Assembly (NCBI RefSeq): GCF_023238205.1 | Contig: NZ_CP096659.1 | Span: forward strand, 248,001-312,000 | Length of the DNA: 64,000 nucleotides | Origin: Halorussus limi | GTDB taxonomy: Archaea > Halobacteriota > Halobacteria > Halobacteriales > Haladaptataceae | Reading direction: 5' to 3' | Shown: positions 1 through 64,000 of the stretch, piece after piece | Layout: every line of letters begins with the position of its first letter | Numbering within the stretch: position 1 is the first letter of the stretch | Notes under the pieces: model-generated | What the model saw: only the letters and a program-made list of their open reading frames with translations | The model's database searches: none | Told to the model about the DNA's origin: nothing | Program-made: the position numbers and the translations under genes

Positions 1-937
1 GGACGTGGCCCGGCGGCCACCAGTGGTCGAGGTACGGGTCGTCCTCGTCGGTCACCAGAATCGTCTCGTAGCCCCGGTTCCCCTCGCGCAGGACCTCCAA
101 CTCGTTCAGCCGTTCGAGCGAGAACCGGAGGCTTCCCTCGGAGCCGTGAATCTCGATGGTGTGGTCGTTCTTGTGCCCGTCGGCGAACCGCGACGCCTCG
201 AACGTCGCCATCGCGCCGCCCTCTAGTTCGGCCTGCGCGGAGTAGGCGTCGTCCACCGTCACCGGCCGGGTCTCGTTCTCGCCTTCCACGGGACGCTCGT
301 CCACGAACGTCCGGAGGTGCCCGCTCACGCGCTCTACGTCGCCCACGAGGAAGCGCGCGAGGTCGATGGTGTGAGCGCCCAAGTCGCCGAGCGCTCCGCT
401 CCCGGCCATCTCCTCGCTGTTGCGCCACGACCACGGGGCCTCGGGGTCCACCAGCCAGTCCTGTAGGTACTGACCACGGAAGTGCCGGATTTCCCCGATT
501 TCACCGTCCTCGACGAGGTTCTTCGCGTACCGGAGCGCCGGGACGAACCGGTAGTTGAACGCGGTGGCGGTCGGCACCCCGGCCGACTCGGCGGCCTCGG
601 CCATGCGCTCGGCGCTCTCTAAGTCGTTGGCCAGCGGCTTCTCGGAGAGGACCGGCGTGCCCGCTTCGAGGGCGGCGACGGCGGGGTCGGCGTGGACGTG
701 GTTCGGGCCGAGGTTGTAGAAGGCGTCCACCTCGCCGACCACGTCCTCCCAATCGGTCGCCGTGTTCTCGAATCCGAGGCGGTCGGCCGCGTCCGCGAGG
801 GCGTCCTCGTCGCGGCCGACGAGGACGTGGCGCTCGACTTCGGGCGCGTCCGGGAAGAACATCGGAAGCCGAGCCATCGCGTTCGCGTGGGCTTTTCCCA
901 TGAATCGGTAGCCGAGAACTCCGACCTTGAGCGTCAT
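1..937 (-). CDS. Gfo/Idh/MocA family oxidoreductase (3' end outside window)
   Basis: Predicted NAD(P)-dependent oxidoreductase acting on a sugar, inositol or related polyol. The visible 312 residues start with a Rossmann segment, VGVLGYRFMGKAHANA (residues 5-20). The family EKP motif lies in SEKPLA (98-103), and the substrate-domain motif GALGDLGAHTID (181-192) carries the conserved Asp and His. No stop codon is reached, so the C-terminus lies beyond the left edge. The ATG at 937 is the first start and sits directly before the Rossmann strand. A sugar isomerase/epimerase-like gene on the same strand lies 556 bases upstream, a common pairing in sugar or inositol catabolism. The substrate cannot be told from sequence. 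Confidence 0.9.
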   Translation of the reverse strand, partial: MTLKVGVLGYRFMGKAHANAMARLPMFFPDAPEVERHVLVGRDEDALADAADRLGFENTATDWEDVVGEVDAFYNLGPNHVHADPAVAALEAGTPVLSEKPLANDLESAERMAEAAESAGVPTATAFNYRFVPALRYAKNLVEDGEIGEIRHFRGQYLQDWLVDPEAPWSWRNSEEMAGSGALGDLGAHTIDLARFLVGDVERVSGHLRTFVDERPVEGENETRPVTVDDAYSAQAELEGGAMATFEASRFADGHKNDHTIEIHGSEGSLRFSLERLNELEVLREGNRGYETILVTDEDDPYLDHWWPPGHV

Positions 938-1012
938 GTGGTCGGGGTACTCGGGGGAGACGCTTAACGTTTCAGGGAATCGCCCGGTTCGGGTCGTCCG
1001 CTCGGAGGGGAC

Positions 1013-1405
1013 TCACCCCGGGTCTTCCTCGGCGAGGACGGACTCGACCGCCGAGGCGAGTTCCTTGAACAGGTCCATCTCCATCTCGTCGGTGGTCACG
1101 AACGCGCCGTGGTCGCCGACGATGACCCGGGTCAGGTAGCCCCGCTCGAACACGCGGATGTTGAACCGATATCCGCCGAGTTCGGTGTCCTGATACACCG
1201 CCTGCGTCCGGAAGCCGAGTCGCTCGTTGTCCGCGAACCCCACGAGGTCCGCGTCGGCGTCGAGGTCCTCGCGGAGGTAGAGTTGCTCCTCGGCGTCCTC
1301 GGTGAAGTAGGTCACGCTCCGGAGTTCGTCGCCGACGGACGTTCGGGTGGCGCTGACGAGTTGGTCGCTGAGGTCGTCTGAGACTGTTTCCCCCATGGTC
1401 GCCAC
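1013..1405 (-). CDS. conserved haloarchaeal protein (DUF7522-like)
   Basis: A 130-residue soluble acidic protein with no signal peptide or membrane segment. It has an N-terminal helix (VSDDLSDQLVSATRTSVG), a central part rich in beta residues (LRSVTYFTEDAEEQLYLRED), and a C-terminal helix (LFKELASAVESVLAEE). The pattern resembles a small haloarchaeal family that I recall as DUF7522; this is not verified. MATMGE and MGE are both possible starts (1405 or 1396). It lies on the same strand between the isomerase and the oxidoreductase, but the spacing on both sides does not suggest tight coupling. Function unknown. Confidence 0.65.
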   Translation of the reverse strand: MATMGETVSDDLSDQLVSATRTSVGDELRSVTYFTEDAEEQLYLREDLDADADLVGFADNERLGFRTQAVYQDTELGGYRFNIRVFERGYLTRVIVGDHGAFVTTDEMEMDLFKELASAVESVLAEEDPG

Positions 1406-1493
1406 GTCGACCCACAGCAGGAAAAGTTCTATTGGCGGTCGCCGGGGTTCGGGAATCGACCGCGGTAGTTTAGAGGACCGGGACGGCGACCGG

Positions 1494-2462
1494 TTACGCC
1501 CAGTAGGCTTCGCCGGGTTGCTCGCGGAAGACCGCGCGCTGGAGCAGGTTGACCGCCTTTTCGAGACCCTCGTTGGAACTGGTCAGCGAGTCCTCGTGTT
1601 CGATGGAGAGCGCGCCGTCGTAACCCACCATCCGGAGGGTCGAGACGACGTCCTTCCAGTGTTCCTCGCCGTGGCCGTAGCCGACCGACCGGAACAGCCA
1701 CGAGCGGTCGGCCTCCTCGTCGTACGGCGTCGTGTCGAGGACGCCTTTAGTGCGCGCTTCGGCGTCGTAGACCTTGGTGTCCTTGGCGTGGAAGTGGTGG
1801 ATGGCGTCGCGCTCGCCCAAGAATCGGATGGCGTCGGTCACGTCGATGCCTTGCCAGTAGAGGTGACTCGGGTCGAAGTTCGCGCCGACGTGTTCGTTGG
1901 TCTCTTCGCGCAGGCGGGCCATCCCCGATGGTTCGTACACCAGCATGTTGGGATGCATCTCGATGGCGATATCGACACCGTGGTCGGCCGCGTGGGAGGC
2001 GAGGTCTGACCAGTACGGAATGGCGACTTCTTCCCACTGGTAGTCGTGGGCGTCGGCGTGTTCGCCCGGCCACGGTGCCGTCACCCAGTTCGGCGTCTCG
2101 TCGTTCGGACTGCCAGCAGGAAGTCCCGAGAAACACGTGACCGTGTTCACGTCCAGTTGGTCGGCGAGTTCGATAGCCTCCCGGAGTTCGGTGTCCGCCT
2201 CCTCTGCAATTTCTTCGTCGGGATGAAGCGGGTTGTTGTGCGTCGCCAGCGCCGAGATTCGCATCTCGTACTCGTCGAGCAGGTCGAACAGGTGGTTCTG
2301 TGCCTCGTCGTCGTTCAGGTACTCCTCTCGCGGCAGGTGAGAGTCCCCCGGGTGGCCGCCGCACCCGAGTTCGACCGCGTCCACGCCGATGCCGTGGAGG
2401 TACGCCATGGCGTCCTCTAGCGATTTCCCGCCGAGCGGAACCGTGAGTACACCGATGTCCAT
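1494..2462 (-). CDS. sugar phosphate isomerase/epimerase (xylose-isomerase-like TIM barrel)
   Basis: A 322-residue AP-endonuclease-2 / xylose-isomerase-like TIM barrel. The start MDIGVLTVPLGGKSLEDAMA and the motif GVDAVELGCGGHPGD near residue 30 fit the first beta-alpha units. Metal-ligand regions are visible in DIAIEMHPNMLVYEPS, GANFDPSHLYWQGID, HFHAKDTKVYD and GALSIEHEDSL, which supply the Glu, Asp, His and Glu residues typical of this fold. Length is normal for the family. The gene lies on the same strand as the downstream Gfo/Idh/MocA oxidoreductase, a pairing known from inositol and keto-sugar pathways. Whether it is an isomerase, epimerase or dehydratase cannot be decided. Confidence 0.88.
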   Translation of the reverse strand: MDIGVLTVPLGGKSLEDAMAYLHGIGVDAVELGCGGHPGDSHLPREEYLNDDEAQNHLFDLLDEYEMRISALATHNNPLHPDEEIAEEADTELREAIELADQLDVNTVTCFSGLPAGSPNDETPNWVTAPWPGEHADAHDYQWEEVAIPYWSDLASHAADHGVDIAIEMHPNMLVYEPSGMARLREETNEHVGANFDPSHLYWQGIDVTDAIRFLGERDAIHHFHAKDTKVYDAEARTKGVLDTTPYDEEADRSWLFRSVGYGHGEEHWKDVVSTLRMVGYDGALSIEHEDSLTSSNEGLEKAVNLLQRAVFREQPGEAYWA

Positions 2463-2582
2463 ACCTCGACCACCACGGACGCATTGAATAAGATTACGGG
2501 AGTCCCGGACCGCGACGTGCCCCCGTCCCGCGGAAACACCCGGGACTCGAACCCCCGCCCCGCTCGAACGCGTCGGCGACGC

Positions 2583-3083
2583 CTACTCCTCGGCCAACTG
2601 CACGTCGAGGCGGTCTTCGAGCGCCTCTATCAGCGTGCCGCCGACGTTGGCCTGATTCGCCCGGCCCTGTTCGACCGCCAGCAGGTCGTTCTCGGCCGCG
2701 TCGAGTTCCTCGGCGAGTTCGTCTCGCTGGAGGCCCTCGTCCTGTCGGGCCTGCTCGACCACGTCGCCGTAGTTCGAGACGAGATACGGGAGCGGGTCGT
2801 CGTCGTAGTTGGTTCCCTCCTCCTCCCAGTGGCGCGAGTCGCCGTCGTAGACGCCGCTGGCCTTGGCGGCGTTCTGGGCCGCCTTCCGCTTGCGGTCGCG
2901 TTCCTCGTCACCGTCGGACTTCGTCTGCTGGTTGTCGTTGTGCGAGGAGGCGCAGTCCGAACAGACCTGCAACTGCGCGCCGGCCACGTTGGCCTCGGTC
3001 AGCGACTCGCTCGACGTGCCACAGAGTTCGCACGAGTCGCCGCCACCACTGCCGGACGACCCGCCGGTCGAATACTTAGCCAT
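2583..3083 (-). CDS. multiprotein-bridging factor 1 family HTH protein
   Basis: A 166-residue archaeal MBF1-like regulator. The N-terminal zinc ribbon has CELC (residues 18-21) and CSDC (about 41-44). A charged linker follows, then a C-terminal Cro/XRE-type HTH (YGDVVEQARQDEGLQRDELA, then AEELDAAENDLLAVEQGR). In other archaea MBF1 links regulators to TBP and the basal machinery and associates with ribosomes. I start at the ATG at 3083 because MAKYSTGG is the usual beginning of this family; an upstream in-frame extension to 3182 looks spurious. Monocistronic, with divergent neighbours upstream. Confidence 0.9.
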   Translation of the reverse strand: MAKYSTGGSSGSGGGDSCELCGTSSESLTEANVAGAQLQVCSDCASSHNDNQQTKSDGDEERDRKRKAAQNAAKASGVYDGDSRHWEEEGTNYDDDPLPYLVSNYGDVVEQARQDEGLQRDELAEELDAAENDLLAVEQGRANQANVGGTLIEALEDRLDVQLAEE

Positions 3084-3213
3084 ATGCGAACCAGTAGGGA
3101 CACGAAGCATTTGAATACCCCGCTTGCCAGTCGGAGCGACCGGTTCCGTTCCGCTCTCGACAGACCGGCGAGGCCCAAACACTCTTTTCGGTGTGCCAAC
3201 AACACTCTGAACA

Positions 3214-3642
3214 ATGGCGGACCACTCGACCGAACCCCCGACCGACGACTCGGCGCGGGTCGACGCGGTGTTCGGTGCCGTCTCGAATCCCCGACGCCGC
3301 TACGCGCTCTACTACCTCTCCGACCGGGGCGCGACCGACGTCGAGACGCTGTCGACCGTCGTCGCGGGGTGGGCGCGGACGCGCGCGGACCCGTCCGCGG
3401 TGGTGACGCCCGAGGACCGCGAGGACGTGCGGGTGTCGCTCCACCACACGCACCTGCCGCGACTCGAACGCGAGGGGTTCGTCCGCTACGACCGCGAGAC
3501 GGGTGAAGTCGAACTCGCAGAGATGCCGGACCTGCTCGAAACCGTGCTGACGCGCTCGCTCGACCAGCGACGGCGCGAGACCGGACCGGGGTCCCGGCGG
3601 AGTTCCGACTGGCACGACTCCAAGACCGATGACGCTCCGTGA
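3214..3642 (+). CDS. winged-HTH protein of the haloarchaeal DUF7344 type
   Basis: A 142-residue putative regulator. DAVFGAVSNPRRRYALYYLS near residues 18-37 is the typical ArsR-like first helix of haloarchaeal HTH proteins. DVRVSLHHTHLPRLEREGFV (70-89) is the recognition helix and the start of the wing, and YDRETGEVEL completes the wing. The C-terminus is basic and Ser-rich. The stop lies inside the next gene (14-base overlap), so translation is probably coupled to the DICT-domain protein that follows. That suggests a sensory and regulatory pair. Target genes unknown. Confidence 0.85.
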   Translation: MADHSTEPPTDDSARVDAVFGAVSNPRRRYALYYLSDRGATDVETLSTVVAGWARTRADPSAVVTPEDREDVRVSLHHTHLPRLEREGFVRYDRETGEVELAEMPDLLETVLTRSLDQRRRETGPGSRRSSDWHDSKTDDAP

Positions 3643-4339
3643 ATTTCTCGACGGGGTCGCCTCGTCGGGCAGAGCCGTCACGATATTCGCACCCCGGCCC
3701 TGCGAGTCCGTCGAGACGTACTTCGAGAGTCGGAACGTGACCGTCGAGTACGAACCGATTCCCGACGACGGTTCCGGAGGGTTCGTCGTCCTGAACGTGG
3801 ACGGCGAGTTCGCCGGAAGCGCGAGCATGGAAGCGGTTCGCCACCTCGTCTCGCCGACCGACGCGGACCTCGAACCCGGTGCGAACGAGGCACTCCGCGT
3901 GACGCTGGACCTCCTCGCCGAGACCACCTTCGTCGCGTTCGAGAAGCGCAATCTGCTCGCGGCCACCCGCGAGTTCGAGGACCGCGCCTACCGAGTAGGC
4001 CACGGTACGCTCCGGGCCGGCTTTCAGTCGTCCGCGGCATTAGAGTCTCAGCACGACGTGTACGCCGCGTTGAGTACAGAGAGTCTCCTCGACGTTCACA
4101 TCTACGGCGACCTCGACTGGGAACCCGACCTGCCGGGCGCGACGATTCACGCCGAGGACGACGGCGAACTCGGAGCGTTCTGGTTCGTGGTCTTCGACGG
4201 CGGCGACGAGGAGCGACAGGCCTGCGCGCTCCTCGCCGAGGAGGCCGAGGAGAACCCCGGTTCCTTCCACGGCTTCTGGACCTACGACACCGAACTGGTC
4301 GCCGACATCGACGCGTATCTGGAACGGACGTACGGCTGA
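3629..4339 (+). CDS. DICT-type sensory domain protein
   Basis: A 236-residue soluble protein. It starts MTLREFLDGVASSGRAVTIF and holds FVAFEKRNLLAATREFEDRA near 110-130 and AGFQSSAALESQHDVYAALS near 133-152. These fit the haloarchaeal DICT sensory domain found beside diguanylate-cyclase and two-component output modules in other prokaryotes. No DNA-binding or catalytic motif is evident. It overlaps the preceding winged-HTH gene by 14 bases, so the two may form a sensor and output unit. The ligand is unknown. Confidence 0.78.
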   Translation: MTLREFLDGVASSGRAVTIFAPRPCESVETYFESRNVTVEYEPIPDDGSGGFVVLNVDGEFAGSASMEAVRHLVSPTDADLEPGANEALRVTLDLLAETTFVAFEKRNLLAATREFEDRAYRVGHGTLRAGFQSSAALESQHDVYAALSTESLLDVHIYGDLDWEPDLPGATIHAEDDGELGAFWFVVFDGGDEERQACALLAEEAEENPGSFHGFWTYDTELVADIDAYLERTYG

Positions 4340-4459
4340 GACCCGGCGCTCGGTCGGCGTAGCATCGCGCGTCCGAACGCCGAACCCGGACCGATTTCGA
4401 CCGACCGCGCCGTTCCGAAAGCGATAGACCGAACTGTCCGCCACTCCGACCCTCGGTCG

Positions 4460-4861
4460 ATGAGCGACTACTCGTTTACCCACGACGTAGAGGTGCGCTA
4501 TCACGACCTCGACCCGATGGGTCACGTGAACAACGCCGTCTACGCCAGTTACTTCGAGCAGGCCCGAATCGCCTACTTCGAGGAGGTGCTCGACGTGCCG
4601 GTCGACGAGATAGAGTCCGTCCTCGCCAACCTCGAAATCGACTTCCGGCGGCCGGTCGAGATGGACCACGACGTGACCGTCGCCCTGCGCGTCCCCGAAC
4701 TCGGCGAGACCTCGATACCGATGGAGTACGAGGTCCGGGCCGACGGTGCGGTCGCGGCCACGGGCGAGACGGTGCAGGTCGCGGTCGACGGCGAGACCAA
4801 GTCCTCGCGGCCGATTCCGGACTCGTGGCGCGAGCAGATTCGGACGTTCGAGGGGTTGTAA
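4460..4861 (+). CDS. acyl-CoA thioesterase, 4-hydroxybenzoyl-CoA thioesterase family
   Basis: A 133-residue single hotdog-fold protein of normal family length. The signature VRYHDLDPMGHVNNAVYASY (about 11-30) contains the catalytic Asp of the 4HBT/YbgC family, followed by a long helix EQARIAYFEEVLDVP. A beta-sheet (EIDFRRPVEM, VTVALRVPEL, IPMEYEVRAD) completes the fold. It probably hydrolyses an acyl-CoA in the cytosol. Nothing in the neighbourhood identifies the acyl group. The ATG at 4460 directly precedes the conserved block. Confidence 0.9.
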   Translation: MSDYSFTHDVEVRYHDLDPMGHVNNAVYASYFEQARIAYFEEVLDVPVDEIESVLANLEIDFRRPVEMDHDVTVALRVPELGETSIPMEYEVRADGAVAATGETVQVAVDGETKSSRPIPDSWREQIRTFEGL

Positions 4862-4995
4862 TCGCGGCTTTCCGAAGCGTTCGGACCGTTCGTATCCGGT
4901 GAGTATCGTTTACCGGCCGCCGTTCCGACCGCCGCGACGAGCGCGGAGTGAACCGTCAGCGCGGTTTATTCGACCGCCAGTGGAATCGCCACTCA

Positions 4996-5310
4996 GTGAA
5001 CGACTTCGACGCCGAACTCGACGGCCCGACCCGCGTCCCGGACGCCGACCGCTTCGACGCCGGACTCCTGCCGCGCGACCACGCCCGGAACGGAGCGACG
5101 TTCGCTCGTCGCCCGGGCGAGGAGTCGGGGCCGACGAGGATGTACCGAGCGGTCCCGGTCCGGGTCGAGAGCGCCCCCACGACGCTCGTGGTCGGTCCGT
5201 GGTTCGACGCGCCAGCGTCCCGGGCGTACCGAATCGAGGCGGTACGGGAGGTTCCCTCTGGCGGGTTGGCGACGGTTCGATTCCGCGCGACCGACGCTGA
5301 CGCGGAGTAG
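4996..5310 (+). CDS. conserved hypothetical protein
   Basis: A 104-residue acidic protein if translation starts at the GTG at 4996; another in-frame GTG at 4948 would add 16 residues. I prefer 4996 because a TTTATT-like box A lies about 27 bases upstream, fitting a leaderless transcript. The middle (MYRAVPVRVESAPTTLVVGP, then YRIEAVREVPSGGLATVRFR) looks like a small beta-barrel. No catalytic motif or signal is seen. It lies upstream of a tRNA gene on the opposite strand. I do not recognise the family. Confidence 0.55.
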   Translation: MNDFDAELDGPTRVPDADRFDAGLLPRDHARNGATFARRPGEESGPTRMYRAVPVRVESAPTTLVVGPWFDAPASRAYRIEAVREVPSGGLATVRFRATDADAE

Positions 5311-5528
5311 AGGACGCGTAACGAGGAGAGACCGAGTGAAAGAGACGCCGAGCGAAGACGGAACAGATTGACTGCTCGTCGGCGATGTCGTCCCCGAAAA
5401 GGATGGACGTCGCTCTCGCTCGGAAGGTAACGTCCGAAAGGAATTGTGCGTGGGTGCAGTCCCAAGGGACTCCACCTGCATCGTATTCCGTGGCTGAGCC
5501 ACGTCGCGCGAGTGTATCGCGCTTGCGA

Positions 5529-5613
<85 letters not shown>

Positions 5614-5761
5614 TCGCGGTGTCTCTTACTGCACTCAAACGTAGTGGCCAAGCAGATAAAATGCCTTTCGTTTCGACGGCGGGTCGGCACGTACCCGCAC
5701 GGCGACGAGAGTCCGACCGGTCTCCGACGACCGACGGAACCGAAAGCAGACGACAAGGCGT

Positions 5762-6346
5762 ATGTCGGACCGCTCCCAACGTTCGGACATGCAGCGACTC
5801 GTCGAGCGTCACGTCCCGGCAGTGACCGGGCTACTGACCGTGGTCTCGCTCGCGCTGGTGTTCGCGGCCGCACTCCGCGTCGTGCCCGCGGGCGCGCTCC
5901 CCCGAGCGCCCGAAGCGGTACTCTCGGCCGTCCCGCACGTCAACGCCGTCATCAGCGTCGTCGCGTTCGGCGTCGTCGGAGCCTCGTGGCGCGCGATTCG
6001 ACGCGGCGAGGTCGAGCGCCACCGGAAGGGGATGCTCGCGGGCGTCGTCCTCTTCGCGGCGTTTCTGGTACTCTACCTCTACCGCGTCGCGCTCCTCGGG
6101 CCGACTCACTTCGATGGGCCCGCAGTGGTCGAGCAGTTCGTCTACTATCCGATTCTGGGGATTCACATCCTGCTCGCTGTGGTCTGTATCCCGCTGCTCT
6201 ACTACGTCCTCCTGCTCGCGCTGACTCGGCCCGTCTCGGAACTCTCGGCGACGAACCACCCGCGAGTGGGTCGGGTCGCGGCCTCGCTGTGGCTGACCTC
6301 GTTCGCGCTCGGCGTGGTCGTGTATCTCCTGCTCTACCTGTTTTAA
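5762..6346 (+). CDS. DUF420 family membrane protein
   Basis: A 194-residue integral membrane protein with about five hydrophobic segments: GLLTVVSLALVFAAALRVVP (about 21-40), VNAVISVVAFGVVGASW, GMLAGVVLFAAFLVLYLYRV, YPILGIHILLAVVCIPLLYY and LWLTSFALGVVVYLLLYLF. The motif ERHRKGML and the His in GIHILLA match DUF420, a family related to heme-dependent CtaG/SenC-type membrane proteins but without a settled function. The 3' end overlaps the convergent small gene by 4 bases. Confidence 0.85.
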   Translation: MSDRSQRSDMQRLVERHVPAVTGLLTVVSLALVFAAALRVVPAGALPRAPEAVLSAVPHVNAVISVVAFGVVGASWRAIRRGEVERHRKGMLAGVVLFAAFLVLYLYRVALLGPTHFDGPAVVEQFVYYPILGIHILLAVVCIPLLYYVLLLALTRPVSELSATNHPRVGRVAASLWLTSFALGVVVYLLLYLF

Positions 6347-6561
6347 CCCTCGTCGCCACCGCGCTCGTACTCGTCGTAGGTCTCCAGCAGCACTTCCCAC
6401 GCGTCGTACTCCTCGTGGTACTCGCTGGCGACGATGCGACCGTTCCGGCCGATTTCGAGCGCGCGCCTCGGTTCGCGGACCTGCACCCACCTGAGTTCGG
6501 GGGCCGGGCGGTCCTCCTCGTCGCTCGCTCGACGGCCGGTCGCGTCGTGACCCTCGGCCAT
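6343..6561 (-). CDS. small conserved haloarchaeal protein
   Basis: A 72-residue acidic protein. The N-terminus is disordered (AEGHDATGRRASDEEDRPAP). A compact remainder follows: LRWVQVREPRRALEIGRNGR, then IVASEYHEEYDAWEVLLETY. It has no zinc motif, signal or membrane segment. It is convergent with the DUF420 gene and overlaps it by 4 bases. Coding use looks genuine (third-position GC, acidic product), but the family is not recognised. Confidence 0.6.
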   Translation of the reverse strand: MAEGHDATGRRASDEEDRPAPELRWVQVREPRRALEIGRNGRIVASEYHEEYDAWEVLLETYDEYERGGDEG

Positions 6562-6671
6562 CTTCGAGTGCCACGGTCGCCCGGCGATTAACTGTTTTGC
6601 CCGCGAGGGACGCCGAGAACGGTCAGACGGCGCGAAGCGAAGGTCTCGTTCGGGTCGCGCGTCGGACGCTA

Positions 6672-7070
6672 CTACTCGTCGCTCGGGTCGCCGTCGCCGG
6701 TCTCGCCGCTCTCTACGTCGATGCTGATGCTCTCGGACCGATTCGTAGATTCGCTCCGGGTAGTTCGCTCGTCCCCGCCGCTGCTGCCGCCGCCGAGGAG
6801 TCTCGTCCGGAGGTCGTCGGCGACCGATTGGACTTGGTCGCGGAGCGTGCTGACCTCCTCCTCGAACTGCTCGACGGTTCGCTCGACGTGGTAGACCCGC
6901 GAGGCCGGGATGCGGCGCACGAGGTCACGTCCCTCGTCGTCTTCGCCGGTTTTGAGTATCCAGTGGTCCTGAAAGTACGCGACGTGTTCGTTCTGGACGT
7001 TCTTCTCGACGGTTTCGCCGTCCGGTCCCTCGTACACGATAGTCGCCTCTCCGAGGTCTTCTTCGACCAT
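6672..7070 (-). CDS. conserved haloarchaeal protein with coiled-coil segment
   Basis: A 132-residue protein starting at MVEEDLGEATIVYEGPDGET. An N-terminal beta-rich domain (YFQDHWILKTGEDDEGRDLV, RIPASRVYHVERTVEQFEEE) runs into a predicted coiled coil (FEEEVSTLRDQVQSVADDLR). The tail is low-complexity Ser/Gly/Glu. The frame stays open well upstream of 7070, but that part looks like readthrough of non-coding frame. I chose the ATG at 7070 because the conserved-looking domain starts there. Function unknown. Confidence 0.6.
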   Translation of the reverse strand: MVEEDLGEATIVYEGPDGETVEKNVQNEHVAYFQDHWILKTGEDDEGRDLVRRIPASRVYHVERTVEQFEEEVSTLRDQVQSVADDLRTRLLGGGSSGGDERTTRSESTNRSESISIDVESGETGDGDPSDE

Positions 7071-7153
7071 ACCGAAAACGTCGGCTTGGAGACGGGTAGC
7101 AACTGTGGCCGAGCGATGGCGAGCGGTTCGGGTGGTTCGAGGTTCGTCGCCAG

Positions 7154-7882
7154 TCACCGAATCTGGATATGCTCGCGCGCGCAGTCGGCGAAGTAGAGGT
7201 GGTCGCGTTTGGGGTACCCCTCCGGGCGCGGGTCGTTCCGTTCGCCACAGAGATTGACGCCACCGCCGCCGTGTCCCATCGGCGTCCGGTTCCACGACTT
7301 CGTCTCCTCGTCGACCCACGTGCGGCCCCAACTGCGCTCGTGGCCGCCCGCGTGGAGGTTGTGCCCGAGTTCGTGGAGCGTCCCGTAGACGCAGTGACGC
7401 GGGTCGTCGGGAGCCACCCACTCGGCCATGTCGGCGTCCTCGGTGAGCGTCCCGGCGGGCGCGACGGCCGCCCGTTTCCCGAGTATCGAAATGCCGCCGC
7501 CCGAACGGTCGGTGAGCAGGAGGTTCGAGTCCTTCCGGACGTGCGGCGTGCGCTCGTCGGCGAGACGCTCCGACCACTGGTCGAGCTGGCGGCGCTTGTT
7601 CTCCCGGCCGGGTCTCGACGGCGCGATCTCTTGGACCGGCGGGAGGTCCCACGTCACGCGGTACGGGACGCCGAGTCGCTCGAACGCCCGTTCGACGTAC
7701 TTGGCGACCAGCTCCTCGGGGTGGCCCTTCGCCCGCTTCGAGAGGTCGCCGGTCTGACGGACGGACACCTCGACGGTCGGTCGTGCGGAGGAACCCCGCG
7801 CGGAGTCGGTCGGCTTCGCGGAGTCGGCCGGTCGCGCGGAGTCGCTCGGCCTCGGCACGTTCGAGAACTCTTTGACTCTCAC
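7154..7882 (-). CDS. putative zincin-type metalloprotease
   Basis: A 242-residue protein. Residues 10-37 are a low-complexity tract of repeated DSAR/DSAK units. The core has HELGHNLHAGGH (170-181), a zinc-protease HExxH with H170, E171 and H174. Further His at 177 and 181 could supply the third ligand. TPMGHG follows with M202, about 21 residues later, like a metzincin Met-turn. The canonical spacing HExxHxxGxxH is not met: Gly is expected at 177 and His at 180. No signal peptide is visible, so it may be cytosolic or inactive. The neighbours give no substrate clue. Confidence 0.7.
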   Translation of the reverse strand: MRVKEFSNVPRPSDSARPADSAKPTDSARGSSARPTVEVSVRQTGDLSKRAKGHPEELVAKYVERAFERLGVPYRVTWDLPPVQEIAPSRPGRENKRRQLDQWSERLADERTPHVRKDSNLLLTDRSGGGISILGKRAAVAPAGTLTEDADMAEWVAPDDPRHCVYGTLHELGHNLHAGGHERSWGRTWVDEETKSWNRTPMGHGGGGVNLCGERNDPRPEGYPKRDHLYFADCAREHIQIR

Positions 7883-7973
7883 GGGGTGACTCCGCGACTG
7901 GAAGGCTTAGGCGCTCTGGCCGGGCATCGAGACTGCCGAGCGGCTTTTCCGTCAGGCGACCGTCAGCCGCCCC

Positions 7974-8609
7974 GTGGAGACCCATCGCATCCCGGCGAAG
8001 AGCGCCGGCGCGTTCGCTGTCGAGGCCGACGCGTCGTTCTCGGTCGTCACCCCGGAGCCGAGACAGGTCGCCGACTTGGTCGCGTTCGTCCGCGGGAACC
8101 CCGCCGAAGCGTTCGCCCAGTCGTACACGCGAGACCTCAACGGTCGCCTCCGCATCTCGACCGGCGACGCCCTCTACACCACTGCTGGCCGCGAACTACT
8201 GACGATAACCGACGACGACTGTGGCGTCCACGACATCATGTTCGGCCCCTGCACCGAGTGGATGCTCACCGACCGGCCGACCGACGAGGGGTACCAGAAC
8301 GAACCCGGCGGCTGTCGGGAGAACCTCGCGCTCGCGCTCGACGCGTACGGACTGGACACCGCCGTCCCGAACACCATGAACGTGTTCCAGCGCTCGACGG
8401 TCACCGACCAAGTCCACTTCGACGTGCGCGAGAGTCCGGCGTCGGCCGGCGACGCGGTGACGTTCCGGGCCGAGCGCGACGCCGTCGTCGCGGTGTCGGC
8501 CTGCTCGGCGAAGGGCGTCGCCAGCGGGACGACGCTGACGCCCATCGACGTGGCCGTGCCCGACGGGACCGAGGTCTCGCTCGCCTCCGTCCACGACGAC
8601 CGTCCATGA
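7974..8609 (+). CDS. DUF1989 / urea carboxylase-associated family protein
   Basis: A 211-residue cytosolic protein. The N-terminus METHRIPAKSAGAFAVEADA and the segment EPRQVADLVAFVRGN match the DUF1989 beta-barrel family linked to urea and amide degradation in bacteria. GVHDIMFGPCTEWML, GCRENLALALDAYGLD, and PNTMNVFQRSTV correspond to the conserved metal-binding and core regions (His, Cys and Asn residues). The start is a GTG at 7974. No urea carboxylase or allophanate hydrolase gene lies nearby, so the specific role is open. Confidence 0.82.
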   Translation: METHRIPAKSAGAFAVEADASFSVVTPEPRQVADLVAFVRGNPAEAFAQSYTRDLNGRLRISTGDALYTTAGRELLTITDDDCGVHDIMFGPCTEWMLTDRPTDEGYQNEPGGCRENLALALDAYGLDTAVPNTMNVFQRSTVTDQVHFDVRESPASAGDAVTFRAERDAVVAVSACSAKGVASGTTLTPIDVAVPDGTEVSLASVHDDRP

Positions 8610-8708
8610 CGGTCCCCGCCCTCCCTCCAGACGAATTACCTGCATCGTGTCACCGCGTGTCACCGAGGCCACCGCGCTTAATTGCGCGAAATCCAAGGTA
8701 GAGCCAGA

Positions 8709-9452
8709 ATGAAGGGTCCTACCACTCGAACGCGAATCGAGTCCGCCATCGGCGAGGGCGACCTCGCGGCGTGGAAGGCCGAACGCTACCTGTCGTTCCA
8801 CGAGACGATGACGGACGAGGTGGCCCCGTTCCCGTGTTACTTCGCGGTCGACGCCCACTGCGACGGCGACCTGCGGTACCTGTTCGCGCCCGGGCCGACG
8901 ACCGAGGCGGGCGAGTCGGTCGTCGCCGACGGTCTCGCGGAGTACCTCGACGGAGCGCGCGCCATCGCAGACGTCACCGCGCTCGCGGTCTTCTTCGAGC
9001 CCGACGACGGGAACCTCTCGGTCGCCGACTACCGCGAGCGGGTCTGGGACCTGCTCGTGTCTCTCCGCCGGAACGACCCCGAACCGTGGCCCGAATCGAT
9101 TCCGACCGACCCAGCGAACCCCGAGTGGGAGTTCTGTTACGCGGGGGAACCGATGTTCGTCGTCGCCCGAGCGCCGGCCTACGACCGGCGAAACAGTCGG
9201 CACGCGCCCCACGGACTCGAACTCACCGTCCAGCCCCGGTGGGTGTTCGACGGCCTCGGTCCCGACACGGAGGCCGGACAGCGCGCGCGGGAGGTCATCC
9301 GGCAGCGACTGGCCGAGTTCGACGACGTGCCCCGTCACCCGGCCATCGGGGACTACGGCGACCCGGACGTCAGGGAGTGGAAGCAGTACGTCCTCCCGGA
9401 CGACAACGACGAGACGGTCGAGGAGTTCCCGGCGGACGACTGGGCCGCCTGA
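8709..9452 (+). CDS. YqcI/YcgG family protein
   Basis: A 247-residue soluble protein. PFPCYFAVDAHCDGDLRYLF near residues 37-56 and EFCYAGEPMFVVARAPAYD near 147-165 match the conserved blocks of the uncharacterised YqcI/YcgG family. FELTVQPRWVFDGL-like strand segments follow (here LELTVQPRWVFDGL). I start at the ATG at 8709; an upstream in-frame start at 8682 lacks support. The tail is acidic (DDNDETVEEFPADDW). No catalytic activity is established for the family. Confidence 0.8.
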   Translation: MKGPTTRTRIESAIGEGDLAAWKAERYLSFHETMTDEVAPFPCYFAVDAHCDGDLRYLFAPGPTTEAGESVVADGLAEYLDGARAIADVTALAVFFEPDDGNLSVADYRERVWDLLVSLRRNDPEPWPESIPTDPANPEWEFCYAGEPMFVVARAPAYDRRNSRHAPHGLELTVQPRWVFDGLGPDTEAGQRAREVIRQRLAEFDDVPRHPAIGDYGDPDVREWKQYVLPDDNDETVEEFPADDWAA

Positions 9453-9498
9453 GCGAGGAAGTGCGACGAGAATCGAAGCGGAAGGGAGCGAGACCGAC

Positions 9499-11043
9499 TC
9501 AGTCGTCGGCGTTCGCGGCCGTTCCGACCTCGGGCCGCGAGACGTCGCGGTCGGTCGCCTCGCCGTCGATGTCGTAGGGGTACTCCCCGGTGACACAACC
9601 CATGCAGAGGTCGGCGCGCGAGGCGTCTAGCGCGTCGGCGACCGCGTCGTTCGAGAGGTACGCGAGGCTATCGGCCTCGATTGCCTCCCGAATCTCCTCG
9701 ACCGACTTGTCCGACGCGATGAGTTCCTCGCGGGTCGCCATGTCGATTCCCATGTAGCAGGGCGCGACGATGGGCGGCGCGCCGACGCGCATGTGGACCT
9801 CCTCCGCGCCGCAGTCCCGGAGCAGGGCGACGAGTTGGGTCGAGGTGGTCCCCCGGACGATGGAGTCGTCGATGATGGTCACGGTCTTGCCCTCGACGGT
9901 GGACTTGATAGGGTTGAGTTTCAGGCGGACCGCGCGCTCGCGTTCGTCCTGCGTCGGCATGATGAACGTCCGGCCGACGTACCGGTTCTTCATCAGTCCC
10001 TCGGCGAACTCGACGTTCGCGCCCTCCTCCTGTGCGGCCTCGGCGTACCCGGAGGCGAACGCGCGCCCGGAGTCGGGGACCGGCATCACCACGTCGCTGT
10101 CGATGCCGCTCTCCTCCCACAACTTGCGGCCCAACTCGCGGCGGACCTCGTAGACGAGGTGGTCGTCGATGACGCTGTCCGGGCGCGCGAAGTAGACGTG
10201 TTCGAAGAAGCAGTGAGCGGTGTTCTCGCGCTCGAACAGTTGGTAGGAGTCGAACCCCTCGCCGTTCGGTTGGAGGACGACGAGTTCGCCGGGGCGAACG
10301 TCGCGGACGAGTTCGCCGTCGAGGGTGTCGATGGCCGCCGACTCGCTGGCGAGGACGTAGCCGTCGTCGAGTTCGCCGATACAGAGCGGGCGGTTGCCCT
10401 CGGGGTCCCGGACGCCCAGCACGGTGTCGTCGTGCATGATGGTCAGAGAGTACGACCCGTGGATGCGGCCCATCGTCCGCTTGACCGCGCGAACGAGGTC
10501 GGCCTCCAGCAGGTTGCGCGCCAAGTCGTGGGCGATGACCTCGGTGTCGCCGTCGGAGGTGAAGGCGTGGCCCTCGGCCGCCAACTCGTCGCGCACGTCC
10601 TCGGCGTTGACGAGGTTGCCGTTGTGGCTCAGTCCCAAGGCGCCGCTCCGGAACGAGACCGTGAACGGTTGGGCGCAGGACTTGTCCACGCTCCCCGCGG
10701 TGGGGTAGCGAACGTGGCCGATGCCCGCGCTCCCGCGCAGGGCCTCGACGTCGTCCTGTTCGAAGGCGTCGCCGACGAGTCCCATCTCGACGTGGTCGTG
10801 CTGTTGGAACCCGTCGTGGGTGACGATGCCCGCCGACTCCTGTCCGCGGTGCTGGAGCGCGTACAGCGAGTAGTAGAGAGGGCGCGCGGCGTCCCGTTCC
10901 GTGAGCGAGACGCCGACGACGCCGCACTTCTCGGTCGGACCCGACAGGTCCGGGCGAGTCGATTCCGGAGAGGACGGCGCTGACTCGCCCGACTGGGCGT
11001 TCTCGGTCGAACCGCTTCGGGCCGCGTCCCGGCCGTTTGGCAT
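9499..11043 (-). CDS. purF: amidophosphoribosyltransferase
   Basis: First step of purine synthesis: PRPP plus glutamine gives phosphoribosylamine. Residues 38-50 are TEKCGVVGVSLTE, where Cys40 is the N-terminal-nucleophile Cys of the class II glutaminase. ALQHRGQESAGIVTHDGF, GHVRYPTAGS and SHNGNLVNA are further glutaminase motifs. The C-terminal phosphoribosyltransferase domain has the PRPP loop TVTIIDDSIVRGTTS. The 514-residue product has a 39-residue Ser/Glu-rich leader before the nucleophile, longer than the short leader usual in archaea, so processing would be needed. Upstream, a TTTTTACTAC-like stretch on the minus strand may be box A. Confidence 0.95.
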   Translation of the reverse strand: MPNGRDAARSGSTENAQSGESAPSSPESTRPDLSGPTEKCGVVGVSLTERDAARPLYYSLYALQHRGQESAGIVTHDGFQQHDHVEMGLVGDAFEQDDVEALRGSAGIGHVRYPTAGSVDKSCAQPFTVSFRSGALGLSHNGNLVNAEDVRDELAAEGHAFTSDGDTEVIAHDLARNLLEADLVRAVKRTMGRIHGSYSLTIMHDDTVLGVRDPEGNRPLCIGELDDGYVLASESAAIDTLDGELVRDVRPGELVVLQPNGEGFDSYQLFERENTAHCFFEHVYFARPDSVIDDHLVYEVRRELGRKLWEESGIDSDVVMPVPDSGRAFASGYAEAAQEEGANVEFAEGLMKNRYVGRTFIMPTQDERERAVRLKLNPIKSTVEGKTVTIIDDSIVRGTTSTQLVALLRDCGAEEVHMRVGAPPIVAPCYMGIDMATREELIASDKSVEEIREAIEADSLAYLSNDAVADALDASRADLCMGCVTGEYPYDIDGEATDRDVSRPEVGTAANADD

Positions 11044-11446
11044 GGCTGAACGTACTGCGCCACCGTAGTAAAAACCCTCGCTATCGTGTCGAAAATCGCG
11101 TCCGTCTCCGGAGAAGTATGCACGTTTGCGCACACTTCCAGTTGCGCCAGTGAAACCTCCGATTCCGGCCCCGACGCCGCCCGACTGGCAGTGTCGGGTG
11201 CGCTCGGCGACGCGTCCACCAGAAGGCGCTCAGTGATGTGTCCACAAAATGCGCTCGGTGAAGTCACTAACAGAATTCACTCGCTTCCCCAGAAATCGTC
11301 TAGACGGACTGAAATGGCCGCCCGAGTACGGTCACGCGGGCGGAACGAGCGCATTCGATAGCTGTCGCTCTCGACCGTACCGACGGCTGGTCGAAACGGG
11401 AAACCGCAGAGAGAACGGAGATTTCGGCGACGAGCGAAGCCGACGA
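11044..11446. other. 403-bp intergenic region with short degenerate tandem repeats
   Basis: No convincing gene is seen. The left part should hold the purF promoter. At 11200, 11226 and 11251 three degenerate copies of a 25-26 base unit beginning GCGCTC(G/A)G(C/T)GA follow each other head to tail, with the first two sharing a GTCCAC core. The remainder shows no recognisable RNA or protein signal. Confidence 0.5.
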
Positions 11447-11620
11447 TTACTCGCCGGACTTGCTCTGCCACTCGTAGTCGCGGCGCTTGGCGGACTTGCC
11501 GAAGCCGCAACTCGAACACTCCTTCTTTTTCGTGTGATACGATTTCTCGCCACACCGACGGCACTTGGTGTGGGTCGTGGTGTTCTTCTTCCCTTGGCTC
11601 GGGGTACCTGCACCAGTCAT
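11447..11620 (-). CDS. rpl37e: 50S ribosomal protein L37e
   Basis: A 57-residue basic zinc-binding protein of the large ribosomal subunit. The pattern [20 protein letters not shown] (residues 20-39) gives the CxxC-x14-CxxC zinc finger of L37e. The N-terminus [20 protein letters not shown] is typical of the archaeal family. The start ATG overlaps the stop of the upstream LSm gene by 4 bases, the conserved archaeal lsm-rpl37e arrangement, so the two are probably translationally coupled. Confidence 0.97.
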
Positions 11621-11808
11621 GGGTTAATCGAAACGAGGTTATCGCCGCGTATAATGGTTGTGTCTTCCTCCTCGGTGTCTTCCAGCACCAGGTTCATGTG
11701 CTGGTCGTAGCCGGTGAGAACGCCCTCGTACTCCTCGCCGCCTTTCAATCGCACCGTAACCTCCTCTTGCAGGGAGGCTTCCAGCACGTCGAGCGGTCGT
11801 CCACTCAT
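11617..11808 (-). CDS. LSm (Sm-like archaeal) RNA-binding protein
   Basis: A 63-residue single-domain Sm-like protein. Sm1 is visible in [20 protein letters not shown] with HMNLVLEDT, and Sm2 in [11 protein letters not shown] (about 51-61). The NIVL-like HMNLVLED and RGDN motifs are the uridine-binding residues of Sm rings. The protein is expected to form a heptamer binding small RNAs. It is co-transcribed with rpl37e, whose start overlaps its stop. The acidic EDTEEEDTT loop is a short halophilic variant. Confidence 0.96.
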
Positions 11809-11922
11809 ATCATTAGCGCCACCCGTCTAAGCCTTAAACGTACCGGAAACACCTCTCTGGAGGAAACTTTCATCGAGCGCGCTCTGAATAGAATACTGAC
11901 ACGTCTGAGCGGGCCGGACGGC

Positions 11923-14709
11923 TCACCGCGCCCACTCGACCATCCGCGCGTAGAGGTCGTCGGTCCGCAAGGCCGCCTCGTCGCCGACCAGCACGAGCGA
12001 TTTCTTCGCGCGCGTCAGCGCCACGTTCACCCGGCGGTGGTCCTCGAAGATGGGGCTCTCGAGGTCCCCGGTGGCGACGAACGAGACCACGATGACCTCC
12101 TTGCTCGACCCCTGAAAGCGGTCCACCGTGTCCACCGTCACCGCGTCGGGCACTCTGCGACCGATTTCCGCGACCTGCGCGCGGAAGGGCGCGATGACGC
12201 CGATTTCGGCAGGGTCCGCGCCCGCCTCGAGGAAGTCGCCGACGATTTCGGCCACGCGTTCGGCCTCGGCGGGGTTGGTGTTCCCGTCGGCGTCGCCGTC
12301 GGGGTCGACGAACGAGACGCCGCCGTTGCTCCGCAGTTCGTCGGGGAGGTCGGTCTCCGCGAGGTGGGGCAGGTCCGCGAGACGCTGGGCGGCCACCTCG
12401 CCGCTGGCGGGCCGCAACTCGCCGTCGTAGAACTCCCGAGAGGCGAACGCCTGAATCCGCTGGCTCATCCGGTACTGGCGGTCGAGCATCACGCCGGCCT
12501 CGGGGTAGGTCTCGATGAGGCGCTCGAACAGCGAGGTCGAGAGGTCGTTCTCGGTGCGGACGACCGGCGGGAGTTGCTGGTGGTCGCCGACCAGCACGAA
12601 GCGGTCGGCGAGGTTGACCGCCGCGAGCGTGTTGGGTTCCGTGAGTTGGGACGCCTCGTCCACCAGCGCCACGTCGAACGACTGCTCGCGCATGATTCGA
12701 GACCCGCAGGTCGCCGTGGTCGCCGCGACGACGCCGGCGTCCCGTAGCTCCGCGACGCGCTCGCCGGGGTCGCCCGCCTGCTCCAATCGGAGGTCCTGCA
12801 TGTCCTCGCGGACGCCGCTCTCGGTGCCGACGCGGACGATATCCTCGAAGCCTTGGTCCCGGAGCGCTTCGAGCGCGTTGTCCACCGCGCGGTTCGTGAA
12901 CGCCGAGAGGAGGACGCGGTTCCCCCGCTCCACCAACGCCCGGATCGTCCGCGCGATGGTGTAGGTCTTGCCCGTGCCCGGCGGACCGTGGACCAGCGCG
13001 AAGTCCTCGGCGTTCACCGCGAGGTTCACCGCGTCGTTCTGGGCCTCGTTGTTGTCGATGTACGTCTCGCGGGCGTCCTCGAACTCGGGGTCGGCGCGGC
13101 CGAACAGCACGTCTTTCCGGCGCTCGTCGCCCTTGAGCAGGTGGTCGTGGAGCGCCGTGAGCATCCGGTCGGCCGAGAGTTCCGAGGGGTAGACGTCGAG
13201 CCGCCGGAGTTCCACCGGTTCGTCGGCGGTGACGACGACGTTTCCGTCTCGCGGGTCGCTTCGCTCCCCGCTCGACCCGTCCGAGTCGCTCCCCGACTCG
13301 CGGCCCAGTCGCTCGACGCGGGCCAACTCGGCGTGGCCGTTCACCGGGTCGCCGTCGCTGGCCAGCACCACGTCGCCCTCCCGGATTTTCGACACCGCGT
13401 CGCCCGCGCGCTCGGCGCGCAACTCCCACCGGCCGCCGTCGAGTTGGCGGCGACCCGCGGGTTCGAGACCCACGAGCGCCCGGTCGTCGTCGGCGCGTTC
13501 TTCGGCGGTCTGCTCCCAGAGCTTGGCGTACTCGGCGTGGGTCGCCCGGCGCTCCTCCTCGACGAGGCGGTAGAAGCGCTCGAAGTAGTCGCGCTCCTCC
13601 TCGGGAATCGCGTTGCCGATTTGGCCGGCCTTCGACTCCTGGTCGAGTCGGCCCGAGACCACCATGCAGGTGTCCTGCTCGAAGCAGTATTCGCAGGTCG
13701 CGTCGGCCTCGTAGCCGGTCGGGACGCCGGGGTTCTCTCGGTCCGACGCCTCGGAGTTGACCGCGTCGTACTCCATCGCCGCAATTTCGTTGCGCGTGCG
13801 CACGACGAAGTCCAGCAGGCCGTCGCCGATGGAGAACTCCTTGGCGGGCGAGAGGTCGCCGTCCTCCTCGGTCCGGTCGAGCGCGGAGTTCTTCGTGTAG
13901 AGCAGCGTGCCGGTGTCGGCGGGCACGCCCTTCTCCTGTAGCAGGAGCGCGTAGCAGGCCGCCTGAATCTTGTCCTGAAATCTGGGGTCGCGCTTGAGGT
14001 TCTTGCCGGTCTTGAGTTCGACGGGCATCCCGCGCCGGAGCGCGTCGGCCCGGCCCTTGATGCCGAACCGGTCACTGATGAGCGTCTGCTCGCTCCGCCA
14101 GTCGTCGTTATGCGACCACGTCGCATCGCTCGCTGAGCTTTGCTCAGCGGTGTCCTCCGTGAGTGCGCCTTGCGCCAGCCAACCCTCGATTGCGGCGGCG
14201 TTCTGGCGGACCTCCTCGGCGACCTCGTCGCGGTCGCGCCCGAGCAACCCGAGTTCGAGTCCGGCCTCCCCGACCCGCTCCTGGATGGACTCGTCGAGGT
14301 CGCGACCTCGAAGCAGGTCGCCGAACACCTCGTGGACGATGGTCCCCTTGACGACGGGGTACGCCAGGGGAATGCCCGAGAGCTTGTTCAGATAGTACAT
14401 CCGCGGGCACTGGACCCACGACCGGACGTCGGTCACGTCCACGAGGAACGACGGTTCCACGACGACGTACGAGTCCCCGCCGGTGGAGTAGGTCGTCTCG
14501 CCGCGGTACTCGCCCTCCTCGACGTCGGTCACGAGCAGTTCCATCCCCGGTTCGAGGAGGTCGGCGCTCTCGGTCCACTTCCCCCACAGCGTGACCTGTC
14601 GGGGACCGGTGTCCTCGCGGACAGTGACCTCCGCGAGGTCACGTTCGCCGTACTGCGTGCTGACCGTGCGAACCTCACCGACTTCCGTGACTTCTCCCCG
14701 AACGTTCAC
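11923..14709 (-). CDS. Dna2-like nuclease-helicase (OB fold, Fe-S PD-(D/E)XK nuclease, SF1 helicase)
   Basis: A 928-residue multidomain enzyme. Residues 1-90 resemble an OB fold. The nuclease domain has C101, C339, C342 and C348, placed as in the Fe-S nucleases Dna2, AddB and Cas4. It also has H126, D222 (GRADAL) and E231-x-K233 (ELKTGK) as the PD-(D/E)XK site. The helicase domain shows Walker A GPPGTGKT (575-582), FTNRAVDNALEAL, DEAS (684-687), GDHQQLPPV and C-terminal TVDRFQGSSKEV and NVALTRAKKSLVLVGD. A role in replication and repair processing is inferred. Two low-complexity linkers (182-205 and 470-490) are encoded by DNA rich in hairpins. It is followed downstream by lsm-rpl37e on the same strand. 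Confidence 0.93.
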   Translation of the reverse strand: MNVRGEVTEVGEVRTVSTQYGERDLAEVTVREDTGPRQVTLWGKWTESADLLEPGMELLVTDVEEGEYRGETTYSTGGDSYVVVEPSFLVDVTDVRSWVQCPRMYYLNKLSGIPLAYPVVKGTIVHEVFGDLLRGRDLDESIQERVGEAGLELGLLGRDRDEVAEEVRQNAAAIEGWLAQGALTEDTAEQSSASDATWSHNDDWRSEQTLISDRFGIKGRADALRRGMPVELKTGKNLKRDPRFQDKIQAACYALLLQEKGVPADTGTLLYTKNSALDRTEEDGDLSPAKEFSIGDGLLDFVVRTRNEIAAMEYDAVNSEASDRENPGVPTGYEADATCEYCFEQDTCMVVSGRLDQESKAGQIGNAIPEEERDYFERFYRLVEEERRATHAEYAKLWEQTAEERADDDRALVGLEPAGRRQLDGGRWELRAERAGDAVSKIREGDVVLASDGDPVNGHAELARVERLGRESGSDSDGSSGERSDPRDGNVVVTADEPVELRRLDVYPSELSADRMLTALHDHLLKGDERRKDVLFGRADPEFEDARETYIDNNEAQNDAVNLAVNAEDFALVHGPPGTGKTYTIARTIRALVERGNRVLLSAFTNRAVDNALEALRDQGFEDIVRVGTESGVREDMQDLRLEQAGDPGERVAELRDAGVVAATTATCGSRIMREQSFDVALVDEASQLTEPNTLAAVNLADRFVLVGDHQQLPPVVRTENDLSTSLFERLIETYPEAGVMLDRQYRMSQRIQAFASREFYDGELRPASGEVAAQRLADLPHLAETDLPDELRSNGGVSFVDPDGDADGNTNPAEAERVAEIVGDFLEAGADPAEIGVIAPFRAQVAEIGRRVPDAVTVDTVDRFQGSSKEVIVVSFVATGDLESPIFEDHRRVNVALTRAKKSLVLVGDEAALRTDDLYARMVEWAR

Positions 14710-14917
14710 GCGACAGTGGTAGCGCCCGCCGGTAGAAAAATCCCGTCGGTCGGCGGCGGGGTCGATTACGACGGTCGGCGGAAGACGCTCGGTTTCGAAA
14801 AAAGGAGGTAGTCGTCTGGCGATACGACGTTCGCAGTGTGCAGTTCGACAGTCGCGGTCGATGCGGTCGATACGGTCGGTGCGGTTCGACGGTCGCGGTC
14901 AGTCCGGCCGGCGGCCG

Positions 14918-15013
14918 TCAGTCGGCACCGCGGGGCGGGATGTGGCCGCACGACGTACAGGACTCGTAACCGCGCGTATCTGCGAGTTCACCGCTGCATT
15001 GGGGGCATCTCAT
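14918..15013 (-). CDS. 31-residue zinc-ribbon micro-protein
   Basis: A short frame starting ATG at 15013 encodes MRCPQCSGELADTRGYESCT and then SCGHIPPRGAD. It has two knuckles, CPQC and CTSC, giving a complete four-Cys zinc site in 31 residues. Haloarchaea are known for many such CPxCG-type micro-proteins. The promoter side (15014-15100) contains AT-rich sequence on the minus strand, fitting an independent short transcript. No partner can be deduced. Confidence 0.75.
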   Translation of the reverse strand: MRCPQCSGELADTRGYESCTSCGHIPPRGAD

Positions 15014-15261
15014 CGTGAGAGTCGGTAGCCGAGACGCGGCTATAAGCCTTCCTATAAGACGGGTTAAGTTCTCAGTATCCGTATAAGGACACCTATTACA
15101 TTCGCCAAAAGCGAGTCGTTGACCATCGACGACTTCGCGCTCTAGAATGTACTCTCGGTCGGCGAAACGGCAGTCCGTCCGCCGAAACCGAGGCGAGTTA
15201 GTTCTCGGGACGGACAGTGAGAACAGGACGCGAGAAGCGGTTCGAGCCGGTCGTTCGGCGG

Positions 15262-15438
15262 TTATCCCGACCAGCCAGCGCAGATGTCGTCGTTGATGTT
15301 GCTCCGCCACGTCTCGAACCCGTCCTCGCAGTCCGGGTTCTCGTGAATGTGGTCGATGAAACCCGCGCCGGGGTTCCGGAGTTCGCTGCCGCAGAAGGGG
15401 CAGTCGTTCGGGTCGTTCCACGTCGGTGTCGTTGACAT
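15262..15438 (-). CDS. 58-residue zinc-finger micro-protein (DUF7501-like)
   Basis: The frame from ATG 15438 encodes MSTTPTWNDPNDCPFCGSEL, then RNPGAGFIDHIHENPDCEDG and FETWRSNINDDICAGWSG. The CPFC pair, the His residues of DHIHE and the following Cys form a classical-looking CC-HC zinc finger. The pattern (CPFCG, GAGFxDHI, PDCExGFETWR) matches a conserved haloarchaeal family I recall as DUF7501. The upstream AT-rich stretch (15445-15530) should hold the promoter. Function unknown; small size and zinc site suggest nucleic-acid or protein binding. Confidence 0.85.
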   Translation of the reverse strand: MSTTPTWNDPNDCPFCGSELRNPGAGFIDHIHENPDCEDGFETWRSNINDDICAGWSG

Positions 15439-15575
15439 GGATACTACGCCGACGTTCTGGCATATAAGCTCTGTGCGGATATGTCTAAAATACCTTCATT
15501 GGCATAATATGTGCCTAATATACGCTCGACAGTGTCGTCCGAGGAGGGAAGCGGAGCGACGAAACGGAGGGACGA

Positions 15576-15647
15576 GATGCCGATCAGATGCGACTGTGAG
15601 ACGCCAATCAGATGCGACGGCGAGACGCCGACTATATGCCGAGGTCC
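15576..15647. repeat. three tandem 24-base repeats at the orc1 3' end
   Basis: Units start at 15576, 15600 and 15624. The first two are nearly identical (shared core AATCAGATGCGAC or GATCAGATGCGAC, then GA), and the third is degenerate and runs across the orc1 stop codon at 15632-15634 into the coding end. The period is exactly 24 bases. They may be terminator-associated or protein-binding repeats. Confidence 0.7.
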
Positions 15648-16861
15648 GCGATTCTGGAGTCCCGGTTGAGGACCTTCTTGACGATTTCCGGTTCCTCGAG
15701 GAGTCGGTGCTTGGTGTGGACGCCCCGTCCCCGACCCCGACCCTTCGTCTCGGAGTTGATGACGTTGAGGAAGTCCTGTTCCTGTAGAATCTCCTGCACG
15801 CGGCGCTCCGAGAGCGGGTCCATGTCGAGGTCCGACGCGATGGTCTGGTACTGGCGGTATATCTGCTGGGTCGGGAACTGGTCGCGGGGCTTGTTCTCGG
15901 TCAGGAGGGTCAGCGCGAGCAGGATGGCCTTCGCCTGCGTCGGCGCGCCCTCGATGAGTTCGGCGAAGCGGTCGGCCTCGGTCTTCTCCTTGGCGGCGTA
16001 GACGTGTTCCTCCGTGACCTCCTCGTCCTCCTGCTTGGTAGCGATTCGGCCCGCGTTCCGCAGGATGTCGATGGCCTTCCGGGCGTCGCCGTGTTCTTGG
16101 GCCGCGAGCGCGGCGGTCAGCGGAACGGCGTCGTCCGAGAGGACGCCGTCGCGGAAGGCGTCGGCGCGGTTCTGGAGGATGTCCACGAGTTGGTGGGCGT
16201 CGTACGGCGGGAAGACCAGTTCGTCGTGGGCGAAACTCGACTTGACGCGCTCGTTGAGTTCGTCCGGGAAGTCTATCTTGTTCGAGATGCCGATGATGCC
16301 GATGGTCGAGTCGGTGACGCGGCGGTTCTCGCCCGCCCGAGAGAGTTTCCGCAGAACTTCGTCGTCCTCCAGCATGTCGATTTCGTCGAGGATGACGATG
16401 ACCACGTCGCTACAGGTGTCGATAATCTGCCAGAGTCGGTCGTAGTAGTCGCCGGTGCCGAGACCCCGCTGGGGGACCTTGATGCCGGTCTCGTTCGGGT
16501 CGTTGAGTTCGCGCCCGATGGTCTTGATGACCGACGCCTCGGTGGTCTGCTCGCCGCAGTCGATGAACGCGGTCTTCACGTTCACGTTCTCGTGTTGGGC
16601 CTCGTTCTCGACGCGCTTGGAGACGCTGCGGGAGATGAGCGACTTTCCGGTTCCGGTCTTGCCGAAGATAAAGAGGTGAGTCGGTTCCTGACCGAAGATG
16701 GCGGGGTTGAGGGCCTCGGCCACCTTCTGCATGTGTTCGTCGCGTCCCACGATGCGGTTCGGACCCGGGAGGTGAGAGATACGCAACAGGTCCTCGTCGG
16801 CGAATATCGGCTCGTCGTAGCGGAACAGCGGGTCGCGGTCCGCCTCGTCGTCGGTAGCCAT
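15632..16861 (-). CDS. Orc1/Cdc6-family replication initiator
   Basis: A 409-residue AAA+ initiator. Walker A is GKTGTGKS (67-74), Walker B lies in VVIVILDEIDML, sensor 1 in IGIIGISNKIDFPDELNE, and sensor 2 in EHGDARKAIDILRNAG. The C-terminal winged helix includes YQTIASDLDMDPLSERRVQE and ends RIADLGI. I start at ATG 16861 because MATDDEADRDPLF is a normal beginning. A box A (TTTATG on the minus strand near 16890) lies about 28 bases upstream, fitting a leaderless transcript. Haloarchaeal genomes carry several orc genes, many next to their own origins; the repeat-bearing 800 bases upstream fit that pattern. Confidence 0.95.
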   Translation of the reverse strand: MATDDEADRDPLFRYDEPIFADEDLLRISHLPGPNRIVGRDEHMQKVAEALNPAIFGQEPTHLFIFGKTGTGKSLISRSVSKRVENEAQHENVNVKTAFIDCGEQTTEASVIKTIGRELNDPNETGIKVPQRGLGTGDYYDRLWQIIDTCSDVVIVILDEIDMLEDDEVLRKLSRAGENRRVTDSTIGIIGISNKIDFPDELNERVKSSFAHDELVFPPYDAHQLVDILQNRADAFRDGVLSDDAVPLTAALAAQEHGDARKAIDILRNAGRIATKQEDEEVTEEHVYAAKEKTEADRFAELIEGAPTQAKAILLALTLLTENKPRDQFPTQQIYRQYQTIASDLDMDPLSERRVQEILQEQDFLNVINSETKGRGRGRGVHTKHRLLEEPEIVKKVLNRDSRIADLGI

Positions 16862-17674
16862 CAGTTGCCACTCCCTTCGTACTTCAGCACATAAATGGAG
16901 GGGGTATCGTCGCGGATGTAACTCGGGGGCAAATGAGGGGCCAGCGTCGGTTGTCGCCCCTTCGAGCGAGTCGTAGGCTCGAAAGTACCCTCGCGGATGT
17001 TCTGGCCAGCGCCGCGGGGGAATCAGTTCAACTGGGACAGACACCTACCTCGCGGATGTAAGCGAAAGGGTGGGAGGGGTGGGTGGACCGACGAAAGGTA
17101 AGATAGACTGGTAGAGCTGAGGAGGACGAACAAAGGCGGGAAGAAAGCGGACGAAGAGGGTGGGAAGAAAGGCACCAAGAGAAGCGGAAAGAGGGACGAA
17201 GAAGAGGCGGGTAAGCGTGGCGAAGGGGAATCTGAAGCGTCGAGGAAAATCCGGAATCTCGAGGGGGAGAAAACCGAAACGAACCGAGAACCAGACGAGA
17301 AAAACGGCGGAGACGCCGAGTACGGTCGGAAAACAGAGACGGACTGACACACCTCCGTCGCGTCTGTAACGAAACGCCTCTCTAGAGAGACAACACACGC
17401 CACCATCTCGTATGTAAATGTCCACAATATACTATTCTCACAGCCTGAAACGAGAATACAGTATTTCTAAATAATCTTTCCTTCGGAACGTTTCAGTGCG
17501 TCCGCGAGAGTGGTGACAGCGGCTGAGCGTCGCCCCGACAATCGAAACCCCCACCAACCCGCTTACAAACGCGACGGTGGTGTGTCCCACCCCACTCCCC
17601 CTCGTCATCGCCACGATACGGACCGTAACCCGACCAGCAGAAAGATTTTGACCGCTCGGCCCCAACTGAAATCC
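16862..17674. other. candidate replication origin beside orc1
   Basis: This 813-base non-coding stretch lies between orc1 and the divergent DUF2342 gene. It contains the 11-mer TCGCGGATGTA at 16910 and 17050 and a one-base variant at 16991. Two weaker copies lie near 17358 and 17407, mostly followed by G runs as in archaeal origin recognition boxes. From about 17085 to 17350 the plus strand is almost purely purine. An AT-rich end follows, with CTCTCTAGAGAG (17378-17389) and the inverted pair TATTCTC/GAGAATA (17433-17439 and 17452-17458). Frames open on either strand here look like by-products of composition. Confidence 0.6.
16910..17060 (+). repeat. TCGCGGATGTA direct repeats (putative Orc1 boxes)
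   Basis: The three best copies of the motif lie at 16910-16920, 16991-17001 (last base T) and 17050-17060, all in the same orientation. Copies one and three are followed by G-rich tails. Copy one overlaps the orc1 upstream region, so initiator binding and orc1 autoregulation could share sites. The functional reading is inference. Confidence 0.6.
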
Positions 17675-18628
17675 GTGAGTCTCTACCGTAGCGTCCGGGC
17701 AATCGCCGACGCCTCCGGAACCGGCCCCATCGACTGGCACGCCGTCGCCGAGGCCGCGAAAGCGTCGACGGACCCCGGTTCGATCGAGATGTCGCCGAGC
17801 GAGCAGGAGGGATACGCGACCGACGTACGCGACGCTCGCGCCCGCGTCCGCGAGGTCTCCGGGGCCGAGTTCGACGTTCCGGACACCATCGAAGTGCAGA
17901 ACCGCCACCACTGGATCGACGCCAACATCGACACCTTCCGGCGAGTGATGGAACCCATCGAGGAACACGGCCCGGACATCATGCCGGGGGTCGCTCGGAC
18001 CATCAACACTGGGACGATGTCGCTGATGCTGTCGGTGCTGGGCAAGAACGTCCTCGGACAGTACGACCCGCTACTGCTCGCTGACGGCGACGAACACGCC
18101 CTCTACTTCGTCCGACCGAACATCGAGCGCATCGCCCGCGAACTCGACGTGAACTACGACCGGTTCCGGCGCTGGATAGCCTTCCACGAGGTGACCCACG
18201 CCGCGGAGTTCGGTGCGGCCCCATGGCTCTCCGAACACCTCGAAACCCGGATGGAGTCGGGTATCGACGCGCTGGCGCAGGGCCACCTCGACCGCGAGGC
18301 CTTCAAGGAACTGGACGCCGCGATGACTGCCGTCGAGGGGTACGCCGAACTCCTGATGGACGGCGCGTTCGACGACGAGTACGCCGACCTCCGCGAGAAG
18401 ATGGAGGCCCGCAGACAGGGCGGCGACCCGCTCTCGCGACTCGTCCGGCGGATGCTCGGTCTGGGCCTGAAGCGCCGCCAGTACGAGCGCGGCAAGGCGT
18501 TCTTCGAGGCGGTCGCCGCCCGACGCGGCATCGAGGGCGCGACGGTCGTCTGGGACCGGCCGGAGAACCTGCCGACCGACGCGGAACTCGACGACCCCGA
18601 GCAGTGGCTCGCCCGCGTGAACCCCTGA
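17675..18628 (+). CDS. zinc-dependent metalloprotease-like protein, DUF2342/zincin_2 family
   Basis: A 317-residue protein. WIAFHEVTHAAEF contains HExxH with H171, E172 and H175, the zinc site of the DUF2342 family, and LDAAMTAVEGYAELLMDGAF supplies the downstream Glu helix. YDPLLLADGDEHALYFVRPN and a C-terminal helix-rich region (GKAFFEAVAARRGIEGA) also fit. This family is often called coenzyme F420 biosynthesis-associated, but proteolysis is unproven. I chose GTG 17675 because the family starts here (MSLYRSVRAIADASG) and an AT-rich box lies about 30 bases upstream. The frame stays open to 17510, but that stretch looks non-coding. Confidence 0.88.
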   Translation: MSLYRSVRAIADASGTGPIDWHAVAEAAKASTDPGSIEMSPSEQEGYATDVRDARARVREVSGAEFDVPDTIEVQNRHHWIDANIDTFRRVMEPIEEHGPDIMPGVARTINTGTMSLMLSVLGKNVLGQYDPLLLADGDEHALYFVRPNIERIARELDVNYDRFRRWIAFHEVTHAAEFGAAPWLSEHLETRMESGIDALAQGHLDREAFKELDAAMTAVEGYAELLMDGAFDDEYADLREKMEARRQGGDPLSRLVRRMLGLGLKRRQYERGKAFFEAVAARRGIEGATVVWDRPENLPTDAELDDPEQWLARVNP

Positions 18629-18675
18629 TCGGACGTAACCGACGATACGAAGCAGCGACGGAACCGTTCTCGTCC

Positions 18676-18873
18676 TCACGTGATTCGAATCAGATACGCG
18701 AGAAGCGCCACGCCGAGTACCAGTCCCGCGCCGACCGCGACCGCGACGTGCAACAGCGACCCGCCGCTGGAGAACGCGACGAGACCCGCCGACACGCCGA
18801 CCAGCAAGACGATGGCGACCTTGAGGCGGTTCATCGCCTCGCGCTTGTCCTCTTGGGATGCTGGCCCGACCAT
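18676..18873 (-). CDS. small two-helix membrane protein
   Basis: A 65-residue protein with a short charged N-terminus (VGPASQEDKREAMNRLK). Two hydrophobic helices follow, VAIVLLVGVSAGLVAFSS and LLHVAVAVGAGLVLGVALLA, and it ends LIRIT. It starts 2 bases after the stop of the upstream SnoaL-like gene and is very probably in the same transcript. Function unknown. Confidence 0.72.
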   Translation of the reverse strand: MVGPASQEDKREAMNRLKVAIVLLVGVSAGLVAFSSGGSLLHVAVAVGAGLVLGVALLAYLIRIT

Positions 18874-18875
18874 CG

Positions 18876-19331
18876 TCAGAGTTCGCGAGGCGCGCTGACG
18901 TGCATCTGGACGAACTGCCAGCGTCGGTCGTCTCTCTCGCCGGTTTCCTCCTCACCATCCTCGCGTTCGAGAACGCCGCTCCAACGCGTGTCGAACGACC
19001 GCCGAGACCCGGCATCGTCGGCCCACGACAGTCCGACGTCGTCGGTAAACCACGCTACCGACTCGCCTGTCGTCGATTCGCCTACCGAAGACCCGCCCGC
19101 AGAATCCGCCGACGACTCGGGTGTAACCATTCGGGGGTTCCGACTCTCGACCAGCCAGTCCTCGGTGGTCCGGGTCTGGTCGCGCAGTCCCTCGGCGACC
19201 GCCTCGTGGCCGACGAGACGGTCGCTGATGCCGAACTTCACCACGTCCTCGCGCTCGGCGAAGTAGGGCGAGAGGGGTTCGCCGCGCCGAAGCGCCTCGT
19301 AGTACTCTTCGACGGTTTCGGTCGCGCTCAT
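18876..19331 (-). CDS. SnoaL/NTF2-like fold protein
   Basis: A 151-residue protein. SATETVEEYYEALRRGEPLS at the N-terminus, followed by PYFAEREDVVKFGIS, matches the first helices of SnoaL-like NTF2-fold proteins. GHEAVAEGLRDQT is the third helix, and WLVESRNPRMVTP, VAWFTDDVGLSWAD, FDTRWSGVLERED and RRWQFVQMHVSAPREL are the beta-strands. A Ser/Gly/Glu-rich insertion (about 71-88) is low complexity. No catalytic set is evident, so it may be a ligand-binding member. It is probably cotranscribed with the small membrane protein. Confidence 0.8.
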   Translation of the reverse strand: MSATETVEEYYEALRRGEPLSPYFAEREDVVKFGISDRLVGHEAVAEGLRDQTRTTEDWLVESRNPRMVTPESSADSAGGSSVGESTTGESVAWFTDDVGLSWADDAGSRRSFDTRWSGVLEREDGEEETGERDDRRWQFVQMHVSAPREL

Positions 19332-19428
19332 GGAGAATTGTGCGGATGGACTCGCTTAAGCCTACTCACTGTCTCGTCACCTCGTCGACGAATCGCGGTC
19401 CGAGGCGACCGACCGAAGACCCCCGGGT

Positions 19429-19980
19429 CTACTGGAAGCCCCGGCCGACGTCGTCGTCCTCGATGAGGTCGTCCAGTTCCTCGTTCAGGAGGTCCTCGGC
19501 TTCCTCGAACCGATCGGAGAGTTCGTCGGCGGGGTCGGGCCGGTCGTAGCGGTCGAAGTCGATGGGACCGAACGCAGGACTGTCGAGGGCCTCCATCACG
19601 TCGTCGAAGAAATCGTTCGGGGTGGTCGGCGCGTCGGCGTGCGCCTTGACGACCGCTTCGAGGTGTTTGGCCTTCTGCTCGGCGTCGTCCTCGTCCTCGG
19701 GCGGGTTCTGGACCGCGAACCGACCTCCGGTCTCCTGCTGGGGGAGGAACGAACCGATTTCGTCGTCGAGTTTGCGTGCGACGCGCGTGCCGACGCCCTT
19801 CACCTCGAAGGGGTTCTTCGCGTACGTCTTCAGGTGGTAGACCCCGCCGCGCGGATGCCCGAGATAGAGGTCTTCGCCGACGCCGCCGGCCCGCTTGCCG
19901 CCGACCGCCCGCCAGTCGTCGGGGTCCACGTCCTTCTCGACCACGTCTTCGACGATGTCCTTCCACTCGCGTATCCGCAT
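19429..19980 (-). CDS. conserved haloarchaeal protein, unknown function
   Basis: A 183-residue acidic soluble protein. The N-terminal globular part holds REWKDIVEDVVEKDVDPDDW, GGVGEDLYLGHPRGGVYHLK and NPFEVKGVGTRVARKLDDEI. The last is a basic, Gly-rich segment that might contact nucleic acid or nucleotide. A linker (PPEDEDDAEQKAK) precedes a helical region and a very acidic tail. No signal or membrane segment is visible. I do not recognise the family. Confidence 0.6.
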   Translation of the reverse strand: MRIREWKDIVEDVVEKDVDPDDWRAVGGKRAGGVGEDLYLGHPRGGVYHLKTYAKNPFEVKGVGTRVARKLDDEIGSFLPQQETGGRFAVQNPPEDEDDAEQKAKHLEAVVKAHADAPTTPNDFFDDVMEALDSPAFGPIDFDRYDRPDPADELSDRFEEAEDLLNEELDDLIEDDDVGRGFQ

Positions 19981-20167
19981 GCCTACCTATCGCATGCGGC
20001 CGAGAGAGAATTAACGTGTCGGTCCGGCGCCGTCCCGTCGTTTCGTCTCCGATACGCTCACAGCTACGCGCGAACCCGAACTACGCGCGAATCCGAAGCG
20101 GACAGCGTCAGCTTTCGGACTTCGGTGAAAGAGAGCGGACGGTCGGTCTTCCGAAGAGTGCGGAGGG

Positions 20168-20701
20168 TCAGTAGGTCGGCGACTCCTCGGACACGTCCTC
20201 GCGTTGGTTGACGATACGGCCGAGGACGAAGAGCGCGTCCGAGAGTCGATTGAGGTAGGTGACCGCGGTGTCGTTGACGTCCTCCTCGACTTCGAGCGCG
20301 ACGGCGCGGCGCTCGGCGCGGCGACAGACCGTCCGGGCGTGGTGGAGTCGCGCACCCGAGTCGCCGCCGCCGGGCAGGATGAACGACTGGAGGGGCGCGA
20401 GTTCGTCGTCGTAGGCGTCTATCCACTCCTCCAACTGCTCGACGTGTTCCTCGAGGACTTCCGGGTCGTCCTCGTCCGGGTCGGGGTTGGCGAAGTCCGC
20501 CTGCACGACGTGGAGGTGGTTCTGAATCTCCCGCAACTGGTCGTCCACGTCGTCGTGACCCGTCGGCCGGACGCGCCCGACGAGCGCGTTCACCTCGTCC
20601 ACCGTGCCGTAGGCCTCGATTCGGGGGCTGGCCTTCGAGACCCGCGACATGTCCCGGAGGTCGGTCTGGCCCTCGTCACCGCGACCGGTGTAGATTTTCA
20701 T
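20168..20701 (-). CDS. cob(I)yrinic acid a,c-diamide adenosyltransferase (PduO type)
   Basis: A 177-residue PduO-type corrinoid adenosyltransferase that transfers adenosyl from ATP to Co(I) corrinoid. The start MKIYTGRGDEGQTDLRDMSR is the ATP-binding N-terminal motif. IEAYGTVDEVNALVGRVR follows, then FILPGGGDSGARLHHARTVC with CRRAERRAVAL, and the C-terminal YLNRLSDALFVLGRIVN. All are hallmark blocks and length is normal. The ATG at 20701 gives the family start; an upstream extension to 20767 is not credible. No other cobalamin gene lies in the window. Confidence 0.95.
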   Translation of the reverse strand: MKIYTGRGDEGQTDLRDMSRVSKASPRIEAYGTVDEVNALVGRVRPTGHDDVDDQLREIQNHLHVVQADFANPDPDEDDPEVLEEHVEQLEEWIDAYDDELAPLQSFILPGGGDSGARLHHARTVCRRAERRAVALEVEEDVNDTAVTYLNRLSDALFVLGRIVNQREDVSEESPTY

Positions 20702-20827
20702 GCTCTCGATTACCGACCGACCGCACTTAACTCCCCTCCCGAACGGGCGAGAGCGTCGTCTGGCCACGCCCGACCGCCGATTTCCGTCCCGCAGAAATTA
20801 TCTTCGTCGACCGGTATTCCATTCCGC

Positions 20828-21067
20828 TCAGGCCAACGAGGTTTCGACGTACTCCACTATCTTGTCGCTCTCGGCCATCGTCACGCCTCGCTCCTCGTCT
20901 ACGAGGACTGGAACGCCGCGCTGACCGCTGATACGTTTGACCTCGTCGCGCTCGGAGTGGAGCGCCTCGACCCATTCGGTCTCGTACTCGACGCCGTGGT
21001 CGTCGAGCGCGTCGTGGACTTTCTCGCAGTACGGACACCCGTCGAGCGCGTACAGGATTACGGACAT
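20828..21067 (-). CDS. glutaredoxin-like protein
   Basis: A 79-residue thioredoxin-fold protein beginning MSVILYALDGCPYCEKVHDA, with the redox motif CPYC (residues 11-14). The cis-proline loop is RGVPVLVD, and a C-terminal helix follows (SDKIVEYVETSLA). It matches glutaredoxin / GST N-terminal domain proteins. Haloarchaea generally use gamma-glutamylcysteine rather than glutathione, so the natural reductant probably differs. I start at 21067; an alternative start at 21094 adds nine unlikely residues. Confidence 0.9.
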   Translation of the reverse strand: MSVILYALDGCPYCEKVHDALDDHGVEYETEWVEALHSERDEVKRISGQRGVPVLVDEERGVTMAESDKIVEYVETSLA

Positions 21068-21468
21068 GCCCGAGCGTTGGGCTTCGGTCGGCAAGAAGTT
21101 GATGCCGACGGCGGGCCCTCTCCGAAGGCGTCGAACTGCGACTCACGAACGAGGCCAGTTGGGTCTCCGTGCGGGTTCCTCCACCGAAAACTCCGTTTCG
21201 TCCGGAAGACGCCCGCTCTGCCCGGAAACTGGACCCGACCAATTCGAGATAGACGCCGAGATTGATATAGCGAAAAAGAGTTTACTGGGGCCAACTGCGG
21301 CGCTCTCCGAGAAGACTCGACGGAGGACACCAGTGAGAATTCCGCTACCGGTACCGCCGAGCGCACGATACGGCCGGCCCTGAGGCCCGAGCGCCCGTTC
21401 GTCCTCAAAGGTCGGGGGACCGCAACCAAACCAGTATCCTCAAATGTCGCGCGGTTCGAAATCGAACC
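21068..21468. other. 401-bp intergenic region, no gene recognised
   Basis: The stretch should hold the promoters of the glutaredoxin gene (minus) and the zinc micro-protein gene (plus). An AT-rich patch (GATATAGCGAAAAAGAG, near 21263-21279) is the best promoter-like element. Near the right end TCCTCAAAGGTCG (21400) and TCCTCAAATGTCG (21437) form a 13-base near-direct repeat spaced 37 bases. No frame has a recognisable product. Confidence 0.45.
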
Positions 21469-21636
21469 ATGGCTCAGGAACTCGACCACGACTGTCCCCA
21501 GTGTGGCACCGAGCGGACGTTCTATCGCACCGCCAGCACCAACCTCCACCTCGGCGAGAAGACCAAGTGGGGCTGTCCGGAGTGTGACTTCCGGTTCGTC
21601 CGCATCGACGGCGACATCGACTCGGCCGAGGCTTAA
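21469..21636 (+). CDS. 55-residue zinc-ribbon micro-protein
   Basis: The frame encodes MAQELDHDCPQCGTERTFYR, TASTNLHLGEKTKWGCPECD and FRFVRIDGDIDSAEA. CPQC and CPEC spaced by about 25 residues form a zinc ribbon like those of TFS or RPB9-type and other haloarchaeal CPxCG proteins. The family resembles a haloarchaeal entry I recall as DUF7838 (unverified). It is isolated, facing away from the glutaredoxin gene. Probably a nucleic-acid or protein-binding accessory factor. Confidence 0.82.
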   Translation: MAQELDHDCPQCGTERTFYRTASTNLHLGEKTKWGCPECDFRFVRIDGDIDSAEA

Positions 21637-21719
21637 GGACGACGATTCTTCGACTGTCGCACGAACCGACAGTCGGGCGACCGTGGGGGGAACCGAAATG
21701 GAGTTCGCTCGTGGACGAG

Positions 21720-22523
21720 TTAGACGGGCGAATCTCTGGCAGTGGGCCGAACAGCGTCGGAGGTGTTATCGACCTGACCGTCGTAGCTGTCGTAGGTAGC
21801 TTCGGCCCAGTCGTAGACCGACGAGGAGGAACTGACGATCGCGCCCGCGACGTTCCCGCGCTCTCCGATGGCTGTGATCGCCACGCGTTTGGCCGCCTCG
21901 TCGAGGAAGAGACCGACCGGAATCCGACTGTCCGTCCGAGTGACCCGAACTGCGTCGATCGAAACGAGTTCGTCGAGTTTCCGCTCGACTGCGCCGTTCG
22001 ACCGATCTCCCGCGTGGTCTTCGAGGACGACCGGAATCGTCCCGAGGTCCGACCGCTCGGCCATCGCGTCGACGTACCCACGCCGGAAGACGGGGAGGAG
22101 AACCCGTAGCGACTGTGCGCCCGAGATGAACTGCGTGACTTGTTCGACCGGGGCGTCCGGAGCGTGCCGTCTACAAGGAGTCACCTCGGCGACCGCGAAC
22201 TCCTCGATTTCGGGCAAGTCATCGCCGGGAATCTCGTAGAGGACCTCGCCGACCTCGAACACGGTCTCCGAAGCGTCACATAACGCAACGAAGCGACGCG
22301 CGTGAAACTCGCCGATTTCGGTGAGACGGTATCCGTCCGGCGTCCGAGTGGCGAGGCCGAACTCGTTCAACTGGCGCATCTTCCGATAGATGGTCTGGGA
22401 CGAAACGTCAAGCTGCGCCGCGAGTTCCGGTTTGGACCTGACCTCTTCGCGGAGTTCCGAGATGAGCCGTCCGTTCTTCGAGATCAGTCGCATCACTTCG
22501 AATTTATCGTCTGGCCGGTTCAT
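21720..22523 (-). CDS. winged-HTH regulator with FilR1/DUF1724-type effector domain
   Basis: A 267-residue regulator. The N-terminal winged helix runs FEVMRLISKNGRLISELREE, PELAAQLDVSSQTIYRKMRQ, then LNEFGLATRTPDGYRLTEIG. The C-terminal part (YVDAMAERSDLGTIPVVLED, DSRIPVGLFLDEAAKRVAIT, SSSSVYDWAEATYDSY) matches the FilR1/methanogenesis-regulatory middle domain common in haloarchaeal regulators. It is divergent from a Tat-exported protein across 150 AT-rich bases, which suggests it controls that gene, itself, or both. The ligand is unknown. Confidence 0.88.
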   Translation of the reverse strand: MNRPDDKFEVMRLISKNGRLISELREEVRSKPELAAQLDVSSQTIYRKMRQLNEFGLATRTPDGYRLTEIGEFHARRFVALCDASETVFEVGEVLYEIPGDDLPEIEEFAVAEVTPCRRHAPDAPVEQVTQFISGAQSLRVLLPVFRRGYVDAMAERSDLGTIPVVLEDHAGDRSNGAVERKLDELVSIDAVRVTRTDSRIPVGLFLDEAAKRVAITAIGERGNVAGAIVSSSSSVYDWAEATYDSYDGQVDNTSDAVRPTARDSPV

Positions 22524-22673
22524 GAACGTATCTTCGAGTCAGCCCATTTATTATTATTGTAACCAGACATTAGTTCACTAAGAAGTGATAGATTTATTTG
22601 AGCATATTTCATTTATTGTTTTATAGTAAATAGTTGTATATAACACTCGGGCCGGCCAACGGGAAAAGGAGGC
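22524..22673. promoter_or_regulatory. AT-rich divergent promoter region
   Basis: The bases between the regulator and the first Tat-exported gene are much richer in A/T than the neighbours. TATATAAC at 22637-22644 is a good box A for the plus-strand gene, about 30-37 bases before its ATG. AATAATAAATGG on the minus strand (near 22540-22553) is a candidate for the regulator. An inverted pair TCACT/AGTGA (22575-22579 and 22584-22588) could be an operator. GGAGG lies only one base before the ATG at 22674, closer than a usual ribosome binding site. Confidence 0.6.
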
Positions 22674-23513
22674 ATGACATCGAACGAACCCGAACCGACG
22701 AAGACGAACCGACGACGACTCCTCCGCAACCTCGGCGTAGCAGGCCTTGCTGCTACGGGCCTCGGCGCGAGTGCGGTCACCGGTCGGACGGAGACGGCGC
22801 CCGCCAGCAACGGTTCCGAGGGCGTCCAAACCACCGACCTGACGCCCGCCAACGGGGCGGCCGAGAAAGCCGAGAAAGCGTTCATCAACAACGTCACGCT
22901 CGTCGAGTCGACGGACGGCGACCGGCGTGCGGTGCGCGTCGACGGAACTGCAGTCATCCCGGTCGAGTACGACGTGCAGGTCGACGCCCAGCGCGGCACT
23001 TACAGCATCCCCGAACTCGACGTACTCGGTGGAGAACTCAACGTTATCAAGCCCGGCGAGGTCGGCACGCAGTCGACCGTCGGCACGAACGCCACGTCGC
23101 AGATCTACGACCTGACGGTGCAGGCGACGACGCACGACGGGGCCGAGTGCAAGCTCTGCCGGACGACGCACATGCTCGAGTGGTACTACCACACGAACTA
23201 CGACGCCACCATCATCGACAACCGTGGCGTCGACGGCCGGGCGTGGGAGAACACCTGCGACCCTGCCGACCTCACGACGTGGTACGAGGACTACAACAAG
23301 TTCACGGACCGTAGCGAGGGGTCGAGCGAGTGCTTCTCACAGGCCGAAGGCCAGTACTACTGCGACAACTGGCACAAGAACGATAAGCGGACGTGGTCGT
23401 GGCACGAGGTCGGCATCACCGGCCACTCCAACGGGACCAGCGACTACTACGGCACCGGCGACCACACCGGCGAGGACGGCGACGCGCTCCACATGCACGT
23501 CAAGGTCGTCTGA
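22674..23513 (+). CDS. Tat-exported protein, paralogue 1
   Basis: A 279-residue secreted protein. The Tat signal TNRRRLLRNLGVAGLAATGL (11-30) has the twin Arg and a hydrophobic core. An acidic N-terminal region follows (about 85-150), with VIPVEYDVQVDAQRGTYSIP. The C-terminal domain (about 155-279) is most like its neighbour: KLCRTTHMLEWYYHTNYDAT, KFTDRSEGSSECFSQAEGQY and VGITGHSNGTSDYYGTGDH. The mature part has five Cys (159, 162, 195, 220, 230), of which 162 and 220 are shared with paralogue 2. It is rich in His, Tyr and Trp with a possible N-glycosylation site (NGT). I recognise no family. Confidence 0.85.
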   Translation: MTSNEPEPTKTNRRRLLRNLGVAGLAATGLGASAVTGRTETAPASNGSEGVQTTDLTPANGAAEKAEKAFINNVTLVESTDGDRRAVRVDGTAVIPVEYDVQVDAQRGTYSIPELDVLGGELNVIKPGEVGTQSTVGTNATSQIYDLTVQATTHDGAECKLCRTTHMLEWYYHTNYDATIIDNRGVDGRAWENTCDPADLTTWYEDYNKFTDRSEGSSECFSQAEGQYYCDNWHKNDKRTWSWHEVGITGHSNGTSDYYGTGDHTGEDGDALHMHVKVV

Positions 23514-23585
23514 CGACTCGCCACGCAGAATCTTCACGAACCAATCACCCAGAAAACGTATAACGCTTATCGACAGATGCTACGT

Positions 23586-23888
23586 ATGGTCACCGCTACC
23601 GACTCCAAACGAACGCTCTTCGGTCGAGTGATCGTCGTGACGTTCGCCCTCCTCGCTGCGATTCCACTTCTGAGTGGGACGTGGTATCCGCCAGCGTGGT
23701 TCGCCATGGCCGTCGCGACCGGTCTACGAAACAATCTCCTGCCGTGGCTCGGGTCCGGTCCCCTCTTCACGGCGGTGGCGTACGGTATTCTGTATCTCGA
23801 AGCCGCCTTCTTCGTCGCGCTCGCGCGGGCGATCCGAAGAACCGCCTCCTCGTTCGGGGAGTTCGTGAAGTCTCGGAACCGTCAGTAA
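23586..23888 (+). CDS. small membrane protein between the Tat paralogues
   Basis: A 100-residue protein with two or three hydrophobic segments: LFGRVIVVTFALLAAIPLLS, WYPPAWFAMAVATGL and LFTAVAYGILYLEAAFFVAL. The C-terminal tail is basic (RAIRRTASS, VKSRNRQ) and probably cytosolic. The ATG at 23586 sits about 26 bases after the centre of GTATAA (23558-23563), so a leaderless transcript starting there is likely. An ATG at 23577 is the alternative. It lies between two homologous secreted proteins. A role as an immunity, export or anchoring partner is possible but only inferred. Confidence 0.72.
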   Translation: MVTATDSKRTLFGRVIVVTFALLAAIPLLSGTWYPPAWFAMAVATGLRNNLLPWLGSGPLFTAVAYGILYLEAAFFVALARAIRRTASSFGEFVKSRNRQ

Positions 23889-23913
23889 CTGCGATCGCCT
23901 TCGAGTCGAACGG

Positions 23914-23929
23914 ACAGCACAACTGCTGT
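23914..23929. repeat. short hairpin downstream of the membrane gene
   Basis: ACAGCA (23914-23919) and TGCTGT (23924-23929) form a perfect 6-bp stem with a CAAC loop, 25 bases after the membrane gene stop. Pyrimidine-rich sequence follows (CCTATTCTTG). It may end that transcript before the promoter of the second Tat paralogue. Confidence 0.4.
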
Positions 23930-24004
23930 AACGATTCCTATTCTTGAGAAAGCTCCGCTAGGTAATTATAAGATTAGTAGATGGTAAGGTAAAGACGAAG
24001 CCCC

Positions 24005-24775
24005 ATGGTAGACGACTCTCGAACCCAGAACCGGCGACAGTATCTGAAGACACTCGGCGCGGTCGGTTGCGGCCTCGCGGGCGTGGTCCCCGCCGCGAGC
24101 AGTGCCTCCGCACTCCCGAACGACGAACTGGTCGAAGCCACGCCCGCTTCGGGCCACGCCAAGCGTGCCCGGGCGGCCGGAATCGACGCGGTGACCGTGA
24201 CGAAGCGCGACGGCGGCTACGAGCAAACTGTCTCGGCGAGCGCCGTTGGTCCGGTCGAGTACGACCTGCGGGTCGACCTCGAAAACGCGACCTACGAAGT
24301 CGTCGATCTAACCGCAGGCGTCGGCGAGTTGAACGTCGCGACCGAACCGAATACCGCTACCGTCTCCCCCGACGGAACCTCGCAGAACTACGACCTGAGC
24401 GTCCAGTACACCACCCACAATCAGTACGAGTACAAACTCTGTCGGACCACCCACTGGCTGGAGTGGTACTACCACTCGAACTACGACGCCACCATCATGA
24501 ACGACCGAACGGTCACGCCCCGCACGTGGTCGGCGCGCAACTGGTACACCGAGGAGTCGAAGTTCACCGACCTGAGCGAGTCGTCGAGCGAATGCTTCTC
24601 CGAGGCGTTCGGCAAGCACTACAACGACAAGTACGGCGGCGACCACAAGCGGACCTACTCCGAACACACCGTCCAGATTACGGGCCACTCCAACGGGACC
24701 AGCGACTACAACACCAGCGCGTACCACTACGGCGAAGGGAGTAGCTACCTCCACACCAACACGGTCGTCAACTGA
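24005..24775 (+). CDS. Tat-exported protein, paralogue 2
   Basis: A 256-residue homologue of the protein at 22674. The Tat motif is NRRQYLKTLGAVG (9-21), followed by an Ala-rich stretch ending in ASA. The two proteins align along the whole length: VGPVEYDLRVDLENATYEVV with VIPVEYDVQVD, then KLCRTTHWLEWYYHSNYDAT, KFTDLSESSSECFSEAFGKH and VQITGHSNGTSDY. The mature part has only two Cys (146 and 197), those shared with paralogue 1, which suggests one conserved disulfide. An AT-rich box (TAATTATAAG, near 23963-23972) lies upstream with no clear Shine-Dalgarno. Function unknown; the signal predicts a folded extracellular or cell-surface protein. Confidence 0.85.
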   Translation: MVDDSRTQNRRQYLKTLGAVGCGLAGVVPAASSASALPNDELVEATPASGHAKRARAAGIDAVTVTKRDGGYEQTVSASAVGPVEYDLRVDLENATYEVVDLTAGVGELNVATEPNTATVSPDGTSQNYDLSVQYTTHNQYEYKLCRTTHWLEWYYHSNYDATIMNDRTVTPRTWSARNWYTEESKFTDLSESSSECFSEAFGKHYNDKYGGDHKRTYSEHTVQITGHSNGTSDYNTSAYHYGEGSSYLHTNTVVN

Positions 24776-24976
24776 ACGTTCTATCACCCGCCAGAACCGT
24801 CGGTCCGTCGTCCCGCGACCGACCATCGACGAGCCGTTTTGCCCTCGATTCCCGACCGCGGCCCTTTTCCGGGGAACCCGTCCGCGACCGACAGCACCTA
24901 CTGTCGACGCGACCGCCGACCGACCCCAACCCACGGGTAGAAAGGGTTATCAGTTCGCCGGGACCGTAAACGAAAC

Positions 24977-26905
24977 ATGAGCCAAATCACGGTGGTCCTA
25001 CCCGACGGTTCGGAACTCGAACTGGAGGAGGGAGCCACGGTCGAAGACGCGGCGTTCGAAATCGGCCCCGGTCTCGGCCGCGACACCGTCGCGGGGGTCG
25101 TGAACGGCGACCTCGTCGACAAGGCGAGCGAACTGCCCGACGGTGCGAAACTGGAAATCGTCACGCCCTCCAGCGACGAGTACCTCGACGTGCTTCGCCA
25201 CTCCGCGGCCCACGTCTTCGCGCAGGCGCTCCAGCGCCTCCACCCCGAAGCGCGCCTGACCATCGGTCCGTGGACCGACGACGGGTTCTACTACGACGTC
25301 TACGGCGTCGAACTCGACGAGGAGGACCTCGACGCCATCGAGGACGAGGCCTACGACATCATCGACGAGGACCTCGACATCGAGCGGTTCGAGCGCTCCC
25401 GCGAGGACGCCTTCGAGTTCTACGAGGACAACCGCTTCAAGCGCGAGATTCTGGACGAGGAGGCCGCCGACGAGGAGTCCATCTCCTTCTACGAGCAGGG
25501 CGAGTTCGAGGACCTCTGCAAGGGACCCCACGTCGAGTCCACCGGCGAAATCGGCGGGTTCGCGCTGCTCTCCATCTCGGGGGCCTACTGGCGCGGCGAG
25601 GAGGACAACGAGATGCTGACCCGCGTCTACGGCACCGCCTTCGAGAGCGAGGGCGAACTCGAGGAGTTCCTCGAACGCCGACAGGAGGCCGAGGAGCGCG
25701 ACCACCGGAAGATCGGCCGCGAGATGGACCTGTTCTCCATCCCCGACCACTCGCCGGGGTGTGCCCACTACCACCCCAACGGGATGACCATCCGGCGCGA
25801 GTTGGAGGACTACATCCGGACGAAGAACGACGAGTTGGGCTACGACGAGGTCTGGACGCCCGAACTCAACAAGGCCGAACTCTGGAAGCCGACGGGCCAC
25901 TACGACAACTTCAAGGAGGAAGGCGAGATGTTCGCGTGGGACCAGGACGACACCGAGTACGGCCTCAAGCCCATGAACTGCGCGAACCACGCCCACATCT
26001 ACGACGACCAGCAGTACTCCTATCGCGACCTACCGGTTCGGTTCTCGGAGTTCGGCACGGTCTACCGCAACGAACAGTCGGGCGAACTCTCCGGATTACT
26101 GCGAGTCCGGGGCCTGACGCAGGACGACGGCCACGCCTTCATCCGGGAGGACCAGATTCGGGAGGAAATCACCCAGACGCTCAGCATCATCGAGGACATC
26201 TACGGCCACTTCGACCTCGAAGTCAAGTACAAACTGGAGACGAAGGGCGACAACGCGGTCGGTAGCGACGAAATCTGGTCGGAGGCCACCGACGCGCTGA
26301 AGGACGCGCTCGAATCTCAAGGCCTCGACTACGACGTCGAGGAGGGCGAGGCGGCCTTCTACGGTCCGAAAATCGGGCTCGACGCCGTCGACGCCATCGG
26401 CCGCGAGTGGACCATCGGCACGGTCCAACTCGACTTCAACATCCCCGAGCGCCTCGACCTGACCTACACGGGCGAGGACAACGAACCCCACCGCCCGGTG
26501 ATGGTCCACCGCGCGCTGCTCGGGTCGTTCGAGCGGTTCATGGGCGTCATGATAGAGCACTTCAAGGGCAACTTCCCGACGTGGCTCGCGCCCGAACAGG
26601 TCCGCATCCTGCCGGTCAGCGACGACAACATCGGCTACGCGAAACAGCTTCAGAACCGGTACCTCGGCGACTTCCGCGTCGAAATCGAGGACCGGTCGTG
26701 GACGGTCGGCAAGAAGATTCAGCAGGCCCACGACGACAACGTGCCCTACATGCTCGTCGTCGGCGACAACGAGGAGGAGGCCGGAACCATCTCGGTGCGC
26801 GACCGTCTGGAGCGCGAGCGCGACGACGTGAGCGTCGAGGCGTTCCGCGACCACCTCGAAGACGAAGTCGAGAGCAAGGCGGTCGAACCGAACTTCCTCG
26901 AATAG
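24977..26905 (+). CDS. thrS: threonyl-tRNA synthetase
   Basis: A 642-residue full-length class II synthetase that charges tRNA-Thr. It has an N-terminal TGS domain ([20 protein letters not shown]) and an editing or SAD region with [18 protein letters not shown] and [12 protein letters not shown]. The catalytic core has zinc ligands in [19 protein letters not shown] and [11 protein letters not shown], and motif 2 [18 protein letters not shown]. The C-terminal anticodon-binding domain follows ([20 protein letters not shown]). The N-terminal layout is of the bacterial type, which also occurs in halophilic archaea. Monocistronic. Confidence 0.97.
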
Positions 26906-27090
26906 TCCGCGTCCCTCTCGACGCTTTCGACGTTCACCTCTGGATTCTCTCGATTCTCCCCTTTTCGACTCGGAGAGTGCGAGCAACGCACGGGGTTTAG
27001 CTACCGCTTCTCCCCGTTCGTCGTCTTTAGACCGAGAATCCCTCACGGCCAGCGAGCGAATCGACGCGCCGAAGCCACATTCTCCGACGG

Positions 27091-27951
27091 TCAGACCGCT
27101 TCCCACCGAATCTCCGAGAGCGGGTGGAGCGGGTTCCCGCCGACCACGTCGTAAGTCGCGCTCGTCACTTCGATGGCGCCGGTCGCTCGGAGCGACGCCA
27201 GCAGGTCGTCGTTGTAGTTCCGGCGGTCGGCGTACCTCCGGCGGAGGAGCCCCAAGAGCGACTCCTCGGCGTGGAGTTCGTAGACGTGTTCGAGGTGGAC
27301 GCCCTCCCGCACGCGGTCCGCGTACTCGGCCAGCGTGTCGGCCACGACGTCCCGCACGCTCGGGAGCGCGGTCAGCGACCCCTGCGAGAACAGAACCACG
27401 TCGTCGCCGCCCTCGTCGGCCAGCACGCGCTCCAGCAGGTCCCACTCGTCGTCCCGAAAGTCGAAGCTCTCGACACGAATTCGGTCGCGGTCGCCGAACA
27501 GTTCCCGGCCGAGAGCGACCCCGTTCTCCGCCGGGTCGCCCCCGACGAACGCGCAGTCGGGGTAGGCGTCCGCGAGGACGCCGAGTTCGTACCCCCACCC
27601 ACAGCCCAAGGCGACGACCGTCTCGCCGCCGTCGAGCGTCCCCGCGAGCGAGGCCACCAGCGCCTCGTCCTGTAACTTCTGCTTCTCGTCCACGTCCACG
27701 AGGTAGAGGCTCTCGGCCCGCGAAATCGGCACGGGACTCTCCTCGGCGTAGTGGTTCGCCGACCGCTGTAGCTCCCGGAACTCCGTCTCGGGGTTCGCTT
27801 CGAGGAGTCCGAGCAGGTTGGCGTACACCTCGTCGTAGGCCGACACGCCGGTCCCGCTGTACTCCGCGTCGCCGTCTCCGTCCGCCGACCCGAAGAGTCG
27901 GGCGGGCCACGGCGAATGTTTCGGCAGGTCGTCGAGGGGAAGTTCGCGCAT
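27091..27951 (-). CDS. SAM-dependent methyltransferase-like protein
   Basis: A 286-residue soluble protein. ETVVALGCGWGYELGVLADA (motif I, about 111-130), YPDCAFVGGDPAENGVALGR (motif II) and DVVLFSQGSLTALPSVRDVV (about 184-203) form a Rossmann-like methyltransferase core. The helical N-terminus (YDEVYANLLGLLEANPETEF) precedes the core. The C-terminal part (LGLLRRRYADRRNYNDDLLA, TYDVVGGNPLHPLSEIRWEA) does not point to a substrate. It might be a small-molecule methyltransferase or an inactive relative. Confidence 0.78.
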   Translation of the reverse strand: MRELPLDDLPKHSPWPARLFGSADGDGDAEYSGTGVSAYDEVYANLLGLLEANPETEFRELQRSANHYAEESPVPISRAESLYLVDVDEKQKLQDEALVASLAGTLDGGETVVALGCGWGYELGVLADAYPDCAFVGGDPAENGVALGRELFGDRDRIRVESFDFRDDEWDLLERVLADEGGDDVVLFSQGSLTALPSVRDVVADTLAEYADRVREGVHLEHVYELHAEESLLGLLRRRYADRRNYNDDLLASLRATGAIEVTSATYDVVGGNPLHPLSEIRWEAV

Positions 27952-28101
27952 GGAGGTAGCCCGCCCGGGCCGGGAAAAAGCGTTCCGAAAGCGTCGCTCG
28001 TCGGGGCTGGCGGCCGGACTTTCGGGCGTCGCTTCGACGCCGACCGGGGGATTCGGTGGGTTTTATTTAGATGCCACTCTCCAGCGAACGACAAGTAACG
28101 A

Positions 28102-28458
<357 letters not shown>

Positions 28459-28486
28459 GAGTGGGAGTCGCTTTCGCTTCGCTCGA

Positions 28487-29998
28487 CTACTCCGCGTCGC
28501 CTTCGAGCGACTGCCACGAGAGTCGGAGGTTCCGCGCGGCGCTGGTCTGGTCGATGCGCCGGGCGGTGGTCCGGTTCGGCGCGTTCGCCAGCGTCTCGTC
28601 GTCCTCGGTCGCCACGGCGTCGAACGCCTCGGCGAGTTGGTCCAAGGTGTCTTTCCCCTCGATTTCTGTCGGTTCGGTCATCAGCGCCTCCGGGACGATT
28701 TCCGGCCACTTGGTCGTCGGCGGGTGGACGCCGTAGTCGAGCATGCGCTTGGCCACGTCGGCGGCGTCTTGGTCGCCCGCCGACGCGACGAACTCGTGGT
28801 GGAACGGTTCGAAGGGCACTTCGTAGTCCACCTGACTCGCGAGGTAGTTGGCGTTGAGGACCGCCTTCTCGGCGGCGTCCGCGAGGCCCTCGTCGCCGAG
28901 ACGCGCGATGTAGGCGTAGGCCTTCACGAGGACGAGCCAGTTGCCCTCGAAGCCGTGGACCTTGCCGACCGTGTTCTCCGGGTCGAACCGCTCGTACGCG
29001 CCGCCGTCGGTCGCTCGCGGCGTTCCGTCGCTCGCGCGTTCCGAGGACTCGCTTCGCTGGTCCTCACGCTCCCGCACGCGGGGTGCGGGCAGGAACTCCG
29101 CGAGGTCCGAGACCACGCCGACCGGACCCGCTCCCGGACCGCCGCCGCCGTGTGGCGTGGCGAACGTCTTGTGGACGTTGTAGTGCATGATGTCGAAGCC
29201 CATGTCGCCCGGCCGGGCCTGTCCGAGCAAGGCGTTGAGGTTCGCGCCGTCGTAGTAGAGCAGGCCGCCCGCGTCGTGGATGGTCTCGGCTATCTCCTCG
29301 ATGTCGCGCTCGAACAGGCCGAGCGTGTTCGGGTTCGTGAGCATGAACAGCGCGGTCCGGTCGCTCGCCGCGGCTTCGAGCGCTTCCAAGTCCACCCGGC
29401 CGTCGTCGCCCGACGGGAGTTCGACGACTTCGTAGCCGGCGAGCGCCGCGCTGGCGAAGTTGGTGCCGTGGGCGCTGTCGGGGACGATAATCTCGTCGCG
29501 CTGGTCGCCCTCGCCGTTGGCCTCGTGGTAGGCCTTGGCGACCAGAATGCCGGTGAACTCGCCCGCCGCGCCCGCCGGTGGCTGGAGACTGACGGCGTCC
29601 ATCCCGCCGATTTCGGCGAGGTAGTTCTGGAGGCCGTGCATGAGTCCGAGCGTGCCCTGCAGGCTTCGGTCCGAGCGGTCGTGGTGGACCGCGGCGCTCG
29701 GGAGCGCGGCCACGTCCTCGGTGAACTTGGGGTTGTACTTCATCGTACAGCTCCCCAGCGGGTACGGCCCGGAGTCGACGCCGTAGTTCATCTGGGAGAG
29801 TCGGGTGTAGTGGCGCGCGAGTTCGGGTTCTTCGAGCGCCGGGAGTTCGAGGCTGTCGCGGGTCAGGTCGTCGGGCAAGGGGGAATCGACCTCGACCTCC
29901 TCGCTGTTCTTCTCGGAGAGCAGCGGTTCGTACTGGCCCTCCGCGCTCTCTCCGTCCTTCGTCTTTCCGTCCGTCCAGCGTGCTTGGTCGTATTCCAT
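28487..29998 (-). CDS. gcvPB: glycine dehydrogenase (decarboxylating) subunit 2
   Basis: A 503-residue PLP-dependent P-protein beta subunit that decarboxylates glycine together with GcvPA. SQMNYGVDSGPYPLGSCTMK (68-87) and MHYNVHKTFATPHGGGGPG (271-289) are hallmark blocks; K277 is the PLP lysine. Residues about 308-336 are an added Ser/Glu/Arg-rich loop (REREDQRSESSERASDG) encoded by hairpin-forming DNA. Its ATG directly abuts the gcvPA stop, so translation is probably coupled. The C-terminus also has low-complexity character. Confidence 0.97.
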   Translation of the reverse strand: MEYDQARWTDGKTKDGESAEGQYEPLLSEKNSEEVEVDSPLPDDLTRDSLELPALEEPELARHYTRLSQMNYGVDSGPYPLGSCTMKYNPKFTEDVAALPSAAVHHDRSDRSLQGTLGLMHGLQNYLAEIGGMDAVSLQPPAGAAGEFTGILVAKAYHEANGEGDQRDEIIVPDSAHGTNFASAALAGYEVVELPSGDDGRVDLEALEAAASDRTALFMLTNPNTLGLFERDIEEIAETIHDAGGLLYYDGANLNALLGQARPGDMGFDIMHYNVHKTFATPHGGGGPGAGPVGVVSDLAEFLPAPRVREREDQRSESSERASDGTPRATDGGAYERFDPENTVGKVHGFEGNWLVLVKAYAYIARLGDEGLADAAEKAVLNANYLASQVDYEVPFEPFHHEFVASAGDQDAADVAKRMLDYGVHPPTTKWPEIVPEALMTEPTEIEGKDTLDQLAEAFDAVATEDDETLANAPNRTTARRIDQTSAARNLRLSWQSLEGDAE

Positions 29999-31342
29999 TC
30001 AGGCCACCTCCTCGAAGGCCGCGACGAGTCGGTCCGCGGCGTGTTCGTTCGCGTCGGTGATGCACACCTGCACTTCGTGTTCGCCGACGGCGTGGACCGC
30101 GAACCCTTCGGCTTCCAAATCCTCGACGACCGCGTTCGCGGGTTGGTCCGTGTGGACGACGAACTCCCGGAAGTGGTGGCGGTCGTGGACCGGCGCCCGG
30201 AGTCCGGTCACGTCGTCCAGTCGCCCGGCGAGGTCGTCGGCGAGTCGCACGCAGTCGTTGGCGAGGTCCACGAGTCCGTCGGGGCCGAGGTACGCCGCGT
30301 GGATGGCGGTCCGGAGCGCGACCCACGCCTGATTCGTACAGATGTTGCTCGTGGCGCGCTCCCGGCGGATGTGCTGTTCGCGAGTCTGGAGCGTCAGGGT
30401 GTAGGTGCGCTTGTCGGCGGCGTCCTCGCTCGCGCCGACGAGGCGGCCCGGCACCTGCCGGACGAAGTCCTCGCGGCAGGCGAACAGGCCCAGACCCATC
30501 CCGTAGGCGGTCGGGAGGCCGAGCGCCGCGGCGTCGCCGACCACCACGTCCGCGCCGACCGAGGCGGGTTCCTGCAGAATCGAGAGCGCGACGGGGTCGG
30601 AGCCGAGACAGAACAGCGCGTCGTGGTCGTCGGCGAGGGCCCCGATTTCGGCGAGGCCCTCCTCGACGGTCCCGCGCGTGGTCGGGTTCTCGGCGTACAC
30701 CATCACGGCGTCGTCGTCGATTGCCTCGGCCAGCGCGTCCGCGTCCGCGTTCCCGTCGTCGGTGGCGAACGTCTCGACCGAGAGGCCCGCGCCGTCGGTG
30801 TAGTTCTCCAACACGTCCTTGCGCTGGTCGAGGAGGTAGTCGGGCACCAGCACTCGGTCGCCGTCGGTCGACCGGACGCGCGCCGCGAGCAGGGCCGCCT
30901 CCGCCAGCGCGGTGGCGTGGTCGTACATCGAGGCGTTGACGATGTCGAGTCCGGTCAACTCGACCAGCATCGACTGGTACTCGAACAGGGCCTGCAGGAA
31001 CCCCTGCGTAATCTCGGGTTGGTACTGAGTGTAGGAGGTCAGGAACTCCGACCGCAGCGAGAGGTGGTCGACCAGCGAGGGCACGTAGTGTTCGTAGTGA
31101 CCTCGGCCGAGGAACTCGGTCAGGTCGTCGTTGCGCGAGAGCAGGCCCCGGACGTGGCGCTCGGCCTCCCGTTCGCTCCGCGCCTCGATGCCGAACTCCC
31201 CGTCGAACGCGACCGACTCGGGGATGTCGAACAGTTCCGTTACGTCGTCCGCGCCGACCGCGTCGAGCATCGCCGCGGTCTCGTCGGCGGTGTGGGGCGC
31301 GTACGGGCTTCCCCGGTCCCCAGACTCGTGTCGTCCGCTCAT
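29999..31342 (-). CDS. gcvPA: glycine dehydrogenase (decarboxylating) subunit 1
   Basis: A 447-residue P-protein alpha subunit, partner of Gcv[22 protein letters not shown] near residue 15, then [15 protein letters not shown], and [20 protein letters not shown] near 125 are the family's conserved stretches. [20 protein letters not shown] follows, as does [20 protein letters not shown] in the C-terminal half. The subunit gene lies 263 bases downstream of gcvH on the same strand, so the cleavage-system genes are probably transcribed as two blocks or with an internal promoter. Confidence 0.97.
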
Positions 31343-31605
31343 GTAGTCGGGGCTAGGGAGTGTACCGTTTTAATTGGGAGGTATTCGGTTTCGTTCTCCG
31401 GTTAACTCTCGTGGTGCCGGTGGGAGAACCGTGGCTAGTACGGAGCGACATCTCGGGAGGGAGACCGGCACATGGGAAGCGACCGCTCAGTAATCAACTG
31501 GCTCGGGAACCGAAACGGAGAAAGAGATTTTGTGGCCGTCAGAGCTACTGCGGTTGCTGTTCGCGCTCGACGCTTTCGACGAAAGAAATCAGAAGTTCCG
31601 AGGGG

Positions 31606-31989
31606 TTACTCGATTTGGTCGCGGTACTCGTCGGCCGACAGCAGGTCGTCGAGTTCGCCGTCGTCGGCCAGTTCCACTTCGAGCATCCAGCCGTCGCCGA
31701 AGGGGTCCTCGTTGACCAGTTCCGGCTGGTCGGCCAGCGCGTCGTTGACAGCGGTGACGGTGCCGCTGACGGGTGAGTAGAGGTCCGAGACCGCCTTGAT
31801 GGACTCCACGACGCCGAACTCGTCGCCCGCGGCGAGTTCGTCGCCTTCATCGGGCAACTCGACGAACACCACGTCGCCGAGTTCGTCCTGCGCGAAGTCG
31901 GAGATGCCGATGCGCGCGGTGTCTTGCTCGTCGTCTACCCACTCGTGCGATTCCAAGTACTTCCGGTCGTCGGGAACTTCGAAGCTCAT
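31606..31989 (-). CDS. gcvH: glycine cleavage system H protein
   Basis: A 127-residue lipoyl carrier protein. The motif [20 protein letters not shown] puts the lipoylated lysine at K65. [20 protein letters not shown] at the N-terminus and a C-terminal acidic helix complete the normal H-protein. It shuttles the aminomethyl group between the P and T proteins. It starts 2 bases after the gcvT stop, so it is clearly in the gcvT operon. Confidence 0.97.
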
Positions 31990-31991
31990 TG

Positions 31992-33083
31992 TTAGTCACT
32001 CAGGAATGGTACGTTCGCAATCTTTGCTTTTTTCGACTGGCCGCGGACCACCACGCGGACGACCGTGCCGGGGTCGGCGTAGTCGGTCGGCACGTAGCCC
32101 AGCGCGATGGGTTCGCCCAGCGTCGGACTCATCGTCCCGCTGGTCACTTCGCCGATGACGTGGTCGTCGGTGTCGGTCACGTCGTAGCCGTGGCGCGGAA
32201 CGCCTCGGTCCACGAGTTTGATGCCGACGAACTTCTCGTCGGTACCCTCCTCTTTGGCCTGTTCGAGCGCGTCTCGGCCGACGAACTCGGTGTCGAGGTT
32301 GACCGTCCACCCGACGCCCGCCTCGTAGGGGTTCCGGGGGTCGTCCTCCGCGTCGAAGTCCTGCCCGGAGAGCAGAAAGCCCATCTCCATGCGGAGGGTG
32401 TCGCGGGCACCGAGTCCGCAGGGCTGACAGTCGAACAGGTCCCAGACCGCTTCGGCGGACCCCGCGGGGAGGATAAGTTCGAAACCGTCCTCGCCGGTGT
32501 AGCCCGTGCGGGCGGTCCAGCAGTCCGCTCCGGCGAACTCGGCGTACTTCCCCTCGAACTTCGAGAGGTCCGACAGCGAGTCCCCGGTCGCGCCCGTCAC
32601 GAGGTCCGGAGCCTCCGGCCCCTGCACCGCGTACATCGCGTACTCGTCGGTGACGTTCTCGACGGTCGCGTCGAGGTCCCACTCGTCGCGGCGGTCGGTC
32701 CACCGCCGGTGCATCTGCTCGTCGTGGCCCGCGTTGGGGACGAAGAGGAACTCGGCGTCGTCGTCCTCGGGGAGTCGGTAGACCACGGTGTCGTCGAGGA
32801 TGGTCCCCTCCTCGTCGAGAATCATCGAGTAGTGGGAGTCACCGCGGCCGAGTTCGGTCACGTCGTTGGACGTGAGCCGTTGCATCAGGCGCTCGGCGTC
32901 GGGACCGGACACCTCGATTTGGCCCATGTGGGACACGTCGAAGATGCCGGCCTCCTCCCGGACCGCGCGGTGTTCGGCCTTGATGGAGTCGAACTCGACG
33001 GGCATGTCCCACCCGCCGAACTCCGTGAACGTCGCACCCGCGGCGTCGTGTACGTCGCGCAGCGGCGGCTTCCGAAGCGTCAT
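31992..33083 (-). CDS. gcvT: glycine cleavage system aminomethyltransferase (T protein)
   Basis: A 363-residue tetrahydrofolate-dependent aminomethyltransferase. [20 protein letters not shown] near residues 15-34 and [20 protein letters not shown] near 44-63 are folate-binding blocks. [20 protein letters not shown] and [20 protein letters not shown] follow, as does [12 protein letters not shown] start at ATG 33083 because [17 protein letters not shown] is the family start; the frame remains open further upstream. It heads the gcvT-gcvH block. Confidence 0.97.
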
Positions 33084-33180
33084 ACTGGAACGGTCGTCCG
33101 CCCGGTACGTAATGCTTTGTCTTCCGGACCGACGAGCGGTACTCGACTGCGAGGAAACGAACTGGGTCGGCGTCGCGCGG

Positions 33181-33360
33181 TCACGCCGGTTCGATGACAA
33201 TCTGGCCGTCTCGGAGTTTGTAGACGAGTCGGTCGCCCTCCTCGACGTCGAGTCCCTCCTCGGCGAACTCCTCGCGGACGGCTTTGATGAGACTGATGCG
33301 CCACCGCTGGGTCACTGTCGTCGTGCCGAGTATCTTTTCGTCGGAATCGTCTGAACTCAT
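33181..33360 (-). CDS. AbrB/MazE/SpoVT-type DNA-binding protein
   Basis: A 59-residue protein: MSSDDSDEKILGTTTVTQRW, RISLIKAVREEFAEEGLDVE, then EGDRLVYKLRDGQIVIEPA. TTTVTQRWRISLIKAVREEF and GDRLVYKLRDGQIVIEP form the swapped-hairpin AbrB fold. It has no partner toxin gene nearby, so it is more likely a transcription regulator than an antitoxin. It lies 97 bases upstream of gcvT on the same strand and could regulate it; that is inference. Confidence 0.88.
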   Translation of the reverse strand: MSSDDSDEKILGTTTVTQRWRISLIKAVREEFAEEGLDVEEGDRLVYKLRDGQIVIEPA

Positions 33361-33726
33361 CTACCGCCGTCTTTGGTATCGGTGTTGTTATGGACTCTTA
33401 GCTATTTCGACTATATCGACTATCGGGTGAGATAACTAACTATTCGCCGGCATTCACGCCAAATCGATGACTGTTTTGCGTCGACGGCCGCCCGAGGAAC
33501 TGCGCGGTGAAACCCGGTCGTAACCCGTCACGTGCCTCGTAGGGAGGCTCCGGATGGAGGCGACGACCATCCTCCGAAAGCACGCACTCGCGGACACCGA
33601 GTGAGCGGAACTAACGGCGGAACGTCACGTCGTGCTACAGTTAGAACTGGAGAACGGGAGTGCTACCGCAAGGAAACGTCGGGGCGGTCGTAGAAGAGAG
33701 AACTGCGGGAGGGAACTCGGGTGCGT
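33361..33726. other. 366-bp intergenic region
   Basis: The left part should hold the AbrB-type gene promoter and contains two adjacent TCGACTAT copies (33405-33423). The rest contains a short frame (ATGGAGGCGACGACC onward, from 33553) that stops after 16 codons and a small GGAGGCTCC inverted repeat. No transposase remnant or RNA gene could be recognised. Confidence 0.4.
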
Positions 33727-34413
33727 TCACAACTCCATCCACGGGGTCTTCGCGTCGATTTCGGGCGCGTACCAGCGCTGTTCGGGGTTCCGTCGCGGCC
33801 GCCTCCGGAGTTCGACGCGCGCGTCGAACAGACCCATGAGGTCGTCCACGATTTCGTCGTCGGGAACCCGGAGGTGATAGTGAGCCATCCCGTGAACGCT
33901 CCGGACCGTCGCGCAGAGCGTGCCCAGGACGTGACGAGTCGCCGCGCGGTCCTCCTGCACCAGGGGAAACAGCGAATCGACGCCGACGCGGAGTTCCGCG
34001 GGGTCGAGACCGTCGGCTCGCTCGTCGTAGAAACTGATGGCGGTCTGAATCTCGTCGCAGAGCTGTCGGGCGTCGTCGGTCCGGAGCGAGTCGGAGTCGG
34101 GCGTGAACCCCTGCGCCGTCGCCGGGACCGACCGCTCGCCGCGGCGCTGGTCGATAATCCACGTCGTGGGGTCGTCGAAGGAGGCGTCGTCGGGGAGACG
34201 CGTGGCCGCGTTCCGAATCGTCTGGTCGGTCAGTCCGAGGACGCGGAACCGGCGGTCCTCGCGGCCGAAGAGGGACCGAGAGGCGCGGGCGGAAACCGCG
34301 TCGGGGACTTCGCCGGTGAGCAGGATATTGCTCCCGGTTCGCTTGAGTTTCGCGAGCCACTCCGAGAAACGGGGATTCGCTCCACTCCCGCGAAAACGAA
34401 GTTCGGTGGTCAT
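33727..34413 (-). CDS. conserved haloarchaeal DUF7504-like protein
   Basis: A 228-residue soluble protein. The N-terminal core LKRTGSNILLTGEVPDAVSA, ASRSLFGREDRRFRVLGLTD and TIRNAATRLPDDASFD matches a haloarchaeal family that I recall as DUF7504 (unverified). The core looks like a degraded P-loop fold: ILLTGEV, but no GxxxxGK. The C-terminal half is helical, with LCDEIQTAISFYDERADGLD and HVLGTLCATVRSVHGMAHYH. It is divergent from the 44-residue hydrophobic peptide gene and close to a CHAT protease gene. Possibly one functional cassette; function unknown. Confidence 0.75.
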   Translation of the reverse strand: MTTELRFRGSGANPRFSEWLAKLKRTGSNILLTGEVPDAVSARASRSLFGREDRRFRVLGLTDQTIRNAATRLPDDASFDDPTTWIIDQRRGERSVPATAQGFTPDSDSLRTDDARQLCDEIQTAISFYDERADGLDPAELRVGVDSLFPLVQEDRAATRHVLGTLCATVRSVHGMAHYHLRVPDDEIVDDLMGLFDARVELRRRPRRNPEQRWYAPEIDAKTPWMEL

Positions 34414-34669
34414 TTACTCATTTTGTCGGAGTTTACTATGATAAAATTTCCGGAATTTAGGGCCGGATAGATACCGGTACGGCGGTGCGTCTCGGTCAGA
34501 TGTGCTTCGGCCGCCACAGAACCGGAAGGAGGCCCCAGTTGTTTTGCCAACCGAGATCGAACAGTCGCATTGAGTTAGCTTCGCCCTCGTTCACCGACTT
34601 TTCTGATATATTTCATAGTTAGAATAATTAAGAAAAATATAATTTACGGCGTATATACAAGACTAGTAC
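34414..34669. promoter_or_regulatory. AT-rich divergent promoter region of the peptide gene
   Basis: The right half is strongly AT-rich (AATAATTAAGAAAAATATAA, near 34623-34642). The TATAAT-like box near 34636-34645 lies about 27-32 bases before the ATG at 34670, and GTATATACAA (34651-34660) is nearer. The left half should hold the promoter of the DUF7504-like gene. The composition differs clearly from the surrounding coding DNA. Confidence 0.5.
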
Positions 34670-34804
34670 ATGCCAAGCACAAACGTACTCGCTCAACTGA
34701 AACAGCATCCGCGGCTGATTGGTTTCCTATTTACTACTGGAGTGGTGCTAGCGCAAGCAGGGAACGTTGCGGCAAACAGTGCAGGTTTGACCAACGGTCC
34801 ATGA
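34670..34804 (+). CDS. 44-residue hydrophobic peptide (DUF7503-like)
   Basis: The frame encodes MPSTNVLAQLKQHPRLIGFL, FTTGVVLAQAGNVAANSAGL and TNGP. After a short basic N-terminus (KQHPR) comes one hydrophobic stretch (LIGFLFTTGVVLAQAGNVAA). It is a single-span membrane or secreted peptide. The LKxHPRxIGxLFT pattern matches a short haloarchaeal family I recall as DUF7503, seen near CHAT-domain genes (unverified). Its stop is 4 bases from the convergent CHAT gene stop. Function unknown. Confidence 0.75.
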   Translation: MPSTNVLAQLKQHPRLIGFLFTTGVVLAQAGNVAANSAGLTNGP

Positions 34805-34808
34805 ATTC

Positions 34809-36902
34809 TTAAACATCTAAATCGAAGAACTCTCCGCTCCAATGGAGTTCATCGCCAATTTTAACCGGTGCAAAATCGGAGTTCAGTACCAATTTTAATT
34901 TTTCTTCCTTCATCCGGAACGTCCCGAGCAGTCCGGAGGTAAGATATCGAATTGAGGAGTCACCAATAAAAACAGCTAAGCTTCCTAATCGGTACGACGA
35001 GCTCGTATACGAATAATAATCGACCAAGTATTCGTTATTGTCCTTCCGAAGGTCGAATCTCACCGGTCCACCACTTTCACCCTCACACAGCGTCAAGCCA
35101 CCGTGGCCGACCGTTACGTACTCCATCGATACCGTTACCTCCATTTTCGCAATACTCAACGCCGAGCGAAGTCTAAACCCGGAGTTTAGCAACCGTGCAA
35201 GCGCCCGACCCACCTTCGTCGCGGCAGAGTGAACTACCTCCGCCAGCGTGACCACGCCGCCGCGACTGCCCTTTTCGACCAGTTTCGCGCCTTGCTCGTA
35301 CGACCGACACGCGTTCAAGACGAAGGCCTCTATACCGACCGATTCGAGCGAATCGGCGTCGAGAGAGCCATCTACGCATCGGAATCCCTCCTTGTCTACG
35401 TGGCCGATGTAGTGGAGGAAATCCGCCGACGATTCGAGCAGACTCGCGAGTTCGGCGACCGTCAGTTCCTCGTGAACCGATACGTCGTAGTTCACGAAGT
35501 CCCGGAGACCGTAAAACTCGCTGACCACGTTCTCCTCGGCCATGCGCGAGTCGTTGCAGACGACGTGGACCTCAATTTCCGACTCGTCGGGCGGCGTGCG
35601 CTCGGCCTCCCGGTGCAGGGAGTCTATCGTCACTTTGTTGGCACCGACGGGGTAGCCGTCGCCGACCCACGCGTGTTCGACCGTCTCGGCCGGTTCGACC
35701 TGAAACATCTCGTCGTCGGACTCCCAGTCACCGCCCGCGTTTCGGGCGAGGTCGCTCGCGCTCCGGGTAAAGTCACCCGAGGCGACTGCCGCTCTGGTGA
35801 ACTCCTCGATGCCCTCTAGCGTGGATTGGGGCGAGCGGGGTTTCGGACTCTCGGGCGTCCGCAGCAACGAGAGTTCGTGCGCGAAGTGCGGGAGCGCGGG
35901 CGCGTTCTTCGCCTCGGGAACGATGTCAGTGGTGAGATGCCAGTCGAGGACGTGGGGCTCCAGCACGTCGTACGGCACCGCGAGATACGCGCGCAACTGC
36001 TCGGCGAGCGGTCGCCCGTAGAGGTCGGCGAAATCGAGGTCCACCGACGGTTCGACCTGCTCGCGCTCGTGGAGGTCCACGGGGTAGTAGCCCTCTGTCC
36101 GAGTCAGACAGTCGAGGAAGAAGACCTGCTTGAGGACCCGATTGACCGTCGCCTCGTAGCCGTCCGGTCCGTCGAGCGGATACTCGAAGTCGCCCGCCAC
36201 CAGCCGCGGCTCCGCGCCGTTGACGACTTCCGCACCGAGATAGTACGCCAGCGACGCTATCGGATAGACGCGCTCGCGTTCGGGCGGCAGGACGAGTTCG
36301 ACGTCCGTGTCCGGAACGTCGATGTCGCCCGACACTTCGAACGAGTCGCCGCGCTCGATTCGGGGCGGGTAGCCCCGAAGCGTCGGGAACGAGCGCTCGC
36401 AGGAGGTCGTCTTCAGCGCGGACCCGAACCGCGAGACCGCCGCCATCGCGTCTTCCACGTCGTCGGTGACGGTAATGGTCCCCACCGGGTGTTCGTGGAA
36501 CGACCGCGCGCCGACCCGAACGCGACGGTTCTCGCCGAACTTCACCGTGACCGACTCGTCGCCGGGGACGATTCTCAGGGTTCCGTCCACGACGAGGTAG
36601 ACTTTCATCGGCGTACTCTGAAGTTCGATGAGATAGTTCCCGTCGTCGAACTGCTGAACGTCGCTCGCGGTCGCGTCGGCTATCATCTCCCCGTCCTGTC
36701 GCCGAACGACCGTCGAGACCAGTTTCGGAATCTCGACCGCCGTGGCGCGAAACCCGACAGCGTCGTCCACGGGGAAGTAGAACTCGTCGGTCGATGCAGC
36801 CTGCGGTTCGACGGACTCGGGAGTGTACAACTCGAACCGGACGCTCTCGATGGGGTCGAAGATGCGGACTCCGGTGCGGTCCTCGAGCGCGTCGAACCTC
36901 AT
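34809..36902 (-). CDS. CHAT-domain (caspase-like) protease
   Basis: A 697-residue protein. Residues 1-280 form a haloarchaeal N-terminal region rich in beta-strands (VRFELYTPESVEPQAAS). Residues about 430-600 hold the CHAT caspase-like domain: LHYIGHVDKEGF gives catalytic H501, and FVLNACRSYEQGAKLVEKGS gives C532 with the typical following helix. LLESSADFLHYIGH and GGVVTLAEVVHSAATKVGRA fit too. The last ~130 residues are encoded by distinctly AT-richer DNA. CHAT proteases cut partner proteins in several bacterial conflict systems; the target here is unknown. No signal or membrane segment. Confidence 0.88.
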   Translation of the reverse strand: MRFDALEDRTGVRIFDPIESVRFELYTPESVEPQAASTDEFYFPVDDAVGFRATAVEIPKLVSTVVRRQDGEMIADATASDVQQFDDGNYLIELQSTPMKVYLVVDGTLRIVPGDESVTVKFGENRRVRVGARSFHEHPVGTITVTDDVEDAMAAVSRFGSALKTTSCERSFPTLRGYPPRIERGDSFEVSGDIDVPDTDVELVLPPERERVYPIASLAYYLGAEVVNGAEPRLVAGDFEYPLDGPDGYEATVNRVLKQVFFLDCLTRTEGYYPVDLHEREQVEPSVDLDFADLYGRPLAEQLRAYLAVPYDVLEPHVLDWHLTTDIVPEAKNAPALPHFAHELSLLRTPESPKPRSPQSTLEGIEEFTRAAVASGDFTRSASDLARNAGGDWESDDEMFQVEPAETVEHAWVGDGYPVGANKVTIDSLHREAERTPPDESEIEVHVVCNDSRMAEENVVSEFYGLRDFVNYDVSVHEELTVAELASLLESSADFLHYIGHVDKEGFRCVDGSLDADSLESVGIEAFVLNACRSYEQGAKLVEKGSRGGVVTLAEVVHSAATKVGRALARLLNSGFRLRSALSIAKMEVTVSMEYVTVGHGGLTLCEGESGGPVRFDLRKDNNEYLVDYYSYTSSSYRLGSLAVFIGDSSIRYLTSGLLGTFRMKEEKLKLVLNSDFAPVKIGDELHWSGEFFDLDV

Positions 36903-37040
36903 TCACTCCGAACCGTACTCGCCCGAATTTATAGTTCTATCTACTGACACGGGCGGGAACGACCGCTACGGAGTGGCGTCCGTGACCACCTGTATCGGTA
37001 CTGTTATGAACGCGTAGCTTTATCAGAGATGTAGTCAATA

Positions 37041-37538
37041 ATGACTAAAGTGGCGATGAAACAACTCCGCTCGCATCTGGACGAAACCGGGGCGCGGACG
37101 GCGCTCGTTCGGGACGCGAGAGCGCCGCCGCGGCCGCCCGAAACCGTGACGGTCGCGCCGGGAATCAGCGGATCAGTGGGTCCCGGCGTCCGGACTTCAC
37201 CGCTGTACGTGACGGCCGAGGCTCCGAGCGGTCGGACTATCCGGGAGTACGACGGCCGGAACGTGCGCGCGGTTGCCGAGTGCGCGACGGAACTGGTCGT
37301 CGAGCGCGACCCCCGAGCGGTGTGGCTCTGCGGGCGCGACCAGATTCGAGCGTGGTGGGGCCGAGGCATCGCCGACATGCTCGAACGCCGACTCGCCGCG
37401 GCCGCACGCCGGGCGGACGCGCGACTCGTCGTCTGGACGAGCGACGGCGCGGACGACGACGCGAGCGAGGATGGCGATACCGCGGTCGAAGACGACGTGG
37501 CGGTCGAGGACGGTTACGACGTGGTACTCGACCCGTAG
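37041..37538 (+). CDS. conserved haloarchaeal protein, unknown function
   Basis: A 165-residue soluble protein. MKQLRSHLDETGARTALVRD leads into a basic, Pro-rich linker. A globular part follows: SPLYVTAEAPSGRTIREYDG, CATELVVERDPRAVWLCGRD and WWGRGIADMLERRLAAAARR. A very acidic tail closes it. A CTTTATCAG box (37017-37025) lies near the -20 to -25 position, fitting a leaderless start at ATG 37041. The last 25 bases overlap the convergent zinc-finger gene. I do not recognise the family. Confidence 0.6.
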   Translation: MTKVAMKQLRSHLDETGARTALVRDARAPPRPPETVTVAPGISGSVGPGVRTSPLYVTAEAPSGRTIREYDGRNVRAVAECATELVVERDPRAVWLCGRDQIRAWWGRGIADMLERRLAAAARRADARLVVWTSDGADDDASEDGDTAVEDDVAVEDGYDVVLDP

Positions 37539-37849
37539 CGCGCGAGCAGGTCACCGGCCGCGACGCCGACGTCGGTGCTGTCGCAGGCCGGGCACTGGAC
37601 CGCCAGCGAGAGGTCGCCCGACGAGGGGAGTCGCTGACAGTCTGCGCCGTCGGACGGACAGTGCGGACCGTCAAATCGGCGGCCCGAGGCGTCGGACCGA
37701 GGTTCCGCCGTGTCCGACCGGTCTTCGACGGAGTCCGACGGACCTTCGGCAGAAGTCGGCGCTTCGTCGGCGGGGCCGGGAACCGAGAGCGCGAATTGGG
37801 CGAGCAGTACGAACGTACCGGAGTGACCGCAGTTGTAGCAGTGCGTCAT
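37514..37849 (-). CDS. zinc-finger protein with two Cys knuckles
   Basis: A 111-residue protein. CYNCGHSG (residues 4-11) and CPACDSTD near the C-terminus form the two zinc knuckles, widely separated by a low-complexity Ser/Asp/Arg linker. Two more Cys (GPHCPSDGADC) lie in the linker. LAVQCPACDSTDVGVAAGDL and LLARYGSS close it. Such split zinc ribbons are common in haloarchaea. It is convergent with the preceding gene and overlaps it by 25 bases. Confidence 0.68.
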   Translation of the reverse strand: MTHCYNCGHSGTFVLLAQFALSVPGPADEAPTSAEGPSDSVEDRSDTAEPRSDASGRRFDGPHCPSDGADCQRLPSSGDLSLAVQCPACDSTDVGVAAGDLLARYGSSTTS

Positions 37850-37991
37850 GGTTGTCGGACCGGCAGGTGCGTTCGGCGCGCCGGTCGGGCCGAACTCGTG
37901 CGGTATCGCATTTGAAGTTTGGCGGCGCGGCGGTGGCGGTCCGGCCGTCGATACGACGAGAAGGAACGCGTCCCGCCACCGAATCGGTGAT

Positions 37992-39719
37992 TCAGTCGTC
38001 GTCGGCTTCCGTCGCTTCCAGACGACTTTCGAGACCGAATTCACGGGCCCGCGAGCGCCAGAACTCCTCGTAGCCTTCCTCCGGCCGGTCGGTCACGGTG
38101 CTCTCGCCCGACTCCACCCGGTCGAGTTTCAGGTCCACTTCCTCCATCAGGCGGTGGCCGACGTCGTCGCTGACCGCGCCGGTGCGCATCGCGTCCATCA
38201 GGGCGCTCTTCTCCTGTTTCAGGACGCGGCGCTCGCCGACCAGCAGTTCCTCGCGCCGGAGTTCCGGATTGGCGTCGAGCAGGAGCGAGATGGCCTCCTT
38301 GAGGTCGTCCTTCTCGTTCTGATACTCCACGCGGAAGTCCTCGTAGACGCTCGGCGAGAGGTCGCCCGCGTCGTGGAGGTCCGCGGCCGATTCGAGCGCG
38401 GCGTCCACGGCGCGCGCGCGCCCGACGAGCAGTTCGTACAACTCCTCGGCCTCCGAACGGGTCACGATGTCGAGCGCGTTCATCACGCGGCCCATCGTGA
38501 GTCCCTGCACGACGAGGCTGAAGGCCGCGACCCCGAACACCATCGCGCGAAGCTCCTCCCGGAACGGGAAGTTCTCGGGGAGACCCAACACCAGCGCGAT
38601 GGGAATCGAGGCGTGAAGCCCGCCCCAGACCATGATGTGCTGGTATTCGAGCGGGACGCCCTTCGGCACGAACTGGTTGACCAGCGTCGTGATGGGGTAG
38701 ACCACCGCGGCGCGCGCGAGGACGACCAGCGGGATGGCGATGAGGATGAGTCGACCGTGGGTCAGCACCTGATTGATGGGGGTCTTCGCGCCGATGAGCA
38801 GGAAGATGAGCGTGTTGACGAGGAACGCCGCGGTGTCCCACGTGTTGAACACCGAGATTTTGGTCTGGGCGCTCATCGCGTACTCCGCGCCCCGGTTCCC
38901 GATGAGCAGGCCCGCCGTCACCGTGGCGATGACGCCGCTGAAGTAGTAGTCGCCGATGACGCCGCTCAGGGTGTGTTCGGCAAGCAGGAAGCTCCCGTAG
39001 GCCAGCACCAGCGTCAGCACGATTTCGGTCGTGTGTTCGTCGAGGCGGTACATCACCTGATACACCGCCAGTCCCGTGACCAGTCCAACGATGGCCCCGC
39101 CCGTACTGGCGACGACGATGTCCGTCGAGGCGGCGACGATGGTGTCCGTCGTTATGAGTTGCGCGAGTTCGGTGCCGGCCTCGGTGGACTGAACGACGAG
39201 CGCGAACAGCGTCGAGAAGATGACGACGCCGACGCCGTCGTTGACGAGGCTCTCGCCCTCGACGAGGACCGAGAGTCGCTCGGGCGCGCCCAACTCCTCG
39301 AACAGCGCCAGCACCGACACCGGGTCGGTCGGCAGAATCATCGCCGCGAACAGCAGCGAGACCAACAGCGGGAACCCGAAGGCGAAGTGGCCGACTACCC
39401 CGAGCAACAGAATGGCGAGTATCAGTCCGACGACTGCCAGCACGAGGACGTGCCACAGGTTCCTCCGGAAGCGTTCGAGGTCGGTCGTCGCCGCGCCCTC
39501 AAACAGCAACGGCGGGAGGAACACCAGCAGAATCAGGTCGTGAGAGAGCGCGATGTCGATGCTGATGTCGAGAATCGACACCGCGAGTCCCGCGAGCAAG
39601 AGCGCAATCGTGTAGGGAAAGCGGCCTATCTTGGCGACGAACACGCCGACCCCTGCCGCGATGACGAACACCGAGAGCAGGTCGATGAGTTCGGCCGCGA
39701 TTCCAGTCTCAGCAACCAT
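37992..39719 (-). CDS. Na+/H+ antiporter, CPA1 (NhaP-like) family
   Basis: A 575-residue membrane transporter. About 12 hydrophobic segments run from IDLLSVFVIAAGVGVFVAKI to the region near residue 400. The family motifs are HDLILLVFLPPLLFEGA near 60-76, LPTDPVSVLALFEELGAPER (129-148) with D132, and GESLVNDGVGVVIFS (155-169) with N160-D161, the ion-binding pair. A long hydrophilic C-terminal region (about 410-575) is a predicted cytosolic regulatory helix bundle. It would exchange cytosolic Na+ for H+. The gene is monocistronic. Confidence 0.95.
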   Translation of the reverse strand: MVAETGIAAELIDLLSVFVIAAGVGVFVAKIGRFPYTIALLLAGLAVSILDISIDIALSHDLILLVFLPPLLFEGAATTDLERFRRNLWHVLVLAVVGLILAILLLGVVGHFAFGFPLLVSLLFAAMILPTDPVSVLALFEELGAPERLSVLVEGESLVNDGVGVVIFSTLFALVVQSTEAGTELAQLITTDTIVAASTDIVVASTGGAIVGLVTGLAVYQVMYRLDEHTTEIVLTLVLAYGSFLLAEHTLSGVIGDYYFSGVIATVTAGLLIGNRGAEYAMSAQTKISVFNTWDTAAFLVNTLIFLLIGAKTPINQVLTHGRLILIAIPLVVLARAAVVYPITTLVNQFVPKGVPLEYQHIMVWGGLHASIPIALVLGLPENFPFREELRAMVFGVAAFSLVVQGLTMGRVMNALDIVTRSEAEELYELLVGRARAVDAALESAADLHDAGDLSPSVYEDFRVEYQNEKDDLKEAISLLLDANPELRREELLVGERRVLKQEKSALMDAMRTGAVSDDVGHRLMEEVDLKLDRVESGESTVTDRPEEGYEEFWRSRAREFGLESRLEATEADDD

Positions 39720-39900
39720 GCCCGTTGATACTCGCGCGACGCGTAAAAACTCAATTACCGATACGGATTTCAGCGCCGTCCGTTCCCGGAGAGAACATTC
39801 GTACTGTCCCGCATCGCGGTCTCCGGACCGTTGTGACGGTGGCGGCTACGTCGGAACTGGCGCGCGAAAGAAGGAGGAATCCCGAACCGAGGCGGTCGGA

Positions 39901-41478
39901 CTACTGGTACTCGGTGATGGTCAGGTCGTAACTGCCCGACCCGCTGTAGGAGTCCACGTCGATCTGGAGCGGCGTCGACGTGTCGGGGCTGTCGATGGTG
40001 ATGGACTCCTGACTGTTCGTGCTGATGGAGCGGTAGTCGTAGTTGCTCGGGGAGGCGTTGGTCGTCGTGCCCTCGTTGACGTAGAGGTCGAAGTCGGCGT
40101 CGCTCGGTCCCGAGAGTTCCACGACTATCTGGCTCGGACTGCTGTACTCCCAGTTCCACTCGTAGTCGTCGTAGTCCGACGAACTGCTGAGCGAGTCGCT
40201 GACGGTCGAGGAAGTGGAGCCGTCGCCACCGCCACCGCCGCCACCGCCGCTGCCGGGGTCGGTCGTGACCGCGTTGTACGCGTTGACCTGACCCGCGCCC
40301 TGCTTGTCCGAGGAGAGACTGATGTCCTTCGCGGTGTTCTTGAGGTGGCTGCGGAGTTCGGAGTTGGTGAGGTCCCACTTGGCGAGCGCCAGTCCGGCCA
40401 CGCCGGACGTGACGGGAGTCGCCATCGAGGTACCCGAGAGCTTCTCGTAGGAGCCGCGGGTCTCGGTCGTGGTCGAGAGAATGTCCACGCCGGGCGCACA
40501 GAGGTCGACCTTGCTGCCGTACTGCGAGAACGAGGCGAGGTTCTCGCTGGAGTCGACCGCGGAGATAGCCATACACTCGCTGTAGGCCGCGGGGTACGAG
40601 ACGGAACTGGAGCCGTCGTTACCCGCCGCACAGATGGGGAGCGAGCCGTTGTTGACCGCGTACTGGACGGCGTTCTTCATCGTGGACGAGTAGCCGCCGC
40701 CACCGAGCGACATGTTGATGATGTCGGCACCTTGGTCGGTCGCCCACTCGACGGCGTCGGCGATGTCGGAGGTCGAACCGGAGCCGTTCTCGTCGAGCGC
40801 GCGACCGTTGATGAGCGAGGAGTTACCCTGTCCGGCGACGCCGGTGCCGTTGTCCACGACGGCCGCGGCACAGCCGGAGACGTGGGTCGCGTGGTACTCG
40901 TTGCTCGGCGCGTCCGGCGCGGGGTCCGAGTCGCTGTCTACGAAGTCCTTGCCGGGGTTGGACTTGTAGTTGGCCTGCAGGTCGGGGTGGCTGTACTGAG
41001 CGCCCGTGTCCACGACTGCGATGGTGACGCTGGAGTCACCGAGCGTGGTGTCCCACGCGGCGTCGGACTCGACCTGCTGGGGAGCGTACTGGTCGCCGAA
41101 CCGGGGGTCGCTCGGGGAGAGCTGAGTCTCGAAGGTCCGGTTGCGCTCGGCGTACTTGATGCCGTCCTTCTTGGTGATGGCGTCGATGAAGTTCTGCTTG
41201 GCCTTGTCGGGGGCCTGACTCGGGAACTTCACCGCGGCGTAGCGGAGCGTGTCGTTCGTGTGAACGACTTCCGCGTTGCCGGGGACGTACGAGGAGACTT
41301 TCCCCTCGACGTCGCCGTGACCGGCGGAGACGCCGACGAGAATCTCGTCTTTCTTGGGGCCGGGGTCGCGGCCGGGGGTCGCTGCTGTGATACCACTGGT
41401 CGCGGCGGCGGCGCCAGCCGCGCCCGTGGCCTTGAGGAACGTACGGCGATCGAATCGCTGCGTGCTGTCGTCTGACAT
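39901..41478 (-). CDS. Tat-exported S8 subtilisin-like protease (halolysin type)
   Basis: A 525-residue secreted serine protease. The Tat signal is RFDRRTFLKATGAAGAAAAT (8-27). An N-terminal inhibitor-like propeptide spans about 45-115. The catalytic triad is D157 (AVVDTG), H199 (HATHVSG) and S351 (GTSMATP), with oxyanion N287 (AAGNDG). A Gly/Ser linker (GSGGGGGGGGDGSTSS, about 416-431) leads to a C-terminal pre-peptidase C-like domain (SQIVVELSGPSDADFDLYVN, SYSGSGSYDLTITEYQ). It should fold in the cytosol, be exported by Tat and self-activate. An AT-rich region precedes the start. Confidence 0.97.
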   Translation of the reverse strand: MSDDSTQRFDRRTFLKATGAAGAAAATSGITAATPGRDPGPKKDEILVGVSAGHGDVEGKVSSYVPGNAEVVHTNDTLRYAAVKFPSQAPDKAKQNFIDAITKKDGIKYAERNRTFETQLSPSDPRFGDQYAPQQVESDAAWDTTLGDSSVTIAVVDTGAQYSHPDLQANYKSNPGKDFVDSDSDPAPDAPSNEYHATHVSGCAAAVVDNGTGVAGQGNSSLINGRALDENGSGSTSDIADAVEWATDQGADIINMSLGGGGYSSTMKNAVQYAVNNGSLPICAAGNDGSSSVSYPAAYSECMAISAVDSSENLASFSQYGSKVDLCAPGVDILSTTTETRGSYEKLSGTSMATPVTSGVAGLALAKWDLTNSELRSHLKNTAKDISLSSDKQGAGQVNAYNAVTTDPGSGGGGGGGGDGSTSSTVSDSLSSSSDYDDYEWNWEYSSPSQIVVELSGPSDADFDLYVNEGTTTNASPSNYDYRSISTNSQESITIDSPDTSTPLQIDVDSYSGSGSYDLTITEYQ

Positions 41479-41653
41479 GCTACATTACGTTCCACACACC
41501 AGAGTTATTTAAATCTTAATCTTAGGTTGTAATAAAGTGTTACTAAGTTATAATCACTCAAAAAACAAACTAGTAAATAGTTTCGAGGCGTGGAAAGAAC
41601 CGCGGCGTTGCGAGACCGGCACCGCTAAACCGGAACGGACGCTACGGCAGGGT

Positions 41654-42124
41654 ATGCAACCGTTGCGTTCGCTCCTCGGCGGGGAGACCACCGTCGCGCT
41701 GTTCGTGGACGGTCCCAACGTCCTGCGCGAGGAGTTCGACGTGGACTTGGACGACGTGCGGACGGCCGCGGAGGACCTCGGCCGACTCGCCGCGACCCGA
41801 CTGTATCTGGACGAACACGCGAGTCCCGGCCTGATTCAGGCGGCGGAGGCCCGCGGGTTCGAGGTGACGGTGACCTCCGGCGACGTGGACGTGAAACTCG
41901 CCGTGGACGCCACCGAGTTCGCGCTCACCGACGGTCTCGACGTGTTGGCAATCGCCTCGCGCGACACCGACTTCAAGCCCGTGTTGGAGAAGGCGGCCCA
42001 CAACGGCGTCCGCACCGTCGCCATCGCGCCGGGCGAGTACGGCCGGTCGGACGCGCTCCGGAACGCGGCCCACGAGGCGCAGGTCGTGGACCCCGACGGG
42101 AACGCCGAGGAGTCGTCGGAGTAA
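41654..42124 (+). CDS. NYN-domain protein (TIGR00288/LabA-like)
   Basis: A 156-residue PIN-like NYN domain protein. VALFVDGPNVLREEFDVDLD near residues 13-32 gives the first acidic residue, GDVDVKLAVDATEFALTDGL gives the second block, and LAIASRDTDFKPVLEKAAHN gives the third. These are the acidic metal residues of putative RNases. I start at ATG 41654 (MQPLRSLLGGE), the family start; the frame runs upstream to 41537 without support. RNase activity is inferred. Confidence 0.88.
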   Translation: MQPLRSLLGGETTVALFVDGPNVLREEFDVDLDDVRTAAEDLGRLAATRLYLDEHASPGLIQAAEARGFEVTVTSGDVDVKLAVDATEFALTDGLDVLAIASRDTDFKPVLEKAAHNGVRTVAIAPGEYGRSDALRNAAHEAQVVDPDGNAEESSE

Positions 42125-42139
42125 TCGCTCGCGAGTAGT

Positions 42140-42646
42140 CTAATCTCCCCCCAGCGTCTTGACTTCGACTCGGTGCGTCCCGCCTCCGGCTAACCGAATC
42201 TCCGCCTCGCCACGGATAGCCTCGCGAACGGTCTCGCGCCACGCTTCGACCGCTTCGACGTGACGCTCGCGGTGGCGCTCGACGGAGAACTCGGCGTCCG
42301 GGTCCGCGCGAAGCGCGTCCTCGGTGTCGTCCGGCGAGGGGAACGCCGGAATCGCGTCCGCGTCGAGCAACCGGCCCGGCGGGAGGTAGAGCGCGCCGGT
42401 CGCCGGGTCGCGGTCGCCGACCGCTTCTGACGCGTCTGAAGCGGTCTCGCCGGTCTCACCGACCCTCTCCGACCCCGTCGCTGCCGGACCTGCGTCGTGG
42501 AGTCGCGCCCGCATCCGCCCCGAGAACGGCGGCGTCACTCGGAGGACGGGCCTTCGCGGACTCCGCTGGCGGGCCTCGTAGGCCGCCACCGCGTCGTCGG
42601 CCGTGACCGCGACCGAGCGAATCGCCCGCGGGTCCTCGTCGTCCAT
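42140..42646 (-). CDS. conserved haloarchaeal protein, unknown function
   Basis: A 168-residue acidic soluble protein. SVAVTADDAVAAYEARQRSP begins the domain, RRPVLRVTPPFSGRMRARLH continues, and GALYLPPGRLLDADAIPAFP and FSVERHRERHVEAVEAWRET follow, with EIRLAGGGTHRVEVKTLGGD at the end. An Ala/Glu-rich linker (about 55-75) is low complexity. It may be a small helical and beta domain found in haloarchaea only. A pair of TAGATAACCGG direct repeats lies 75-105 bases upstream. Confidence 0.6.
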   Translation of the reverse strand: MDDEDPRAIRSVAVTADDAVAAYEARQRSPRRPVLRVTPPFSGRMRARLHDAGPAATGSERVGETGETASDASEAVGDRDPATGALYLPPGRLLDADAIPAFPSPDDTEDALRADPDAEFSVERHRERHVEAVEAWRETVREAIRGEAEIRLAGGGTHRVEVKTLGGD

Positions 42647-42985
42647 ACCTCCGACTCGGACGCGAGCGCCCTTGAACTTCGCGCCGGACGGTCCCGCGTC
42701 GGTCGTCCCGCCTCTCTCCCCGGTTATCTAGATTTCGCCGGTTATCTATACCTTCTCGCGGGGCGCGCTCGGTACGAGCGCGTCGCACACGTCGCACGCT
42801 CGCGTACAGCGTTCGTACGCGCTATCGCTCGTTCTCGCCCTGCCGCTCGCGCTCACATCGCCCGTACGCGTTCGCACACCGCAGTCGCCGGAGTCGTTTT
42901 CCGGTTTCCCGCAGTCGGAGACGACCGCCGTCCCCGTCGAAAGCGAATCGCCGAGGTTTTTCCTTCGCTCCCCGAATCAGCGGAC
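42647..42985. other. 339-bp divergent intergenic region with repeats
   Basis: Two CGGTTATCTA direct repeats lie at 42721-42730 and 42739-42748, spaced 18 bases. Near 42801-42821 CGCGTAC and GTACGCG form a perfect 7-bp inverted repeat with a 7-base spacer, within a run of CGC/ACG-rich sequence (about 42775-42895). No box A or RNA gene is clear. The promoters of both divergent genes should lie here. Confidence 0.5.
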
Positions 42986-43834
42986 ATGGACGACCTCGGC
43001 ACGCCGGTACTCGACAATCACCTGCATCTGGACCCCGACCACGGTCGGGGCATCGAGGCCGTGAAGGACTTCGCGCGGAGCGGCGGCACCCACCTGCTCG
43101 TGGTGAACAAGCCCTCGTGGCTGCTCGGCGTCGAACCCGAGACCGGTGAGGAGTTCCGCCCCGTCTTCGAGACGACCGTCGACGTGGTCGCGCGCGCCAG
43201 CGAGGTCCTGCCCGGCCGCGCGTGGCCCGTCCTCGGAGTCCACCCCGGACTCGTCTCGAAACTCGTCGACGACCGCGGATTCTCCCCGGAGGAGGCCAGC
43301 GACTTGATGCGGGCCGGGTTGGACGTCGCCGCTGAGTACGTCGAGTCGGGCGAGGCGGTCGCGCTCAAGACCGGTCGCCCGCACTACGACACCACCGACG
43401 CGGTCTGGGAGGCTTCGAACGAGGTCCTCCGGCACGGACTCGCGCTCGGCGCGGAGAACGACTGCGCGGTCCAACTCCACACCGAGGCCAGCGAGGACCT
43501 GACGGAGGTCGCGGAGTGGGCCGAGGAGCGGGGTCTCGACCCCCGGAAAGTCGTCAAGCACTACGCGGCCGGGCGACTCGCGGGACCGACCCCGAGCGTG
43601 ATGAGCGAGAAGGACCGCCTCGAACGCGCGGCCGAGCGCGGCGACCCCTTCCTGATGGAGACCGACTTCGTGGACGACCCCGACCGGCCCGGCGCGGTGA
43701 TGGGACCGAAGACGGTGCCCCGGCGGGTGCGCTGGATGCAGGAATCGGGCTACGACGACGCGATTCGGACCGCCCACGTCGAGACGCCCGAGGCGGTGTA
43801 CGGTCTCGACACCGAGGCGACGCTCGACCGGTAG
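42986..43834 (+). CDS. TatD-related metal-dependent hydrolase
   Basis: A 282-residue TIM-barrel metal hydrolase of the archaeal TatD-like type. LDNHLHLDPDHGRGIEAVKD (9-28) gives the HxH metal motif at the end of strand 1. VLGVHPGLVSKLVDD, VALKTGRPHYDTTDAVWEAS and CAVQLHTEASEDLTEVAEWA follow. VVKHYAAGRL supplies another His and FLMETDFVDDPDRPG the final Asp region. Members act as DNases or as amidohydrolases; the substrate is not known here. The ATG at 42986 precedes the conserved block. Confidence 0.88.
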   Translation: MDDLGTPVLDNHLHLDPDHGRGIEAVKDFARSGGTHLLVVNKPSWLLGVEPETGEEFRPVFETTVDVVARASEVLPGRAWPVLGVHPGLVSKLVDDRGFSPEEASDLMRAGLDVAAEYVESGEAVALKTGRPHYDTTDAVWEASNEVLRHGLALGAENDCAVQLHTEASEDLTEVAEWAEERGLDPRKVVKHYAAGRLAGPTPSVMSEKDRLERAAERGDPFLMETDFVDDPDRPGAVMGPKTVPRRVRWMQESGYDDAIRTAHVETPEAVYGLDTEATLDR

Positions 43835-43987
43835 CGAACTCTCGCCGTCGGCGGGGAACCCCTATCGAAACGACAGTCGGGTCGGGGAAGGAACGCCGAA
43901 CGAGCGGACGAGCGGCGTAATACCGCCGTTTTCGGGGTCGAAATTCGCCTCGTAGGATTTATGAAGCGCGCAACACTCCGAAGATAC

Positions 43988-44572
43988 ATGAGCGCGCCTC
44001 CGGAGGAATTCTACTCCGACGAACGCTGGCAGAACTGGCTCGACCGCATCCGGGAAGAGGACATCGACCCGGAGAACGAAGACTCCGCCCGTCTCCTCCT
44101 CAACCTGCAGGACGACGTGGCCATCGCGGTCGCCAAGATAGTGACCGCCTACGACGACGGCGACATCGACGACGAGGAGGCGCTCGACGAACTCGGCGAC
44201 ATCCGGGAAGTCGTCCTCGAAGAGGTCGAGTTCGACAACGACGAGAAAGCGATGCTCATCGACGGGGTCCAGACGAGTCTGGTCTGTGTCTTCTACGCGG
44301 CCGACCAGTACGTCGCGGAGGGTCCCGCCGAGGAAGCGAGCGTCGAGGAGTACGTCCTGGAGGCCGGACGCGCCGAGGAGGGCGAGGACCTCGACTCGGC
44401 GCTCGGTCTGGTCGCGGCCGCCGGAACGCGCATCATCGACGGCGAGGAACTCGACATGGAAGTGACCGAGGACCTCGAGTACGGACTCGTCATCGAGTGG
44501 GTCAACGGTCTCGACAGCCTCCAGAGCGCGATGAGCGACCCCGAAGTCGTCGAAGAGGAAGACGAAGCGTAG
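43988..44572 (+). CDS. DUF2150 family protein
   Basis: A 194-residue very acidic soluble protein. MSAPPEEFYSDERWQNWLDR and SARLLLNLQDDVAIAVAKIV, with EVVLEEVEFDNDEKAMLIDG and TSLVCVFYAADQYVAEG, match haloarchaeal and methanogen DUF2150. The ATG at 43988 gives the family start; an upstream ATG at 43961 is less likely. All-helical architecture is likely. The family has no known function. Confidence 0.92.
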   Translation: MSAPPEEFYSDERWQNWLDRIREEDIDPENEDSARLLLNLQDDVAIAVAKIVTAYDDGDIDDEEALDELGDIREVVLEEVEFDNDEKAMLIDGVQTSLVCVFYAADQYVAEGPAEEASVEEYVLEAGRAEEGEDLDSALGLVAAAGTRIIDGEELDMEVTEDLEYGLVIEWVNGLDSLQSAMSDPEVVEEEDEA

Positions 44573-44651
44573 TCGCGTCCGGCGCTCGGAGCGGCGAGTT
44601 CCGACCGCGCAGGCGCTATTTTTAACTACCTGCCCCGAAAGGAACCGGGTA

Positions 44652-46901
44652 GTGCGACTTCGAACCGACGAGCGCGGAGTGACGGTCCAAATCGGGACCG
44701 TCCTGCTGTTCGCAGTGCTCGTCATTCTCCTGTCGGTCTATCAGGCGTCGGTCGTCCCCCAGCAGAACGAGCAGGTGGAGTTCACGCACAACCAGCGAGT
44801 GCAGGGCCAGTTGCAGGACCTGCAGGACGAACTCCACCGGACCGCCGCCACCGGCAGCGACGGGTCGACCTCGATAGCGCTCGGCACGCAGTACCCCGTC
44901 CGAGCGTTCTTCGTCAATCCCGCGCCGCCGTCGGGCACCCTCCGGACGACGCCTCCGGCGAACCTGACGCTCAGGAACGCCACCGCCAGCGGCGAGACCG
45001 GCGACTACTGGACCGGGGGCGCGCACAACTTCTCGACCCGCGGACTCACCTACGACCCGGTCTATCACGTCTATCAGAACCCGCCGACCACGATATACGA
45101 CAACGGCGTCCTCTACAACCGATTCGACGACGCGAACCGGACGCTCGCGGGCCAACAACTCGTGAAGGGCAACACCATCTCGCTGGTCGCGCTGAACGGA
45201 AGTCTCTCGGAGTCGAGCAGCGGAACCGCCACCGTCGAGATGCGGGCGGTCAGCCCCGCCACGCGGACCGTCACGGTGGGCAACGAGACGAGCAACCTCT
45301 CGCTCGTCCTCCCGACGAGGCTCCCGGCCGACGAGTGGGAGCGACTGCTCGCCGCGGAGATGAACCGGACCGCGGGCGACGACCGCTACGTGCGGGCGGT
45401 CGAGGAGGTGTCGGGCCGGAGCGCGGTCCGACTCGTCCTCGAAAACGCGACCTACGAACTCGAACTGGCGAAGGTCGGCGTCGGCACCGACGTGACCGAG
45501 ACCCGCGCCCGCTACGTCACCGACGTCCGCGGCGACGACGCGAGCGTCGCGGAGAACAGCGAGCAGAAAGTCGTCGTGGAGGTCCGCGACCGGTTCAACA
45601 ACCCCGTCTCGGGCGCGACCGTGAACGTGACCCTCGATAGCGGTCTCTCCGGCGACATCGCGGCGCAGGGCCAGCGCGGCGACCAACTCACCGACTTGAC
45701 GACCGACGACGAGGGTCGTGTGACGGTCCGGTACGTCCCGCCGACCGACTTCGACGGCGAGAACAGCGAGGTCGAGGTCCGGGTCGGGATGGACTCGGTG
45801 CCGCCGACCGGTTCCGGGTTCGACCCCGGCACGCCCGCCAACCTGAGCGCGAACCTGACCGCGGTCAACGCCGACGGGAGCGGACTCGGCGAGACGGGCG
45901 GGAACGGGAGCGACGCCGCCTACCAGACGCGTTGGGACGTTCCGGCAATCGAGGCGGAACCCGGCATGACCTGCTACGCCAACGACACGTGTCGATACGA
46001 CCGGTCGGTAGAGCGGTCCGTGACGCTCACGGCGAACACGACACCGACCGCCCAGAACGCCCCGGTCGAGTTCTCCGTCAGCGATACGAGCGTCGCCGAA
46101 TTCACGGCTGACCAGTTGGACACGTGGGACGACGGACGGAGGAGTGTCGAACTCGACACCAGTTCGACCGGCGTGGTGAACGCCTACGCCGCCAGTGGCG
46201 GGTCGGGCGACGCGCTCAGAATCGAGGTGTACGACTCCGGTGACGGTGGCGGCCCGCCCGCGCCGAACGTCCAGTTACGACTCGACGACCTCTCGCACGT
46301 CAACGAGAACGCGGTCGATTACGTCGCCTCGTACGACGTGTCGAACACGAACGCCTCGTTCCAGCGGGTCAGCGTGGTCTTCGACAACGTGAACCGCGGC
46401 CCCTCGGCGACCGGCGTGGAGAACAGCACGGCGGTCCGCGGGAACGAACGGTACAGTCTCGACTACGCCGCCGACGAGGACTGGACGGTCACGGCCCGCG
46501 TCATCTACGAGAACGACGCGGGCGAGGAGTACGTCGCGGCGAGCGACTCCATCACCGACACCGCGGACGCGCTGAACCCGAACACGAACGACGACCTCTC
46601 GCGGGCGGGGAGTCCGGCCGTGAGCAGTTACGGCGTCTCCGACCGGTCGAACCCCGGACAGGGGCCGCGCTACCGCATCGACTACGCGATAACCGAGAAC
46701 GGCAACTTCAGTCAGGTCTCGGGCGCGGCTATCAGTCTGGGCGGCGGCGGTGCCGACGCCGCCACCCGAACGTCGGCTACCGGCCGAATCGACCTGCAAC
46801 CCGGATACGGTCGCGGAACCGAGTTCCGCGTCAAACTCCTCGTCTTCGACGACGAGGGCGCGGTCGTGGCGGTTCGCGCCGAGACGGACACCGCCAGCTA
46901 A
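44652..46901 (+). CDS. large pilin-like secreted or surface protein with Ig-like domain
   Basis: A 749-residue protein. DERGVTVQIGTVLLFAVLVI near the N-terminus is a class III (archaellin/type IV pilin-like) signal with a hydrophobic helix. A region with multiple N-glycosylation sites (NLTL, NATA, NFST, NRTL) follows. Residues about 290-380 look like a bacterial Ig-like 1 domain (VAENSEQKVVVEVRDRFNNP, VSGATVNVTLDSGLS). Further Ig-like beta-sandwich repeats make up the C-terminus (VQLRLDDLSHVNENAVDYVA). Only one Cys pair is seen (TCYANDTC). The start is GTG 44652. It likely forms a surface structure or adhesin. Confidence 0.82.
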   Translation: MRLRTDERGVTVQIGTVLLFAVLVILLSVYQASVVPQQNEQVEFTHNQRVQGQLQDLQDELHRTAATGSDGSTSIALGTQYPVRAFFVNPAPPSGTLRTTPPANLTLRNATASGETGDYWTGGAHNFSTRGLTYDPVYHVYQNPPTTIYDNGVLYNRFDDANRTLAGQQLVKGNTISLVALNGSLSESSSGTATVEMRAVSPATRTVTVGNETSNLSLVLPTRLPADEWERLLAAEMNRTAGDDRYVRAVEEVSGRSAVRLVLENATYELELAKVGVGTDVTETRARYVTDVRGDDASVAENSEQKVVVEVRDRFNNPVSGATVNVTLDSGLSGDIAAQGQRGDQLTDLTTDDEGRVTVRYVPPTDFDGENSEVEVRVGMDSVPPTGSGFDPGTPANLSANLTAVNADGSGLGETGGNGSDAAYQTRWDVPAIEAEPGMTCYANDTCRYDRSVERSVTLTANTTPTAQNAPVEFSVSDTSVAEFTADQLDTWDDGRRSVELDTSSTGVVNAYAASGGSGDALRIEVYDSGDGGGPPAPNVQLRLDDLSHVNENAVDYVASYDVSNTNASFQRVSVVFDNVNRGPSATGVENSTAVRGNERYSLDYAADEDWTVTARVIYENDAGEEYVAASDSITDTADALNPNTNDDLSRAGSPAVSSYGVSDRSNPGQGPRYRIDYAITENGNFSQVSGAAISLGGGGADAATRTSATGRIDLQPGYGRGTEFRVKLLVFDDEGAVVAVRAETDTAS

Positions 46902-46980
46902 CCCGAATCGACGACCGGTTTCGACGCGCGTCGAAGACCCTATCGACAAACCCATATAGCCGGTCGCCGCAGAACCGTAT

Positions 46981-48318
46981 ATGACAGCCGTCGGTATCGA
47001 CGCCATCGAAATCTGGACGGGGAAGCTCAAACTCGACCTCGCGGAGACGTTCGCGCCCGAGAAGGGCGAGGACCCCGAGAAGTACACCAAGGGACTCGGT
47101 CTGCACGCGAGTTCGTTCCCGGACGCCCACGAGGACATCGTGACGATGGGCGCGAACGCCGCCAAGCGCCTGATGGACCGCAAGGGGCTGACGCCCGACG
47201 ACATCGGCCGCATCGACGTGGCGACCGAGAGCGCGTTCGACAACTCCAAGCCCGTCTCGACGTACATCGCTGGGTGTCTCGAACAGGTGTACGACGGCGA
47301 CTTCCACCACGCCAACAAGGGCGAGCGCAAGTTCGCCTGCATCGCGGGCACTCAGAGTCTCGACGACGCCTACAACTGGATCAAAGCCGGTCGGAACCGC
47401 GGCCGGGCCGCGCTCGTCGTCGCCACCGACACCGCGCTCTACGCCCGGGGCGACCCCGGCGAGGCCACGCAGGGCGCGGGCGCGGTGGCGATGCTCATCA
47501 CCGAGGACCCGAACCTCGTGGAACTCTCGACCGAACAGGGGTACGGGAGCGCCGACGAGACCGACTTCCTCAAGCCCAACCAGCAGTTCCCGAGCGTGGA
47601 CGGCAAGCGCTCGATGCAGGTGTACCTCGCCCGGATGCGCGAGGCGTTGGAGGACTACGAGTCGGTCGCGGGCGCCTCCCACCCCGACGACTTCGCGTTC
47701 ATCCCGTTCCACACGCCGTTCCCCGGCATGGTCCGGAAGGCCGCCGTGCTGGCCTACCGCCACATGATTCGCGGGACGTCCATCGAGGAGGACCTCGCCG
47801 AGGACATCGGCTTCCAACCCCGCGAGGAGGACTTCGAGGACCGCGAGGCCTACGAGGAGGCCATCCGCGACCACATGGACGACCTGAGTTCGACCGAGGC
47901 GTATCAGGAGTGGTACGACGCCACCGTCGAACCGACCCTTTCCATCTCCCGACAAGTCGGCAACTGGTACACGGGGTCGGTCCACATCGCTCGCGCCGCC
48001 GCCCTCAAGCAGGCCGCCGAGCAGGGCGTCGACCTCGCGGGCGAGAAGTTGGGCGTCGGTTCGTACGGGTCGGGCGCACAGGCCGAAATCCACGCCGAGA
48101 CGGTCAGCGAGGGCTGGAAGGACGAAATCGAACAGCTCAACGTCGACGACCAGATAGCGGGCCGCTACGACCTCTCGTTCGAGGAGTACGAGAACGTCCA
48201 CGACCGACACAACCACGACAAGACCATCGAGATGGAGGACTTCACCGTGCCGGACGGCGAGTTCGTCTTCACCGGTCGCGGCCGCATGAACGAGCGCCTC
48301 TACGACTTCGTGGAGTAG
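46981..48318 (+). CDS. hydroxymethylglutaryl-CoA synthase
   Basis: A 445-residue archaeal HMG-CoA synthase condensing acetyl-CoA and acetoacetyl-CoA in the mevalonate route to archaeal lipids. IGRIDVATESAFDNSKPVST carries the catalytic Glu83. The nucleophile is C120 in KFACIAGTQSLDDAY. PFHTPFPGMVRKAAVLAYRH gives the catalytic His. VGNWYTGSVHIARAAALKQA and GVGSYGSGAQAEIHAE form the CoA and dimer regions. Length is typical of the family. A long pyrimidine-rich stretch directly downstream is a likely terminator. Often named mvaS or hmgA. Confidence 0.96.
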   Translation: MTAVGIDAIEIWTGKLKLDLAETFAPEKGEDPEKYTKGLGLHASSFPDAHEDIVTMGANAAKRLMDRKGLTPDDIGRIDVATESAFDNSKPVSTYIAGCLEQVYDGDFHHANKGERKFACIAGTQSLDDAYNWIKAGRNRGRAALVVATDTALYARGDPGEATQGAGAVAMLITEDPNLVELSTEQGYGSADETDFLKPNQQFPSVDGKRSMQVYLARMREALEDYESVAGASHPDDFAFIPFHTPFPGMVRKAAVLAYRHMIRGTSIEEDLAEDIGFQPREEDFEDREAYEEAIRDHMDDLSSTEAYQEWYDATVEPTLSISRQVGNWYTGSVHIARAAALKQAAEQGVDLAGEKLGVGSYGSGAQAEIHAETVSEGWKDEIEQLNVDDQIAGRYDLSFEEYENVHDRHNHDKTIEMEDFTVPDGEFVFTGRGRMNERLYDFVE

Positions 48319-48351
48319 CGCCCCCGCCCGACTGTCGTTTTTCGTCGGCGC

Positions 48352-48425
48352 TTCTCGCTGCGAGCCTTTCCTCTTCGACTCTCTTCTCCTTCCCTCACTT
48401 TTCTTCTCCTCTCTTCTTCCCCGCC
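48352..48425 (+). terminator. pyrimidine-rich tract downstream of the HMG-CoA synthase gene
   Basis: After the synthase stop the plus strand is almost pure C/T for about 60-70 bases (CTCTTCTCCTTCCCTCACTT and TTCTTCTCCTCTCTTCTTCC). GTCGTTTTTCGTC (48334-48346) lies just before it. Archaeal transcription often ends at T-rich runs, so this could end the synthase transcript. The length of the tract is unusual for a terminator. Confidence 0.5.
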
Positions 48426-48517
48426 GGCGACTCCGCCAGTCCCCGACAGCGCGAACCGAAGCGTCGAATCCGCCGCGGTCCGAGGCCTTATAACCGACGC
48501 CGCCCGAGTGTGTCGGC

Positions 48518-49594
48518 ATGAGTGACGCTGGCACGGAGGGCGCGAGCGATTCGCCCGCGGGGGCGGCCCCGGCGGAACCGCGGGACGACGCGGATGTCGC
48601 CGAGTCGGAGTCCGGCGGCGCGGTCGCCGACGCCGAAGTCGTCGCGCCCGGCCCGGAAGTCGAGTCGAGCGAGGCCAGCGACGCCTTCGAGGCGCTGGGC
48701 AACGAGATCCGGATGGCCGTCCTCCGAGCGCTCGCGGGCGGCGCGAGTGGGGCAAACGCCGGCGAGAGCGACGCGGTCTCCGGTCGGACCGCGACCTTCT
48801 CGGAACTGTTCGAGGCCAGTCCCGCCGACACCACCGCGGGGTTCGCCTACCATCTCCGGCAGTTGACCGGCCTGTTCCTGCGTCAGACCGGCGAGGACGG
48901 CGACCGCTACGCGCTGACCTACGCCGGACGGCAGGTGGCCCGCGCCATCGCCGCCGGAACCTACACCGACCGGGTGTCGTTCGGTCCCGTGCCGACCGGC
49001 GACGCCTGCCCGCTCTGCGCGTCGGGGACGCTCGCGGCGGTCTGCGAGGCCAACTACGTCACCGTGGCCTGCGACGACTGCGGGCGCGGAGTCCTCACGC
49101 TCCCGTTCCCGCCGGGCGCGCGCCGGGACCGCGACCCCGAGCGCCTGCTCTCGGCGTTCGACCGCCACCACCGCCACCGCCTCTCGGTGATGTCCGACGG
49201 GGTCTGCCCGGAGTGCGCCGCGACGATGGACGCCGCGCTCGCACAACCGCCCGAGCCCGTGACCGAGCGCCTGCCCGACGCCGACGCCCGGCGCGCGCAG
49301 GTCCGCCTCGACTGCGCGCAGTGCAGGTGCCGACTCCACGCCCCCGTCACGCTCGCGGTCCTCGAACATCCCGGCGTCGTCGCATTCTTCCACGACCACG
49401 GCCTGAACGTCCGCGACCGGCCCATCTGGAACGTCGGCGACGAGTGGACCGAGACGGTGGTCGCCGACGAACCGTGGTGCGTCCGCGTCAGCGCGGAACT
49501 CGACGACGAGGCGCTGGACGTGTTCGTTGCCGGGGACTGCTCGGTGGCGGGGACGCGGCGGCGTCCCGCGGGCGAGGCCCGGCAGGCGTCGTAG
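48518..49594 (+). CDS. haloarchaeal winged-HTH regulator with zinc-binding C-terminal part (DUF7351-type)
   Basis: A 358-residue protein. The first ~50 residues are a disordered acidic leader. FEALGNEIRMAVLRALAGGA near 57-76, FSELFEASPADTTAGFAYHL and LTGLFLRQTGEDGDRYALTY form an ArsR-like winged helix. A large C-terminal part has several Cys knuckles: CPLCASGTLAAVC, CDDCGRGV, CPECAATMD and CAQCRCRL, each able to bind zinc. CVRVSAELDDEALDVFV and CSVAGTRRRPAGE close it. I recall this organisation as DUF7351-type. Target unknown. Confidence 0.85.
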   Translation: MSDAGTEGASDSPAGAAPAEPRDDADVAESESGGAVADAEVVAPGPEVESSEASDAFEALGNEIRMAVLRALAGGASGANAGESDAVSGRTATFSELFEASPADTTAGFAYHLRQLTGLFLRQTGEDGDRYALTYAGRQVARAIAAGTYTDRVSFGPVPTGDACPLCASGTLAAVCEANYVTVACDDCGRGVLTLPFPPGARRDRDPERLLSAFDRHHRHRLSVMSDGVCPECAATMDAALAQPPEPVTERLPDADARRAQVRLDCAQCRCRLHAPVTLAVLEHPGVVAFFHDHGLNVRDRPIWNVGDEWTETVVADEPWCVRVSAELDDEALDVFVAGDCSVAGTRRRPAGEARQAS

Positions 49595-49909
49595 TCCCGG
49601 GCAGACTCGCCTCGGCTACTGCTCGCGCTTGCTCGACCCGGCCGAACCGCCCTGATCGGACGATTCTAGCCGTATCAGAGGCTCTCGAATCTACTTTGTA
49701 GTACCGGGAGAGTATACAATATACGCTCGATAAACTGATAAAAGCGATACGAAATCGGCGGCTTCGAACGTAACGCGGACGCTCGTTCGGAACGCGCAAC
49801 CGTGGCAGCGGTCGAGCGGGGGCGACGCCGAAGGGACCTGTCGAACCTGTTCCCGACCGATTTCGACTCACGACTGCGACTCGGCGTCTCGCTCGGTCGC
49901 TCGCGAATC
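49595..49909. other. 315-bp intergenic region
   Basis: No gene is recognised. It contains an AT-rich patch (about 49690-49755) with a GTATA/TATAC inverted pair (49712-49716 and 49720-49724) and AAACTGATAAAAGCG. That could be a promoter or operator, but no gene start lies immediately downstream on the plus strand. The small membrane gene on the minus strand ends at its right border. Confidence 0.4.
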
Positions 49910-50209
49910 CTACTCGCCCTGCTTGCGGAGTTGGTGGACGAGGTTGAGGTGGAGGAGGTGGAGGTGCATCCCGATACCGAACAGCAACAGCCCCATCCCC
50001 ACGAAGATGAGCGGGAGCAACATCGCGTTTACCGCCGCGGCGACGCTGTCGAGATTCGCGGGGAGAACTGTGACCGCGGCCAGCAGGAACGCGCCTACGA
50101 TGACGGCGAAGCCGGCTTTGACCAAGCGGGAGTACCGCCCGACTCGCTCGATTCGCTCCTCGATGTCCGCCTGACTCAGCGGTGACTGTTCGTCAGCCAT
50201 CGCTTCCAC
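49910..50209 (-). CDS. small two-helix membrane protein
   Basis: A 99-residue protein. ADIEERIERVGRYSRLVKAG near the N-terminus is amphipathic. Two hydrophobic helices follow (FAVIVGAFLLAAVTVLPANL and MLLPLIFVGMGLLLFGIGMH). The C-terminus is HLHLLHLNLVHQLRKQGE, with an unusual His/Leu repeat. A second ATG at 50200 is an alternative start. The proteasome genes lie 126 bases upstream on the same strand. No family recognised. Confidence 0.7.
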   Translation of the reverse strand: MEAMADEQSPLSQADIEERIERVGRYSRLVKAGFAVIVGAFLLAAVTVLPANLDSVAAAVNAMLLPLIFVGMGLLLFGIGMHLHLLHLNLVHQLRKQGE

Positions 50210-50335
50210 GCTCCAGTCGTGCGGTCGCCATCGTCGGCGCTCCGGTCGAGACCTCCGTTGACATTCCGGAACACGTACAGGAGGCCGACAGTAGAAGCTT
50301 GTTGCCGGAACGAACGGGGTCGCTCGCGTCGTCGG

Positions 50336-51082
50336 TCAGGACGCCTGCGGACTCCCGCTCTCGTCGAGCAGTCCGAGCGAGTCGAGGGCGTTCCGGCGCT
50401 CGTCGGTCGGAAGTCGGCGATAGCCCGACTCCGCCGTCACCGTCGCCACCGCTACGTCAGCGGGCGAGAACGACGCATCGTCGGGCGCGGCGAGCGCATC
50501 CAGCGCGAGGTCCACGCTCGCGTCGAGGTCCGCGTCGGAGCGGTACTCGGCTTCGAGGAACTCCCGGATGACGGCGCTCTCGCGGCCGACCGCTGCGGCC
50601 TTCCACGCCGAGGGCGTCCCCGAGGGGTCGGTCTCGTAGAGCGCGGGCCGTCCGTCCGCCACGCCGCCGACGAGCAGGGCGGTCCCGAAGGGCCGCGCGC
50701 CGCCCGACTGCGTGTACTCCTGCACGTGGTCGGCGATTTCCTTCGCGAGCGGTTCGACGCCCATCGGTTCGTCGTAGGTCAGGCGGTCGCGCTGGGCGGT
50801 CTGACGGGCGAACTCTACGAGTTGTCGAGCGTCGGCCGCGTTGCCCGCCGAGGCGACCCCGAGGTGGCCGTCCACCTGATGGAGTTTCTCGACGCTCTCG
50901 GGGTCCATCAGCGGCGAGCGCACCCGACGTCGGGCCGCGAGGACGACGCCCTCGGCGGTCTCGACCCCGACGCTCGCGCTCCCGCGCTCGACCGCCTCGC
51001 GGGCGTACTCGACCTGATAGAGTCGCCCGTCGGGCGAGAAGATGCTGGTGCCCCGGTCGTAGGCGCGCTGGTCGCCCTCCAT
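50336..51082 (-). CDS. psmA: proteasome alpha subunit
   Basis: A 248-residue 20S proteasome alpha subunit. YDRGTSIFSPDGRLYQVEYA (8-27) is the alpha signature with the axial-gate region. MDPESVEKLHQVDGHLGVAS holds the conserved KxH region facing the ATPase pocket. GNAADARQLVEFARQTAQRD and GGARPFGTALLVGGVADGRP are core strands, and LYETDPSGTPSAWKAAAVG follows. The C-terminus is Ser-rich. The ATG of this gene overlaps the psmB stop by one base. The RRRVRSPLMDP variant differs from the more usual KRIRSPL, so it may be a divergent paralogue. Confidence 0.95.
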   Translation of the reverse strand: MEGDQRAYDRGTSIFSPDGRLYQVEYAREAVERGSASVGVETAEGVVLAARRRVRSPLMDPESVEKLHQVDGHLGVASAGNAADARQLVEFARQTAQRDRLTYDEPMGVEPLAKEIADHVQEYTQSGGARPFGTALLVGGVADGRPALYETDPSGTPSAWKAAAVGRESAVIREFLEAEYRSDADLDASVDLALDALAAPDDASFSPADVAVATVTAESGYRRLPTDERRNALDSLGLLDESGSPQAS

Positions 51083-51804
51083 CAGGCCACCTCCCCGTCG
51101 CCGGCCGGAGAGTGCGATTCGGAGTCGTACAGTTCGGCCGGGTCGTCGCGGGCCTCGATAGTCACGCCCGACGTCGTCACCTCGGCGACGGTGACGCCGT
51201 TCCCGCTCGCGGTGTCGCGTTCGATGGCGCTCTCGACCGCGCGGGCCGCGGCGTTTGTCGCCGCCTCGGTAGAGAGGTCGGGACGGAACTCGCGTTCGAG
51301 GACGCCGAGCGCGAACTGGGTGCCGCTCCCCTTCGCGGCGTAGGGCGCTTCCATCACCGCGCCGCCGCCGTCGAGGTCGTAGACCTGCGGCCCCTCGTCG
51401 TCAACGCCGCCGAGGAGCGGCCGGACCATGCGGTACGGTCCGTCGCGGAGCAGGTTGCCCGCGAACGTGGCGAACGCGGCCACGCCCGGCGGGTCGCCGC
51501 GCCGAATCTCGTACCGGTCGGCCTGCGACCGGAGGCGGCGGGTGTAGTCCTGTATACTGCCCACCGCGCCCGAGAGCGCCACCGCGGCGGTCGGGTGGAC
51601 TCCCTCGACTTTCCGGGTGTCCTTGCTCGTGACGAATCGGCCGCCCGCGCTCGCGCGCCGGTCGGCCATCACGACGACGCTGTCCGTCGCGGTGACGGCG
51701 ACGACCGTCGTGCCGGTCTCGGTGAGGTCCGCGTCGGCGCTCGCCGTCGAGTCCGTTCGCGGTTCGGTTCGCGTTCCGTCGGTGGGGGGTCTGGCGTTCG
51801 GCAT
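51082..51804 (-). CDS. psmB: proteasome beta subunit
   Basis: A 240-residue 20S proteasome beta subunit with a 31-residue propeptide. The active N-terminal Thr is T32 (TETG then TTVVAVTATD), released by autocleavage after G31. VVVMADRRASAGG carries the conserved Asp, and the catalytic Lys is K65 in SKDTRKVEGV, aligning with Lys33 of the Thermoplasma enzyme after a one-residue shift. AALSGAVGSIQDYTRRLRSQ and ASGNGVTVAEVTTSGVTIEA follow. Downstream psmA overlaps its stop by one base. An 18-bp palindrome 36-54 bases upstream is probably promoter or operator. Confidence 0.95.
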   Translation of the reverse strand: MPNARPPTDGTRTEPRTDSTASADADLTETGTTVVAVTATDSVVVMADRRASAGGRFVTSKDTRKVEGVHPTAAVALSGAVGSIQDYTRRLRSQADRYEIRRGDPPGVAAFATFAGNLLRDGPYRMVRPLLGGVDDEGPQVYDLDGGGAVMEAPYAAKGSGTQFALGVLEREFRPDLSTEAATNAAARAVESAIERDTASGNGVTVAEVTTSGVTIEARDDPAELYDSESHSPAGDGEVA

Positions 51805-51840
51805 CGAAAACGGATAGGGGCCAGCCGCCGAAAAGTGTTA

Positions 51841-51858
51841 GCTAAAATATATTTTAGC
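51841..51858. promoter_or_regulatory. 18-bp perfect palindrome upstream of psmB
   Basis: GCTAAAATATATTTTAGC reads the same on both strands and lies 36-54 bases before the psmB ATG, in otherwise GC-rich DNA. Its AT core is a plausible TATA box. Since it is symmetrical, it may double as a binding site for a dimeric regulator, for example the XRE protein encoded just upstream. The regulatory link is inference. Confidence 0.65.
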
Positions 51859-51920
51859 CGGGGCGGTGGACGGAAGGTCGGACGCGCGGCGGACGCTCGG
51901 TGGAGGTGAAAATCAGACGC

Positions 51921-52634
51921 TCAGGGGAACTCGCGGAGCGACTGCAACACGTCGTCTATCGGTTCGTTCGTGATGGCCAGCGAGAACCCGTCGAGGCGGG
52001 CCATCTTCGGCGCGTGGTCCCAGAGGTCTTCCCGGTCGAGACCGTGGAGGACCACCGCGTTCGGCGTCGGGTTGACGACCCGCATCGCTACGAGGGGAGA
52101 CTCGCCTCTGGTGACGTTCGTGAACATCAGCGCCCGGTTCGTACTCTGGCCGTAGAGTCGGTAGAACTCCTCGCTGGAGAGTCGCGTGATGGCCTCGATG
52201 CTGTCGATGACGGTGTGGCCGGTGACGTTTCGGTGGTCGCCCTGGGCGAGTTCGGTCGCGCCCACCGCGTCGTAGAACCGGTCGAGCGCGACCTGCGTCG
52301 GGTACTCCCGGAGGTCGTTGACGATGTCGCTCTCGAACCCGGCCGAGACGACCCGGACGTACTGCCGGATGCGGTCGCCGCCCCGTCGCTCGTCGATGTC
52401 GAGCAGCGCGTTCACGAGTCGGGAGACGACGCCGATACCCGGACTCTCCCGGCGGCCGCTCTCGTAGTCGCTGACGACCGACGACGACACGTCGAGGTGG
52501 TCGGCGAGGTCCGTCTGAGAGACCCCGAAGTCGGTGCGCCACTTCCGGAGGGTCGCGCCGGGGTCGTCGCTGAGCGTTATCTCGCCCGCGATACGCTCGG
52601 CGAGGTCCTCGCGGGGGTCGGTCGCTTCGGTCAT
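51921..52634 (-). CDS. XRE-family HTH transcriptional regulator
   Basis: A 237-residue archaeal regulator. LRKWRTDFGVSQTDLADHLD near residues 29-48, then VSSSVVSDYESGRRESPGIG, form a Cro/XRE-type HTH. The C-terminal domain has SLEAITRLS-like segments (here DSIEAITRLSSEEFYRLYGQ), MFTNVTRGESPLVAMRVVNP and PNAVVLHGLDREDLWDHAPK. The architecture is that of archaeal regulators in COG1709. The ATG at 52634 is chosen because MTEATDPREDLAERIA is a normal start; the frame stays open upstream. It lies directly upstream of psmB on the same strand. Confidence 0.88.
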   Translation of the reverse strand: MTEATDPREDLAERIAGEITLSDDPGATLRKWRTDFGVSQTDLADHLDVSSSVVSDYESGRRESPGIGVVSRLVNALLDIDERRGGDRIRQYVRVVSAGFESDIVNDLREYPTQVALDRFYDAVGATELAQGDHRNVTGHTVIDSIEAITRLSSEEFYRLYGQSTNRALMFTNVTRGESPLVAMRVVNPTPNAVVLHGLDREDLWDHAPKMARLDGFSLAITNEPIDDVLQSLREFP

Positions 52635-52729
52635 GGTGGCGACTGCGCGAGTCTGGCGGAAAAGCGTATCGAAATCGGGGTTCGACGTTCGCCGAACAGG
52701 CCGGGAAACTGATATTGCGCCTCGGTCCC

Positions 52730-53473
52730 ATGTGGCAATCGATGCCTTCGACGGTCGTTCACGTCGCACTCGCCGGACTCGTCGGGACCGCACTGCTCGC
52801 CGACCACTTCGACTGGAAGGCGGTGGTCGTCGTGATGGCGGCCGTGGCGCTGGTTGACTTCGACGTGTTTCTCGGGTTCTGGATAGCCGGCGCGCACCGC
52901 GCGGCGTTCCACACGCTCCTGTTGCCGTTCCTCGCGGGCGTCGCGCTCTGGTGGGACTCGACGCGCCGGGACCGGTCGCTCCTGCGTTCGCGGTGGGGCG
53001 CGCGCGGCGTCCGCGTCGCGTGGGTCAGCGTCTTCGCCGTCGTCTTCGCGGGCATCGGCCTCGACGCCTTCTTCAACGGCGCGAACCTGTTCTACCCGCT
53101 CCACGACCGGTTCTACACCTTCTCGGGCAAGGTCTTCTACTCGACCGAGGAGGGGTTCGTCCAGACGCTCGTGAACGTCGATTTCGGGGCGCTGGCCGAC
53201 GCCGTGCTCCCCGACAAGACCGGCGGCGCGGGGGCTGACGCCGGGTCCGGCGGCGCGTCGGGTGGCAGTACCGGCGGGTCGGGCGGCGAGTCCGACACCG
53301 CGCGGACGACCGAGAACACCCACTACAGCACGGGCATCGACCCGACGAAGGGTGCCGAATCGGATAGCGTCGAGCGCCTGTTCCCCATCGCCTACACCGG
53401 CGAACGCGCCCTGCTCGCGCTGACCGGTTACTCGGTGGTTGGTCTCCGGGTCTGGATGGAGCGCCGGGAGTGA
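52730..53473 (+). CDS. membrane-bound metal-dependent hydrolase-like protein (DUF457/YdjM type)
   Basis: A 247-residue membrane protein. MPSTVVHVALAGLVGTALLA near the N-terminus, with the His of VVHVA, and ALVDFDVFLGFWIAGAHRAA (acidic and His residues) match the YdjM-like family. Further helices: FHTLLLPFLAGVALWW and VAWVSVFAVVFAGIGLDAFF. A Gly/Ser-rich linker (GSGGASGGSTGGSGGES) lies near 175-190, and LLALTGYSVVGLRVW is the last helix. The start is ATG 52730 or 52742. Substrate unknown. Confidence 0.82.
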   Translation: MWQSMPSTVVHVALAGLVGTALLADHFDWKAVVVVMAAVALVDFDVFLGFWIAGAHRAAFHTLLLPFLAGVALWWDSTRRDRSLLRSRWGARGVRVAWVSVFAVVFAGIGLDAFFNGANLFYPLHDRFYTFSGKVFYSTEEGFVQTLVNVDFGALADAVLPDKTGGAGADAGSGGASGGSTGGSGGESDTARTTENTHYSTGIDPTKGAESDSVERLFPIAYTGERALLALTGYSVVGLRVWMERRE

Positions 53474-53608
53474 GCGAGCGACGAAGCCCGCCGACGCCGG
53501 CGCGCCACCGCGGTCCGCCGACGCCGAATCGACACCGACCGGGAGCGCCCGCTTCGCCTCTCGGTCGAACTCGCAATCGCTAACAGTCTCGTCCGTCAAG
53601 CCTCGGCC

Positions 53609-54193
53609 ATGACCGACACGCGACTCCGACCGTACGACCCCGACCGGGACCCCCGCGACCTCTGGGACCTCAAGCGCGCCTTCGAGTTGGGACTCGGGTC
53701 GGGCACGGGCGGCGACGACAAGCGGGCCGTCTACGAGGAGAAACTCACCGAGGCGTACGGCGAGCGCTACCTCGACTGGGTGTTCTGGTGTACGAAGCAC
53801 GACCCGCGGTGCGTGACCGTCGCCGAGGTCACGGACGGAGAGGGAATCACAGACGATTCCCAAAGCAACACAGACGATTCTCGAGAAACGGAAAACAAAT
53901 CCGAGGACGGTTCCGACCCGGCGCTGGCGGGGTACGTCTTCGTCCTGCCCCAGCAGTTGGCGATGATTTGGGACGCCGCGGTCCTGAACGAGGTTTACGT
54001 CCGGCCCGAGTACCGCGGCACCGGAGTCGCCGACGACCTGATGGACGCCGCGGTGGCGGTGGCCGAGGACCAAGACCTCCCGCTCGACCGCCTCGTGCTG
54101 GACGTGGACCGCGAGAACGACCGCGCGCAGGCGTTCTACGACCGCCACGGCTTCGAACACTGGGGCGAGATGGTCGCCCGGAAGTTGGAGTAA
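53609..54193 (+). CDS. GNAT-family N-acetyltransferase
   Basis: A 194-residue GNAT protein. AAVLNEVYVRPEYRGTGVAD (about 126-145) contains the acetyl-CoA motif V-RPEYRGTGVA. DLMDAAVAVAEDQDLPLDRL follows, and LDVDRENDRAQAFYDRHGFE is motif B. An AT-richer insertion (DDSQSNTDDSRETENKSEDG, about 83-102) separates the two halves of the fold and looks like a low-complexity linker with a repeated ACAGACGATTC. The substrate could be a protein N-terminus, polyamine or antibiotic; not decidable. Confidence 0.85.
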   Translation: MTDTRLRPYDPDRDPRDLWDLKRAFELGLGSGTGGDDKRAVYEEKLTEAYGERYLDWVFWCTKHDPRCVTVAEVTDGEGITDDSQSNTDDSRETENKSEDGSDPALAGYVFVLPQQLAMIWDAAVLNEVYVRPEYRGTGVADDLMDAAVAVAEDQDLPLDRLVLDVDRENDRAQAFYDRHGFEHWGEMVARKLE

Positions 54194-54253
54194 TCGTCTA
54201 CCAGTCAGCGACCGTTCGCCGACGGGTTACCTCACTCGACGGTCCCCGAAAGG

Positions 54254-54846
54254 CTACTCCACCACGCTACTCAGCGCACCGCCGACGGCACCGAAGACCA
54301 GCGGATACACCGCGCCGGCGAGCAGAGTCGCGGTCACGGGGTCGGCCGCGATGGCGGCCCCGGTGTCGCCGACGCCGTGGGTGGCGACCAGCGCGACCCC
54401 GGCCGAGAGCGGGAGATAGCCGAGTGCGACTGCCGCGCCCGACTTCGCGCGTTCGACCGCACCGCCGGGCCGCCCGTAGCCAGCGACCGCTCCGGCCGCG
54501 AGCAGGAGGACGGCCGGGAGCGCGAGCAGGAGCGTCGAACCGCCCTCGCCGGTGGCGAAGTTCGCGGTCCGGGTCCGCCGGTCACGGTCGGGAATCGCGT
54601 GGCGACGAAGTGGGCGTTCAGAAAGAGCCACGAGACGCCCTTCCACGCGGGAACCGCCTCGCCGCCGAGCAGTTGCGAGACGTACCCGACACCCCGGAGC
54701 GCCTCCGAGACGGCCTGCGACTTCCAGACGTAGGTGACGAGATACCCGAGTAACCACGCGCCGACGCCCGCGACCGCTCCGCGGGTCAGCGTCGCGCGCC
54801 GCCACGCGTCGCCGGTCGTGAGAGACGTGTCTTCTGCGGTAGTCAT
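54254..54846 (-). pseudogene. frameshifted multi-span membrane protein gene (DUF7978-like)
   Basis: Starting at ATG 54846 the reading frame encodes MTTAEDTSLTTGDAWRRATL, GAVAGVGAWLLGYLVTYVWK, QLLGGEAVPAWKGVSWLFLN and AHFVATRFPTVTGG. Then meaning shifts to another frame near 54574-54577: RTANFATGEGGSTLLLALPA, LPLSAGVALVATHG and GAVYPLVFGAVGGALSSVVE follow in that second frame to the stop at 54254. A single missing base in GGCGGACCCGG would restore one open frame. It is a pseudogene, a sequencing error or a programmed frameshift. Four or five membrane segments. Function unknown. Confidence 0.8.
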
Positions 54847-54978
54847 AGTCGGGGCGTTCCGTCGATGGAGGGAGTATCTTGTGGCCGGACGACGGCGAAG
54901 TCGAACTCCGGCCGCCGCGCGGCGATTTCGCGCGACGATTCGCGGGATTCAAGAGCGGCGACTGGGAACACTCACCAC

Positions 54979-56181
54979 ATGATTCTGCGTGACGCCCGCG
55001 TCGTCGACGGGACCGGCGACGTACTCGAAGACGCCGCGCTCCGGTTCGACCCCGAATCGGGGCGCGTCGAGGCGGTCGGCGACGCCGACCCGCGAGAGAG
55101 CGAACCGACCTACGACCTCGACGGCCGGACCGTCGTTCCCGGACTGGTCGACGCCCACGTCCACTTCTCGCTGTCGGGCGAGGCCAGCGTGGCCGACGTG
55201 GTGTCGATGAGCGACGCCGAACTGATGCTGACCGAGACCGTCAACGCCCGCAAGACCCTCGAAGCCGGAATCACGGGCGTTCGGGCGATGGGCGCCCGCG
55301 ACCTCGACGTGGTGCTGGCCGAACGCGTCGCCGCGGGCGACGTGCCCGGCCCGCGGATGGTCGCGAACTGCCGCTCTATCACCATCACTGGCGGACACGG
55401 CCACCACCTCGGCCGGGAGGTAGACGGCCCGACCGAGTGCCGGAAGGCGGTCCGCGAGCAGGTCAAGAGGGGCGCGCAGTTCGTCAAGTTCATGGCGACC
55501 GGCGGGGTCACGACGCCCGGTACGGACCCGAACGCGCCCGCCTTCACGCAGGAGGAGATGGACGCGCTGGTGGACGAGGCCCACCGCCGCGGGGTCCACG
55601 CCGCGGCCCACGCCCACGGCGCGGCGGGCGCGCAGGCGGCCATCCGCGCGGGCGTGGACACCATCGAACACGGCACGTTCCTCGACGAGGCGACCATCGA
55701 CCTGCTCGTCGCCGAGGACGTGGTGCTGGTGCCGACGCTCTCGGCCCCGTACCGCATCGTGCGCAACGCCGACCACGCCACCGACGAGTCGCTCCAGAAG
55801 ACGAACGACGTCTACGAGCGCCACATCGAATCGTTCGGGAACGCGGTCGAGGCGGGCGTGGACATCGTCGGGGGCACCGACGCCGGGACGCCGTTCAACT
55901 ACCACGGCGCGAACGCGACCGAAATCTCGTTCATGGCCGAGTACGGGATGGACCCCCACGACGCGCTCGTGGCGATGACGGGCCGCGCGGCCGACGTAAT
56001 CGGTCTCGACGGCGCGGGAACGCTCGAACCCGACTCGTTCGCCGACTTCCTCGTGCTGGACGAGGACCCCCTCGCCGACCTTGGCGCGCTCCGGGACCCC
56101 GAGACCGTCGTCAAGGGCGGCGAAGTCGTCGCCGGAGCGGCGTTCGATAGACTCGACTCCGACGCCGAATTCAGTGCGTGA
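54979..56181 (+). CDS. imidazolonepropionase-like amidohydrolase
   Basis: A 400-residue amidohydrolase-superfamily enzyme. ILRDARVVDGTGDVLEDAAL begins the small beta domain, and VVPGLVDAHVHFSLSGEASV (about 48-67) carries the HxH metal site. ITGVRAMGARDLDVVL, ITITGGHGHHLGREVDGPTE, FVKFMATGGVTTPGTDPNAP, GVHAAAHAHGAAGAQAAI, and VDTIEHGTFLDEAT follow. VGGTDAGTPFNYHGANATEI gives the final Asp. The family includes prolidase-type peptidases and organophosphate-degrading enzymes. Start ATG 54979 precedes the fold. The end overlaps the convergent gene by 11 bases. Confidence 0.9.
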   Translation: MILRDARVVDGTGDVLEDAALRFDPESGRVEAVGDADPRESEPTYDLDGRTVVPGLVDAHVHFSLSGEASVADVVSMSDAELMLTETVNARKTLEAGITGVRAMGARDLDVVLAERVAAGDVPGPRMVANCRSITITGGHGHHLGREVDGPTECRKAVREQVKRGAQFVKFMATGGVTTPGTDPNAPAFTQEEMDALVDEAHRRGVHAAAHAHGAAGAQAAIRAGVDTIEHGTFLDEATIDLLVAEDVVLVPTLSAPYRIVRNADHATDESLQKTNDVYERHIESFGNAVEAGVDIVGGTDAGTPFNYHGANATEISFMAEYGMDPHDALVAMTGRAADVIGLDGAGTLEPDSFADFLVLDEDPLADLGALRDPETVVKGGEVVAGAAFDRLDSDAEFSA

Positions 56182-56401
56182 AGACCAGTAGCCGGTCCTC
56201 CTCACGGACCGCGCAAAACCGGCCGTCGGGTCGGTTGAAACTGTTGTGACGCTTCTCAGAAATCAGCAGCTCCGCGAACGGGTCGCCGCAGGCCGGGCAG
56301 TCGAGGGCCTTCTTGTTCTCCCAGAGTTGGGTCTGGCCGGAGTCCTTGTGGAGTTTCAGCGCGTGGCGGTGGTCGTGAACGTCGAATCGCTCGGCGGTCA
56401 T
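56171..56401 (-). CDS. conserved haloarchaeal zinc-binding protein (DUF7385-like)
   Basis: A 76-residue protein. DVHDHRHALKLHKDSGQTQL leads into LDCPACGDPFAELLISEKRH, with CPAC as the zinc knuckle. NSFNRPDGRFCAVREEDRLL follows with a third Cys and VFTH at the end. It resembles a haloarchaeal family I recall as DUF7385, listed near archaellum clusters in some genomes, though none is visible here. It is convergent with the amidohydrolase gene (11-base overlap). Confidence 0.75.
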   Translation of the reverse strand: MTAERFDVHDHRHALKLHKDSGQTQLWENKKALDCPACGDPFAELLISEKRHNSFNRPDGRFCAVREEDRLLVFTH

Positions 56402-56417
56402 GTGGATTCGGTTCTGG

Positions 56418-57017
56418 TCAGTCCCCCTTCGTCGCTTCGCTCCACTGCTCGCGGGTGACGGTGTACCGAGAGACGTCTACCGGGCCGTCGGGCGAGGTCC
56501 CGTAGTTCCGGAGCAGGCCCTCGCGCTGGCCGCCGAACCGCTCGACGTACTTCTCGATGGCGCGCCGGGACTTGTCGTTGTCCGCGTGGTGTCGCACGGC
56601 CACGACGTCGAGGTCGAGGCGCTCGAACGCGACCCCCATCAGGGCGGCGGCGCGCTCGCCGGAGTAGCCCCGGCCCCAGAAGGGCTTGCGGAGCCACATC
56701 CCGAGAATCGCGGTCCGGCGCTCCCAGTCGGCGTGGAGTTCTGTCGCGCCCGCGATTTCGCCCGCGCCGTCCTCGCCCTCCTTCGGGCGAATCACGTAGG
56801 CGGCGTCCTCGCCCGCCTCGCGCGCGTCAGCGCGCGAGCGGAGGAAGTCCAGCGTCTCCTTCGGACTCTGATGGGGGTCCCACGGGAGGTACTCGGTTAT
56901 CTCCTCGATGTGTGGATTCTGGTGGGAACTGTGACGATAGAACTCCAGCACGTCCACGTTCTCGGGCGTCAGCGCGGTCAGTTCCAACCGCTCGGTCGGG
57001 ACCCGCTCCGGAAACAT
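56418..57017 (-). CDS. GNAT-family acetyltransferase (RimJ/RimL-like)
   Basis: A 199-residue GNAT enzyme of the RimJ/RimL type. ERLELTALTPENVDVLEFYR begins the domain. ATELHADWERRTAILGMWLR and KPFWGRGYSGERAAALMGVA form the acetyl-CoA region (WGRGYSGEA-like), and LDLDVVAVRHHADNDKSRRA followed by IEKYVERFGGQREGLLRNYG is the C-terminal motif. Chosen start: ATG 57017, MFPERVPTERLEL. It may modify ribosomal proteins or a small molecule. The downstream zinc-binding gene follows 16 bases after the stop, so co-transcription is likely. Confidence 0.9.
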   Translation of the reverse strand: MFPERVPTERLELTALTPENVDVLEFYRHSSHQNPHIEEITEYLPWDPHQSPKETLDFLRSRADAREAGEDAAYVIRPKEGEDGAGEIAGATELHADWERRTAILGMWLRKPFWGRGYSGERAAALMGVAFERLDLDVVAVRHHADNDKSRRAIEKYVERFGGQREGLLRNYGTSPDGPVDVSRYTVTREQWSEATKGD

Positions 57018-57158
57018 GATAGGTGCGTCGGAGGGCGGAGAGAAAAGCGTTGTCCGAGAGTGAGAATGGGTAACGTTCCAGCGGGATTGCGAGCGCCGCT
57101 TCGGCCTCCGACTCGCTCTCCGCAACCACTAAACGCCGCTCGCACCTACCGACTCCCA

Positions 57159-58616
57159 ATGACCGACTGGACCGAGAAATATCGGCCCACCTCTCTCTCC
57201 GAACTCCGCGGGAACAACAAGGCCCGCGACGCCCTGAAGGAGTGGGCCCAGACGTGGGACGACCACAAGGACGCCGCCATCCTCCACGGAAGCCCCGGCG
57301 TGGGCAAGACCTCGGCGGCCCACGCGCTGGCCAGCGACATGGGGTGGCCGACCATCGAGTTGAACGCCAGCGACCAGCGGACCTCCTCGGTGGTCGAGAA
57401 GGTCGCGGGCGAGGCCGCCAAGTCCGGCACGCTGACCGGGGGCGGCGACGGCCGCCGGCTCGTCATCATGGACGAGGCCGACAACCTCCACGGCAACGTC
57501 GACCGGGGCGGGTCGAAGGCCATCACGGAGGTCGTCAAGGAGGCCGGACAGCCGATGGTCCTCATCGCCAACGAGTTCTACGACATGTCCAACACGCTTC
57601 GGAACGCCTGCGAGGAGATAGAGTTCCGGGACGTGCAGGCCCGGTCCATCGTGCCCGCGCTCCGCCACATCTGCAAGCAGGAGGGCATCGACTACGAGAA
57701 AGACGCCCTCCGGGCCATCGCCGACAAGAACGACGGCGACCTGCGCTCGGCGGTCAACGACCTGCAGGCCATCGCCGAGACCAGCGAGCGACTCACCGCC
57801 GAGGACGTGGAGGTGACGGGGGACCGCGACCGGACCAGCGGCATCTTCGACTTCCTCGACGCGCTGTTCAAGGAGGAGGACGCCCAGAGCGCGATTCGAG
57901 AGTCATACGACGTGGACGAGACGCCCGACGACATGCTGAACTGGGTCGAGGACAACGTGCCCAAGGACTACGAGGGCGCGGAACTCGCCACCGCCTACGA
58001 CTTCCTCTCGAACGCCGACAAGTGGCTCGGGCGGGTCCGGGCCTCGCAGGACTACTCGCTGTGGCGCTACGCGGGCGACAACATCGCGGGTGGAGTCGCC
58101 GCCGCCCGACAGGGCGACAAGGGCGGGTGGACCCGCTACGGCCCGCCGAGTTACTGGCGAAAGCTCGGGAGTTCCAAGGGCAACCGGAACAAGCGCGACT
58201 ACGTGGCCCGCAAAATCGCCGAGGCCGACGGCGTGAGCATGTCCACCGCGCGCCGGGAGATGCTGCCGTTCCTCTCGGCGATGACTCACCACTGCAAGAA
58301 TCGGGACCTGACGATAGCGATGACCGCGAAGTACGACCTCGACGCCGAACACGTCTCGTTCGTCACCGGGTCGGGAAAGGACACCAACAAGGTCCAGAAC
58401 ATCGTGAAGTCGGCCGAAGAACTCCGGGAGGAGGCGGCCGTAGACCACTCCGGGGGCGCGTTCGAGGGAAGTCACGGGTCCCGGTCCGACGCCGGCGACG
58501 AAGCCGAGGAGTCGGACTCGGAGACCGAAGCGTCGGCGGAGGAGGCCGACGACGCGGAGGCCGAGGCCAGCGGGGACGACACCGACGACAACCAAGCGGG
58601 CCTGACCGACTTCTGA
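57159..58616 (+). CDS. rfcL: replication factor C large subunit
   Basis: A 485-residue archaeal clamp-loader large subunit. Residues 1-10 are MTDWTEKYRP. Walker A is GSPGVGKT (44-51), followed by IELNASDQRTSSVVEKVAGE and Walker B LVIMDEADNLHG. EVVKEAGQPMVLIANEFYDM and EIEFRDVQARSIVPALRHIC follow, with an RFC box in GDLRSAVNDLQAIAETSERL. The C-terminal collar domain follows, then a very acidic linker, ending in QAGLTDF, which is a PCNA-binding PIP box. Start ATG 57159 gives the normal beginning. It loads the PCNA clamp together with the small subunits. Confidence 0.97.
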   Translation: MTDWTEKYRPTSLSELRGNNKARDALKEWAQTWDDHKDAAILHGSPGVGKTSAAHALASDMGWPTIELNASDQRTSSVVEKVAGEAAKSGTLTGGGDGRRLVIMDEADNLHGNVDRGGSKAITEVVKEAGQPMVLIANEFYDMSNTLRNACEEIEFRDVQARSIVPALRHICKQEGIDYEKDALRAIADKNDGDLRSAVNDLQAIAETSERLTAEDVEVTGDRDRTSGIFDFLDALFKEEDAQSAIRESYDVDETPDDMLNWVEDNVPKDYEGAELATAYDFLSNADKWLGRVRASQDYSLWRYAGDNIAGGVAAARQGDKGGWTRYGPPSYWRKLGSSKGNRNKRDYVARKIAEADGVSMSTARREMLPFLSAMTHHCKNRDLTIAMTAKYDLDAEHVSFVTGSGKDTNKVQNIVKSAEELREEAAVDHSGGAFEGSHGSRSDAGDEAEESDSETEASAEEADDAEAEASGDDTDDNQAGLTDF

Positions 58617-58652
58617 ACCGAGCGCCGACCGTCGCCGTCGGGCGTTCGCTCG

Positions 58653-58961
58653 CTACCGCACGGGCCACACCAGTATCTCGCCGTCGGCCCTGACCGTCAC
58701 GTCGTGGCCCTCGTACCGGAAACTGATGGACGTCTCAGTCTCGCGGTCGCGCATCGACGCGACGAACTCGTGGAGGGCGTCGGGGTCCATGTACTCGTAC
58801 AGTGGCGCGAGTTCGGTCACGGAGACCCCGGTCGCCCGCGAGATGGCGCCGGTGACCGCCGAGTCGAGGGTCTCGCTCCCCGACCAGTCGGCCTGCACGC
58901 GCAGGGGTGTCTCGCTCTCGTACTCCACCGCGTCGACCGTGTGCGTTTCCGTCTTCGACAT
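58653..58961 (-). CDS. HalOD1 output-domain protein
   Basis: A 102-residue protein. DAVEYESETPLRVQADWSGS begins, then TLDSAVTGAISRATGVSVTE, LAPLYEYMDPDALHEFVASM and ISFRYEGHDVTVRADGEILV. This is the haloarchaeal HalOD1 output fold (alternate strands and helices with L-x-P-L-Y). HalOD1 domains occur as small stand-alone proteins or after receivers. Chosen start: ATG 58961; an upstream extension to 59078 lacks support. No kinase lies nearby. Confidence 0.88.
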   Translation of the reverse strand: MSKTETHTVDAVEYESETPLRVQADWSGSETLDSAVTGAISRATGVSVTELAPLYEYMDPDALHEFVASMRDRETETSISFRYEGHDVTVRADGEILVWPVR

Positions 58962-59204
58962 TGTGTCTCGCCGATTCTGGCAAGGACGGACAGGTGCTTC
59001 AACCCCCGAAACGCTGAAAGCCGATTGGTGGCTCTGAGCGCGGGTTGCTCCCGAGTTAACCCGGATTAAGCGCGCCAACTCCCTCCTAACCGGAGTAACG
59101 GCTCCCTACCGTCGAGAAACGAGCCGTGGAATCGCCTCGAATAGGGTAAGACGACCCAAAACGACACAATCCCTTTTTCCTTGCGCGTCGGACCTACGTG
59201 ACGA

Positions 59205-60356
59205 ATGGGGACGCGACAGTCCGCAGCGTTGCTCGCCGCGGTCCTCTGTCTGGTGGCCGCGGTCGGCACAGCCGTCGGCGGGGCGACCGCTATCGGCGTA
59301 TCGGGCGGAGATACGGGCACGCTCGGCGACGTTACCGGCACGTCCAGTGTGGCCGCTGTCGGCACCGACGCGACGAGTGATGCGGTCGCTACCGACGCGA
59401 CGAGCGGTGCGACCAGCGCGTCCGCGGTCACCGACCGGTTCGCAAGTACACGGACCCAGAGCCAGCGCGTCACTCCCGACACGGTCGTCCTCGACGTTCG
59501 GGTGTACGAGAACGGCTCCGCGAAGTGGGAAGTGGTCTACCGCACTCGACTCGACGACGCCCGGACGACCGCGGCCTTCCGGAGCTACAAGAACGACGTG
59601 CAGGCCAACTCGACGAAGTACAGCAGGCAGTTCGTCGAGCGCATGAACAGCACCATCCGGAGCGCCGAGCGGTCCACCGACCGGGAGATGTCCGGCACGA
59701 ACTACTCGGTCAGCGCCGAGATTCGGGAGTTCCCCCAGCGCTACGGACTGGTCGTCTACTCCTTCCGGTGGCACGGCTTCGCTGCGGTCTCCGACGGTGA
59801 GATTCGGGTCGGCGACTCGCTGTCGGGGCTCATCCTCAACGAGAAGACCCGCCTGCTGGTCAAGTGGCCCGAGAAGTACGAGGCGACGACCGTCCGGCCT
59901 CGACCCGACTCCGGGTACGAGAAGCGCGAGAACGCGGTCATCTGGAACGGCCCCATCGAGTTCGCGGGTAACGAACCGCGCATCGTCCTGAGCGCGCCCG
60001 GCACGGGCGTCCCGAGCGTGCCGTGGACGCTGGTGGCCACGGGGGCCGGTGGACTCGTGCTCGTCGCGGCGCTCGCGGCCGGTGGCTGGTGGCTCTACCG
60101 CGACCGGGAGGACCCGACCCCGGACCCGGACGACGAACCGCCCGAGGACCTGCTGAGCAACGAGGAGCGGGTCCTCCGACTGCTCGAACGCCGCGGGGGT
60201 CGGGTCAAACAGCGCGCGGTCGTGAACGAACTCGACTGGACCGAGGCCAAGACGAGTCAGGTGGTCGGGAGCCTGCGCGAACAGGGGAAGATAGAGAGCT
60301 TCAGGCTAGGTAGGGAGAACGTACTCGCGCTGCCGACCGAACAACAGGAGTCCTGA
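59205..60356 (+). CDS. membrane-anchored HTH protein (DUF7345/DUF7343-type)
   Basis: A 383-residue protein. An N-terminal Sec-like signal (LLAAVLCLVAAVGTAVGGA) is followed by a low-complexity Thr/Ala region. An extracellular beta domain follows (DTVVLDVRVYENGSAKWEVV, FPQRYGLVVYSFRWHGFAAV, IWNGPIEFAGNEPRIVLSAP). A transmembrane helix (LVATGAGGLVLVAALAAGGW) leads into the cytosol. The C-terminal winged helix is LLSNEERVLRLLERRGGRVK, QRAVVNELDWTEAKTSQVVG and SLREQGKIESFRLGRENVLA. So it could sense outside and bind DNA inside. It sits 73 bases upstream of the DUF7096 gene on the same strand. Confidence 0.85.
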   Translation: MGTRQSAALLAAVLCLVAAVGTAVGGATAIGVSGGDTGTLGDVTGTSSVAAVGTDATSDAVATDATSGATSASAVTDRFASTRTQSQRVTPDTVVLDVRVYENGSAKWEVVYRTRLDDARTTAAFRSYKNDVQANSTKYSRQFVERMNSTIRSAERSTDREMSGTNYSVSAEIREFPQRYGLVVYSFRWHGFAAVSDGEIRVGDSLSGLILNEKTRLLVKWPEKYEATTVRPRPDSGYEKRENAVIWNGPIEFAGNEPRIVLSAPGTGVPSVPWTLVATGAGGLVLVAALAAGGWWLYRDREDPTPDPDDEPPEDLLSNEERVLRLLERRGGRVKQRAVVNELDWTEAKTSQVVGSLREQGKIESFRLGRENVLALPTEQQES

Positions 60357-60429
60357 AACACCCTTAATTCGGCTAAATCCGGATTCAGCGACGGCGGGTT
60401 ATTGACCGTGGCGCGCGTCGAGACTACCC

Positions 60430-61131
60430 ATGAAGCCGACGTTCGTCCTCCTCTTCGCCGCGGTGGGACTGGCCTGCGTAACCGGAGCGGCGGTGGCCGA
60501 CGCCGACCACTCCGCGCGACCCGCGACCGACGCCGAACACCCCGACTGGCCGGGCGGGGAGACGACGAACCAGAGCGACGACGCGGACGACAGCGCGAAT
60601 GACGGTACGCCGGACGGCGACGCGACGACCGGTCTCTCGCCGGGCCAGCAACTCACCGGCGCGGTCGGCGCGCAGGGCGCGTCCGTTCAGGGAGAACTCC
60701 TGAACCGGTCGCTGTCGGCGCGACTGTCGAACGCGACGACACCCGCAGAGCGCGCCGAGGTGATCGCCGACGAGACCGAGTCGATGGCCGCGTACCTCGA
60801 CGGACTCGAAGGCGTCCGGGAGAACCTCACCGAGTCGTGGGAGACCGACGAACTCTCCGAGGGCGAGTACCGGGCCGCGCTCACCGAGTTCGTCGTCCGC
60901 GCCCGGACCGTCGAGCGCAGGGCCAACCGGACCGCGCGGGCGGCCGAGAACCTGTCGGAATCGACGCGCCGCATCTACGGCGTCAACACGACGCGCATCT
61001 GGAACCTCAGCGAGCGAGCGCACGCGCTCTACCAGTTCGAGAACGCTATCGGGCGCGAGGTCGTCAACGAGACGCTCGACAACGGGAGCGACCGCCGCAG
61101 GTTCCCTATCGCGGACGACCGGTCGGTCTGA
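60430..61131 (+). CDS. secreted or lipid-anchored helical protein (DUF7096-like)
   Basis: A 233-residue protein. The signal MKPTFVLLFAAVGLACVTGA ends in a Cys-containing segment. A low-complexity acidic linker follows (about 30-75). A helical domain comes next: VGAQGASVQGELLNRSLSAR, TPAERAEVIADETESMAAYL, SEGEYRAALTEFVVRARTVE and NRTARAAENLSESTRRIYGV. NLSERAHALYQFENAIGREV follows. The organisation matches a haloarchaeal family I recall as DUF7096. It follows the membrane-anchored HTH gene closely, as a likely signalling partner. Confidence 0.78.
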   Translation: MKPTFVLLFAAVGLACVTGAAVADADHSARPATDAEHPDWPGGETTNQSDDADDSANDGTPDGDATTGLSPGQQLTGAVGAQGASVQGELLNRSLSARLSNATTPAERAEVIADETESMAAYLDGLEGVRENLTESWETDELSEGEYRAALTEFVVRARTVERRANRTARAAENLSESTRRIYGVNTTRIWNLSERAHALYQFENAIGREVVNETLDNGSDRRRFPIADDRSV

Positions 61132-61400
61132 GGGGTCGCGGGGCGTGAGTCGTCGCCGGTCAGTCCGACACGGGCGTCCTGCCGACGCTCCGACCTGGTC
61201 GGGCGAGCGGCGGGCGCTCGCTCTGACGCGTCCGGGTCCGGTGTAGAGCTTTGCTGTACGGAAGTCGTTCGAGTACGGATAGATTTTCGCGTCCGAAGCA
61301 GGACGCAACGCCCTCCGGGCGTCAGGTCGGGTCTGCGGGGCGTAAGAGAATCCGTACGCGACGGGAAAACCCCCAGACCGCTCGGTCCCTCGAACCGCTC

Positions 61401-63134
61401 TCAGTAAGGGAAGATTTCGAAGCCCTGCGGCAGAACGAACCCGAGCAGTAGGAAGAGACTCCCCGCGATAGTCGCGGTGATGACCGCGTAGGGAATCTGG
61501 GTCCGGACGTGGACGAGGTGGTCGCTCCCGGCGGTCGAGGACGCGAGTACCGTCGTGTCCGAGATGGGCGAGGCGTGGTCGCCGAAGATGCCGCCGCTGA
61601 ACACCGCGCCGAGAACGAGCGGCAGGTTCGCGCCGGTCGTGAACGCCACCGGAATGGCGATGGGGAACATGATGCCGTAGGTGGACCACGAACTCCCGTC
61701 GGCGAAACTGATGCTCGCGGTGGTGAGGAACACGAGCAGGGGAATCACCGCGGACGGGACGCCTCGGAACCAGTCGGTGACGAAGTTCGAGATGCCCAGC
61801 ACGGTGACGCTGTTCTGGATGGACGACGCGAGCATCAGGATGAGCGCCGCGAGGAAGATGCCCTTGAAGCCGTGGACCATCGCGTCGGTCGCGTCGTCGT
61901 TGCTCGGGATGTCGCCGCGCAGGCGGTAGAGGACCGCCGCGACGACCAGCGCCGCCGTCGCCGCGAGTCCCAACTTGACGCCGCCGATGTTGAACGCCCA
62001 CTCGCCCGCGGGCGGGAGCATGAGCTGGTAACCCCCGAGCGCGAACAGCAGGTTCTCGGGTTCGCCGGGCACGTGAACCACGGGACTCCCGCGCCAGAAC
62101 ATCGCGCCGAGACCGACCGCTATCATCACCGCGACCGGCACCGCGAAGTTCCGCCAGTCGGGCGTCGCGGCGTCGGCCATCTCGTAGCGGTCCATCTCCT
62201 CGGATATCATCGGGTCGTGGTCCTCGCCGACGACGCCGTCCCCGGCGCGAGCGCGTTCCTCCTCGCGCTTCATCCCGAGGATGTTCGGGAAGACCTGCCA
62301 CGCGACCAGCGCGGCGATGATGAGCGCGACCCACGAGTAGAACCCGAAGAAGAGGCTGTTGAAGAACAGCGGCCAGATTTCGGCCGTGACCGCGGTCGGG
62401 CCGTCGCTCCCGGCCGTCACGAACCCGCTCATCGCCTGCGGAAGCACGTCCTGACTCGCGGCGGACTCGAGCCCCGCGCCGATGAAGCCGATGAGCGCCG
62501 CGCCCCACGTCGAGTAGAACGCGAGGCGCGCGGCCGGACTCCCCGCCGAGTCCACGTAGTAGGCCAACTTCGCCCGCGAGACGTTGTACTTGTCGGTCAG
62601 CGGACGCATCATCGACCCGACCACCAGACAGTTGAAGTAGTCGTCGATGTGGACCGCGATTCCCGCGATGTAGGCCGCCTTCTCGGCGTCCGCCGGGGAG
62701 TCGGCCCACTCGGCGAGCGCTTCGAGGACGCCCTGAATCGCGCCCGCCCGAATCATCAGGCCTATCATCCCGCCGATGGCGAAGATGGCGAGCAGGACGT
62801 TCTCGACGTACCACGCGGAACTGAACAGCGGTGCGGTGGCGACGAGCGTCGGAATCAGTTTCAGGCCGAACAGCGCGCCGAGGAGGTTTCCTGTCGTGAC
62901 CGGACCGACCGTCAACCACGGGGTTTGTACCTGCGAGACGAGCACTTGACCCACCATGTCCGGCGGCACGCCGACCGCGGCCGCGCCCGGTTTCAGCGCG
63001 CCGTAAATCGGGCCGGCGCTCGCTACGCCGACGAACAGGCCGATGAGCGCGTCTCGGGTCGTCCACGCCAGCGTGATGGCGAGAATCGCTGGGACGAGCG
63101 ACCAGACGCCGGCGTCGATGCTTTCGAGAGCCAT
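61401..63134 (-). CDS. NhaC-family Na+/H+ antiporter
   Basis: A 577-residue membrane transporter with about 12-13 hydrophobic segments. VWSLVPAILAITLAWTTRDA and GLFVGVASAGPIYGALKPG near the N-terminus, then NVLLAIFAIGGMIGLMIRAG, SPADAEKAAYIAGIAVHIDD (with DDYFNCLVVGSMMRPLTDKY), FADGSSWSTYGIMFPIAIPV and GGIFGDHASPISDTTVLASS. The last segments match the NhaC family consensus with FGDHASPISDTT. Start: ATG 63134 (MALESIDAGVW). Substrate could be Na+/H+ or an organic ion; some haloarchaeal members transport other cations. Confidence 0.92.
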   Translation of the reverse strand: MALESIDAGVWSLVPAILAITLAWTTRDALIGLFVGVASAGPIYGALKPGAAAVGVPPDMVGQVLVSQVQTPWLTVGPVTTGNLLGALFGLKLIPTLVATAPLFSSAWYVENVLLAIFAIGGMIGLMIRAGAIQGVLEALAEWADSPADAEKAAYIAGIAVHIDDYFNCLVVGSMMRPLTDKYNVSRAKLAYYVDSAGSPAARLAFYSTWGAALIGFIGAGLESAASQDVLPQAMSGFVTAGSDGPTAVTAEIWPLFFNSLFFGFYSWVALIIAALVAWQVFPNILGMKREEERARAGDGVVGEDHDPMISEEMDRYEMADAATPDWRNFAVPVAVMIAVGLGAMFWRGSPVVHVPGEPENLLFALGGYQLMLPPAGEWAFNIGGVKLGLAATAALVVAAVLYRLRGDIPSNDDATDAMVHGFKGIFLAALILMLASSIQNSVTVLGISNFVTDWFRGVPSAVIPLLVFLTTASISFADGSSWSTYGIMFPIAIPVAFTTGANLPLVLGAVFSGGIFGDHASPISDTTVLASSTAGSDHLVHVRTQIPYAVITATIAGSLFLLLGFVLPQGFEIFPY

Positions 63135-63335
63135 ACCCAATCGGTGGCAGTCGGTGCCACATATGGGTTGCGACTGAAAGAAACGCTCTGCCGTCTGAAT
63201 TTCAGGAAAACCAAGGGGTTGGCGTTTCCAGACCGGCGAGGCGTTCACGCCCCGACCGACAGCACGCACCGGAAGGGTCGCGGACCGGCAAAACGAGTTG
63301 GCCCGTCCGGTTCCGGTTCCGGTTCGACGGTTCGG

Positions 63336-64000
63336 CTACCGGTCTCGGCCCTCGACGTCGCCGATGCCGGGGATGGCGAACCGCCGTTCGACGAACGACA
63401 TCAGCTTCGACGCCGAGAGGACGAGACCGAGGTAGAGCAGCGCGGCGAACGCGTACATCGTGGTGAACTCGAACGTCTCCGACGCGATGGCGTCGGCGCG
63501 CTCGAACAGTTCGGGGACGGTGATGAACGCCGCCAGCGACGAGTACTTGATGAGGTAGACCAGTTCGTTCGACCAGCCCGGGATGGCGTAGCGAAGCCCC
63601 TGCGGGAGGACGACGTGGCGAATCCCCGCGAGTTTCGACATCCCGACGGCGCGGGCCGCGGTCAACTGCCCGGAGTCGACGCTCTCGATGGCCGCCCGGA
63701 TGTACTCCGACTGGTAGGCCGACCCGTTGATGGTGAAGCCGATGATGGCGACCCAGACGGCCTGCCCGGGGACGATGCCGACGCCGACCAGCGGGAGTTC
63801 GCGTATCCACGCCGACAGCCCCATGCCGTAGTAGAGGACGAACAGTTGGGCCAGCAGCGGCGTCCCGCGGATGAGTTCGGTGTAGGCCAGCGAGAGCCAC
63901 GCCGTCTTCTCGCCGTACACCCGCGCGACCGCGAGCGGAACCGCGAGGACGAACCCCAGCGCGATGGTGGTGACGGTCAGTACGACGGTCAGCCACGCGC
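63336..64000 (-). CDS. amino-acid ABC transporter permease (5' end outside window)
   Basis: The visible 3' part (about 221 residues) of an inner-membrane permease of the polar amino-acid uptake type. TTIALGFVLAVPLAVARVYG begins at the right edge. SLAYTELIRGTPLLAQLFVL, YYGMGLSAWIRELPLVGVGI, AIIGFTINGSAYQSEYIRAA and AARAVGMSKLAGIRHVVLPQ (the EAA loop that contacts the ATPase) follow. The C-terminal helix is AFAALLYLGLVLSASKLMSF. The N-terminus lies beyond 64000. The cognate binding protein and ATPase are not visible here. Confidence 0.92.
   Translation of the reverse strand, partial: AWLTVVLTVTTIALGFVLAVPLAVARVYGEKTAWLSLAYTELIRGTPLLAQLFVLYYGMGLSAWIRELPLVGVGIVPGQAVWVAIIGFTINGSAYQSEYIRAAIESVDSGQLTAARAVGMSKLAGIRHVVLPQGLRYAIPGWSNELVYLIKYSSLAAFITVPELFERADAIASETFEFTTMYAFAALLYLGLVLSASKLMSFVERRFAIPGIGDVEGRDR

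What the first reader, a model, noticed from the sequence alone, without database searches (positions are those of the whole stretch)
33727..36902. CHAT protease, hydrophobic 44-residue peptide and DUF7504-like protein as one cassette
A caspase-like CHAT protein with intact dyad candidates (H501, C532) is convergent with a single-span 44-residue peptide. The peptide gene is divergent from a protein with a degraded P-loop-like core. Known bacterial CHAT proteases cut and activate partner proteins in conflict systems. A short membrane peptide next to a CHAT protease is an attractive substrate or effector. I recall the peptide and CHAT families being near each other in other haloarchaea, but could not verify it.
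Basis: partly seen in the sequence, partly recalled or inferred. Interest (0 to 1): 0.7.

Follow-up and report, generated by a model that had tools for sequence, protein, structure and literature searches.

The report
Caspase-like protease paired with Gly-Pro-tailed peptide
Almost every salt-loving archaeon examined carries a caspase-like protease gene whose end faces a tiny gene for a peptide that must finish in glycine-proline, which makes the peptide the likely dedicated partner of a so far unstudied archaeal protease.

Summary
The three genes are real. 34809-36902(-) encodes a CHAT/caspase-like protease, 34670-34804(+) a 44-aa DUF7503 peptide, and 33727-34413(-) a DUF7504 protein with a KaiC/RecA fold and no P-loop. 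DUF7503 occurs in 120 of 145 haloarchaeal genomes and in none of the 14 that lack the CHAT family. Of 150 DUF7503 loci, 148 lie tail-to-tail with a CHAT gene, usually a few bases apart. H501 and C532 are invariant.

Beyond the finding, the conserved element is the last two residues. 80 of 86 distinct DUF7503 proteins end in Gly-Pro, with 46 synonymous and 0 non-synonymous changes there, while the seven residues before vary. In one genus the same slot holds a soluble protein of 2-14 tandem 13-aa units, each ending in SGP. In three other genera it holds a short soluble protein ending VS[TS]YGGP.

Best reading: the Gly-Pro tail is what CHAT recognises, as substrate or product-like ligand. A secreted signal peptide is the main rival. 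A membrane toxin is less likely, because soluble versions exist. DUF7504 is only a frequent neighbour. No phage link was found. All mechanism is inferred from sequence.

The parts
34809..36902 (-). CHAT/caspase-like protease, 697 aa: N-terminal beta-rich part (res ~1-147), mixed alpha/beta lobe (~148-350), disordered linker (~355-400), caspase-like lobe (~437-610), C-terminal beta part
   Evidence: model; fold matches
35400..35402 (-). codon of catalytic His candidate H501 (HYIGH)
   Evidence: invariant in 27 homologues
35307..35309 (-). codon of catalytic Cys candidate C532 (LNAC)
   Evidence: invariant in 27 homologues
34670..34804 (+). DUF7503 peptide, 44 aa: MPSTNVLAQLKQHPRLIGFLFTTGVVLAQAGNVAANSAGLTNGP; hydrophobic segment about res 16-34
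   Evidence: Pfam PF24335 E 2.6e-16; purifying selection on the family
34775..34801 (+). nine-residue variable tail NSAGLTNGP, after V33-A34-A35 (AxA-like)
   Evidence: column entropies from the C-terminus; alignment
34796..34801 (+). invariant C-terminal Gly-Pro codons, directly before the stop
   Evidence: 80 of 86 distinct family members; 46 syn: 0 nonsyn changes in close pairs
34638..34643 (+). TATA-like element (TATAAT) at -32 to -27 of the peptide ATG, consistent with a leaderless transcript
   Evidence: family-wide peak of TATA-like elements at -33/-32
33727..34413 (-). DUF7504 protein, 228 aa, KaiC/RecA fold without Walker A; frequent but not obligate neighbour
   Evidence: Pfam PF24336 E 8e-47; model; folds; neighbourhood

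Best explanation
The unit is a two-gene pair: a cytoplasmic caspase-like CHAT protease and a small dedicated partner protein whose working part is its C-terminal tail ending in Gly-Pro. The tail is what the protease recognises, as a substrate or as a product-like ligand lying in the active-site cleft. The rest of the partner is a carrier. In most species the carrier is a hydrophobic span, as in the window. In one genus it is a soluble array of 2-14 copies of the tail unit. In three further genera it is a short soluble protein. DUF7504, a KaiC-fold protein without a P-loop, probably regulates the pair in the roughly half of loci where it sits next to it. Shown from sequence: pairing, dyad conservation, selection on the Gly-Pro end, and the different carriers. 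Inferred: direct recognition, cleavage or inhibition, the role of DUF7504, and the biological output.
For: DUF7503 in 120 of 145 class genomes and the CHAT family in 131; all 14 CHAT-less genomes lack DUF7503 (Fisher p 4e-13, not phylogeny-corrected). 148 of 150 DUF7503 loci are convergent with CHAT. Gly-Pro end in 80 of 86 distinct proteins; 46 synonymous and 0 non-synonymous differences there, against pN/pS 0.37 in the seven residues before it. Non-DUF7503 ORFs in the same slot also end in Gly-Pro: 10 seen, 0.11 expected (list). 0 of 704 ORFs of 200 aa or more end that way. In the repeat protein, 13 units differ in many synonymous codons but keep T-A-D-G-N-S-G-G-I-S-G-P, so internal units are selected too. 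Nine repeat loci sit next to CHAT. The repeat and VS[TS]YGGP proteins have no hydrophobic span, so their tails are presumably cytoplasmic, where CHAT (no signal peptide) is. CHAT copies that lost the dyad have no such peptide (0 of 13, against 68 of 90 with the dyad).
Against: No biochemical or complex-model evidence. 17 dyad-bearing CHAT copies lack a detectable partner next door. The dyad-peptide association rests on about 4 dyad changes and 3 independent pairs, so it is not significant on the tree. If the DUF7503 span inserts N-in, its tail would be outside the cell, away from CHAT. No residue change near the active site follows the switch of position -10 from Ala (DUF7503) to Asp (repeats). 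Some DUF7503 tails lack Gly-Pro.
Confidence: 0.55

Rival explanations
1. DUF7503 is the precursor of a secreted nonapeptide signal. The hydrophobic part is a signal sequence cut after A(-10), the variable nine residues ending in Gly-Pro are the mature peptide, and the cognate CHAT copy (or DUF7504) is the sensor or response protein after uptake, comparable in logic to short C-terminal signal peptides of bacteria.
For: [AV]-x-A at -12 to -10 with Ala at -10 in 68 of 80, a fixed nine-residue spacing, a variable tail almost free of charged residues, and a conserved leader. Paralogous pairs in one genome carry different tails. The repeats resemble multi-copy precursors: [YFM]-[TN]-A-D then G-N-x-x-[GA]-[IV]-S-G-P.
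Against: The leader is far more conserved than a generic signal sequence (pN/pS 0.146). The repeat proteins and the VS[TS]YGGP proteins have no signal sequence. No exporter or importer was looked for. The disk-forming signal of H. volcanii is not a large peptide, as it survives proteinase K (PMC12240190).
Confidence: 0.2
2. One reading: the peptide is a membrane-acting effector or toxin, cut and released or restrained by CHAT, in a phage-defence or cell-death module.
For: Hydrophobic span in most versions; caspase-like fold; CHAT copy number varies, with decayed and tandem copies, as in conflict genes.
Against: Soluble versions that share only the tail. One copy on the chromosome of most haloarchaea. 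No PADLOC match except a sub-threshold TIR-effector hit (E 0.04), and none in phages or viral contigs.
Confidence: 0.12
3. The pairing is mainly a 3'-end arrangement: overlapping convergent transcripts tune CHAT expression, and Gly-Pro-stop slows termination; the peptide itself has no direct contact with CHAT.
For: Last codons lie a median 7 nt apart, range -14 to 226.
Against: Protein-level constraint on the whole peptide and on every internal repeat unit, including internal Gly-Pro that is not followed by a stop.
Confidence: 0.06

Closest known systems
TPR-CHAT / Csx29 with Csx30 (type III-E CRISPR, Craspase; PMC10028731, PMC9729208)
   Same: CHAT cysteine protease encoded next to a dedicated protein partner that it cleaves; fold match Z 13-14 over the caspase-like part
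   Different: No TPR part (beta-rich N-terminus in the model); partner is 42-61 aa or a repeat protein, not a 565-aa protein; pair spread over a whole archaeal class; no CRISPR gene among the window ORFs inspected (not tested systematically)
SAVED-CHAT filament protease (PDB 8tl0)
   Same: Best CHAT-lobe match: Z 17.9, 168 residues, 19% identity
   Different: Match confined to residues 437-609 of the window protein; no SAVED part detected; partner differs
Gingipain R/K and separase (clan CD)
   Same: Two-lobe caspase-like arrangement, Z 21 and 17
   Different: Secreted bacterial or eukaryotic proteases with Arg/Lys sites and no Gly-Pro-tailed peptide partner
Short C-terminal signal peptide precursors of Bacillota (Phr, PapR, AimP of arbitrium; own knowledge)
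   Same: About 40-50 aa, hydrophobic leader, short variable C-terminal stretch with a fixed final motif, gene next to the responder
   Different: Responder here is a protease, not a TPR regulator; some versions have no leader; export not shown
Pfam DUF7503 and DUF7504
   Same: Peptide and neighbour are clear members
   Different: Both are listed as unknown function; no held paper mentions either
Unassigned caspase-like activity of Haloferax volcanii (PMC3615174)
   Same: Haloarchaeal cysteine-protease-like activity on LEVD/VEID/IETD, blocked by zVAD-fmk, no gene known; H. volcanii carries DUF7503
   Different: No evidence yet that the CHAT protein causes it

Membership tests
CHAT proteases (Pfam PF12770) | Sequence score above Pfam's cut-off (24 bits) | tested here: not met
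   11.6 bits, E 0.19; 0 of 26 homologues at E <= 0.01
CHAT proteases / clan CD fold | Caspase-like fold similar to solved CHAT, separase, gingipain | tested here: met
   8tl0 Z 17.9, separase Z 17.4, gingipain Z 21.4
CHAT proteases / clan CD fold | His-Cys dyad in H..GH and [LIVMF]N.C motifs | tested here: met
   H501 and C532 invariant in 27 homologues; lost only in side branches
CHAT proteases / clan CD fold | Proteolytic activity | not testable with these tools
   needs purified protein
DUF7503 (PF24335) | Score above curated cut-off | tested here: met
   59.4 bits against 27
DUF7504 (PF24336) | Score above curated cut-off | tested here: met
   160.4 bits against 27
KaiC/RecA ATPases | RecA-like fold | tested here: met
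   KaiC Z 16.1 over 178 residues
KaiC/RecA ATPases | Walker A P-loop | tested here: not met
   GSNLLVVGxVPxE in its place in 14 homologues
TPR-CHAT / Craspase | CRISPR type III-E context and TPR region | not tested
   neighbourhood not scanned for cas genes; N-terminal part is predicted beta-rich
Known anti-phage systems (PADLOC) | Match to a PADLOC profile | tested here: not met
   only a spurious TIR hit at E 0.04
Short secreted signal-peptide precursors | Leader with processing site before a short C-terminal peptide | tested here: inconclusive
   AxA-like spacing in DUF7503, but soluble versions lack a leader
Short secreted signal-peptide precursors | Mature peptide outside the cell and response on re-addition | not testable with these tools
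   needs mass spectrometry and peptide addition

The most novel reading that the evidence does not exclude
Haloarchaea have a class-wide caspase-like signalling module in which the protease is controlled by, or makes, short peptides defined by a C-terminal Gly-Pro. In one genus the protease cuts a tandem precursor at [YFM]-[TN]-A-D|G to release them, and the distinct tails of paralogous pairs in one cell form private channels. It would be a genetically encoded peptide signal in archaea and would give a gene for their orphan caspase-like activity.
Probability: 0.2. Interest if true: 0.92.

Novelty: new variant of a known kind. Interest (0 to 1): 0.7.

Why it matters
The pair is present in most haloarchaea sampled, yet its CHAT gene is annotated as 'hypothetical' or 'caspase family' and the peptide as 'hypothetical', and no held paper names DUF7503 or DUF7504. 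It supplies a concrete candidate gene for the caspase-like activity of H. volcanii, reported with no known homologue in archaea (PMC3615174). It also gives a sharp, cheap handle: a two-residue C-terminal motif and a natural 13-aa repeat that can be synthesised and tested with the protease at once.

Tried and rejected
Gly-Pro as an accident of common descent from one DUF7503 ancestor: partly true (L027, L082, L120, L125 look like divergent DUF7503 with [HN]P[RK]), but the repeat proteins and the VS[TS]YGGP proteins share only the tail, and Gly-Pro is held by selection in close pairs.

Chance GP-ended ORFs in GC-rich DNA: rejected by the measured background of 0.0072 per kb per strand.

Dyad-peptide dependence as proof of a substrate: Fisher p 1.4e-7, but only 4 dyad changes on the tree and 3 independent pairs. 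It is kept as consistent, not as proof.

A change in the CHAT specificity pocket matching Ala to Asp at -10 in the repeat genus: no convincing position.

Viral origin: no CHAT in phage records or IMG/VR, no DUF7503 in IMG/VR. PHROGs: none.

DUF7503 outside haloarchaea: none in a phylum-wide sample.

Solved-structure sequence search with the CHAT profile: nothing useful. Literature on DUF7503, DUF7504 and haloarchaeal CHAT: nothing. Complexes could not be predicted with the tools given.

Full report
WHAT IS THERE. The window holds the three genes as described: DUF7504 at 33727-34413(-), a 44-aa DUF7503 peptide at 34670-34804(+) and a 697-aa CHAT-like protein at 34809-36902(-). The peptide and CHAT stop codons are 4 nt apart, tail to tail. 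Each gene has an AT-rich, TATA-like element upstream. For DUF7503 as a family such elements peak at -33/-32 of the ATG, as expected for leaderless haloarchaeal transcripts (the expectation is own knowledge).

THE PROTEASE. By sequence the family is below Pfam's CHAT cut-off. The predicted structure (pLDDT 86, pTM 0.87) places residues of about 320-610 on gingipain (Z 21), 437-609 on SAVED-CHAT (Z 18), and also on separase (Z 17), the DdvA anti-sigma factor (Z 16) and TPR-CHAT/Csx29 (Z 13-14). H501 and C532 are invariant in 27 diverse homologues. Some tandem paralogues elsewhere have lost both residues, so dead copies exist, but the window copy is intact.

THE NEIGHBOUR. DUF7504 folds like KaiC/RecA (Z 16) but has no Walker A. 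The genome has 20 copies. One of them sits in an MCM neighbourhood. It lies directly upstream of CHAT in 22 of 60 loci with enough flank, and beyond the peptide in 5, which is the window's layout. It is a common partner, not a fixed part.

CO-OCCURRENCE. In 145 genomes of the class, DUF7503 is found in 120 and the CHAT family in 131. No genome without CHAT has DUF7503. Of 150 DUF7503 loci, 131 were convergent neighbours by coordinates and 17 more on inspection. One is convergent at about 1 kb. One (G049) is detached, and that one has also lost Gly-Pro. All 24 CHAT loci from named genomes have the peptide at the 3' end (in L013 the body is masked, but a tail ...NAGP is visible). A phylum-wide sample found DUF7503 only within the window's order.

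THE GLY-PRO END. 80 of 86 distinct DUF7503 proteins end exactly in Gly-Pro; Ala at -10 and small residues at -11/-12 are also conserved, while -3 to -8 are the most variable columns. In 46 close pairs the last two codons show 46 synonymous and 0 non-synonymous differences, the seven before them have pN/pS 0.37, and the body 0.146. In one genus (g7) the hydrophobic part is nearly identical while tails read NMATVNPGP, NIAKTNPGP, NQAAVNPGP and so on. CHAT genes without DUF7503 still face GP-ended ORFs: 10 seen against 0.11 expected. Several of these are divergent DUF7503 (L027, L082/L128, L120, L125), but two kinds are not. The first is the short soluble VS[TS]YGGP proteins in three genera (L079, L086, L096). 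The second is the tandem-repeat proteins of genus g43, with 2 to 14 units of consensus [YFM][TN]ADGNxx[GA][IV]SGP.

In the G080 protein the units are full of synonymous differences while twelve of thirteen residues never change. Selection therefore acts on every unit. Aligned from the C-terminus, the Asp of the unit falls on the conserved Ala at -10 of DUF7503: T-A-D|G-N-S-G-G-I-S-G-P beside V-A-A|G-N-H-V-G-I-S-G-P. [YFM]-[TN]-A-D|G resembles a caspase tetrapeptide site; this is a resemblance only.

OWN GENOME. It has at least six CHAT genes facing a GP-ended peptide with six different tails: window NSAGLTNGP; NGASTNAGP; GIAVTCYGP; GSAGARFGP next to a CHAT copy broken into two frames...DTHPGP...GGSAGP.

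MECHANISM. Three partner architectures (hydrophobic, soluble repeat, soluble short) share only the tail and the slot behind CHAT. The simplest reading is that the tail is the functional element and CHAT the thing that reads it. Substrate and product-like inhibitor cannot be told apart from sequence. The strongest rival is a secreted nonapeptide, because DUF7503 itself looks like a signal sequence with an AxA site nine residues before its end; the leaderless soluble versions speak against a general export route. A membrane toxin is disfavoured for the same reason. The link between an intact dyad and the presence of a peptide (68 of 90 against 0 of 13) fits a role tied to proteolysis, but it rests on few independent events.

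CONTEXT. H. volcanii extracts show strong LEVD/VEID/IETD cleavage, sensitive to zVAD-fmk, with no known gene (PMC3615174). H. volcanii carries DUF7503, so it very probably carries the protease; this was not checked directly. Public plasmid records of Halorussus and Halomarina label the peptide 'hypothetical protein' and the protease 'hypothetical' or 'caspase family'. One such Halorussus peptide has lost Gly-Pro. No phage or viral relative was found.

VERDICT. What is new here is the Gly-Pro tail as the shared, selected element, and the tandem-repeat version of it.

Noticed in passing
L129 7883-8449 (-), L130 7933-8268 (-), L151-L158: Genus g43: soluble proteins of 2-14 tandem 13-aa units [YFM][TN]ADGNxx[GA][IV]SGP, convergent with CHAT; units keep their amino acids while codons vary.
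   Followed up: yes
L079, L086, L096 (also L126, L127), 3' of CHAT: Short soluble basic proteins of 44-61 aa that share only an R..RVS[TS]YGGP end, in three genera.
   Followed up: partly
L101, L103, L106, L110, L114: Tandem CHAT-family paralogues with a conserved N-terminal part but no His-Cys dyad and no GP peptide: apparent pseudoproteases, up to three in a row.
   Followed up: partly
L026 4161-6472 (own genome C2:232139-234486): A CHAT copy split over two reading frames, still facing an intact GP peptide (tail GSAGARFGP); either decay or sequencing error.
   Followed up: no
L105 (G023 C1:412000-428000): Three near-identical full-length CHAT genes in tandem with intact dyads and no GP peptide nearby.
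   Followed up: no
L149 (G012 C1:482600-490600): Two adjacent DUF7503 copies with the same tail SNTSSISGP next to one CHAT gene.
   Followed up: no
L028 3528-6660 (own genome C1 near 1.468 Mb): A CHAT-less DUF7504 follows MCM and DUF7854 on the same strand, suggesting other roles for DUF7504.
   Followed up: no
L162 6029-6175 (-), Halorussus caseinilyticus plasmid NZ_CP119812: A divergent DUF7503-like peptide next to CHAT ends ...TPTPVPKSQ without Gly-Pro: a natural exception.
   Followed up: no
window 28487-33197: Glycine cleavage genes (gcvPB, gcvPA, gcvH, gcvT by my reading of the translations) next to the cassette; an ordinary metabolic neighbourhood, not an obvious defence island.
   Followed up: no
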